DNA of 40,938 bases, from contig JAHCML010000003.1 in NCBI GenBank assembly GCA_019192455.1, positions 642,262 to 683,199 of the forward strand, read 5' to 3'. Origin of the DNA: Alphaproteobacteria bacterium SS10 (GTDB taxonomy: Bacteria > Pseudomonadota > Alphaproteobacteria > TMED2). How positions within the stretch are numbered: position 1 is the first letter of the stretch; every line of letters starts with the position of its first letter. Below, piece by piece: positions 1 through 40,938 of this stretch. Below the pieces are notes generated by a model. The model did not search any database and was not told the DNA's origin. It saw nothing but the letters and a program-made list of their open reading frames with translations. The position numbers and the translations under genes were made by a program.

Positions 1-2
1 TT

Positions 3-449
3 GAGGCTGAGCTTGCCGGTACTCCACTTGGTCGCCGCGCCCAGCCGCTTCTCATCGGTGGTGGGCAACAGCGTGCCGAGGCGGCTAAGACCGTGGCAGC
101 GCTTGATGAGATTGAGGCGCTGTCGGATGAGCTGCATGCCAGCCTGGATGCGGCGCCAGACGATATGCCCATCGATGAAACGCCGGACGCTGATGGCCAA
201 TCCCCAATTGCCGTACTGGTGCACAAGATGCAGTTGCTAGATCTCGATCTGCGGCGCCTGGATCTAGCTTCCGGCGACCCGGCCCATGACGCCCTACCCA
301 GCGTCACCACCCAACGCGGTGTGGTGCGGGAATCCGTCGATAGCTTCCGCGCCCTGCTGGATGCGACCAAGGCAGTTGTGACGCCGGCCGAAGATCCAGC
401 CAAGGACGGGCCAGATGCGGCGCCCGGCGGGATAAAGCCGGGTAACTAG
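3..449 (+). CDS. 3' end of an unrecognised protein (5' truncated by the window)
   Basis: The reading frame is open from the first complete codon at position 3 to a TAG at 447-449, so at least 148 C-terminal residues are visible and the true start lies outside the window. An internal GTG at 93 could be mistaken for a start, but the upstream codons read as ordinary coding sequence. The visible part is Ala/Asp/Glu-rich and probably helical in the middle (region around LVHKMQLLDLDLRRLDL). It ends in a low-complexity tail rich in Pro, Asp and Gly. I recognise no family and no catalytic motif, and see no membrane segment. It could be the C-terminal tail of a larger protein, so function cannot be assigned. 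Confidence 0.6.
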   Translation, partial: EAELAGTPLGRRAQPLLIGGGQQRAEAAKTVAALDEIEALSDELHASLDAAPDDMPIDETPDADGQSPIAVLVHKMQLLDLDLRRLDLASGDPAHDALPSVTTQRGVVRESVDSFRALLDATKAVVTPAEDPAKDGPDAAPGGIKPGN

Positions 450-595
450 TCGCTAGCCCGTCCATTCACCGGCGGGAAACAATCTCTTCCCAATTGCGTG
501 GCTGGTCGTTTTGGCCTGCTAGAGCCATTGTCTATCCCAAGCGAAACACGGGCGCGCCTTGCATGATGGCAGCACCCCAATCGGATGGAGATTTG

Positions 596-1186
596 ATGAT
601 GACTAAAAGCGTTCTGCGAATTGACAGTTCAGCCCGTTATGAAGGGTCCGTGACCCGTGATCTGGCTGACCGCCTGGTGGCCCAGCTGACCGAAGATGGC
701 GGTGCGGTGGTGACCCGTGACCTCTCGGTTAACGCGCCCTCCTTCGTCAATGAAGCCTGGGTTGGTGCGAATTTCACCGACGCGGCTGAGCGTACGGAAG
801 AACAGGTACAGCTGCTCGTAGAGTCTGAAGCGCTGGTGCAGGAGCTCGAGGCTGCCGATACCTTGGTGATTGGCGTGCCAATCTATAACTTTGGTGTACC
901 CGCTGCGCTCAAAGCTTGGGTTGATATGGTGGCCCGTGCGCGCCGCACCTTCCGCTATACTGAGAATGGGCCCGAGGGGCTGCTGACCGGTAAGAAGGCC
1001 TATCTGGTTGTTGCCTCCGGTGGCACGGCCGCCGGTAGCGAGATCGACTTCGCCACCGGCTATATGCGCCATGTGTTGGGCTTTATCGGGATCACTGATG
1101 TGACCCTGATCGCGGCTGACCAGCTAATGGTCGATCAGGACGCGGCCTTGGCCAAGGCAGATGCCGCCCTGGCCGCCGCCGCTTAA
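596..1186 (+). CDS. azoR: FMN-dependent NADH:quinone oxidoreductase / azoreductase (AzoR family)
   Basis: This is a flavodoxin-fold reductase that transfers electrons from NAD(P)H through FMN to quinones or azo compounds, in the cytoplasm. I start it at the ATG at 596 because a GGAG at 587-590 sits 5 bases upstream; the in-frame ORF extends further upstream but lacks a site. The product is 196 residues, normal for AzoR (about 200). The FMN phosphate loop is SSARYEGSVT (residues 11-20). The diagnostic segment PIYNFGVPAALKAW begins near residue 95, followed by TFRYTENGPEGLLTGKKAY near 118-136, which closely matches AzoR proteins. It stands alone: the next gene is convergent and ends 3 bases away. 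The likely role is defence against quinone or electrophile stress (inference from the family). Confidence 0.9.
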   Translation: MMTKSVLRIDSSARYEGSVTRDLADRLVAQLTEDGGAVVTRDLSVNAPSFVNEAWVGANFTDAAERTEEQVQLLVESEALVQELEAADTLVIGVPIYNFGVPAALKAWVDMVARARRTFRYTENGPEGLLTGKKAYLVVASGGTAAGSEIDFATGYMRHVLGFIGITDVTLIAADQLMVDQDAALAKADAALAAAA

Positions 1187-1189
1187 GCC

Positions 1190-3436
1190 CTAGAAGGTCA
1201 GAATTGTGAGCTCACCGGGATCGGCAACCCCGGTGAGTAGGATTGTGCCCTCCGAGGTCTCAAGCACCAGGCCGCGATTGTTGGTGTTGATATCGATCAC
1301 AATGGCGGGCCCTAAATCGATCACATCACCGGCGTGATAGTCGGCGATGACGTCGCGGCCGAAATCGGTGCCAAAGCTGAAGACATCATTACCGGCATTG
1401 CCGAACAGGGTGTCATTGCCCCGATTGCCAAGGATCAGGTCATTGCCAGCACCGGCGATGATGACATCGTCGCCGATATTCCCGCAGATCGTATCATCGC
1501 CCAAATTGCCAAGCAGGGTGTCGTCATCCTGACCACCATAGAGGGCATCACTACCCTGCCCACCGAACATCAGGTCCTGGCCTAGATTGCCGTAGATGTC
1601 GTCATCCCCGGCATTGCCATAGAGGATGTCATGGCCGCGATTGCCCGACAGGGTGTCCTGTCCGGTGCCGCCATTGCCCTGATCATTGCCCTGGCCACCG
1701 AACAGGCGATCACCATCGGCGCCACCATCGACATTATCGGCACCCTGATTGCCATAGATGATATCGCGCCCGGCACCGCCGTTGAGGATATCGGCATCAT
1801 CCCCACCGTCGAGTGTATCGCTGCCGTTATCGCCCTCAAGCTGGTCCTGGCCTCCGGCACCGACTAGCCAATCATTCCCGCCCTCGCCGAGCAGGAGGTT
1901 GCGGCCCTCACCACCAAAGAGGTTATCGCCAGCCTCACTACCGCCTAGGCGGTCATAGGCGAAGAACACCTCATCCTGGATGGTATCGATATCGGTGTTG
2001 GCCTCAATCACGTCGGCCAGGGTGGTGTCCCATAACGCCTCAATCTCCTCATCCGTCAGCTGGCTGCCGCCCTCACTCCAGAACGGGTCGCCATCGCGGA
2101 TGCGGGTGAATTGGTCGACGATGATAAAGGCGAACAACTCGCCTAGCAGGCCACCCTCAACCGCATCTTCGGCCAGGCCGCCAACCCAGGCATCGACCAG
2201 GTCAACATCGCCATAGAGTGCCTCAAGCTGTGCCGCCAATGCGGCATCAGAGGTGATGTCGGAGAAGCTCTCAGCCCTTGCGAGGCCCAGGGACTCTCGA
2301 AGGTCGTTATAGCTCGCAACGCCGAGGTCACGGCCACGCTGAATGTTGATAGCAGCAAGGTCGAGGCCGATATCCCCCTCAGCGGCGAAGAGGAAGGAGC
2401 GCACATCCTCAACCACCATGGTGTCGACCTCATTGGCGGTACCATCGGCTAGGCCGGTTAGGATCGGATCAATGCCGCCATTCTCATAAATCTCAGTCGG
2501 GTTAAAGAAGGCCTGCTGCAAGGTCAGGTTACCGGCATCGATCACCGATCCATCCTCATTCAGCCGCTGTACCGTGGAGGAGAGGAGGGAATGGCCGAAC
2601 CTGAACGCAGCGGTGGAGAATTCAACCGCGATGCCTGGGTTCACCGACGCATCATAGCCCTCATAGGCCTCAATAGTGCCCTCGCCGACGAGGATCGGTA
2701 GGAACTCGTTAAAGGTGATGGCCTGGATTTCAGCCTCAACCCGGGCGCGGGCGCCGGCAAACAGCTCCTCATCCGTCCAATCTGGGTTCTCAGCCTTCAA
2801 TTCATCAACCCAGCGATTGTGTTCGCGGACAAAGAGCGTATGGAGGGAGGTGAGGGCCACATTCTCTGCTGCCCGAACATCACCGGCCAATACGCCGCCC
2901 TCTGTCTCTAGCAGCAGCTCATCCTCATCCAACGCCAGATACGGCCCATCACCCAGTAAAGACGCGGCCACTTCAGGATCAGAGCTGTAGACCATGCCCG
3001 CATCGATGAAGGCGGTAATCTCATTCGCGTATTCGCGCGGTGTTGTCTCGCCCGTGCCATCCACCGGATCAACGCGGGTGAAGGTAATGATGGCGGGATC
3101 ATCCTCGGTGCTATTGAAGACGGGATCGCCCGGGAACACGATGATGGGGGAGAATTCGGTTTCCCCAGCTTCAGTGAGGTCCAGATCATGGTCGATGAAC
3201 TGGCCCCAGGCCCAGAGGAAGTCACTGGCACCTGCAACATTGGGGATCGCCTCTTCAGTCTGTTCTGACACCACATTTGAGATCAGCCGCGCATTGGGTC
3301 GATCATCGACCATCTCGCTAATGCCATCGGCGAAATCAGCCGGGGCATAGCGCAGCAGGGTTTGATGCACCGCCCCCCAATCTGGTTCATCTTCCACGGT
3401 ACCGGTGCCGTCTACTGGAACGCCTGGACGGGACAT
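1190..3436 (-). CDS. Animal-type haem peroxidase with C-terminal RTX repeats
   Basis: This is a 748-residue peroxidase-cyclooxygenase superfamily protein. Haem residues can be matched to myeloperoxidase: distal His83 within WGQFIDHDLDLT (Gln79 and Asp84 flank it), catalytic Arg188 and Glu191 in DVRAAEN, proximal His282 in AFRFGHSLL, and Asn364 in INIQRGRDLG. From about residue 500 to 690 there are about twenty glycine-aspartate nonapeptides of the GGxGxDxLx type, which bind calcium. There is no N-terminal signal peptide, and the C-terminus is short and hydrophobic (TILTF). Together these suggest type I secretion. The start is the ATG at 3436, preceded by AGGAG with 8-base spacing; the longer frame to 3553 is not needed. 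No ABC exporter, membrane-fusion protein or TolC gene lies nearby. The product may make hypohalous acids or act on extracellular substrates (inference). Confidence 0.9.
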   Translation of the reverse strand: MSRPGVPVDGTGTVEDEPDWGAVHQTLLRYAPADFADGISEMVDDRPNARLISNVVSEQTEEAIPNVAGASDFLWAWGQFIDHDLDLTEAGETEFSPIIVFPGDPVFNSTEDDPAIITFTRVDPVDGTGETTPREYANEITAFIDAGMVYSSDPEVAASLLGDGPYLALDEDELLLETEGGVLAGDVRAAENVALTSLHTLFVREHNRWVDELKAENPDWTDEELFAGARARVEAEIQAITFNEFLPILVGEGTIEAYEGYDASVNPGIAVEFSTAAFRFGHSLLSSTVQRLNEDGSVIDAGNLTLQQAFFNPTEIYENGGIDPILTGLADGTANEVDTMVVEDVRSFLFAAEGDIGLDLAAINIQRGRDLGVASYNDLRESLGLARAESFSDITSDAALAAQLEALYGDVDLVDAWVGGLAEDAVEGGLLGELFAFIIVDQFTRIRDGDPFWSEGGSQLTDEEIEALWDTTLADVIEANTDIDTIQDEVFFAYDRLGGSEAGDNLFGGEGRNLLLGEGGNDWLVGAGGQDQLEGDNGSDTLDGGDDADILNGGAGRDIIYGNQGADNVDGGADGDRLFGGQGNDQGNGGTGQDTLSGNRGHDILYGNAGDDDIYGNLGQDLMFGGQGSDALYGGQDDDTLLGNLGDDTICGNIGDDVIIAGAGNDLILGNRGNDTLFGNAGNDVFSFGTDFGRDVIADYHAGDVIDLGPAIVIDINTNNRGLVLETSEGTILLTGVADPGELTILTF

Positions 3437-3545
3437 AAGCCCAACTCCTCTTAACTCTCTCAATATCTCGATCGACCAGTCTTTGGTGGTCGTCGATTGC
3501 CTCGCGAGCGGGAGTATCGGACAGGGTCGCTGAACGCTGGCTGAG

Positions 3546-3580
3546 CCATCCATTCAGCTTGTGTTCATCTGGATTGATGG
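3546..3580. promoter_or_regulatory. Imperfect 12-bp inverted repeat in the divergent peroxidase/HupE intergenic region
   Basis: The arms ccatccattcag (3546-3557) and ctggattgatgg (3569-3580) match at 10 of 12 positions as an inverted repeat with an 11-base spacer. They lie between the divergent peroxidase and HupE-like genes, where an operator for either would be expected. No regulator gene is adjacent. The assignment is tentative. Confidence 0.25.
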
Positions 3581-3628
3581 TGCATCTACTGGGTGCCGGT
3601 AATCACTGAGAAATCAGCAATCACGATT

Positions 3629-4336
3629 ATGAAACCCAAAGCTCTCTGTTTTTCAGGGCTTGGCGCATTCGCGGTTCTTCTTGTTGGGCTGTTAAGCATG
3701 GGCACCGCCTTGGCGCACAATGTGACGCCTGGTGATGCCGGATACATCCAAGAGATCTGGGGTGTGCACCTAATCCCCTTCGCCTATCTGGGGGCGAAGC
3801 ATATGGTTACCGGCTACGACCACATTCTGTTTCTGCTGGGCGTCGTTTTCTTCCTCTATCGGATGAAAGATGTGGCGATCTATGTCAGCCTTTTCGCCAT
3901 TGGCCACTCGATCACCATGCTGGCCGGTGTCTGGTTTGGCTGGGGCGTGAATGCCTTCATCATCGATGCCATTATTGGTCTGTCGGTCGTCTACAAGGCG
4001 CTCGACAATCTTGGCGCCTATCAGCGTTGGTTCGGCTTTCAGCCCAATACGAAGGCCGCGACACTGATCTTTGGTCTGTTCCATGGAACTGGCCTTGCCA
4101 CCAAGATCCTGGATTATCAGATCGCTGAGGAAGGGTTGTTGCCCAACCTGCTTGCCTTCAATGTTGGCGTTGAGATCGGTCAGATCCTGGCCCTGGCGGT
4201 GATCTTGATTGTCATGGGGTATTGGCGTCGATCAGCGGCGTTCTTCCGCCAGGCCTATACGGCCAATGTGGTGATGATGTTCCTTGGTTTTGTGCTGACC
4301 GGCTACCAGCTCGCCGGTTACGTCTTTAGTTCTTGA
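3629..4336 (+). CDS. HupE/UreJ-family membrane protein
   Basis: This is a polytopic inner-membrane protein of the HupE/UreJ superfamily, some members of which act in nickel or other metal uptake; the substrate here is unknown. I favour the ATG at 3629, which gives 235 residues beginning with a signal peptide (MKPKAL, hydrophobic to about 24, then GTALA before His30). A GTG at 3593 would add 12 residues ahead of it. Family histidines are visible: GAKHMVTGYDHILFLLG (His58, Asp64, His65), AIGHSITMLAG (His93) and a later FHGTGLA. About six further hydrophobic segments follow. The stop overlaps the possible upstream TTG of the next gene, so the two are almost certainly co-transcribed and may form one complex. 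Confidence 0.8.
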   Translation: MKPKALCFSGLGAFAVLLVGLLSMGTALAHNVTPGDAGYIQEIWGVHLIPFAYLGAKHMVTGYDHILFLLGVVFFLYRMKDVAIYVSLFAIGHSITMLAGVWFGWGVNAFIIDAIIGLSVVYKALDNLGAYQRWFGFQPNTKAATLIFGLFHGTGLATKILDYQIAEEGLLPNLLAFNVGVEIGQILALAVILIVMGYWRRSAAFFRQAYTANVVMMFLGFVLTGYQLAGYVFSS

Positions 4337-4347
4337 GGTTGATGACG

Positions 4348-4959
4348 ATGTTCAACACGGAGAAACCCAGCCTGGAGGAGTTGCCAAGCTCGGCACAGCT
4401 GCTTCGCTCAACGATTATTGCCTTTATTGGCGCTGTCGCAATTCTGGTGGCTGTCGTGCTACCGGCCGAATACGGCGTTGACCCCACTGGAATTGGTGGC
4501 GTTCTCGGCCTGACCGAGATGGGGGAGATTAAGCAAGAGCTGGAGGAGGAGGCAGCGCAAGATCGCCTGCTGCACCAACAATCAGATCAACGGTCGAGCT
4601 TATGGGATGGTGTGCTGGGGCTGTTTGTCAGCACGGCTTATGCCCAGGATGCTTGGCAGGATACGATAACCTTCACGTTAGAGCCGGGCGCCTCAACCGA
4701 GGTCAAGATGGTCATGGCGCACGAAGACCTGGCTGAGTACGACTGGGTCGCGAGTGGTGGGCGGATCAATTTTGATCTGCACGCCCATGGTGATGGACAA
4801 TCAATCACCTATGAGAAGGGGCGAGGGGAGACGGCCGGCAACGGTTGGATTGAGGCACCATTCCCTGGTGAGCATGGCTGGTTCTGGCGTAACCGCGATA
4901 AGAGCCCTGTGACCGTCACCTTGAGACTGCGCGGGATGTATAGCGAAGTCGTCAGATAG
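4348..4959 (+). CDS. Single-pass transmembrane anchor protein paired with the HupE-like gene
   Basis: The product is 203 residues from the ATG at 4348, which has GAGG (4335-4338) 9 bases upstream; an ATG at 4342 is possible. One transmembrane helix spans about 22-40 (IIAFIGAVAILVAVVLPAEYG). The conserved-looking segment PAEYGVDPTGIGGVLGLTEMGEI follows, which I recall from proteins annotated as transmembrane anchor beside HupE-like genes. A short acidic helix comes next, then a second hydrophobic stretch ending in AYAQD near residue 100. The remainder is a predicted extracytoplasmic beta-rich domain (DTITFTLEPGASTEVKMVM, later a Trp-rich WRNRDKSPVTVTLRLRG). It starts within a dozen bases of the upstream stop and ends at a strong terminator, so the pair is a two-gene operon. 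The biochemical role is unknown. Confidence 0.75.
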   Translation: MFNTEKPSLEELPSSAQLLRSTIIAFIGAVAILVAVVLPAEYGVDPTGIGGVLGLTEMGEIKQELEEEAAQDRLLHQQSDQRSSLWDGVLGLFVSTAYAQDAWQDTITFTLEPGASTEVKMVMAHEDLAEYDWVASGGRINFDLHAHGDGQSITYEKGRGETAGNGWIEAPFPGEHGWFWRNRDKSPVTVTLRLRGMYSEVVR

Positions 4960-4981
4960 AAATCGTTGAGCCTTAAAACCA

Positions 4982-5021
4982 ACAACGGCCCCACCGAATG
5001 GCAGGGCCGTTGTTTTGGTTT
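4982..5021 (+). terminator. Rho-independent terminator of the HupE/anchor operon
   Basis: A perfect 10-bp stem (acaacggccc at 4982-4991, gggccgttgt at 5004-5013) with a 12-base loop is followed directly by TTTGGTTT. It lies 22 bases past the anchor gene stop. Confidence 0.85.
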
Positions 5022-5461
5022 CCGCCTGGGGAGATAGGCGCAACAAAGTCGTTGTTCAGTACCTTACATAACCGCGCCAGGGACGCGTCGTTGTTCGGTC
5101 TTTGCCTTAGGGCGTTCAGCGCCTAGTGCGTCCAGGCCGACAGTCTCGTCGGTGGTTGCCTTCGGTTTATCGTCACGAGCACCTTCAGGTCCGCTTGAGA
5201 ACCTCTTCATTGCCATCTCCATCATCAGTGGTGGGGTTTGGGTGGCTGTAGACCTAATGGGTTGGTTGGTGCAGTCAATCCAAAATAAGGCGAAAAAGTG
5301 GCAAATATGGCTTTCTTGGTGGATGAACGGTGTTTCTTAATTTTCATCCGCTTTTCTGTGCGCGGCCCCACCTAGACGTGATGGGGTCAGAGATCTGAAA
5401 TGGGTGTGTTGGCCGTGCTTCGTCGCTATCCTGACCGGACCATCTTTTTGAGAGCTATCTG
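5022..5461. other. Gap of about 440 bases without a confident gene
   Basis: The gap contains two close copies of a short motif (cgttgttcrgt at about 5050-5060 and 5089-5099). It also contains a GTG-started frame (5152-5340, 62 codons) with one hydrophobic stretch (NLFIAISIISGGVWVAV) and a Trp-rich tail. That frame has no ribosome binding site and its composition is unconvincing, so I do not call it a gene. The promoter of the next gene must lie in the right-hand part. Confidence 0.4.
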
Positions 5462-6016
5462 ATGTCCCTATCGGCTCGGCTTGCCGTCTTTTTGTTGGTT
5501 CCAATGCTTACAGCGGCCCCGGTGATTGGTGCGGTGAAACCTTCCCATGCGCAGGAAGCATCGGGCACCGCCGAGGCGGCGGCGGCTTCCGTCCTGGTTC
5601 AATGGGCCATGGGCTGGGTGTTCCGGACGTTAGAGACGGTTGAGATCCCGCCTGATGCCCTGAGCGCGCTAGGCGCGACAGATATTGAGACGGTCAAACA
5701 ACTGCTGGGCCAAGTGCGCAGTGTCGATGAGGCCAATGAGATGCTGGATATGCTGAAGGGCCAGCTAACCGCCCAGCAGCGCCAGCAACTTGCCAAAACC
5801 AGACGCGGGGTAGAGGACGGTCTGAAACGTTTTTCCCTGTCTCAGCGCGACGCGATCTATGAGGGCATCGCAGGTGCTTTGCCCGGTTTCATCGCCAAGC
5901 ATCCCGAGGTCAAACACTTCATCCCCGGTGTGATGGGGGAGTTTGGCATCGATTGGCGGGATATCACCGATCACCTGCCGCGCGATGTTCGGCGCGATAT
6001 CAATCGCAGTGGCTAA
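5462..6016 (+). CDS. Exported protein of unknown function
   Basis: The product is 184 residues. The N-terminus is a classical signal peptide (MSLSARLAVFLLVPMLTAAP) with likely cleavage after the SHAQ region near residue 31. The mature protein is short and mostly helical: an Ala-rich start, then VEIPPDALSALG, a Gln/Lys-rich helix (LTAQQRQQLAKTRRGVED) and a C-terminal segment with HPEVKHFIPGVMGEFGIDW. The start is supported by a GAGAG upstream of the ATG. No family or catalytic motif is recognised. It is followed 75 bases later by the YkgJ-type gene on the same strand, but no link is evident. Confidence 0.7.
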   Translation: MSLSARLAVFLLVPMLTAAPVIGAVKPSHAQEASGTAEAAAASVLVQWAMGWVFRTLETVEIPPDALSALGATDIETVKQLLGQVRSVDEANEMLDMLKGQLTAQQRQQLAKTRRGVEDGLKRFSLSQRDAIYEGIAGALPGFIAKHPEVKHFIPGVMGEFGIDWRDITDHLPRDVRRDINRSG

Positions 6017-6090
6017 CGCCAGTGTTTCTGGTGACTGGCATCCGCCTTGCTTGCCAAATCCACTCTTCGATCAAGCAATAACGGACGTTT

Positions 6091-6822
6091 ATGGGCGAGC
6101 AACCAACTGCAGATAATGGTGCCAATGGCCTGCCAATAGAGGCCGCGCAGCTGCGGGATGGTATTGCCCAGCTTGGCCAACAAATGCAGACCGTCAGCAA
6201 AGACTTCGAGCGGCTTTTCCCGGCGCTTGAGCAAACGCTGCGAAGCGTGGCCCATAACGCGGGGACGCTTGCAGATGCCGCATCCAAAGTCGCGGATAGT
6301 GTGGATGCCGCCGCCACTGCATTCCGCGCCAACATGCCCAACCAACCAACCTTGGATTGTGCGCGTTCATGCCATGCCTGTTGCCATCTATATGTGAAGA
6401 TGCCGCCTGGCTTTGCTGAGCTAATCGCCGATTATGTGATCAATCATTTCAGTGAGGATCAGCTGGCCTCGCTTAAAGAAGACCTCGCCGTAGCTGCCGA
6501 GAAAGAGCGTGTTGCCGACCCAAGCGGCTTTGGCTATCGCAACCCATGTCCAATGTTAGGGGAGGACCGTTCCTGCCGAATTTATCCGGTGCGCCCCCTG
6601 TCTTGCCGGTCCTTTACCTCAAGCTCTCGCCCGCAATGCGATGCCATGGCGTTTGGTGGGCAGACCAATGCCGAGATTGACCAACAACCAACGCTGGTTG
6701 GGTTCTATGGGATCGCCACCAAGGTTCTGGAAGACGCCGCGACGGCGCAGGGTTTACCTGCTGATCAGCAGACCTTGTCGGTTGCCGTTCTGGCCGCATT
6801 GAACGAGCGGCTCGCCGCTTAG
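6091..6822 (+). CDS. YkgJ-type cysteine-cluster protein with N-terminal helical extension
   Basis: The product is 243 residues. Eight cysteines form the family pattern: Cys90, Cys94, Cys97 and Cys98 (CARSCHACC), then Cys153 (CPML), Cys162 in SCRIYPVRPLSCRSF, Cys172 and Cys183. In this family the cluster is thought to bind zinc or an iron-sulfur centre, and function is not settled. Residues 1-85 are an extension with heptad-like hydrophobic spacing (AQLRDGIAQLGQQMQTVSKDF, then Ala-rich), probably a coiled coil and possibly a dimerisation domain. The protein is cytoplasmic, with no signal. Its stop overlaps the stop of the convergent VOC gene by a few bases. Confidence 0.8.
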   Translation: MGEQPTADNGANGLPIEAAQLRDGIAQLGQQMQTVSKDFERLFPALEQTLRSVAHNAGTLADAASKVADSVDAAATAFRANMPNQPTLDCARSCHACCHLYVKMPPGFAELIADYVINHFSEDQLASLKEDLAVAAEKERVADPSGFGYRNPCPMLGEDRSCRIYPVRPLSCRSFTSSSRPQCDAMAFGGQTNAEIDQQPTLVGFYGIATKVLEDAATAQGLPADQQTLSVAVLAALNERLAA

Positions 6823-7235
6823 GCTGGTGGCTCACCCTCAGGGTGCGCGAGGCAGATGATGTGGCCGTCAGGGTCCTGTAGATACAGCTCCATCATCCCA
6901 TACCATTGCAGCGCTGGGTCTTTGACGATGTGCGCCGGATCAAGGCGGTCCAGCACGGCCTTATGGTCAAAGCCAGCGAAGTAAATGACGTTGGTCCGGT
7001 TCGGTGCCGCCGCTGCATCACAGCCGGGCAGCTCAGACGCCAGGCTCTCAGCTTCTTGCAGCATGAGCCGTGCGCCATCCCAACCCAGATCGGCAAACAC
7101 CACGCCCTCATATCCGCCATCGGTTTTCAGCTCACGGTCAGGTGTGACCGCCATGTTGAGCGTCAGCCCAAGCGTATTGCAGTAGAACGCCAGGGAACGG
7201 GCCATGTCGGCGACCTTAAGATTGGGGATGATCAT
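6819..7235 (-). CDS. VOC (glyoxalase / bleomycin-resistance fold) protein
   Basis: The product is 138 residues, one vicinal-oxygen-chelate domain with the usual paired beta-alpha-beta-beta-beta modules. The opening MIIPNLKVADMARSLAFYCNTLGL is the typical start of a glyoxalase-like or bleomycin-resistance-like protein. The C-terminal module ends in MMELYLQDPDGHIICLAHP, where the Glu of MMELY aligns with the usual metal ligand. The substrate cannot be deduced, because the family spans glyoxalases, dioxygenases and antibiotic-binding proteins. It is cytoplasmic and monocistronic, convergent with the YkgJ gene and divergent from the universal stress gene. Confidence 0.8.
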   Translation of the reverse strand: MIIPNLKVADMARSLAFYCNTLGLTLNMAVTPDRELKTDGGYEGVVFADLGWDGARLMLQEAESLASELPGCDAAAAPNRTNVIYFAGFDHKAVLDRLDPAHIVKDPALQWYGMMELYLQDPDGHIICLAHPEGEPPA

Positions 7236-7398
7236 GGTTGGGTGTCTCTTAGTTTCGCTGGGCTTAGTGAATTACATCGATAATCGAAGCCGGTGCATAT
7301 TGCATTAGGCTTGCCGCTTCTTACATCTGAGTATCTGTCGGCGCTGGGTTCCAAGTGTCGGTAATCAAACAAAACTTCAGCTTGATGAGGGATGATCC

Positions 7399-8226
7399 AT
7401 GGCCATCACTGTTGCAACTGATTTGAGTGCACGATCCGACTACGCCGTTGCCCGGGCAACCATGCTGGCCGACCAGATGAAGACAAGTGCCGTGGCCCTG
7501 CACGCCATTGATGGCAACCTGCCGGGTAGCTACCGCGATCATGCCGTTGAGTGGGCGGAGAGCACGTGGTCATCAACCGGCAGCAAGCTGCCGCTGAGTG
7601 TAAAGCAGGGTGTCCCGGCCGATGTGATTATGGGCGCGGCAAACGGTGATGATTGCGACCTGCTGGTCTATGGCGTTCATGGCGCGGATGATGCCGATCG
7701 CAACAAGGCGCGCGCCTTTCGTTGGACCACTGCGGGCCGTTCAATCGCCGGGACCATGACGCCAACCCTGTTGGTTACGGGGGCTGCTGATGCCGCCTAT
7801 CGCCGGGTCGTTGTTGGCATCGACTTCTCCGTCTTCTCACAACTTGCACTGGACCAGGCCCGGGTCATCGCCCCGGATGCCATGCTGCATCTGGTCCATG
7901 CGTTCCACCCGCCATTTACCGGCCTTGCGGGCGCAGATTTGGCCGAGGACGTGGCCTATCAACGGCAGCTGGAAATCGACGCGTTCATTAAGGGTCAGCT
8001 GGCCGATCTAACTGAAACGGTTGGCGACGAGGTCAGCAGCCATATCGTGGCCGGCGATCCTGCTGATGCCCTGCGCCAGGTTTGCCATCAACAACAGGCC
8101 GATTTGTTGGTCATCGCCACCCATGGCCGCGGCACCTTCTCCCGTGCGATTTGGGGCAGTGTGGCCGAGGACATCCTTAACGCGCCCCCTTGCGACGTGC
8201 TGGTGATCAAGCCAATCAGCGCCTGA
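7399..8226 (+). CDS. Tandem-domain universal stress protein
   Basis: The product is 275 residues with two UspA domains. Domain 1 (about 1-135) opens with MAITVATDLSARSDYAVARA. Its nucleotide loop region (VYGVHGADDADR) is degenerate. Domain 2 (about 138-275) opens with YRRVVVGIDFSVFSQLAL. It carries THGRGTFSRAIWGSVAED, which keeps the His-Gly, nine-residue spacer and Gly-Ser of the ATP-binding loop, with Ala in place of the first Gly. So ATP binding, if any, is expected in domain 2 only. The start is supported by a GAGGG-like site ahead of the ATG. Such proteins aid survival in starvation or redox stress. It appears to be a single-gene unit. Confidence 0.85.
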   Translation: MAITVATDLSARSDYAVARATMLADQMKTSAVALHAIDGNLPGSYRDHAVEWAESTWSSTGSKLPLSVKQGVPADVIMGAANGDDCDLLVYGVHGADDADRNKARAFRWTTAGRSIAGTMTPTLLVTGAADAAYRRVVVGIDFSVFSQLALDQARVIAPDAMLHLVHAFHPPFTGLAGADLAEDVAYQRQLEIDAFIKGQLADLTETVGDEVSSHIVAGDPADALRQVCHQQQADLLVIATHGRGTFSRAIWGSVAEDILNAPPCDVLVIKPISA

Positions 8227-8315
8227 TACCCGCTACCAACTAGCAAGTTTTCGACAGCTTCTTGGCTTTCGGGTGTGTTGCTTTCAACAAACCCTGCCAA
8301 ACCAGACGCTTGAGC

Positions 8316-8333
8316 TGACCGAGTATTCGGTCA
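8316..8333 (+). promoter_or_regulatory. Perfect 7-bp hairpin or operator just ahead of the 374-residue unknown gene
   Basis: The arms tgaccga (8316-8322) and tcggtca (8327-8333) enclose the four-base loop GTAT. The palindrome ends 12 bases before the GAGGG ribosome site (8346-8350) of the gene starting at 8355. There is no U-run, so it is not a terminator. It could be a transcription-factor site or an mRNA structure affecting translation. Confidence 0.35.
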
Positions 8334-8354
8334 CCCGATAGTCGCGAGGGCGTC

Positions 8355-9479
8355 ATGGCTGCGTCGGATGATGATAACGGTTGGGATGATGAGGATGAGG
8401 CACCCGTGGTTGCCGATCCTTACGACGATCCTGATGAGTGGGATGACGCCGAGGACCTGAAAACCAATGATGGTTCGGAGTTTGGTATAGGCGGCCAGGG
8501 TTTAGAGACCGTCGCCTTGGTACTAAACGATGGCGACCTGCCCGCCCAGTTCCTTAACGGCACGGCTGTTTCCGCAGATAGCACCGGCCAAGAGGTGATG
8601 ACCGCGATCATCGCCGATAGCAATGAGGCGGCCGGTTATGAAGCCGTCGCGCGTCTTGGCTTCACCGCAGATAATGGCCGCCTGGTGCTCGCCATCGATG
8701 ATGATGTGGTCGAGCTGCAATCCTTTGCCCTAGATCGTCATGAGAGCCCGGGTGATGAGCTTCAGCCAGGGCAACAGCAGTTCCTGATGCGCATGGTGGA
8801 TGCCGAACAGACCACCTGGCTGATGCATGTCATCACGCCAGAACGGCAGTTGGGCAGCTTGACCGGCTTTATGCGCACCCTCGCCCAGCAGGGTGAGATG
8901 GAAGTTCTGCAGCCAACCATCTGGCAAGAGAATGCTGCCGAGACACCGGAATTGCTGGCCGTACGCCCCGAAACCGTAAGCCGTGTCGACGTACTGCCGC
9001 ATCCGAGTGGTGAGGGGTGGGCCATGGTGTTGGAGCATCATGAGGATGCCAGCCACGGCTACCAGTTTGATCGTGCAGCCGACGCCATCGATGCGATGAA
9101 TGATGTCCTGCAAGGCTTAGGGCGGCCAGTCACCAGGCTGAATGCGTTCTATCATGACTTGGAAGATGGCCGGTCACGTCAGTTCGATCTGGATGAGCCA
9201 GATCTGGACGGCACTGCCGAAGCACCAGAATTGCCCGCGGTGGAGACGGTGCACTTCTCAGCCATTTTGGGGAACGCCCCGGACCTGCCAAAGGTTGTTG
9301 GCGATGTGGTCCTGGAGCCGGATTGGATTAAGTTCAACAGGCCACAGCCATCAGCCTCAATTGAAGGCACGCGCGCCGTGGTTGATCAGATGATCTATCC
9401 GGTTGGCCGGTCCGATCCGCACCCGCTGGACATGGGCGTGGCAGCACCGGCGGAGCCGCCGGTCGCACCCAAAGCGTAA
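8355..9479 (+). CDS. Uncharacterised acidic protein, paralogue A
   Basis: The product is 374 residues with a good start (GAGGG, 5-base spacing). Residues 1-36 are extremely Asp/Glu-rich. There is no signal peptide or membrane segment, so it is cytoplasmic. I recognise no named domain. It aligns along most of its length with the product of 10610-11785. Shared landmarks are LQP (185-187), GWAMVL (221-226), AIDAM (244-248), LGR (255-257), VVLEPDW (318-324) and IYPVGRSDPHPLD (347-359). It is therefore one member of a family with a conserved core from about residue 100 to 360 and a variable acidic N-terminus. The pair brackets an antiparallel unknown gene. Function is unknown. Confidence 0.8.
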   Translation: MAASDDDNGWDDEDEAPVVADPYDDPDEWDDAEDLKTNDGSEFGIGGQGLETVALVLNDGDLPAQFLNGTAVSADSTGQEVMTAIIADSNEAAGYEAVARLGFTADNGRLVLAIDDDVVELQSFALDRHESPGDELQPGQQQFLMRMVDAEQTTWLMHVITPERQLGSLTGFMRTLAQQGEMEVLQPTIWQENAAETPELLAVRPETVSRVDVLPHPSGEGWAMVLEHHEDASHGYQFDRAADAIDAMNDVLQGLGRPVTRLNAFYHDLEDGRSRQFDLDEPDLDGTAEAPELPAVETVHFSAILGNAPDLPKVVGDVVLEPDWIKFNRPQPSASIEGTRAVVDQMIYPVGRSDPHPLDMGVAAPAEPPVAPKA

Positions 9480-9515
9480 ATCAGACAGTTTGAATTGAAG
9501 CCAGATGCCGCCCGA

Positions 9516-10196
9516 TTACATCTTCGGGCGGCTAGGGTCTGGTGCCGCGGTGTGGTGTGGCGGCTCTGGGGCGCCTTCACGAAGGGCAACGAATTCAATC
9601 TCCGTCATCCGCGCGCTTAAGCTTGCGCCCTCATTCGCGGCCTCATGGGCATAAGCAGCAGCACGAAGGGCGCCGGTGGCTTGAATTGCTAGAGCCTGGC
9701 TCGTCATCGATGGGCCGTTCACATTGAGTGACGCTTCGATGTCGTTGATGTCGCTCAGCGTGGCCCGCACATGGTCCACGAACCGCTTATCAAAGAAGGC
9801 GTCATTGGCCTTAACCGGCTTGGTCATGGCGGCGGCGATGCTTTGGCTTTTGGCCGTGACAGCGGCTTCAGGGGTTTGGCTTGGGTCAACCAAATGGCCG
9901 CCAACCGCGAGTGCTTTCTGTTGAACGATTGGGTTCTGTTCACCCATCCCAACCGCAGCCCGGCCGAGTAGGTCGAGGGCGCGGATCATTTCCCGCTGAC
10001 GGCGAACCGGGGTTTCGTTCGGGCGCTCACCAACTCTAGGCATGATCGCCGATTGCAGCGCGTGCCGTGCCTCGGTCAGGTATGCCTCAGGCGTGTCGGG
10101 GCGGATGGCTTCAACAGAGATGGCAACATCACGATATTGGGCAGAGTTCTGAAGCGCTGCTTCAACGTCGTTTCGGTTTCTGGCGGTCAGGCGCAT
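9516..10196 (-). CDS. Orphan helical protein between two paralogues
   Basis: The product is 226 residues, Ala-rich and predicted almost wholly alpha-helical (for example AYLTEARHALQSAI, REMIRALDLLGRAAVGM). It has no signal peptide and no cysteine cluster. The C-terminal tail is Pro-rich (EGAPEPPHHTAAPDPSRPKM). The start at 10196 has only a weak purine stretch upstream, so it could be slightly different. I recognise no family. It is convergent with paralogue A (stops about 36 bases apart) and divergent from paralogue B, across an AT-rich gap. Base composition resembles the neighbouring genes, so I see no sign of recent import for the gene itself. Confidence 0.65.
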   Translation of the reverse strand: MRLTARNRNDVEAALQNSAQYRDVAISVEAIRPDTPEAYLTEARHALQSAIMPRVGERPNETPVRRQREMIRALDLLGRAAVGMGEQNPIVQQKALAVGGHLVDPSQTPEAAVTAKSQSIAAAMTKPVKANDAFFDKRFVDHVRATLSDINDIEASLNVNGPSMTSQALAIQATGALRAAAYAHEAANEGASLSARMTEIEFVALREGAPEPPHHTAAPDPSRPKM

Positions 10197-10361
10197 GGGG
10201 GCTCTTTGGTCTTGTTATCGAAGTCTTATTCAAGAGCGCGAGGGCGGTTGCGACGCGTTGTGTTCTTATTAGTTAATACGCCGCGCGCCTCGCTTGATCC
10301 GGGTATGAGCGATGTTGATGAAAGTGGCAAAGCGGGCTGTGATCGCGTGGTGCGGCCAAAA

Positions 10362-10395
10362 ATCTTTCTAGGGTATTGTTTTTAAATAGAAAGAT
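10362..10395. repeat. Perfect 8-bp inverted repeat in the AT-rich gap
   Basis: The arm atctttct (10362-10369) pairs with agaaagat (10388-10395) across an 18-base AT-rich spacer. It lies between the divergent orphan gene and paralogue B, a plausible operator or nucleoid-protein site. No T-run follows that would make it a terminator. Confidence 0.3.
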
Positions 10396-10460
10396 ATGGT
10401 TTTTTGGAGGTCCAATTGTTTTCGAAACTTAAACAAAAATCGGAAAAAATACGGAATTGA

Positions 10461-10529
10461 ATGCCTAACTGTTCATATTGCGGAAACGATGATCTTACGG
10501 GCCGGGTTGGTCGGGCGTATCGTAAATAG
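10461..10529 (+). CDS. Possible micro-ORF with a CxxC motif
   Basis: This is an ATG-started frame of 22 residues reading MPNCSYCGNDDLTGRVGRAY then Arg-Lys and a TAG. A GGA lies 5 bases before the ATG. The Cys-x-x-Cys-Gly start resembles half of a zinc ribbon, and the tail is basic. It sits 80 bases ahead of paralogue B on the same strand. A frame this short can arise by chance, so I regard it as a candidate only. Confidence 0.2.
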   Translation: MPNCSYCGNDDLTGRVGRAYRK

Positions 10530-10609
10530 GATTCGCGTTTTTTCTTTCGCTCCTTAGGCGCAAGCTTCAGAATACAAGCGTTCAACACTGATCACGCCCG
10601 CCCTACAGC

Positions 10610-11785
10610 ATGTCCAACAACCCCGACAATTCGGACCCATTTGGTGATGGCCCGCCAGAGGATGATGCGCCAGGCAGCTATGGTGTTCTGACTGAAATTC
10701 CACGCAACCGGCGCAGCCAGTTCCTGGATGATGGCGCGAGCATTCCTGATCACGGCCAGGTGGTGATGCCGGCGGTTCTGGTTCTGCCCCATGGTCTAGG
10801 GCCGCAGCTGCGCGGGGCGGAGATGATTTCCCCCCTAGCCAGCCATGAAGAGATTTGGCGCGGCCGCAACTACCCTGCCACCGATCCCAAAACCCAATCC
10901 CATAACCGTCTCTATGTGAATGAGGAGACGGGAGAGATTGAGGTTGATCGCAATGGCATCGCCCGTATCGATACGTTGGTCCTCAATGATGATGAGCCAA
11001 TTGATCCGAAGCCAGGCATGAAGAACCTGTCAGTTCAGGCGATTGATGAGCAGGACCGGGTCTGGGCGCTAGACCTAAGGATGGCCGAGGGGCGTCGCGG
11101 TGCCATTGCCAAGGAAGTGGCAGAGATCGCCAAACGCGGTGGGATGATAATCTTGCAGCCAGAGCTGTTTGAGCGAAATTCCGGCAGCATGGATGGCTTT
11201 ATCGCCATTGATCCAAAGGCAGTGCCAGTTGTCTCCATCTACCCGAATGAAGAGTCCGGCTGGGTCATGGAGTTAAAGCGCGGCAAGGGCGACGGCGTTT
11301 TGTTTGAGTTTTCATCCGGGGCCAAGGCGCTGGATGCCATGGCCTACACGGTGAGCCAATTGGGGCGAAGTGTGGATTACGCTACCGTCACCTCCCTTGA
11401 TGCTGATGGGGCCGAGATTGAACACAGCATGTTCACTGCCGAAGAGGCCGGGCGGGCCAAGGCCGATATGTTTGACAATCATCCCGAACGGCCAGAAATC
11501 TCGATCATGCTCTATGATCACCCGGCACAACGGTCCGCCGCCAACGATGCCTTGCCCGGCCAGGTTGAGGGGGTTGGCTTAAACCCAAATTGGTTAAGCA
11601 GCATTGCGCGCCTAGATAACCGGGTGAGTGCGGTGACACGCCTTGCTGAGATTGCGGTCTATCCCAATGGCCGTGGGCAACCCCATCCGATGGATAAGCC
11701 CGATGGCCCTAAAACCGATGAGGCTGAGATTCGCCGGGATTTGGGGGCGCGAGGGCGCCTAGTGGACAAAAAATTTTTATATTAG
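10610..11785 (+). CDS. Uncharacterised protein, paralogue B
   Basis: The product is 391 residues, cytoplasmic by sequence, with no recognised domain. It is colinear with paralogue A from about residue 98 to 362. Landmarks are LQP (182-184), GWVMEL (217-222), ALDAM (240-244), LGR (251-253), GLNPNW (323-328) and VYPNGRGQPHPMD (350-362). Unlike A it has a Pro/Asp-rich N-terminus, a Leu/Pro-rich segment near 54-75 (AVLVLPHGLG) and a basic C-terminal tail (RRDLGARGRLVDKKF). The ATG at 10610 has no clear ribosome site, so the start is less certain than the frame. It ends about 94 bases before the fasciclin gene. Confidence 0.8.
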   Translation: MSNNPDNSDPFGDGPPEDDAPGSYGVLTEIPRNRRSQFLDDGASIPDHGQVVMPAVLVLPHGLGPQLRGAEMISPLASHEEIWRGRNYPATDPKTQSHNRLYVNEETGEIEVDRNGIARIDTLVLNDDEPIDPKPGMKNLSVQAIDEQDRVWALDLRMAEGRRGAIAKEVAEIAKRGGMIILQPELFERNSGSMDGFIAIDPKAVPVVSIYPNEESGWVMELKRGKGDGVLFEFSSGAKALDAMAYTVSQLGRSVDYATVTSLDADGAEIEHSMFTAEEAGRAKADMFDNHPERPEISIMLYDHPAQRSAANDALPGQVEGVGLNPNWLSSIARLDNRVSAVTRLAEIAVYPNGRGQPHPMDKPDGPKTDEAEIRRDLGARGRLVDKKFLY

Positions 11786-11878
11786 AGAACCGTTGGTGAC
11801 CTACCCGCGTAAACGATCAAAACAACATCGCGGGGCATCACTCCAACTTCTAAAAATCCCTCAATGGAGATGATGACC

Positions 11879-12364
11879 ATGACCATCAAATCACTAGCCA
11901 TTGCCGCCGCCCTTGCTGCGACGACCGCGCTTTCGGCCCTACCGGCAAAGGCCGCCGACATCGTTGATGTCGCCGCCAGCAATGCCTCCTTCACGACCCT
12001 GGTTGCCGCGGTTAAGGCCGCCGACCTGGTTGAGACGCTTAAGAGCCCGGGCCCATTCACGGTCTTTGCCCCAACGGATGAGGCGTTCGCCGCCCTGCCT
12101 GATGGAACCGTTGAAATGCTGTTGAAGCCAGAGAACAAGGATCAGCTGATTGCGGTTCTGACCTACCATGTGGTCCCTGGCGCGGTGACCGCATCTGATG
12201 TGGTGAAGCTTGATGAGGCGGAGACGGTTCAGGGCCAGTCTGTTGATATCGAGGTCAAGAACGGCAAGGTGACCGTTGATGGCGCGAAGGTGATTCAGAC
12301 CGATATCACCACCACCAATGGTGTGATCCACGTCATCGATAAGGTGATCCTGCCGAAGGGCTAA
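11879..12364 (+). CDS. Secreted fasciclin (FAS1) domain protein
   Basis: The product is 161 residues. I chose the ATG at 11879 because GGAG (11866-11869) is 9 bases upstream; in-frame ATGs at 11864, 11870 and 11873 lie on or too near that site. The N-terminus is a signal peptide ([19 protein letters not shown], cleavage near AKA-AD at about 25). A single FAS1 domain follows, with its H1 motif [10 protein letters not shown] (61-70), the central YHVVPG, and the closing [16 protein letters not shown]1 domains mediate adhesion or matrix association outside the cytoplasm. A terminator lies just downstream, so it is a single-gene unit. Confidence 0.92.
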
Positions 12365-12385
12365 GCCACTTGGGCTAATCAGGTT

Positions 12386-12432
12386 AACAGGGCTGTTGCC
12401 GGTCGGGACCGGTGGTGGCCCTGTTTGTTTTT
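12386..12432 (+). terminator. Rho-independent terminator after the fasciclin gene
   Basis: An 8-bp stem, aacagggc (12386-12393) with gccctgtt (12418-12425), encloses an inner GC-rich hairpin (ccggtcgggaccgg) and is followed by TGTTTTT. It starts 21 bases after the stop codon. Confidence 0.8.
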
Positions 12433-12483
12433 GGCTGTATCGCAGATGCTGTTGTTCTGGAGGCATCGCGATATGCTCCGCCC

Positions 12484-13131
12484 ATGTCACGCAACGCCCC
12501 TACCATCAAGCTGTTATCTGTTCCGGCTCTCCTACTGCTTGGCGCCTGTACCGTCGTGCGCTCAGGCGGGACGGGGGCAGAGTATGGAGGCGTCAGCGCT
12601 GTGCCACAGGACGCCGATGTTGAGTTCATGACCAGCATCGGCCCTGGTTGGGCCTATGCCCGCGAGGGCGGCGGCTTTGTGGTGCGTCTACCGAGTGTGG
12701 GTGAGTTCAACATGCCCGGTGAAGAGCTAACCGCCAGCTTCAGTGATGATGTGCCAAGCACCGCCGGGCCTGTTGATTTCACTGTCATCGAGTATCGAAG
12801 CGGTGGTTGTGAGCGGGGTTACATTGGCGTTTTAGCCACCCAGCCAACCCCACAGTTTTACAAGCTCGGCGACTGCAAAACCCAGTTAAGCATCCTGCGC
12901 CGTGATAACTCTGGCGACCCCGTTGGTTTGTTAGAAACAGCAACCGATCGGCCGGTTTATGCCATCTATCCAGATCGGGTGGCGCTGCTGGATCAAGGGC
13001 TGGCGCCCGCGCCATTGCCGGGGGCTAAGCCGGACCCTAATATTGACCCTGGTGCGTCTGCCACGGCCCGGCCAGCATCTCCAGCCCAACCATTCGAGGT
13101 TCCGCCCATTGGTCGTCTCGAGATTGAATAG
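12484..13131 (+). CDS. Predicted lipoprotein of unknown function
   Basis: The product is 215 residues from the ATG at 12484; the longer in-frame extension to 12412 would bury the signal sequence and overlaps the terminator. Residues 8-22 form a lipoprotein signal, with the lipobox LLGAC placing the lipidated Cys at 22. The mature domain is beta-rich with two paired cysteines (GGCERGY and GDCKTQ) and the segment VDFTVIEYRSGG. A Pro/Ala-rich linker and the tail FEVPPIGRLEIE follow. No family is recognised. Its last 23 bases overlap the likely start of the downstream membrane-protein gene, so translation of the two is probably coupled. Confidence 0.75.
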   Translation: MSRNAPTIKLLSVPALLLLGACTVVRSGGTGAEYGGVSAVPQDADVEFMTSIGPGWAYAREGGGFVVRLPSVGEFNMPGEELTASFSDDVPSTAGPVDFTVIEYRSGGCERGYIGVLATQPTPQFYKLGDCKTQLSILRRDNSGDPVGLLETATDRPVYAIYPDRVALLDQGLAPAPLPGAKPDPNIDPGASATARPASPAQPFEVPPIGRLEIE

Positions 13132-14713
13132 GTTGAGGCGCCACGGGGCAACCCGCCCAAAGATTGCCAAGGGGCTGCCGATCCTGTTCTGGTGCAGCCT
13201 GCTCTACCTGGTGACAGAGCTTGCCTTCGCCGCACAGCTGCTTGAGCTGGCCGGCAGCCGGATTAGTGAGGATCAGCTAAACCGTGTCGAAGCGGTGGGC
13301 CGTAGCCTGAGCGGCATTGCCGTCGCCTTGTTCATTATTGGCTGGTTGGTAAAACGCGATTGGTCCCGCGCGCTTAAAGGTGTCTTGATACCGGTCACGC
13401 TGATCTTAAGCATCGTCGTTGTGTGGGTGATCCAGGAGGTCATTGTTGCGACTGCTGTCACCACGATGGATCTGGAGCAGACCAACCGGGCCATGGTTCT
13501 GGTGCGGGCAACCGACTTGGTTCGTGAGGGACATATTGAGATCAAGTCCCTCGACCTATCAGCGGAGGTGTTACGCACACCGACCGGCCTCTCTTTCATG
13601 GCAATGTTTCCGATGTTGGCGCTGGGCAGCCAGTCGATTGAAGCGGAGATTGAGCCGATCCTGGATAATGCCATTCGACGCTCACTGATCCTCGATTGTG
13701 AGGAGGATGTTGAGGGCATGATGCCCATCCCATGCCTGGGCACTCCAGCCCAGTTTGCCGAGGAGCATTGGCCAGAAATCGCTGAGGGGCTGGAAGAGCT
13801 TTATCAACGCTATGATGAGGCGAGACGCCCAGTTGTCGACCCCGATGCCGCCGATATCGATGCCGCTTTTGAGACGGCCTGGGGGCGCTATCAACGGGAT
13901 ATGCGCCGTAATCGCTTGGATGCGTCGACCCGCCATCATAGACGGGTCCGGACCACCTTGCGCCGCCAGGGGCTCGATGTGCCGGACAGCTGGGCCCTCG
14001 ATGATCAAGCTGGTTTCCGGCGCGCGGTTCGCGACCGGTATATGGAGCAAGCCCGGGAACGCTGGGAGGATCAGCATCGGTTCAAGCCCGAATGGCGCAG
14101 AATTTCACCCGATTTGGGCAGAGCCGGTTTCTTCCGTCATCCAGCAACCTTAGAGACGATTTGGGCTGATTGGGGGATTGATCATGAGCGACTTGAGAAG
14201 CGCCCACCGCCCATCTTGACCCCAAAAATATCAGTACGGGATTTGGCCAGTTTGGTGCATGCCCCGCTGCTTAGCTACATACTCGAGCTTGAGCGGGATG
14301 CACTTCGTGATTATACGCTGCGGATTGATAACAAAGCCTGGGGTAAGCGGTCAGAGAATGCCCGGAAATGGACCGTTATTCCGCCCATGGCCTTGGCCTT
14401 CTCGGTTATCGGCGCACTGGCCCATGTCATTAAAGTTGCTGGCTTTTTTCTTGTCCTGGTGATGCCACGCCGCTGGGCCGTCGGCCTGCCAACCCTGGCG
14501 GTGATCCTGGCCAGCATCTGGGTGTATCAGGAGCCCAATCCAATCATCGATAGTCAGGCCTATCAAGCGCTTGCCGATGCCACGGGCGCGCAGTTTGGCG
14601 CCGCCGTCGAGGTGCCAATTCACTATACGATTCAGGTGGAACGGCACATGTATCCGGTCGGCGCGGCAATCCGGCGCTATGCCTTGTTCAACATCGATTT
14701 CACGGCCTGGTAG
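13109..14713 (+). CDS. Large multi-pass membrane protein of unknown function
   Basis: The product is 534 residues if it starts at the TTG at 13109, which has GAGG 9 bases upstream inside the end of the lipoprotein gene. TTG codons at 13124 and 13133 are alternatives, and no ATG is available near the start. The N-terminal part holds about three transmembrane helices (LPILFWCSLLYLVTELAFAA, IAVALFIIGWLV, GVLIPVTLILSIVVVWVIQ). A roughly 290-residue soluble region follows, rich in Arg, Asp and Trp (WGRYQRDMRRNRLD, RERWEDQHRFKPEWRR). The C-terminal part holds two more helices (MALAFSVIGALAHVIKVAGF and LPTLAVILASIWVY), then a short soluble tail. No transporter or enzyme signature is seen. Coupling to the lipoprotein suggests an envelope complex. 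Confidence 0.7.
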   Translation: MVVSRLNRLRRHGATRPKIAKGLPILFWCSLLYLVTELAFAAQLLELAGSRISEDQLNRVEAVGRSLSGIAVALFIIGWLVKRDWSRALKGVLIPVTLILSIVVVWVIQEVIVATAVTTMDLEQTNRAMVLVRATDLVREGHIEIKSLDLSAEVLRTPTGLSFMAMFPMLALGSQSIEAEIEPILDNAIRRSLILDCEEDVEGMMPIPCLGTPAQFAEEHWPEIAEGLEELYQRYDEARRPVVDPDAADIDAAFETAWGRYQRDMRRNRLDASTRHHRRVRTTLRRQGLDVPDSWALDDQAGFRRAVRDRYMEQARERWEDQHRFKPEWRRISPDLGRAGFFRHPATLETIWADWGIDHERLEKRPPPILTPKISVRDLASLVHAPLLSYILELERDALRDYTLRIDNKAWGKRSENARKWTVIPPMALAFSVIGALAHVIKVAGFFLVLVMPRRWAVGLPTLAVILASIWVYQEPNPIIDSQAYQALADATGAQFGAAVEVPIHYTIQVERHMYPVGAAIRRYALFNIDFTAW

Positions 14714-14724
14714 GGCGGTGGAAC

Positions 14725-15459
14725 CTAGAAGTTGTAGCGGAGCCCGATGAAGATATCGTGGGAGATGAAGTCATCTGCCTCAAGCACCGCGCCGCTGGCA
14801 AAGGCTGCGGTCTCAATCTCACCTAGATCGCTGTAGCGATAGATCAGATCACCGGTCAGGCCCTTATAGATCGGGAAGTTAATCCCGGCGCTTAGGTGCC
14901 AGATGAAGCTGGTCTCATCCCGGGAGTTCTCTTCCAGAATACCGCCGGTGGGGAAGATGAACAGGCCATCGATCTCATGCTGGGCAAAGCCGAAGCCACC
15001 ACCAACGCTAAGCTTCAATGGTGAGGCGGTTTCAAACTCATGCAGCGTGAAGTCGTAATAGGCGGCGATTGAGCCGGTGTGGCTCTCCACATCGGCGTTG
15101 TAAATCTGTTCCGGGCCAAAGGCGCGGGTGTCCACATCATGGCGGAAACGGTAGGTGTAATCGGCCTCCAACCGGATCGGCAGGGTTTCGCTCAATGTGT
15201 AGCCAATTGCAATCTGGCCGCCCACGATGACCGAATCTGACGTCTCATCAACAATGCCGGGATCTGTGATGCCGGTGATGCGTGGGGTGTCATTATCGTG
15301 GAAGCCGAGCATCGCACGGCCAGCGATGTAGAAACGGTCCTGTGACCAGGCGAACTCCTCAGCCTGCGCCTGTTCTGGGGCGGCGAGGAAGGTCAGGGAT
15401 AGCAGGGCGGTCGCCAACGAAAATGCCTGGCGCGCTGGGCGTGAAATGAAACGTGTCAC
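14725..15459 (-). CDS. Outer-membrane beta-barrel protein (small porin-like)
   Basis: The product is 244 residues. It has a signal peptide (FSLATALLSLTFLAAPEQAQA, cleavage near 33) and then alternating amphipathic strands typical of an eight-stranded OmpA/Omp25-like barrel, for example FYIAGRAMLGFHDND, IAIGYTLSETLPIRLEADYTY and GSIAAYYDFTLHE. It ends in the canonical outer-membrane C-terminus with a final Phe (HDIFIGLRYNF), recognised by the BAM machinery. It lies downstream of mrp on the same strand with a 146-base gap, probably with its own promoter. The role is structural or surface-exposed; the specific function is unknown. Confidence 0.85.
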   Translation of the reverse strand: MTRFISRPARQAFSLATALLSLTFLAAPEQAQAEEFAWSQDRFYIAGRAMLGFHDNDTPRITGITDPGIVDETSDSVIVGGQIAIGYTLSETLPIRLEADYTYRFRHDVDTRAFGPEQIYNADVESHTGSIAAYYDFTLHEFETASPLKLSVGGGFGFAQHEIDGLFIFPTGGILEENSRDETSFIWHLSAGINFPIYKGLTGDLIYRYSDLGEIETAAFASGAVLEADDFISHDIFIGLRYNF

Positions 15460-15605
15460 GGGCGTAATCGGATTGAATAAAGCTCGAAATCGACAGCGCT
15501 AGTTAGCGCCAAACGCCCAGAAACACAACGCGTAGGCCCAGTTTTCCCAAAAATTCTGTAGCCGCGTACACATCTCATCCCTTGTGGGGGCTAATTGCCC
15601 CGTCG

Positions 15606-16745
15606 TCAGCGCCACACAATGTTTGGCGGCTTTCGAGTGGTCCGGGCTGGATCATCCAGTGCTGCTTGAAGGGTGCTGGCGACCGCCATCATGCTCTCGG
15701 TCGCCGGGTCCTCAGGCAGTTCGCGAACGATGCTCTTGCCCTGATCGGCCAGTTCCCGAAGCGGCATGGTCAATGGCACCTCGCCGAGGAATGGCAGGCC
15801 CTGCGCCTCTGCCTCACTGGCGGCACCGCCATGGCCGAAGATATGGCTCTCATGACCACAGCTGGGGCAGCAGAACACGCTCATATTCTCAATCAGCCCC
15901 AGGACTGGGACGGCGACCCGCTCAAACATGGCCATGGCCCGCCTGGCGTCGATAAGCGCTAGATCCTGAGGCGTTGAGACGATCACCGCACCGGTGAGTT
16001 TCAGGCGTTGGGACAGGGTCAGCTGAACATCGCCAGTGCCGGGGGGCAGGTCGATGATCAACGCGTCCAGGCTGCCCCATTCCACATCGCGCAGCATTTG
16101 CATCAGGGCACCCTGAACCATTGGGCCGCGCCAAACCAACGCCTGGCCTGGCTTGGTCATATTGCCGATGGACATGGTTCGAATGCCGTCGGCATCCATC
16201 GGCGCGATACGCTTGTCTTCCGTTAGGTCTGGGCGGCCATCCATCCCGGTTAGGGTTGGTACTGACGGGCCATAGATATCCGCATCCATCAGGCCGACGG
16301 TCCAGCCGAGCCGCTGCCAGGCCGCCGCTAGGTTCATGGCCACGGTTGATTTGCCAACGCCGCCCTTACCACTGCCAACCGCGATGATATGGCGGACATT
16401 GGGGAAGGCGAGGGTGCCATCACCGGCTGGCGCTTGCGTTGATGCTGGTTGCGCCGCTTGCGGGGCAGGTTTCTTACCAGCCTTTTGGCGGGTCAGCATG
16501 ACCTGGGCCTGGGCAATGCCATCGGCGCTGTTTAGGGCCGCTTCAACCGCCTGCCGCGCCGTTTCTAAGATTGGACCGTCTTCTGGATTGATCGCGAGTG
16601 AGACCCGCACGATTGCGCCATTCTGGCCTTCGTCTTCGATTTGCAGGCCGTCAATTGCCGCAACTTCTGTGATGGGACGAGATGGCTCACCAACGCTCAA
16701 ACCCTCAATCAGGCTGCGCAGATTATCGGCGGTTGGCTGGGTCAT
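15606..16745 (-). CDS. mrp: Mrp/ApbC/NBP35-family iron-sulfur carrier ATPase
   Basis: This is a cytoplasmic P-loop ATPase that binds a bridging iron-sulfur cluster and transfers it to apo-proteins. It is 379 residues from the ATG at 16745; an ATG at 16748 is adjacent, and a GAGAGG sits just upstream. The N-terminal domain (about 5-85) corresponds to the MIP18/DUF59 region. An Ala/Gln/Pro linker (90-110) follows. The deviant Walker A is GSGKGGVGKS at 124-133. Further motifs are DADIYGPS, IIDLPPGTGD (Walker B region) and the cluster-binding CxxC in VFCCPSCGHES. It is divergent from hflK, which is a separate transcription unit. Confidence 0.93.
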   Translation of the reverse strand: MTQPTADNLRSLIEGLSVGEPSRPITEVAAIDGLQIEDEGQNGAIVRVSLAINPEDGPILETARQAVEAALNSADGIAQAQVMLTRQKAGKKPAPQAAQPASTQAPAGDGTLAFPNVRHIIAVGSGKGGVGKSTVAMNLAAAWQRLGWTVGLMDADIYGPSVPTLTGMDGRPDLTEDKRIAPMDADGIRTMSIGNMTKPGQALVWRGPMVQGALMQMLRDVEWGSLDALIIDLPPGTGDVQLTLSQRLKLTGAVIVSTPQDLALIDARRAMAMFERVAVPVLGLIENMSVFCCPSCGHESHIFGHGGAASEAEAQGLPFLGEVPLTMPLRELADQGKSIVRELPEDPATESMMAVASTLQAALDDPARTTRKPPNIVWR

Positions 16746-16782
16746 CATGCCTCTCGATTGCGGAAAAATGCGGGCCAAGCAA

Positions 16783-16811
16783 TTGATATTGCCACGACCG
16801 TTCCATATAGG
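16783..16811 (+). promoter_or_regulatory. Predicted sigma-70 promoter for hflKC
   Basis: TTGATA (16783-16788), a 17-base spacer and TATAGG (16806-16811) are close to consensus. The site lies in the mrp-hflK divergent region, about 130 bases ahead of hflK. Confidence 0.5.
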
Positions 16812-16940
16812 TCCGGTGTGACCTACACAGGTTTTCCCACGATCACCATAGCGTCTTAACGGTTTTGTTGAGGCCGCAACCGGTGAGGTGAAGAAGCTGG
16901 CCAGCCAGATCATCTGGTCGGTTTTAACAAAAAGGATTGA

Positions 16941-18188
16941 ATGGCGATGCCATGGAACAATCAAGGTGGCTCCGGCGGATCCGGTGGCCCCTGGGGTAAC
17001 CCACCCAGCGGCGGTGGCGGTAATAAAGGTAGTGGCAACGGTGGCAGCCCATGGGGGCGCCCAACTGGCGGTGGCGGCAATGGCGGCCCCGGCGGCGGTA
17101 ATCGCCCAAGTGGCGGTCCCGGCACACCACCTGATCTAGAAGATATCTTCCGCAAGGGCCAAGATCGCTTCAAACAAGCGGTTCCCGGCGGTTTTGGCGG
17201 TGGTCGCGGCATTGCCGTGATCGGCATCATTTTGGTGGCGCTTTGGGCCGCAACCGGTTTCTACCGGGTCCAGCCTGATGAGAATGGCGTCGTCCTGCGC
17301 TTTGGTGAGTGGAACCGAACCACACCACCGGGCCTGCACTATGCTTTTCCATTCCCGATTGAGACAGTTGAGAAGCCAAGGGTAACCCGGGTCAACACGC
17401 TTGAGATTGGGTTCCGCTCAACCGGTGGTGCGCCGCGTACCTTCACCAGCACCCGGAATACCCAGCGTGCTGGCCAGTACACCGATGTGCCGGAAGAGAG
17501 CCTTATGCTCACCGGTGATGAGAACATCATCGATATCGACTTCGCCGTTCAGTGGCGGATCAGCGATGCCCGCGACTTCCTGTTCAACATTCGTCGTCCC
17601 GACCAGACCGTGCAACGCGCGGCTGAGAGTGCGATGCGTGAGGTGATCGGCCGGACCGATCTGCAACTCGCCCTGACTGAGGCGCGTAGTGAGATTGAGG
17701 TTCAAACCCGCGAGATAACTCAAGAGCTGCTCGATAGCTACGAGGCGGGCGTGGAGATCACCACGGTCCAGCTGCAGGATGTGAAAGCACCTGGCGCTGT
17801 GATTGACGCCTTCGATGACGTGCAACGGGCCCGGGCTGACCGGGAGCGGGCACGGAACGAGGCGGAGGCCTATCGCAACGATATTATCCCACGGGCCCGT
17901 GGTACGGCTGAGCGCCTAACGCAAGAGGCACAAGCCTATCGCCAACAGATCGAGGCGAAGGCACGTGGTGATGCCGAGCGTTTCAACCAGATCCTGCAAG
18001 CCTATACTGAGTCAAAGGACGTCACCCTGCGTCGTCTCTACCTTGAGACGCTGGAAGAGGTCCTGGCCAATTCCAATAAGGTGATTGTTGAGAATGGTGC
18101 CGGTGGCGGCGGTGGTGGCGGCGGTGTCGTCCCATACCTGCCGCTTGATCAGCTCAATCGTAATGCGCAACAGCGCGCTGGTAACTGA
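16941..18188 (+). CDS. hflK: HflK, membrane protease modulator (SPFH family)
   Basis: HflK joins HflC in a large periplasmic-facing complex that surrounds and regulates the FtsH protease. The product is 415 residues. The first 62 are a Gly/Pro/Asn-rich low-complexity segment typical of alphaproteobacterial HflK. A transmembrane helix (IAVIGIILVALWAATGFY) spans about 91-108. The SPFH/band-7 domain then starts at VQPDENGVVLRFGEW. The later coiled region (ARADRERARNEAEAYRND) and the segment ETLEEVLANSNKVIVE are family hallmarks. A second Gly run precedes the C-terminus. The start is supported by AAAGGA ahead of ATG 16941. hflC follows after 11 bases. Confidence 0.96.
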   Translation: MAMPWNNQGGSGGSGGPWGNPPSGGGGNKGSGNGGSPWGRPTGGGGNGGPGGGNRPSGGPGTPPDLEDIFRKGQDRFKQAVPGGFGGGRGIAVIGIILVALWAATGFYRVQPDENGVVLRFGEWNRTTPPGLHYAFPFPIETVEKPRVTRVNTLEIGFRSTGGAPRTFTSTRNTQRAGQYTDVPEESLMLTGDENIIDIDFAVQWRISDARDFLFNIRRPDQTVQRAAESAMREVIGRTDLQLALTEARSEIEVQTREITQELLDSYEAGVEITTVQLQDVKAPGAVIDAFDDVQRARADRERARNEAEAYRNDIIPRARGTAERLTQEAQAYRQQIEAKARGDAERFNQILQAYTESKDVTLRRLYLETLEEVLANSNKVIVENGAGGGGGGGGVVPYLPLDQLNRNAQQRAGN

Positions 18189-18199
18189 GGGCACGGACA

Positions 18200-19105
18200 A
18201 TGAATAACAAGCTATTGGTTACCGTTGGTGTGATCGCAGCTATTGCTGCCTCGGTTATCTACACCGCCGCATTCACGGTCACAGAACGTGAGCAAGCACT
18301 GGTTCTGCAGTTTGGTGAGCATAAGCGCACCATCCAGGATCCTGGTCTCCACTTCAAAATCCCGTTCATTCAGAACGTGGTCTACTATGAAGATCGAATC
18401 CTCGATCTCGACCCACCGGTTGAGCCGGTGCTGCTGGCTGATCAGAAGCGTTTGCTGATTGATACCTTCGCTCGCTATCGCATCGAAGATCCCCTGACCT
18501 TCTTCCAGGCCGTGACGTTTGAACAGAACGCCCAACAGCGTCTGAACAACTTCGTTAACGGTGCGCTGCGGAGCACGCTGGGTAATGCAACCTTGGTTGA
18601 TCTGCTCTCTGAAGAGCGGGTCGAGATGATGACCCAGATTAAAGACCGGGTGCAGGATGAAGCCCGTGATCTTGGTATCGAGATTGTGGATGTTCGGATC
18701 CGCCGCGCTGATCTGCCGGAAGAGACCAGTGAAGCGATCTATCAGCGAATGCGCTCAGAGCGTGAGCGGGAAGCCGCTGAGTTCCGTGCACAAGGTGAGG
18801 AACTGTCCCAACAGATCCGCTCCCGTGCTGATCGTGAAGTGACGGTAATTGAGGCTGAAGCCCAACGTGATGCCGAGATCACCCGCGGTGAGGGCGACCA
18901 AACCGCCATTCGGATCTACGCTGACGCATTCGATAAGGATCCAGAGTTCTACGCGTTCTATCGCAGCCTTGAGGCGTATCGGAAGGCATTGAGCGATAGC
19001 AGCACCACGCTGCTGCTCTCACCGGACAGCGACTTCTTTAAGTTCTTTGGTGACATTGATGGCGGTCTTGAGGGCCTGCCTAACCTCAGTCGCCAATCGA
19101 ACTGA
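18200..19105 (+). CDS. hflC: HflC, membrane protease modulator (SPFH family)
   Basis: This is the partner of HflK in the FtsH-regulating complex. The product is 301 residues, with an N-terminal transmembrane helix (LVTVGVIAAIAASVIYTAAF, about 5-25). The SPFH domain begins TEREQALVLQFGEHKRTI, and later comes LGIEIVDVRIRRADLP. The long charged coil (RSEREREAAEFRAQGEE) and the closing FYRSLEAYRKAL plus LLLSPDSDFFKFF are standard for HflC. It is the second gene of the operon and is followed by a terminator. Confidence 0.96.
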   Translation: MNNKLLVTVGVIAAIAASVIYTAAFTVTEREQALVLQFGEHKRTIQDPGLHFKIPFIQNVVYYEDRILDLDPPVEPVLLADQKRLLIDTFARYRIEDPLTFFQAVTFEQNAQQRLNNFVNGALRSTLGNATLVDLLSEERVEMMTQIKDRVQDEARDLGIEIVDVRIRRADLPEETSEAIYQRMRSEREREAAEFRAQGEELSQQIRSRADREVTVIEAEAQRDAEITRGEGDQTAIRIYADAFDKDPEFYAFYRSLEAYRKALSDSSTTLLLSPDSDFFKFFGDIDGGLEGLPNLSRQSN

Positions 19106-19121
19106 TCTCATCAGATTAGGC

Positions 19122-19153
19122 AAACGGGGCGTCATTGGCGCCCCGTTTTGTTT
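19122..19153 (+). terminator. Rho-independent terminator after hflC
   Basis: A perfect 10-bp stem, aaacggggcg (19122-19131) with cgccccgttt (19139-19148), has a 7-base loop and is followed by TGTTTTC. It lies 17 bases after the hflC stop and ahead of the DUF2065 gene. Confidence 0.85.
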
Positions 19154-19181
19154 TCAGGCACAGGCATGGTGGATTTGGCTG

Positions 19182-19391
19182 GTGTTAGACTTCGCAGATG
19201 TTCTGAAGGCGATTGCGCTGGTGATGTTGTTGGAAGGGGTGGCCTACGCCCTCTTTCCTGATGCCATGCGCAACGCGATGCGCCAGATGCTAAGCCTGCC
19301 GAATGAGGCGTTGCGCCTAATGGGCATGATTGCAGTCACCCTGGCGGTCTGTGTTCTGTGGCTAATGGGGAATTATCTGGGCGGAAGTTAG
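19182..19391 (+). CDS. DUF2065 small membrane protein
   Basis: The product is 69 residues from a GTG at 19182, with only a weak GGTGGA-like site. The longer in-frame ORF runs back into hflC and the terminator, so it is not credible. The family pattern is clear: a first helix (VLKAIALVMLLEGVAYALFPDAM), a short amphipathic linker (RQMLSLPNEALRLMG) and a second helix (MIAVTLAVCVLWLMG). DUF2065 proteins sit beside hflKC and degP in many proteobacteria and are tied to that envelope-quality-control neighbourhood; their function is unknown. It is odd that the hflC terminator stands between it and hflC. Confidence 0.8.
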   Translation: MLDFADVLKAIALVMLLEGVAYALFPDAMRNAMRQMLSLPNEALRLMGMIAVTLAVCVLWLMGNYLGGS

Positions 19392-19595
19392 CCCGCGTTT
19401 GCCTTGTTCGGGGCTGTTTGTCGCGCCAATCCGCCCTAATCTCGCCGGGTTTTTCCCATCTCCTGAATGTGACCGATCAATTGCTGCTCATGCTATTGTT
19501 GGTTGCCACCCGACGGCCCATGTCATCTACTGCATGTCGCTGGCCGTAATACCGGTCAGACAGGGTTAGGAAACAAGACTGTCGTATTTGGTAAG

Positions 19596-19621
19596 GCCGC
19601 TTTGCGGATCCCCAAAGCGGC
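19596..19621 (+). promoter_or_regulatory. Hairpin in the degP upstream region
   Basis: A perfect 8-bp stem, gccgcttt (19596-19603) with aaagcggc (19614-19621), has a 10-base loop. It lies 29 bases before the degP ATG. No U-run follows. It could be a regulatory mRNA element in the degP leader or an operator. Confidence 0.4.
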
Positions 19622-19650
19622 AAGTTTAAGAGAGCAAATAAGGACTTTTC

Positions 19651-21180
19651 ATGCGTCTTTCGCCCATGCGTTCTCCACTGCATATTCGCCCATTCGCCGT
19701 GGCCGTTGCCTTGGTATTGGCCCTGGCTATTCAGGCGCCACCAAGCTTGGCCCCCATGGCAGAAGCTCGGGGTACGCCAGATAGCTTTGCCGATTTGGCC
19801 GAACGGTTGCTGCCGTCGGTGGTGAATATCTCAACAACCCAGAGTGTTGGTGGTGGCGATGGTCCGTCCATGCCGGACATCCCAAACCTTCCGCCGGGCA
19901 CCCCGTTTGAGGAGTTCTTCCGTGACTTCTTTGAGCGCCAGCAGGGCAATCGAGGCAACCGGAACCGCCAGGCCACGTCCCTGGGCTCCGGCTTCGTGAT
20001 TGATGCCAAGAATGGCTATGTGGTGACCAATAACCACGTGATCGCCGATGCTGAAGAGATCAGCGTGATTTTCGCCGATGATACGCGGCTTGAGGCTGAG
20101 TTGGTTGGCCGTGATCCGAAGACCGATCTGGCTGTCTTACGCGTTGACCCAGATGAGCATGAGCTGGTTGAGGTGCCCTTCGGTGATAGTGATGTAATGC
20201 GCGTTGGCGACTGGGTCTTGGCCATCGGTAACCCATTTGGCCTAGGTGGCACAGTGACCGCTGGCATTATCTCTGCCCGCGCCCGTGACATTAACGCGGG
20301 GCCTTACGATGACTTCTTGCAGACCGATGCCTCGATCAACCGGGGTAACTCCGGTGGCCCGATGTTTAACATCGATGGCGGTGTGATCGGCATTAACACG
20401 GCGATCTTCTCACCCTCCGGTGGCTCAGTTGGTATCGGCTTCGCCATTCCCGCTAACCTTGCGCGGCCAGTTATTGATCAGCTGATTGAGTTTGGCCGCA
20501 CAAAGCGCGGCTGGTTGGGTGTTCGCATCCAGCAGGTAACCGACGATATCGCTGAGAGCCTGGGGCTTGATGAGGCACGTGGCGCCCTGGTGGCCCAAGT
20601 GACCCCCGATGGCCCGGCAGAGGACGCGAAGATTGAGCAAGGCGACATTATCTTAACCTTCGACGGTAAAGAGGTTGAGGATATGCGCCGCCTGCCGCGT
20701 ATCGTGGCGGAGACCCGCATCGGTGAGACGGTTCCCGTTGTCGTTTGGCGGAATGGTGAGCGTCAGCGCCTGAATGTTGAATTAGGTGAGTTGGAAGCGG
20801 CTGAAGAGGCTGGCCTGCTTGATGTCAGTACTGGCGATGCCGGCAATGGTGATCCTGCAGTGCCGGACGATGCGGATGCCCTGGAAGGCCTTGGCCTTTC
20901 TTTGAGCGCAATCTCGCCCCGTCTTCGGGACCGGTTCGAGTTGTCCGAAGAGTTGGACGGCGTTGTGATCACTGCAATCGATGACAATGGCCCGGCGGCT
21001 GAGAAAGACCTGCAAACCGGCGATGTCATCGTTGAGGTGAACCAGCAAAGCGTCAGCACGCCAGAAGACGTGGCCGATATGGTCCGCGAGGCCCGCAACA
21101 AAGGTCGTGGCAAGGTGTTGATGCTGGTTGATCGTGAAGGTCAGCTGCGCTTCATCGCGGTTGATATCGACCAGGGATAG
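19651..21180 (+). CDS. degP: DegP/HtrA (Do family) periplasmic serine protease
   Basis: This protease and chaperone degrades misfolded envelope proteins. It is 509 residues with an N-terminal signal sequence (FAVAVALVLALAIQAPPSLAP). The chymotrypsin-like domain carries the triad His129 (VVTNNHVI), Asp159 (KTDLAVLRV) and Ser234 (INRGNSGGP). A flexible loop with many Arg/Asn/Gln lies at 93-108. PDZ1 covers about 290-375 (RGWLGVRIQ, later GDIILTFDGKEV). PDZ2 covers about 415-505 (TGDVIVEVNQQSV). The linker at 385-405 is Asp/Ala-rich. An AAGGA site lies upstream of the ATG. The position after hflKC and DUF2065 matches a conserved envelope-protease neighbourhood. Confidence 0.95.
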   Translation: MRLSPMRSPLHIRPFAVAVALVLALAIQAPPSLAPMAEARGTPDSFADLAERLLPSVVNISTTQSVGGGDGPSMPDIPNLPPGTPFEEFFRDFFERQQGNRGNRNRQATSLGSGFVIDAKNGYVVTNNHVIADAEEISVIFADDTRLEAELVGRDPKTDLAVLRVDPDEHELVEVPFGDSDVMRVGDWVLAIGNPFGLGGTVTAGIISARARDINAGPYDDFLQTDASINRGNSGGPMFNIDGGVIGINTAIFSPSGGSVGIGFAIPANLARPVIDQLIEFGRTKRGWLGVRIQQVTDDIAESLGLDEARGALVAQVTPDGPAEDAKIEQGDIILTFDGKEVEDMRRLPRIVAETRIGETVPVVVWRNGERQRLNVELGELEAAEEAGLLDVSTGDAGNGDPAVPDDADALEGLGLSLSAISPRLRDRFELSEELDGVVITAIDDNGPAAEKDLQTGDVIVEVNQQSVSTPEDVADMVREARNKGRGKVLMLVDREGQLRFIAVDIDQG

Positions 21181-21213
21181 GGCCGTCGGTTTCTTGCCAA
21201 TTGCCGAAAGTTT

Positions 21214-21247
21214 AAGGGCTCAGTGGTTCGCTGCTGGGCCCTTTTCT
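21214..21247 (+). terminator. Rho-independent terminator after degP
   Basis: A 10-bp stem with one G-U pair (aagggctcag at 21214-21223, ctgggccctt at 21234-21243) and a 10-base loop ends in CTTTTC. It lies 33 bases after the degP stop. Confidence 0.8.
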
Positions 21248-21352
21248 TGTGCATTAAATATCGCTTCCGCGATCCATGTCGATTTTCGTTAGTCTTTGAT
21301 CGATTTGGATTTGTTCTTTCTAATAGCGCTTCAATCCTAAAGATACAGCGCT

Positions 21353-21374
21353 GATTGTTCACTAATGAGCAATC
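21353..21374 (+). promoter_or_regulatory. 9-bp hairpin ahead of the TTG-started small ORF
   Basis: The arms gattgttca (21353-21361) and tgagcaatc (21366-21374) pair with a single G-U and a CTAA loop. The hairpin ends 17 bases before the AAAGGAG site of the gene at 21406. The surrounding 21250-21350 stretch is AT-rich. A role in the mRNA leader or as an operator is possible. Confidence 0.4.
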
Positions 21375-21405
21375 GTCAGGGCGCTCTTTCTAAAGGAGCC
21401 TTAAT

Positions 21406-21627
21406 TTGCCAAATCTCTCTCCAACAGTTCTCCCAAGTGGTCCCGAAGGCAAGAAAAGCTGGGGCGCTAAAGTCACTGATGGTGTCGCCGCTGTTTATGC
21501 TGGCCTGTCCCAAATGTTGAATGGCAGCGACCCAAATCTGGAGTTTGAAGCCGCCCGCGTGAGCATGTGGCGTGCTGGTCAAAAAGTTAAAAGCGTGGTC
21601 AATTGCCTGCGGACTTCGACCCCGTAA
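21406..21627 (+). CDS. Small unknown protein with a TTG start
   Basis: The product is 73 residues. It starts at TTG 21406 because an excellent Shine-Dalgarno sequence (AAAGGAG, 21392-21398) stands 7 bases upstream and no ATG is available. The sequence has no signal or membrane helix; the central part (WGAKVTDGVAAVYAGLSQML) may be an amphipathic helix and the C-terminal half is basic. I recognise no family. It ends in a TAA that is followed, in the same frame and 15 bases later, by the TTG of the next ORF. Confidence 0.5.
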   Translation: MPNLSPTVLPSGPEGKKSWGAKVTDGVAAVYAGLSQMLNGSDPNLEFEAARVSMWRAGQKVKSVVNCLRTSTP

Positions 21628-21642
21628 TTTCGGCATCCACTT

Positions 21643-21960
21643 TTGACACCTGAAATCGATGATGTTGATCGGCCAATCGCGACTGACCAGGCCGATCAAC
21701 TGCGAGCCATAGAAACCAGGCTCGATGCGCTTGAAGCCCGTAACCAACGGGTTGAGGCAGATAAAAACTGGGAAACCAGCCTTCTGCGGCGTGTTTTAAT
21801 CGCCGGTCTTACCTTTGCTGGCGCTGTAACCTATCTCACCTATCTCACCTATCTCGATGTCCAGCCAGCCTGGATGCACGCGCTGATCCCAACCGGCGCG
21901 TACCTTATTTCATCCATTAGTTTGGGACTCGTCCGGCGGCTTTACATCAAGCGCGACTAA
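21643..21960 (+). CDS. Small protein with coiled coil and two membrane helices
   Basis: The product is 105 residues if it starts at TTG 21643; no ATG or ribosome site is seen. The frame continues, without change of phase, that of the ORF ending at 21627. A charged coiled segment (QLRAIETRLDALEARNQRVEADKNWETSLLRR, about 19-50, split here only by description) precedes a first helix (VLIAGLTFAGAVTYLTYL). After a short loop comes a second helix (LIPTGAYLISSISLGLV), and the tail is basic (RRLYIKRD). This coil plus two-helix layout occurs in small bacterial membrane proteins of unknown role. A perfect triple 9-base repeat encodes TYLTYLTYL. The stop overlaps the convergent serB stop. Confidence 0.55.
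   Translation: MTPEIDDVDRPIATDQADQLRAIETRLDALEARNQRVEADKNWETSLLRRVLIAGLTFAGAVTYLTYLTYLDVQPAWMHALIPTGAYLISSISLGLVRRLYIKRD
21829..21855 (+). repeat. Three tandem copies of a 9-base unit
   Basis: ACCTATCTC occurs three times in a row inside the two-helix membrane protein gene, encoding Thr-Tyr-Leu three times at the end of the first membrane helix. Being a multiple of three, copy-number change would alter helix length without a frameshift. Confidence 0.8.
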
Positions 21961-22847
21961 GAGGCGAAGTCCACGGCCTTGTACCCCTGAATGAACAGCA
22001 GGCTGCTTAGGTCTGTGTGTTGCACCCGGAAGCGGGCGGCGGCGGCGGCCACTGGCTTCGCGTGGTAAGCGACACCGGCACCGGCGGCCTGAAGCATCGC
22101 TACATCGTTAGCACCATCACCGACGGTCATGGTGGCGGCGAGATCGATGCCAAGGGCTAATGCCTTCTCCTTTAGGGTAACCAGCTTTGCCTCTTGATTG
22201 CGGATTTCGCCTGAAATCCGACCGGTCATCTTGCCGTCTGCGATTTCCAGGCGGTTCCCTTGGTGGCCATCAAAGCCAAGCTGGGCCGCAACCGCGCCGG
22301 TGAAATGCTCAAACCCGCCAGAAACCAGATAACACTCGGCGCCATTCGCCTTCATCGTCGCGACCAACTCTTTGGCGCCGGGGTTAATGGTCATCTCATC
22401 AACCGCTTCGAGGATGGCACTCTCGGCTAGCCCTTCAAGCAGGCCAACGCGCTCGGTGACCGCGGCCTCAAAATCCAGTTCGCCGGCCATGGCACGGGCA
22501 GTAATTGCAGCGATCTTCTCTTTCAGCCCTAGGAACCCGGCCAGCTCGTCCAGGCTTTCCTCGGCTATGATGGTGCTGTCCATATCGGCTAGCAGGAGGG
22601 ACTTGCGACGGCCCTCTGCCACCTGGGCAAAGCAATCAACCTTTGCGCCTTGAAGGGCCTGTTCGGCAGCACGCTCGACCTCGCCTTCTTGCCCACGCTC
22701 AAAATAGATGTCGCACGCTTTATCCGCAGCTAGCCACTCGATCTCACCAATGGAGATATCGAGCCCCTTAAGGCTATCAGTGACGCGCTCTACCTCTCCC
22801 TTATATAGGGATTGGTGGGCGACCAGGGTTAGGACGTGCGTGCTCAT
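21957..22847 (-). CDS. serB: Phosphoserine phosphatase
   Basis: This is the last step of serine synthesis, hydrolysing O-phospho-L-serine in the cytoplasm. I start it at ATG 22847, giving 296 residues; the frame extends to 22985 but overlaps the upstream region of miaA without a start signal. Residues 1-75 form an ACT-like regulatory domain (STHVLTLVAHQ). The HAD core has motif I DMDST (88-92, nucleophile Asp88 and acid Asp90), motif II at LVSGGF, and motif III/IV at GDGANDVAML. It is divergent from miaA, so a shared promoter region lies at 22848-22993. Confidence 0.95.
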   Translation of the reverse strand: MSTHVLTLVAHQSLYKGEVERVTDSLKGLDISIGEIEWLAADKACDIYFERGQEGEVERAAEQALQGAKVDCFAQVAEGRRKSLLLADMDSTIIAEESLDELAGFLGLKEKIAAITARAMAGELDFEAAVTERVGLLEGLAESAILEAVDEMTINPGAKELVATMKANGAECYLVSGGFEHFTGAVAAQLGFDGHQGNRLEIADGKMTGRISGEIRNQEAKLVTLKEKALALGIDLAATMTVGDGANDVAMLQAAGAGVAYHAKPVAAAAARFRVQHTDLSSLLFIQGYKAVDFAS

Positions 22848-22993
22848 TGGCTTCTTTGTGTGACGGGATCTGGAGTAGGTGGCCATAACGCAGTTGCCGG
22901 GGCGCGTCGAGGCCCGATCGGCATCGCTCTTGTTCCGCCCTTGCACGCGTACGGCTTGTCGTTGCTGCGAAGCCGCTTTAATCAACAGGGCCT

Positions 22994-24004
22994 ATGCCAA
23001 CCAAGCGTCAAAATACGACTAAGGTCGACACCAAACCCGTGCTCATCGTGGCGGGGCCCACCGCCAGTGGTAAGTCTGGCTTGGCGATGAAGATCGCTGA
23101 GCAGGTCGGCGGTGTTGTGATCAATGCCGACAGTATGCAGCTCTACCGTGAGCTTCGGCTGATTACAGCGCGGCCTAGTGAGGCTGATATGTCCTGGGTT
23201 CCCCATCGCCTCTATGGGGTGTTGGCGGCAACCGACAGCAATTCGGCCGCTGATTGGCGGCGCATGGCACTTGAGGAAATCTCCGCTGCCCATGACCGGG
23301 GCAAGATCCCGATCCTAACCGGTGGTACTGGCTTCTATCTGAAGGCGCTGCTGGAGGGGCTATCGCCAATCCCACCTGTGCCCCCAACCGTTGCAGCGGA
23401 AACCAGGCAGCGGGTTGAGGAAGAGGGGGTAGAGGCCGTCCATGCGGCCCTTAAGGCCCGTGATCCGGTAATGGCGTCGAAGCTGCGCTCAACCGATGCG
23501 CAGCGTGTGGCCCGGGCTTGGGCCGTGTTGCAGGCAACGGGCCAGTCGCTAGCTGATTGGCAGGCGCTTGCACCCGAACCGCCACCCGCCCATCTTCGCT
23601 TCTTTGCCATGGTGATCATGCCGGCCCGGGCGGGTCTGTATCGGGAGATTGATGCCCGCTTTGCCATGATGGCGGCAAAGGGTGGCGTGGATGAGGTTCG
23701 GGCCTTCCTCGCCATGGATCCACCAGAACATACGATGCTACTGCGTGCGGTCGGGGTGCCGGAGTTGCGCGCCTATATCGAGGGCGAGACCGATTTGGAA
23801 ACCGCGATCACCTCAGGTCAGCAGGCGACGCGGCACTACGCAAAACGCCAATTTACCTGGTTTCGCAATCAGTTAGGTCCAACAGATATCAGCACAGGCA
23901 AGCGGAATACTGGGCGACATGCTCAGCAAATGCAGGTCAGCCATGTCGAGGGCGCGCAACTTTCGGAAAGTTTATGGGCGCAGATTGAAAATTTTATTCA
24001 ATAA
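22994..24004 (+). CDS. miaA: tRNA dimethylallyltransferase
   Basis: MiaA adds a dimethylallyl group to adenosine 37 of tRNAs reading codons that start with U. The product is 336 residues. The P-loop is GPTASGKS (21-28). Further family motifs are INADSMQLYREL, TGGTGFYLKALLEGL (substrate channel) and the C-terminal RHYAKRQFTWFRNQ. The last 35 residues (from about TDISTGKRN) are a variable tail. The stop at 24002-24004 is followed within 5 bases by the predicted ilvB promoter, so ilvB need not depend on miaA transcription. Confidence 0.95.
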   Translation: MPTKRQNTTKVDTKPVLIVAGPTASGKSGLAMKIAEQVGGVVINADSMQLYRELRLITARPSEADMSWVPHRLYGVLAATDSNSAADWRRMALEEISAAHDRGKIPILTGGTGFYLKALLEGLSPIPPVPPTVAAETRQRVEEEGVEAVHAALKARDPVMASKLRSTDAQRVARAWAVLQATGQSLADWQALAPEPPPAHLRFFAMVIMPARAGLYREIDARFAMMAAKGGVDEVRAFLAMDPPEHTMLLRAVGVPELRAYIEGETDLETAITSGQQATRHYAKRQFTWFRNQLGPTDISTGKRNTGRHAQQMQVSHVEGAQLSESLWAQIENFIQ

Positions 24005-24008
24005 TCTG

Positions 24009-24036
24009 TTGACCCTATTTTGCGCTGCACTATAGT
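24009..24036 (+). promoter_or_regulatory. Predicted sigma-70 promoter for the ilv genes
   Basis: TTGACC (24009-24014), a 16-base spacer and TATAGT (24031-24036) are close to consensus. The site begins right after the miaA stop. It implies an ilvB leader of about 210 bases. Confidence 0.6.
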
Positions 24037-24201
24037 TGCGATTAGTCGCGATTCGGCCATAAATGTCAGTATTCCTGCCCTTTTCGGTCAATCGTGGTTT
24101 CCAACAGAGCGGTGTCGTCTCAAGGCCCAACCTGTTGTGGTCCATGTTGCCGGTTTCCCCGCCAGGCAAACCGCACCATTGGATCGCAAGAGGCTGTGTT
24201 G

Positions 24202-24279
24202 ATGAGCAAGGCGGTACCAACAGAAACAACGCATTATTTGGAGCGAACTGAAGACAATGTCCCAACAGACGATCAATGA
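24202..24279 (+). CDS. Possible upstream ORF overlapping the ilvB start
   Basis: This is a 25-residue frame beginning [19 protein letters not shown], with AAGAGG (24188-24193) 8 bases before its ATG, a better site than ilvB itself has. It overlaps the first 23 bases of ilvB in another phase. It has only one Leu and no Ile, so it is not a branched-chain attenuator peptide. If translated it could couple or interfere with ilvB initiation. Chance is not excluded. Confidence 0.25.
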
Positions 24280-26131
24280 GGCGGGCCAAGTGACCACGGC
24301 CCCTCCAGCCTCACAGACCGCCGCGAATACCGACAGCAAAGCTAAAGCTGGTGCTGCCTCGGCTGTCACGCAATCCGAGACCATGACCGGTGCGGAGATC
24401 GTTCTACGGGCCCTCGTCGACCAAGGGGTCGATACTATTTTCGGCTACCCTGGCGGGGCGGTGCTGCCGATTTATGATGCGCTCTTCAAACAGAACCACA
24501 TTAAGCACGTCCTGGTACGTCATGAGCAGGCGGCGGTGCACGCAGCCGAGGGTTATGCCCGGTCAACTGGTAAGGTTGGCTGTGTCCTCGTCACCTCCGG
24601 TCCCGGTGCTACCAATGCGGTGACCGGCCTGACCGATGCCATGATGGACAGCATTCCGCTGGTCTGCCTGACCGGCCAGGTGCCAACCCATCTGATCGGC
24701 AGCGATGCCTTCCAGGAATGTGACACCACCGGCATTACCCGCCCATGTACCAAGCATAACTATCTGGTCAAAGACGCAGATAAGCTCGCCCGTGTCATGC
24801 ATGAGGCATTCTATGTCGCGCGCACTGGCCGCCCTGGCCCAGTTGTCGTCGACCTGCCAAAGGATGTGCAGTTTGCTGAGGGCACTTACGTTGCCCCGGA
24901 AGAGATCGTGCACCGCACCTATCAGCCGCGTTACACGCCGGAGGATAAGCGGGTGGAACGCGCGGTCGATCTGATCGCCAAAGCAAAGCGCCCAATCTTC
25001 TACACCGGTGGCGGCGTCATCAATTCCGGCCCACGCGCGGCTGAGTTGCTGACCGAGTTCGTCAAGATGACCGGTTATCCGTGCACCTCGACCCTGATGG
25101 GGCTGGGCGCCTATCCGATGACCGATCCGCAGCATCTTGGGATGCTGGGCATGCATGGCACCTACGAGGCAAACCTTGCCATGTATAACTGCGATGTCAT
25201 GATCAATATCGGCGCGCGGTTTGATGACCGGGTCACGGGTAAGACATCGGAGTTCTCACCCGGTTCCACCAAGATCCATGTCGATATCGACCCAAGCTCA
25301 ATCAACAAGGCGATCCAGGTTGACCTGCCGATCATCGGTGATTGTGAGCATGTGCTGGAGGCGATGATCCGCGTCTGGCGCAAGAAGGGGTATGAGAAAG
25401 ACCCGGCCAAGGTTGCTGGCTGGTGGAAACAGATCCAGGAATGGCGCGGCATTGACTGCTTGAAATACAAGCAGAGCGGTAAAATCATTAAGCCGCAATA
25501 CGCCCTGCAGCGCCTGGTTGAGAAGACCCAAGATCACCCACATCGCATCGTCTCCACCGAGGTGGGGCAGCACCAGATGTGGGCGGCCCAGTTCATCCCG
25601 TTTGATAAGCCGAATGAGTGGCTGACCTCTGGTGGTCTCGGCACCATGGGTTACGGCCTACCAGCTGCCATGGGTGCACAGGTGGCGTTCCCGGATGCGC
25701 TTTGCATTGATGTGGCGGGTGAGGCATCGATCCTGATGAACATTCAGGAGCTTGGCACCCTGGCCCAATATCGCCTGCCGGTGAAGGTATTCATCCTGAA
25801 TAACGAGTATATGGGCATGGTCCGCCAGTGGCAGGAGCTGCTGCATGGGTCCCGCTACTCACACAGCTATTCCGAGGCGCTGCCAGACTTTGTGAAGCTG
25901 GCGGAAAGCTTCCACGCCAAGGGTGTTCGCGCCCTGGATGTGGATCAGCTGGACGATGTGATTGATGAGATGCTGGCCCATGACGGTCCGGTGGTCGCTG
26001 ATATCTGCGTCGATAAGGAAGAGAACTGCTTCCCGATGATCCCGGGCGGTGCCGCGCATAACGAAATTCTGCTCGGCCCTGACGATAAGCAGGATGAGAA
26101 GAAGCACGCGGAGGGTGCACAGCTCGTTTAA
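24257..26131 (+). CDS. ilvB: Acetolactate synthase large (catalytic) subunit
   Basis: IlvB is the thiamine-diphosphate enzyme that condenses pyruvate with pyruvate or 2-oxobutyrate, the first common step to Val, Leu and Ile. The product is 624 residues. Residues 1-42 are an Ala/Thr/Gln-rich extension and the conserved fold begins at [16 protein letters not shown]. The catalytic Glu90 lies in [16 protein letters not shown]. The FAD/TPP-domain motif [10 protein letters not shown] follows. The metal/TPP motif reads DVAGEAS...ILNNEYMGM, with GEA in place of the textbook GDG, which I recall as normal for alphaproteobacterial IlvB. A later in-frame ATG at 24383 is a possible alternative start. ilvN follows after 141 bases. 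Confidence 0.96.
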
Positions 26132-26272
26132 TCCAGCGGCTCATCGCTGGTTCAAAACAGCCCTGATTTAGAAACGGTTGCGGTGGCTTACGCTTCTCGC
26201 GTAAACCCCCTGCAACCGATACGCATCCCACCTTTGCGGCGCCTCCTGCCGCATCTCACAGATAGTTCCGCC

Positions 26273-26803
26273 ATGGCGTACAACCTGAACGATCAAGAAG
26301 AAGAGGCGATTGAGCGCCACACGCTCTCAATCATCGTCGATAACGAGCCTGGTGTGCTTGGCCGGGTCATCGGCCTATTCTCTGGCCGCGGCTACAATAT
26401 TGAGAGCCTGACGGTGGCTGAGATTGACCATAAGAAGGGCCTCAGCCGCATTACCATCGTGACCATTGGCACGCCGATCACGATTGAGCAGATTAAGGCG
26501 CAGCTTGGCCGCTTGGTCCCCGTTCACAAGGTTAATGACCTCACGGAAGAGGGCAACTTCGTTGAGCGTGAGCTTTGCCTGATCAAGGTGAAGGGTAAGG
26601 GCGATAAGCGGATTGAGGCCTTGCGCGTTGCGGACATCTTCCGGGCCAATGTGGTCGACAGCACGCTTGAGAGCTTCTCCTTCGAAATCACCGGTAAGGC
26701 CGACAAGATTGAGGCCTTCATTCAGCTGATGACGCCGCTTGGCATTGTCGATGTATCGCGTACGGGCGCTGTCGCCATGTCGCGCGGGGCCACCGGGGTC
26801 TAA
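26273..26803 (+). CDS. ilvN: Acetolactate synthase small (regulatory) subunit
   Basis: This subunit binds valine through an ACT domain and activates and feedback-inhibits IlvB. I start it at ATG 26273, giving 176 residues, within the family range. An in-frame GTG at 26183 would add 30 residues rich in Pro and Arg that do not look like ACT sequence. The ACT domain opens with ERHTLSIIVDNEPGVLGRVIGLFSGRGYNIESL, given here only as the family signature. The C-terminal domain contains ERELCLIKVKG and ITGKADKIEAFI. It lies between ilvB and ilvC on the same strand. Confidence 0.94.
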   Translation: MAYNLNDQEEEAIERHTLSIIVDNEPGVLGRVIGLFSGRGYNIESLTVAEIDHKKGLSRITIVTIGTPITIEQIKAQLGRLVPVHKVNDLTEEGNFVERELCLIKVKGKGDKRIEALRVADIFRANVVDSTLESFSFEITGKADKIEAFIQLMTPLGIVDVSRTGAVAMSRGATGV

Positions 26804-26871
26804 CGCTCACCATTCCTTCCAAACGCCGACGCTCGTTGGCGCCATCAAACAAAACCAAACAAGTAAGTTAG

Positions 26872-27903
<1,032 letters not shown>

Positions 27904-27926
27904 GCTGGGGTAATGTGTTTAACCCC

Positions 27927-28529
27927 ATGACTGAACCAACTGATACAAATACCAAAGGCGGGCGGGGCGATGGCTTCGCCCGCCTTATTGGTGAGCCGTT
28001 AGAGGTCTACACCAAGATCAATGCTGAGTTGGTCGAGCAGGAAGATGGCTGGCTCAAGTCACGCAGCCTTTACGGCTTCTTCTTCCCGCTCTCATGGATG
28101 GTGTATTGGCGGCTCTACCAGCCAGCGTTGCTGGCCTGGCTAGGCCTATTCGCTGTCTATTATCTGGGCTATTGGTTTGCCCCATCCGGTGAGTTGTTTG
28201 GCATTCCCTTCGGCATCCAGATGTTTGAGGGTGAGGCCCCAATCCTGCTCACCACCGATATCCTGAAGATCAGTATCTGTGGCGGGGTTTGCATCTACGG
28301 CCGTGCCTGGTTGATACGGCAGGTCTCATCCCAAGCTGGGATTGAGCGGCCTGGCGGGATGCTTGAAACGGCATTGGTTACCGCCCTTACGGAGCGCCGC
28401 AAATCATCACTGCTTGGCTATATCGCGGTGTTTTTCGTCGCGCTGATTGAGCTGACCACATGGATTGGCGCCATCATGCTCGTGCTGGCCGGCATCAATG
28501 GCCCCTTTGAGGGCATCTCAAACAGTTAG
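27927..28529 (+). CDS. Small multi-pass membrane protein, DUF2628-like
   Basis: The product is 200 residues from the ATG at 27927; a GTG at 27915 (with GGGG upstream) would add four residues. The N-terminus is polar (TEPTDTNTKGGRGD) and then YTKINAELVEQEDGWLKSR leads to membrane helices: LYGFFFPLSWMVYWRLY, ALLAWLGLFAVYYLGYW and, near the end, LLGYIAVFFVALIELTTWIGAIML. The FFFPLSW...YWRLY pattern resembles DUF2628 proteins, but I am not certain. It starts just after ilvC on the same strand and is convergent with the Rap1a-domain gene (3-base gap). Function is unknown. Confidence 0.7.
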   Translation: MTEPTDTNTKGGRGDGFARLIGEPLEVYTKINAELVEQEDGWLKSRSLYGFFFPLSWMVYWRLYQPALLAWLGLFAVYYLGYWFAPSGELFGIPFGIQMFEGEAPILLTTDILKISICGGVCIYGRAWLIRQVSSQAGIERPGGMLETALVTALTERRKSSLLGYIAVFFVALIELTTWIGAIMLVLAGINGPFEGISNS

Positions 28530-28531
28530 GG

Positions 28532-29455
28532 CTATTGCTGCAGGCTCTGCTCGCGCTCACCGACACGACCAAACAGCTTCTCTGGCGTGCGTTCGGCAAC
28601 ACTGGCCGGCGCCTGATTAAGCTCACCAAGGGTGGTCAGGGTCGGCTTTGAGATTGGTTGCGATGGTGTGGTCAGTGGCACCGCCTGTACGTCGCCGGTA
28701 CGCGGTGGCAATGCAACGCGCATGTCGCCGGCGGCAACATTGCGGTTCTGCTGCAGGCTAGAGCCAGGTGCATCGGTCACCGGGCCAACGGTGCCCGGGG
28801 CGCCCACTGTTGGGCGTGCCGGTGGCAGGTTGCCAGCCAGCGGCTGCACCAGATCGCTAGGCGTGTTGGCTAGGGTCTGCCCCTCAAGCTCGGCCGTGAT
28901 TTGTGGCACCGAGGCGGTCTGTTGAACGTAGGCCGGGTTGGCTGGGTCCGTCATGACCGGCGTTGCCATCACATCGCCGCGCGGCGGTGTCACTGGCTGT
29001 GGTGCGACAGAAACCGGGTTTACCGGCTGGATCTCCTCAACCGGTGCGCCGGTGAAGTTTGGAAACTCGCATGGGAAAGCACGCTGTAGCGCCAGGGTCA
29101 GGAACACTGGTGCGGGCTCATCCAACGCGGCTGGCTCACGGAAGGCGAGGCGGGTTAGGGCGGTTGCCGCGGTTTGCGCGGATACACGGGCTTGCGGTGG
29201 GCAGAACTCTGGCTTTCGCCCGGCCACCTGCTCTTGAAGTACACGGTCAAGGAAGCCCCGCAGATAAGCAGAGCATTGCGCCAGATCCATCTCCGGCTGT
29301 TCCGCACGGCCCTGGCAGAGCAGAAGCAGCTGGCGTGCTTCGGTGGCTCGGCTCTGTGCCGCTGCGTCCTGGCTTGGCAGAGCGGCGGTGAAGGCACCGG
29401 CGGCAATCGACAAGGCGATTGCTGCGGCGGAGGTCAGGGAGGATGTGGTGCGCAT
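28532..29455 (-). CDS. Exported protein with Rap1a/Tai-type domain and disordered tail
   Basis: The product is 307 residues if it starts at ATG 29455. An ATG at 29485 (10 residues more) is equally possible because neither has a clear ribosome site. The signal peptide is Ala-rich (SAAAIALSIAAGAFTAALP, cleavage near AAA-QS). Residues 43-130 match the Rap1a/Tai pattern: LLLLCQG (Cys47), CSAYLRGFLD (Cys61), EFCPP (Cys85) and AFPCE (Cys129), likely two disulfides. From about residue 135 the rest is Pro/Gln/Thr-rich and probably disordered. Founding Rap1a proteins neutralise type VI effectors, but many family members have no such link, and no type VI genes are near. Confidence 0.7.
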   Translation of the reverse strand: MRTTSSLTSAAAIALSIAAGAFTAALPSQDAAAQSRATEARQLLLLCQGRAEQPEMDLAQCSAYLRGFLDRVLQEQVAGRKPEFCPPQARVSAQTAATALTRLAFREPAALDEPAPVFLTLALQRAFPCEFPNFTGAPVEEIQPVNPVSVAPQPVTPPRGDVMATPVMTDPANPAYVQQTASVPQITAELEGQTLANTPSDLVQPLAGNLPPARPTVGAPGTVGPVTDAPGSSLQQNRNVAAGDMRVALPPRTGDVQAVPLTTPSQPISKPTLTTLGELNQAPASVAERTPEKLFGRVGEREQSLQQ

Positions 29456-29599
29456 GGCGGGCTGCTTGGCTATTCGTCTGCTCATAGTGTCAGAGAATGC
29501 CAAACCGCGAGGCAAGACGCACAGGCAGTCGACGCCGTAGCACCGCATCAGCCGCCAAACCATGTGGACGACTCGAAACGACTCGCAAATTAGCGATGG

Positions 29600-31273
29600 T
29601 TAGCGATTGCGAAGCTCGTGCAAGAAGGCTTCGGTTTCAGCCTTTAGGCCCTCAGCATCGATTGCGAGTCGGCTAGCAGCACCGTTCAAATCATTGGCGG
29701 AGGTTGAGGTCTCATCAATCCCCTCAATCACGCCTTTGACGTTACTGTTTACATCTGCCGTACTCGTCGCGGCCTCATGGGCAGAGCGGGCAATCTCAAC
29801 CGTTGAAGCACCTTGCTCCTCAACCGCTGCAGCAATGCCGGTCGCGATATCATCGATCTCGGTAATGATATCGGTGATTTTCTCATTCGCCTTCACGGCG
29901 TTGAGGGTGGCGTCCTGAATGGCTTGGATCTGGGTCGTGATCTCTTCGGTCGCTTGGGCAGTTTGACCGGCGAGTGACTTCACCTCAGATGCAACAACGG
30001 CGAAGCCCTTACCGGCTTCACCGGCGCGGGCGGCCTCAATGGTTGCGTTCAAGGCTAGCAGGTTCGTCTGCTCGGCAATGGCGCTAATCAGGGCGGCAAC
30101 TTCACCAATCTTGGTGACCGCCGTGCGCAGGCTCTCAATCGTGCCGCTATTGCGTTCAGATTCAGCTACGGCCTTCTTGGTGATCTGGGTTGCCTGGCTA
30201 ACCTGACGGGTAATCTCACCGATTGAGCTGGAGAGCTCTTCAGCGGCTGCCGCGACAGTCTGTACGTTTGATGAGGCGGCGTTCGCAGAGTCTGCGACAG
30301 CGCCGATTTGGCCTCGGCTTCGGTCCGCTGAAAGGGACATAGTCTCAGCGGTGGCGCGCAGCTCAGTACTGGCATCAGAGACACCGAGGAGGACGTGCCG
30401 TGCACGGCCGTCATAATCATCGGCCAGTGTTACAATCTGTTCAGAACGGCTGCGGACGTCTTCTTGATCCTGCTCACGCTGTCGTTGCAGCATCTCCCGA
30501 TCTGATTGCGCCTGCTGGAAGCCCTGAACCGTTCGGGCCATGGCACCCAGCTCATCAAGCCGCTCTAGATGGGGAACGGTGGCCGTCACTTCGCCCAATG
30601 ACAGACGGTCCATGACATCGCGCAGATCATTCAACGGAGACAGAATGCGCTGAATAGCGGAGTAGAAGAGGAAGGCGACAATAACCGAGAAGATAACGCC
30701 GATAAGTACGACGTTGATGATGGCCTCGCTGCCATTCTCCGACACGCTACCTGGGTTGTACGCCACCAAGATGGCGCCGAGGATCTCGTTCTTATCACCT
30801 CGAATTGGCTCAATCACTATGTGGTGGAAGGCGCCAAATAGCTTGGCGGTGCCCGTCCAGCTTCTGCCGTCTTGGATAACCGTTTCAAACACCGAGCCGG
30901 TGAGCTGCGGATAGAAGGTCGGGTGCTGTGGTAAGGCTGCTTCCGCGGCCTGAACGATGGCCTGTTCACGGATGTAAAAAACAACGGGCGTATCTAACAG
31001 GCGATTGAGCCGCGCTTGCACTTCTGACCGGCTGCTTATCCGTCGGTCGCCCCAAACGATCTCACCATTCTGTAGGCTTGGCTGTTCCGTGACGTTTTCC
31101 TGCAGCATGTTGAAGACTGCAGCCATCTGGCGTTGCACAATCTCTTCACCGGAATCATTCTGAATGACGCGGATCTGAAATGCCGACGGAAGGATCAAAA
31201 CAAGACCAAGTGTCAGTACGCCAAGCAGGGCGACAATGGTTAGCTTTGCGGAAAGGCTTAAAGATTGGCTCAT
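29600..31273 (-). CDS. Methyl-accepting chemotaxis protein
   Basis: This is a transmembrane chemoreceptor of 557 residues. The first helix is about 12-33 ([19 protein letters not shown]). The periplasmic sensor (about 34-180) looks like a single Cache-type domain with [19 protein letters not shown]. The second helix is at about 184-208 ([17 protein letters not shown]). A HAMP domain follows ([18 protein letters not shown]). The cytoplasmic signalling hairpin has the universal tip [19 protein letters not shown] and then [15 protein letters not shown]. The C-terminus lacks the CheR/CheB-binding pentapeptide. The ligand is unknown. No che genes are adjacent. Confidence 0.93.
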
Positions 31274-31562
31274 GATCAGAAATCAGCGGTAAAACAGCGA
31301 TTGGTGTTCGAATTTGTGCCCGGTAACAGCAATCGATGCGGCGAATGCCATTGGTGATACTGGCTCTCTAGCACACAGCCATAGGACGTAACACCATCAG
31401 TTTTAGACGATCACGCAACCGCATGCAGTGTTATCCGCCGCTCATGGCCGATTTCGGGGCCTGTTTGTGTCGGCGGGGGCACGAGATTGATCGCCTACAT
31501 CCGATCCGCCATGCGAAATCGATAGTTGCTGTCGGTTGGTGAATGCGATTAAGCTTCAATGC
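31274..31562. other. Intergenic region between the chemoreceptor and the leuA leader
   Basis: About 290 bases without a gene. The promoters of the chemoreceptor (minus) and of the leu leader (plus) must lie here. The plus-strand promoter is not obvious: TTGCTG near 31526 with an ATTAAG about 16 bases on is a weak candidate. The motif gattaagc occurs just before and just after the leader ATG. Confidence 0.4.
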
Positions 31563-31646
31563 ATGAATTTGATTAAGCGCGATAGCGGTCTTCTGATCGC
31601 CCTCGGCCTACTCGGTGGCCGACTTACCATCCCTCGTTTGGGGTGA
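31563..31646 (+). CDS. leuL: Leucine-rich leader peptide for leuA (attenuation)
   Basis: This is a 27-residue frame beginning MNLIKRDSGLLIALGLLGGR and ending LTIPRLG before TGA (31644-31646). Eight of 27 codons are Leu (TTG, CTT, CTG, CTC, CTA, CTC, CTT, TTG) and three are Ile. Five of the Leu codons fall in the eight codons 10-17 (31590-31613). That density and the position 188 bases before leuA fit a transcription-attenuation leader: slow reading of Leu codons when leucyl-tRNA is scarce would change downstream RNA folding. No clear ribosome site is seen, so it may be translated from a very short or leaderless mRNA. It is too short to be found by ordinary gene callers. Confidence 0.75.
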   Translation: MNLIKRDSGLLIALGLLGGRLTIPRLG

Positions 31647-31734
31647 GCGCTTTTGATCTGCGGTGAGGCAACCGCTCATCAGCCCCATCGAGGGAACTTC
31701 CAACAACTTGATAGCGGCACGACATGGCATGAGC
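31603..31734 (+). promoter_or_regulatory. Alternative hairpins of the leuA leader (attenuator-like)
   Basis: A first hairpin lies within the Leu codons (tcggcc at 31603-31608 with ggccga at 31617-31622). Downstream, tgagcg (31644-31649) can pair with cgctca (31673-31678), while gctcat (31674-31679) can instead pair with atgagc (31729-31734). These last two are mutually exclusive. Another local hairpin is gcggt (31660-31664) with accgc (31671-31675). I find no stem followed by a clean U-run before leuA, so the terminator arm is not identified; a small ggccaaatgggcc hairpin (31801-31813) sits just before the leuA ribosome site. Confidence 0.5.
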
Positions 31735-31834
31735 ATTCGCCTGACCGCCGCAAGTCAGCTTCCGCCACGATATAGATTTCAGTGATCTGGTTGCGTGTAA
31801 GGCCAAATGGGCCAGCAGCCGTTGGAGAAAACCG

Positions 31835-33409
31835 ATGACCGATACCGCTTCTACAATCAAAGCCGCCTCTGAAGACAACCGCGTTGTGGTCTTCGACACC
31901 ACGCTTCGCGATGGTGAGCAATCACCTGGCTGCTCCATGAACCTGGAGGAAAAGCTCCGCGTTGCGTCACAGCTTGAGGGCATGGGCGTTGATATTATTG
32001 AGGCTGGGTTCCCAGCCGCTTCAAACGGTGATTTTGAAGCGGTGCAAGCGATTGCGCGTCAGGCAAAGACCTCACGAATTGCCGGTCTGTCCCGGGCAAG
32101 CCGCCGGGATATTGAGCGTGCAGGCGAGGCGGTAAAACCCGCCCCGCTAAGCCGTATTCACACCTTCATCTCAACCTCGCCCCTGCATATGGAGCATAAG
32201 CTTCGTATGACGCCGGATCAGGTGCTCGAGCGCGTGCAGGAGAGTGTGACTCTGGCCCGCAATCTGGTTGATGATGTGGAGTGGTCGGCAGAGGACGGCA
32301 CCCGGACAGAGCATGACTTCCTGTGCCGTTGCGTTGAGACGGCGATCCGCTGCGGTGCCACCACGATCAATATTCCCGACACCGTTGGCTACACAGTGCC
32401 GGAAGAATTCTCGGCGATGATCAAGATGCTGTTCGACCGCGTCCCGAACATCGATAAGGCGATCCTGTCGGTTCATTGCCACAACGATCTGGGCTTGGCT
32501 GTCGCGAATTCTCTCGCTGGTCTGCAGGCCGGTGCGCGTCAAGTTGAGTGTACGATCAATGGCATTGGTGAGCGTGCCGGTAATGCTGCTTTGGAAGAGA
32601 TCGTTATGGCGATCCGCACCCGGTCTGAGCTGTTCGATCTGCACACCGGTGTGGACTCAACCCAGATCATGCGGGCATCGCGCCTGATCTCCACGATCAC
32701 TGGCTTCTCGGTGCAACCGAACAAGGCCATCGTTGGCGACAACGCCTTCGCCCATGAGAGTGGTATTCACCAAGACGGCATGCTGAAGCACGCTGGCACC
32801 TATGAGATCATGACCCCGGAATCCGTTGGCTTGACCGAGAGCAATCTGGTTCTGGGTAAGCATTCCGGTCGCCATGCGTTCCGAGAGAAGTTGAGCGAGC
32901 TCGGCTATGATTTGGGCGATAATGCGCTGAACGATGCCTTCCAACGCTTTAAGGATCTAGCTGACCGGAAGAAGGACGTCTTCGATGAGGATCTGATCGC
33001 TCTCGTTGATGATGAGATCGGCCATGACAATGACCGGATCAAGTTCAAGTCGGTCCGCATTCAGGCGGGTAGCGAGGGCCCACAAACCGCCCGCATGACC
33101 CTGATCATCGATGGTGAGGAGCAGGCGCAAGAGGTTGAGGGCAATGGGCCGGTCGATGCCTGCTTTAAGGCAATCCGCGAACTCTTCCCCCATGAGGCCA
33201 AGCTTGAGCGGTATGAGGTGAAGGCCGTGACCGGCGGCACCGACGCGCAAGCCGAGGTGGTGGTGAAGCTTGAAGAGAACGGGAAATCCGTCCTCGGCTC
33301 CGGTGCCGATATCGATACGCTGGTCGCCAGCTGCCGCGCCTATGTTCACGCGCTGAACAAGTTGCTGGTGAAGCGCGAGCGTAAGGCACCTGACGCCCTT
33401 ACCGCGTAG
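31835..33409 (+). CDS. leuA: 2-Isopropylmalate synthase
   Basis: LeuA commits 2-oxoisovalerate and acetyl-CoA to leucine synthesis. The product is 524 residues, with GGAG 6 bases before the ATG. The TIM-barrel catalytic domain begins VVFDTTLRDGEQSPG (about 17-31), with the metal-binding Asp in it. It also carries HCHNDLGLAVANSLAG with metal-ligand histidines near 212-214 and later NAFAHESGIHQDG. The C-terminal LeuA dimer (regulatory) domain runs from about 395 on and would bind leucine for feedback inhibition. Regulation by the leader peptide upstream adds transcriptional control. A strong terminator follows, so leuA is a single-gene operon. Confidence 0.97.
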   Translation: MTDTASTIKAASEDNRVVVFDTTLRDGEQSPGCSMNLEEKLRVASQLEGMGVDIIEAGFPAASNGDFEAVQAIARQAKTSRIAGLSRASRRDIERAGEAVKPAPLSRIHTFISTSPLHMEHKLRMTPDQVLERVQESVTLARNLVDDVEWSAEDGTRTEHDFLCRCVETAIRCGATTINIPDTVGYTVPEEFSAMIKMLFDRVPNIDKAILSVHCHNDLGLAVANSLAGLQAGARQVECTINGIGERAGNAALEEIVMAIRTRSELFDLHTGVDSTQIMRASRLISTITGFSVQPNKAIVGDNAFAHESGIHQDGMLKHAGTYEIMTPESVGLTESNLVLGKHSGRHAFREKLSELGYDLGDNALNDAFQRFKDLADRKKDVFDEDLIALVDDEIGHDNDRIKFKSVRIQAGSEGPQTARMTLIIDGEEQAQEVEGNGPVDACFKAIRELFPHEAKLERYEVKAVTGGTDAQAEVVVKLEENGKSVLGSGADIDTLVASCRAYVHALNKLLVKRERKAPDALTA

Positions 33410-33434
33410 CCAACCAGAGACTGAAAACATCGCG

Positions 33435-33480
33435 CCCCGCGGCCTCGACTGACCGTCGATTCCGCGGGGTTTTGTTTGTT
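33435..33480 (+). terminator. Rho-independent terminator after leuA
   Basis: The outer stem is ccccgcgg (33435-33442) with ccgcgggg (33462-33469), the inner arms tcgac/gtcga extend it, and TTTTGTTTGTT follows. It lies 26 bases past the leuA stop. Confidence 0.92.
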
Positions 33481-33533
33481 GCCGGGCTTAACTGTCCTGC
33501 TTCATCCAAATTCTCAGCAATGGTTGTGGATGA

Positions 33534-34721
<1,188 letters not shown>

Positions 34722-34925
34722 ACCCGTCGATATTGAGTCTTATCGGTCACGAAAATGGGCTGAGAGCTTGGTTTTTGGCCCAGTTCCGGCGTTTTAGCCG
34801 CCCCGTAGTTGACCAAATCCGCAGGTCTTGTGAAGCTGTTGGGACATTGCTGTTAAATCAGAAATGGTTTGCAGCCCAATGATGTCCGGATACTCGTTTT
34901 AACGTCACGTCATTAAGCGACAGAT

Positions 34926-35855
34926 ATGGTCAAAGCACCGCGACCCGCTACTAGCGTTATGGCTCTGCCGAAGCCCTCGGCCAGCCTGCGTTGGGTCGCG
35001 CCGATGATGCTTCTGCTGGGTCTGGGGCTTATCGTCGTAGATCGTGTCCGCCCAGAGATGACCGCCGGCATCCGCACCGGTGTTGCCGACTTTACCGCGC
35101 CCGTCATGGCCGCGATCACCGACCCCGTTACCGCTATCGATGCCACCATGAACTGGGGGCAGGGCCTGATCGCACTTCATTCAGAGAATGAGCGGCTGCG
35201 ACTTGAGAATGAGCGGTTACGGGCCTGGTATATCGCCGCCCAGCGATTGAGCGCTGAGAACCGCAGCCTGAAAACCCTGGTGGATTACGACGCCAACTGG
35301 CTCGACCCGGTTCTGTCCGCCCGCGTGGTCGCCGATACCGGCGGTGCTTTTGCCCGGAGCGTGTTGATCGATCGTGGTGCGCAACATGGGCTGACCAAGG
35401 GGCAACCCGCTGTTACGGCGCGCGGCATTGTTGGCCGGGTTCAGGACATCGGTCAGCAATCGGCGCGCATTCTGCTGCTAACCGATATCAACAGCCGTAT
35501 CCCCGCGATGATCCAGAAGAATGGTGATCGTGTGGTGGTCGCCGGTGATAACCAGAGCCAACCTCGGCTGGATTACCTAGTCGGTGAAACTCCCTTAGCC
35601 GTCGGTGACCTGGTGGTGACCAGCGGTATTGGCGGCATCTTCCCGGCCGGACTGCCCATCGGCACCGTTTCTAGCCTGGAAGAGGGCGTCGTTGGCGGCT
35701 TTACCGCCCGCCTGGATACCAGTGTGGATCTGCCCCGGCTGGCTGCTGTTAGCCTGATGCCAATCGCCCGTCCATCCACGCCTGAGGCAGCCCCCGCGGT
35801 TGAGGAAGCAGAAGGTGCTGCGGCAGAATCTTCAGCTGGCAGTGAGGGGCAGTAA
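34926..35855 (+). CDS. mreC: Rod-shape protein MreC
   Basis: MreC is an inner-membrane scaffold that links MreB and the elongasome enzymes. The product is 309 residues. One transmembrane helix (APMMLLLGLGLIVVDRV, about 25-42) is followed by a Leu/Glu/Arg coiled coil (LHSENERLRLENERLRAWY, near 83-102). The periplasmic beta-barrel domains then contain RSVLIDRGAQHGLTKGQ, GIVGRVQDIG and VTSGIGGIFPAGLPIG. The last 45 residues are an Ala/Glu/Pro tail typical of alphaproteobacteria. mreD begins 11 bases after the stop. Confidence 0.96.
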   Translation: MVKAPRPATSVMALPKPSASLRWVAPMMLLLGLGLIVVDRVRPEMTAGIRTGVADFTAPVMAAITDPVTAIDATMNWGQGLIALHSENERLRLENERLRAWYIAAQRLSAENRSLKTLVDYDANWLDPVLSARVVADTGGAFARSVLIDRGAQHGLTKGQPAVTARGIVGRVQDIGQQSARILLLTDINSRIPAMIQKNGDRVVVAGDNQSQPRLDYLVGETPLAVGDLVVTSGIGGIFPAGLPIGTVSSLEEGVVGGFTARLDTSVDLPRLAAVSLMPIARPSTPEAAPAVEEAEGAAAESSAGSEGQ

Positions 35856-35866
35856 GCGCCCAGGCC

Positions 35867-36394
35867 ATGGCTGAAACCTTTGTTGATTTTCATCCGCTTC
35901 GACTGCTTGGCCGATTGCTGCCTAGCCTGACTTTGGCCTTCATGGTCGTGCTTGGCTTGATGTTGCCAGCCAATCCATGGACCGGGCAAAGCATGCCGCC
36001 ATTACTGTTAATGGCAGTTTTTGTTTGGGCGGTTTACCGGCCCGAGTTTCTGCCGCTGCCAGTGGTGTTTGGTTTTGGCGTTATCTTTGACGCCTTGCTT
36101 GGGCTACCCCTTGGCATTAGCGCCGTTCTGTTGGTTGCCATTTATTGGCCCGTGACCCTGCAGCGCCGGATATTCCTGCGCGAACCGTTTCCATTCCTTT
36201 GGCTCGCCTTTGCCGTGATCTTGAGCGTGGTTGAGTTGCTGCGTTGGGTCCTGGTTGCGGCACTCACGCTGGAGCTACCGCCAATTGGTCTCGTCTTGGC
36301 CAATATCGTTTTTGGCTGTGGTATTTTCCCGATTATTGGCTGGTTACTAATCCGGTTGAACCACTGGATCGGCAGCTTGGACTACGCAAACTAG
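35867..36394 (+). CDS. mreD: Rod-shape protein MreD
   Basis: MreD is a small integral membrane component of the elongasome. It is 175 residues with about five helices: LLPSLTLAFMVVLGLMLP, PPLLLMAVFVWAVYRPEF, VVFGFGVIFDALLGLPLGI, FLWLAFAVILSVVELLRW and LVLANIVFGCGIFPIIGWLL. Sequence conservation in MreD is low, so assignment rests on topology, length, the YRPEFLP and FDALLGLPLG segments, and the position between mreC and mrdA, which is standard. The neighbouring genes are spaced by about 10 bases on each side. Confidence 0.92.
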   Translation: MAETFVDFHPLRLLGRLLPSLTLAFMVVLGLMLPANPWTGQSMPPLLLMAVFVWAVYRPEFLPLPVVFGFGVIFDALLGLPLGISAVLLVAIYWPVTLQRRIFLREPFPFLWLAFAVILSVVELLRWVLVAALTLELPPIGLVLANIVFGCGIFPIIGWLLIRLNHWIGSLDYAN

Positions 36395-36404
36395 ATGGCT
36401 GGCT

Positions 36405-38264
36405 ATGCCCCGTGATTTAGATCGCGAACGTGTTGTTGGCCGCCGGGCCCTGATGCTCGGCGCTGGGCAGGCGTTGCTGTTCACCGGCCTGGGCGCACGG
36501 CTGTACCATCTGCAGGTGCTTGAGCGTGATCGCTATGCGATGCTGGCTGAGGATAACCGGATCAGCCTGCGCCTGATCGCGCCGCTGCGGGGCGTCATTC
36601 AGGATCGCCACGGTGTGGATCTCGCCACCAACCGCCAGGCCTTCCGCATTGTCATGGTCTCCGAACAGGCGCCAAACGCCGCTGCGACCCTGGCCAAGCT
36701 GCAGGGCTTACTGCCGTTAGAGGATGATGACGTTGTCGATGTGTTGGAGGAGGTTCGTCACAAGCGATCCTTCATCCCCGTCACCGTTATGGAGAATTTG
36801 AACTGGCAACAGGTCTCCACCGTTGAGGTGAACCTGCCGGACCTGCCGGGCCTGCAGACCGAGGCAGCGCCGGTTCGCTACTACCCTTATGGCCCGGCCC
36901 TTGCCCATGTGATTGGCCATGTGGGGGCCGTGTCACCGGATGACCGTAGCGGCGAGCCATTGCTCGATTTGCCATCTTTTAAGATCGGCAAGAACGGTTT
37001 GGAGCGGCGGCTTGAGCATGAGCTGCGTGGCAGCGCAGGTACCAGCCAGGTCGAGGTTAACGCCGTCGGCCGCGTGATCCGAGAGCTGGACCGGGAAGAG
37101 GGTGCCGCAGGTAGTGAGGTTGGCCTTACCCTGGATATGGGGCTTCAGGCCTTCACCTATCAGCGCCTGTCGACGGAGCGCAGTGCCTCCGCCGTAATCA
37201 TGGATATCTATAGCGGTGAGATTTACGCGCTGGCCTCCCATCCTGGCTTCGATCCAAATGATTTTGTCCATGGCATCTCGGCCAAGAAATGGCAGGGCCT
37301 GCTGAATGATCCCGCCGCACCACTGACCCATAAGGCGATTGGTGGTCAGTACCCGCCGGGCTCAACCTTCAAGATGCTCACCGCCCTGGCCGGACTTGAG
37401 GCCGGGGTGATTACCGAGGATGAGCGCATCTTCTGCGGTGGTCATATGCAGCTTGGGTCCCACCGGTTCCATTGCTGGAAGCGTGGCGGCCACGGCCATA
37501 TGAACCTTGCCGATAGCGTCGCGCAGAGCTGTGACGTCTATTACTACGAGCTGGCGCTGCGCCTCGGCATTGACCGGATTGCCGCCATGGCTCGACGCTT
37601 TGGTTTGGGTGATCGGACTGGCATTGATCTGACCGGCGAACGCCCTGGCCTGATCCCGGATCGGGAGTGGAAGCGTACGCAACGTGGCGAGCCCTGGCAT
37701 AAGGGAGAGAGCCTCATTGCCTCCATTGGTCAGGGCTATGTGCTCTCAACACCGTTACAGCTGGCCGTGATGACGGCACGCCTTGCCAATGGCGGGTTGG
37801 CGGTAACGCCGCGGATCATGCGCAGCGAGGGGGAGGAGACGATCCCGGTTCGCGAAGCGCCAAAGATCGATATCAACCATCAGCACCTTCGTATCGTGCA
37901 AGAGGCCATGGCCAAGGTTACGACCCATCCTCGGGGTACAGCTTACCGCTCGCGCATCGACCAAGAGGGTTTTGAGATGGCGGGTAAGACCGGCACATCC
38001 CAGGTGCGTCGCATCTCACTGGCCGATCGCCGTGCCGGGATTAAGAACGAAGATCTGCCGTGGAAGTACCGGCACCATGCGCTGTTCGTTGGGTATGCGC
38101 CGTTGGATCAACCACGTTATGCCTGCGCTGTGGTCGTCGACCATGGCGGCGGTGGTTCAACGGCGGCGGCACCGATTGCCCGTGACCTGCTGCGCGCGGT
38201 GCAAGAGCGACGACCCGCCGATACCAATCCGGGGGCTATTACCCCCATCGATCAACCGATTTAG
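36405..38264 (+). CDS. mrdA: Penicillin-binding protein 2 (elongasome transpeptidase)
   Basis: This transpeptidase crosslinks lateral-wall peptidoglycan together with RodA. The product is 619 residues. It has a short cytoplasmic start and a membrane helix (ALMLGAGQALLFTGLGARLY, about 15-34). A PBP dimer/pedestal domain follows (GVIQDRHGVDLATN near 63-76, later IGKNGLERRLEHELRG). The transpeptidase domain has the active serine in GSTFK (Ser320, Lys323), SCD at 375-377 in the SxN/SxD position, and KTGTSQ near 530. It is followed by rodA after 15 bases, the normal elongasome pair. Confidence 0.97.
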   Translation: MPRDLDRERVVGRRALMLGAGQALLFTGLGARLYHLQVLERDRYAMLAEDNRISLRLIAPLRGVIQDRHGVDLATNRQAFRIVMVSEQAPNAAATLAKLQGLLPLEDDDVVDVLEEVRHKRSFIPVTVMENLNWQQVSTVEVNLPDLPGLQTEAAPVRYYPYGPALAHVIGHVGAVSPDDRSGEPLLDLPSFKIGKNGLERRLEHELRGSAGTSQVEVNAVGRVIRELDREEGAAGSEVGLTLDMGLQAFTYQRLSTERSASAVIMDIYSGEIYALASHPGFDPNDFVHGISAKKWQGLLNDPAAPLTHKAIGGQYPPGSTFKMLTALAGLEAGVITEDERIFCGGHMQLGSHRFHCWKRGGHGHMNLADSVAQSCDVYYYELALRLGIDRIAAMARRFGLGDRTGIDLTGERPGLIPDREWKRTQRGEPWHKGESLIASIGQGYVLSTPLQLAVMTARLANGGLAVTPRIMRSEGEETIPVREAPKIDINHQHLRIVQEAMAKVTTHPRGTAYRSRIDQEGFEMAGKTGTSQVRRISLADRRAGIKNEDLPWKYRHHALFVGYAPLDQPRYACAVVVDHGGGGSTAAAPIARDLLRAVQERRPADTNPGAITPIDQPI

Positions 38265-38279
38265 CCGAGGGAGTAAGTT

Positions 38280-39440
38280 ATGAGCCTCGCTGAGATTGGT
38301 GGCCGGGATAGTGATTGGCATCCGCTTCGCCGGATCTTGGGCATTTCACCCGTCTTGTTGCTGTTGGTAGTCGCCATCGGCGGGATTGGCGTTGTGGCGC
38401 TTTATTCAGCCGCCGGCGGTTCAATGGATCCATGGGCCAGCCGTCATGCCGTCCGTTTGGGCATGGGCGTGCTGGGCATGCTGGTGATTGCACTGATTGA
38501 CCTGCGCTACTGGTTCCGATTTGCCTTTGTCATCTATGGCGCTGGGTTGCTTGGCCTGGTCGCCGTGGCCGTAATCGGTGAGATGGGCGGCGGCGCGCAG
38601 CGTTGGCTGCAGATTGGGCCGCTACAGATCCAACCATCTGAGTTTATGAAGATCGCGGTGATCTTGGTTTTGGCCCGCTACTACCACACGCAAACGCTGG
38701 AATCCGTGGCACGGTGGCGAAGCCTGATTGTCCCGGGCATTCTGATCGCCATGCCAGTGGCACTGGTCTTGAAGCAGCCGGACCTTGGCACCTCAATCAT
38801 GATTGCCGCCGGCGGTGGGGCGATCATCTTCCTGGCCGGTGTTCAGCTTTGGAAGTTTGGCCTCGGCGTTGCCCTCGCGGGGGTGGCGATCCCAGTTATC
38901 TGGACCCAGCTGCATGATTATCAAAAGCAGCGGGTGCTGACCTTCATCAATCCGGAGAGTGACCCGCTCGGCGCCGGTTATCACATTGCCCAGTCTAAAA
39001 TCGCGCTGGGTTCTGGCGGGGTATCTGGCAAGGGCTTTCTACAAGGGACCCAAAGTCACCTGAACTTCCTGCCCGAGAAACAGACCGACTTTATCTTCAC
39101 CCTATGGGCGGAGGAGTGGGGCCTGATCGGTGCCCTGGTGATCCTGCTGCTTTACGGTATCGTGCTGGTCTATGGGATCTGGCTTGGCCATCGCTGCCGG
39201 AACCACTTTGGCCGGTTGTTGGCACTGGGCCTCGCGATCAACCTGTTCCTGTATCTGGCCGTGAATATCTCAATGGTGACAGGCCTGATCCCGGTTGTGG
39301 GGGCGCCGCTGCCACTCATCTCTTATGGTGGCACGGCAATGCTGGCCGTGATGGCGGGGTTTGGGCTGATGATGGCGGTTTCAATCAATCGTGACACGCA
39401 GATAGAGCGTCATCCGCGTCGTTTGCCAGGTTTTGACTAA
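38280..39440 (+). CDS. rodA: RodA, SEDS peptidoglycan glycosyltransferase
   Basis: RodA polymerises lipid II glycan strands and works with PBP2. The product is 386 residues, with a strong GAGGGAG site 6 bases before the ATG. About ten membrane helices are visible. SEDS hallmarks are GGGAQRWLQIGPLQIQPSEFMKIA, LKQPDLGTSIMI (Asp of the catalytic groove region), the large-loop segment NFLPEKQTDFIFTLWAEEWGLIG, and the C-terminal PLISYGGTAML. It is the last gene of the shape cluster; its stop abuts the stop of the convergent Hpt-like gene, with no bases between them. Confidence 0.97.
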   Translation: MSLAEIGGRDSDWHPLRRILGISPVLLLLVVAIGGIGVVALYSAAGGSMDPWASRHAVRLGMGVLGMLVIALIDLRYWFRFAFVIYGAGLLGLVAVAVIGEMGGGAQRWLQIGPLQIQPSEFMKIAVILVLARYYHTQTLESVARWRSLIVPGILIAMPVALVLKQPDLGTSIMIAAGGGAIIFLAGVQLWKFGLGVALAGVAIPVIWTQLHDYQKQRVLTFINPESDPLGAGYHIAQSKIALGSGGVSGKGFLQGTQSHLNFLPEKQTDFIFTLWAEEWGLIGALVILLLYGIVLVYGIWLGHRCRNHFGRLLALGLAINLFLYLAVNISMVTGLIPVVGAPLPLISYGGTAMLAVMAGFGLMMAVSINRDTQIERHPRRLPGFD

Positions 39441-39962
39441 TTAATCCTTCGGCGCGCCGAGTTTATCGGTGGCAATGCCCAGGGTCTCTAGCAGCCCCTC
39501 TGCGATTGCGCCGCCATCGCCGGTAATCCGATTTGTTATCACCACCTCAATGGCGTCGATATGGGCGCCGATAAGGTCTGCGCGCCTTTGGGTCAGACCG
39601 GGTAAATCGCTTGCAAACTCGTACAGGCTATCACTGACGCTGGTCAGTAGGTCGAAGCCGAATGTTCCCGCGACGCCCTTGATCTCGCGTGCGGTCATAG
39701 CAATCCGTTCAAGCGACTTCGCATCCGGGTTTTTGGCATCCTTGACCTTGTCATAGGCAGCCTTCAACGCGTCCAACTCATTCGCCATTTCAGTCATGAA
39801 GGCATCTGCGCGGGCATTAATCTGATCTTGCGCCGCTTCAATCTTCTGGTCGCCAAACTTGCCGGATGGACCACCCGACTTCTTCTGCAACGCGCGTGAG
39901 GCGGGTAGGAACTGCACAAGGTCGTCTGACCCGGCATCCTTGCCATCGTCATCACTGATCAT
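39441..39962 (-). CDS. Hpt-like protein lacking the phospho-accepting histidine
   Basis: The product is 173 residues. A polar N-terminus is followed by a helical bundle. The segment TAREIKGVAGTFGFDLLTSVSDSLYEFA (from about residue 90, quoted in part) matches the histidine phosphotransfer signature, in which the usual order is Ala-His-Asp-Ile-Lys-Gly. Here the His position is Arg92, while the Lys-Gly and the rest of the helix are kept. It probably cannot carry phosphate and may instead bind a receiver domain as a docking or decoy protein (inference). It sits 54 bases downstream of the response regulator on the same strand, so the two are likely co-expressed. Confidence 0.65.
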   Translation of the reverse strand: MISDDDGKDAGSDDLVQFLPASRALQKKSGGPSGKFGDQKIEAAQDQINARADAFMTEMANELDALKAAYDKVKDAKNPDAKSLERIAMTAREIKGVAGTFGFDLLTSVSDSLYEFASDLPGLTQRRADLIGAHIDAIEVVITNRITGDGGAIAEGLLETLGIATDKLGAPKD

Positions 39963-40016
39963 ACGCTTAGGGTCCTATGTCCTGAAAAGCTGCCTAATGA
40001 GGCGAAGCCCAAGAGA

Positions 40017-40523
40017 TTAGCGCTTGCGGCGGTCTTGTCCATCAAATGGAATGTCGCGGCGTCGCCTATCGGGGCCAAAATAACCGGCTGCCTTAACAAA
40101 TGCGCGGGGTTTCTCAATCACTGAGGTCAACCTTGCGACAATTGTTTTTACCGAAACCGGTTTGGTCAAAAACTCCGTAACGCCATCATCACGGGCATCA
40201 ATCACCCATTCCAGGGTCGAATAGGCCGATACCATGATGAATGGAATGAACTGCACGTCGGGATTTGGGTGCTCCCGAACCCAGTTCAAGAGTTCAATGC
40301 CGCTAACCGGCTCCATCGCCCAATCTGAGAAGACGATATCGAACACAACGCCGGTGCCATCACCGGAGGCTTCGATATGGCCTTTTGCTTCCTCGCCATT
40401 GGTGGCGGTGACAACCGTGCCAACCGATAGCGCATCCAGAATGTCGGCCATCAATGACCGCATAAAGTCACTATCCTCAACGACGAGGACATTGACGGCG
40501 GATAGGTCGTATTCGCGGTGCAT
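40017..40523 (-). CDS. Single-domain response regulator with basic tail
   Basis: This is a CheY-like receiver of 168 residues from ATG 40523; the in-frame ATG at 40547 adds eight. The acidic pocket is Glu16/Asp17 (VVEDSD), the phospho-acceptor is Asp67 (VFSDWAMEP), the switch residue is Ser99 (MVSAYS) and the conserved Lys121 lies in FLTKP. No output domain follows. The last 30 residues are basic, with YFGPDRRRRDIPFDGQDRRK, a repeated Asp-Arg-Arg pattern also seen in other alphaproteobacterial stand-alone receivers (recalled). No histidine kinase is adjacent. The partner is presumably the Hpt-like gene downstream, or a distant kinase. Confidence 0.88.
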   Translation of the reverse strand: MHREYDLSAVNVLVVEDSDFMRSLMADILDALSVGTVVTATNGEEAKGHIEASGDGTGVVFDIVFSDWAMEPVSGIELLNWVREHPNPDVQFIPFIMVSAYSTLEWVIDARDDGVTEFLTKPVSVKTIVARLTSVIEKPRAFVKAAGYFGPDRRRRDIPFDGQDRRKR

Positions 40524-40734
40524 AAGCGAAAGGCTGTTAGCTTGCATTGGGCGCGGCGTATCCGCGTCCTGATTGCATACGAATATAGGTCGAACAGGGG
40601 CTTAAGGACATGGCGCAGGTGGTTTTCGCATCGCCATCTTTTGCTGTTGTTGCCTTCAAGTTGCAGGCGTATAAGCGCGAATAGCACCGGATTTAACCGG
40701 TTTGCCGACCAAATAATCGCAGTGAGGGACGACC

Positions 40735-40938
40735 ATGCGCAATGTACCAACGACTGGTGGCGATGACGCGAAAGCCACCCATGACGCCGCGATGTTTGAT
40801 GAGGTGATGGCCGGTTTTGGCCTTGATAAGGTGCCCGGTGGTGCCGCTGACCAGCCAGCCACGATCCGCTATACCTCTGGCCCCGATGCGCTCCCGGCTA
40901 ATGCTACCGCCGATGATATCCGCCATGCCGAGGCTATG
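40735..40938 (+). CDS. 5' end of an unrecognised protein (3' truncated by the window)
   Basis: The ATG at 40735 has GAGGG (40723-40727) 7 bases upstream and the frame is open to the window edge (68 codons). The visible part begins MRNVPTTGGDDAKATHDAAM and is rich in Asp, Ala and Thr. It has a FDEVMAGFGLDKVPG segment and no signal or membrane helix. No family is recognised. It is divergent from the response regulator across a 211-base region that must hold both promoters. Confidence 0.65.
   Translation, partial: MRNVPTTGGDDAKATHDAAMFDEVMAGFGLDKVPGGAADQPATIRYTSGPDALPANATADDIRHAEAM

Follow-up and report, generated by a model that had tools for sequence, protein, structure and literature searches.

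Orphan families are common and are present in nearly every newly sequenced genome. In Bacillus, taxonomically restricted (ORFan) genes are real coding genes that lack homologues outside their taxon and form small homologous clusters within it (PMC10003748). A second point of comparison, this time structural, is the PH-like domains of bacteria (PF08000 and its relatives): such domains are known, and one of their surfaces has been proposed to mediate protein-protein interactions (PMC2817789).

The window, that is, the whole stretch of 40,938 nucleotides analysed here, contains two neighbouring genes, called A and B, that resemble the Bacillus families: their products are homologous to each other and have no relative in the sampled outside genomes. 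Unlike those families, they come from the one genome available for their order, and, at 374 and 391 aa, their products are rather long. The pair is another taxon-restricted family, an ordinary lineage-specific duplicate, in a lineage of which one genome is sampled. Our preferred reading, to which we assign a probability of about 0.4, is that an old local duplication produced this lineage-restricted pair and that its products are non-catalytic binding or adaptor proteins. By itself the pair opens no long-standing question; it may nonetheless constitute a new domain family, and it provides a defined test case for the duplication and divergence of lineage-specific bacterial genes.

Both open reading frames are found on the forward strand. 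Paralogue A (P0001, 8355..9479) encodes 374 aa with a pI of 4.05, in which an acidic, probably disordered N-terminus precedes the region shared with B; paralogue B (P0002, 10610..11785) encodes 391 aa with a pI of 4.8. Their third-position GC (0.64 for A, 0.63 for B) and codon adaptation (0.67-0.72) resemble those of the neighbouring genes, which argues for real, native coding frames rather than chance ones.

Compared by BLASTP, the two proteins align with E = 4e-20 at 25% identity and 46% positives over 232 residues, pairing residues 137-359 of A (8763..9431, forward strand) with residues 134-362 of B (11009..11695, forward strand). In a test with 500 shuffles, the local score of 220 lies about 28 SD above the shuffled mean of 41 (SD 6.3). 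The motifs LQP, GW.M.L, A.DAM, LGR, L.P.W and YP.GR..PHP.D are common to both proteins and follow one another in the same order. The last of them closes the shared region at 9396..9431 in A and at 11660..11695 in B, both on the forward strand, and this tail ranks among the best-kept stretches of the pair. At the level of sequence, the homology of A and B is secure, and the colinear paralogues described in the sequence-only reading are thereby borne out.

The homology is confined to the two thirds of each protein that make up its centre and C-terminus, and leaves out the N-termini. By part, the shuffle z is 27.6 for the core, 8.8 for the C-terminal portion and 1.2 for the N-terminal 125 residues; together with a net charge of -20 and -7 over the first 60 residues of the two paralogues, this agrees with the earlier remark that the N-termini differ. 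A search of the host genome with A retrieves B at E = 1.5e-18 and no other match, the reverse search with B does likewise (about 1e-18), and both full-length and core profiles count two gene copies only. The BLASTP alignment, the own-genome searches and the common motifs all support duplication followed by divergence, as had been proposed, and an identity of 25% makes the duplication an old one. With one genome sampled from the order, duplication in situ and joint acquisition of a pair that already existed in an ancestor would look alike.

A possible third paralogue was rejected: the gene in question (L007:15816-16688, forward strand), some 9 kb upstream, looked orphan by eye and was also compared with PADLOC, but is unrelated to the pair (hhalign probability 0.15%). 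Nor is there support for the two core units being repeats of each other (z of 2.7 in P0002 and below 0 in P0001).

A and B are acidic and probably soluble, cytoplasmic proteins, with N-termini that are variable and probably disordered. Neither contains a strongly hydrophobic segment of a kind that would suggest a membrane helix (the top 19-residue means are 0.9 and 1.0). Type I secretion, considered for these acidic, cysteine-free products, was dropped, as they have neither RTX repeats nor a recognisable typical C-terminal signal.

We modelled the shared core with AlphaFold2 on the two-sequence A/B alignment; a full-length model of P0001 (pLDDT 45) was judged too poor to rely on. In the model of the P0002 core (10985..11413, forward strand; pLDDT 69.6, pTM 0.61), a beta-beta-alpha unit is followed by a second unit of four strands and a helix: strands span residues 12-20 and 26-34, a helix 38-51, strands 71-75, 82-88, 92-98 and 105-109, and a final helix 112-126. 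The order of elements is the same in the P0001 model, both models deriving from one alignment and thus not being independent.

The second half of the core (11159..11389, forward strand) weakly resembles part of the PH/PTB/FERM-F3 fold. VIA-align superposes 77 residues on the F3 lobe of the FAK FERM domain with an rmsd of 2.5 and a Z of 7.0, which by the tool's own note is ordinary for models that match nothing clearly; the best PDB match of Foldseek to the P0002 core is also a FERM domain (E 0.016), and neither result is significant. The point of comparison with bacterial PH-like domains is the four strands and following helix that the model shows in this half, aligned at Z 7.0 with the PH-superfold F3 lobe. 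Unlike those domains, A and B have no Pfam match or sequence similarity to them, the score is within noise and the model confidence is moderate. Moreover, a complete PH domain is a seven-stranded barrel or sandwich with a C-terminal helix, whereas only four strands and the helix align here (77 residues, pLDDT 69.6). A viral fold search returns no match at E <0.05. The PH-likeness of the second unit is, on these models, a weak lead only.

That A and B act as non-catalytic binding or adaptor proteins is the most likely role, if weakly inferred: the two sequences carry no enzyme signature, and the fold resemblance, weak as it is, points the same way. A different reading makes them enzymes, of a fold either undescribed or known but very diverged, whose active site would include residues of the YP.GR..PHP.D tail. 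The tail, among the best-conserved parts of a pair only 25% identical, does hold H, R, Y and D, and such a site could be made up of H, D, R, W and Y residues conserved between the two proteins. Against this, no enzyme family matches either protein, the tail comes after the lowest-confidence part of the model, and conservation between two sequences is a weak guide; we regard a catalytic role as rather unlikely.

In the preferred reading of binding or adaptor proteins, A and B would descend from a local duplication that took place long ago in an isolated line of Alphaproteobacteria. Each product would then comprise a variable, probably disordered N-terminal segment, a core of two alpha/beta units and a conserved C-terminal tail that closes with the YP.GR..PHP.D motif. 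The core would hold a partner, and the diverged N-termini may direct A and B to different partners or place them under different regulation. Duplicates that have one function in common and another that differs are expected to keep a conserved core and to diverge at their N-termini, as is seen here.

Neighbouring homologous genes that run in the same direction often encode subunits of one complex. A and B are such genes, and the core is kept in both, so they might form an obligate heteromer in which each product is unstable or inactive alone. The 1,130 bases between them, occupied in part by an antiparallel gene, however, speak against one simple operon, and we consider this arrangement improbable. 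A more far-reaching version, which we hold to be a very long shot, would have A and B join in a new kind of heteromeric complex. The core of two alpha/beta units would be PH-like or of a type not seen before, and the complex would be specific to a deep-branching alphaproteobacterial order and perform a function unique among bacteria.

The sequence-only reading had placed both proteins in no recognised family, and the searches uphold this. Neither A, B nor the antiparallel P0003 has a significant match in Pfam, NCBIfam or PHROGs, and for A and B Pfam yields nothing up to E 0.1. A profile search of PDB sequences with the pair finds nothing up to E 10. Run against 385 class-level and 398 phylum-level genomes, among which the host alone represents its order, the pair profile recovers its own two copies only. 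Reference genomes scanned by peptide patterns, a method that sees close relatives only, contain no relatives of A or B, and none were found in the plasmids, phages and viral contigs searched.

Near relatives of the host were picked by HflK, the best at about 63% identity. One of the families nearest by this measure belongs to an order from which 82 genomes were searched, and there matches to the pair are at chance level. The best of them, a profile match at E = 0.014, was rejected, its frame lying on the strand opposite an MBL-fold hydrolase-like gene and overlapping it. In ten relatives, the region upstream of hflK holds no counterpart of the pair as far as the contigs reach. As a control, a search for HflK in the 385 class genomes gives matches in 325. 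Given this control, and since P0001 alone recovers the 25%-identical P0002, relatives as close as A is to B should have surfaced; the searches cover sampled genomes, and more diverged relatives would escape them.

Between the paralogues, on the opposite strand, lies the orphan gene P0003 (9516..10196, reverse strand; 226 aa), convergent with one copy and divergent from the other. The earlier suggestion that it belongs to the same module as the pair finds no support beyond position: it shows no sequence similarity to A or B, it is read from the other strand, and it has no homologue in the family libraries, the 385 genomes or the phages, plasmids and viral contigs searched. Seven other genomes do give matches to P0003, with per-genome E of 0.002-0.009, but over 385 genomes this is chance level, and four of the seven matches contain internal stops.

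One could still suppose that A, B and P0003 form one horizontally acquired mobile or defence module. All three are orphans within an orphan-rich stretch and all three lack cysteine, whereas at the window frequency their 991 residues should include about 7 (chance 0.0007); zero cysteine is also seen in several ordinary neighbouring gene products. The native composition and codon use argue against acquisition. So does the setting: the window contains no tRNA or Rfam RNA, no integrase occurs among the proteins scanned, and nothing related turned up in the phages, plasmids and viral contigs. PADLOC defence family models give no match of note, the best being a partial match of P0002 to a type II restriction enzyme at E 0.029, which does not count as a defence hit. 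We judge such a module very unlikely.

The pair is flanked upstream by a universal stress protein gene, after a gap of 128 bases, and downstream by a fasciclin gene, after 78 bases. Beyond the fasciclin gene come genes for a possible lipoprotein, a membrane protein and an outer-membrane beta-barrel, then mrp/apbC, hflK, hflC and a DegP-like protease. The membrane protein, a large predicted one encoded at 12959-14713 (forward strand), has neither a confident match to any family nor a relative among 133 genomes of the class; together with the pair and P0003 it makes up an orphan-rich stretch upstream of mrp/apbC-hflK.

In the gap between P0003 and paralogue B, two tiny adjoining frames occupy 10416-10529 (forward strand) and may be due to chance. 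The first starts with TTG, five bases downstream of a GGAGG, and has 14 codons; the second, of 22 codons, starts with ATG just after the stop of the first and reads MPNCSYCGNDDLTGRVGRAYRK, with a CxxC motif. Elsewhere in the window, at 1190-3553 (reverse strand), an animal-type haem peroxidase domain is fused to RTX calcium-binding repeats (PF03098, PF00353), and its product is likely a secreted peroxidase.
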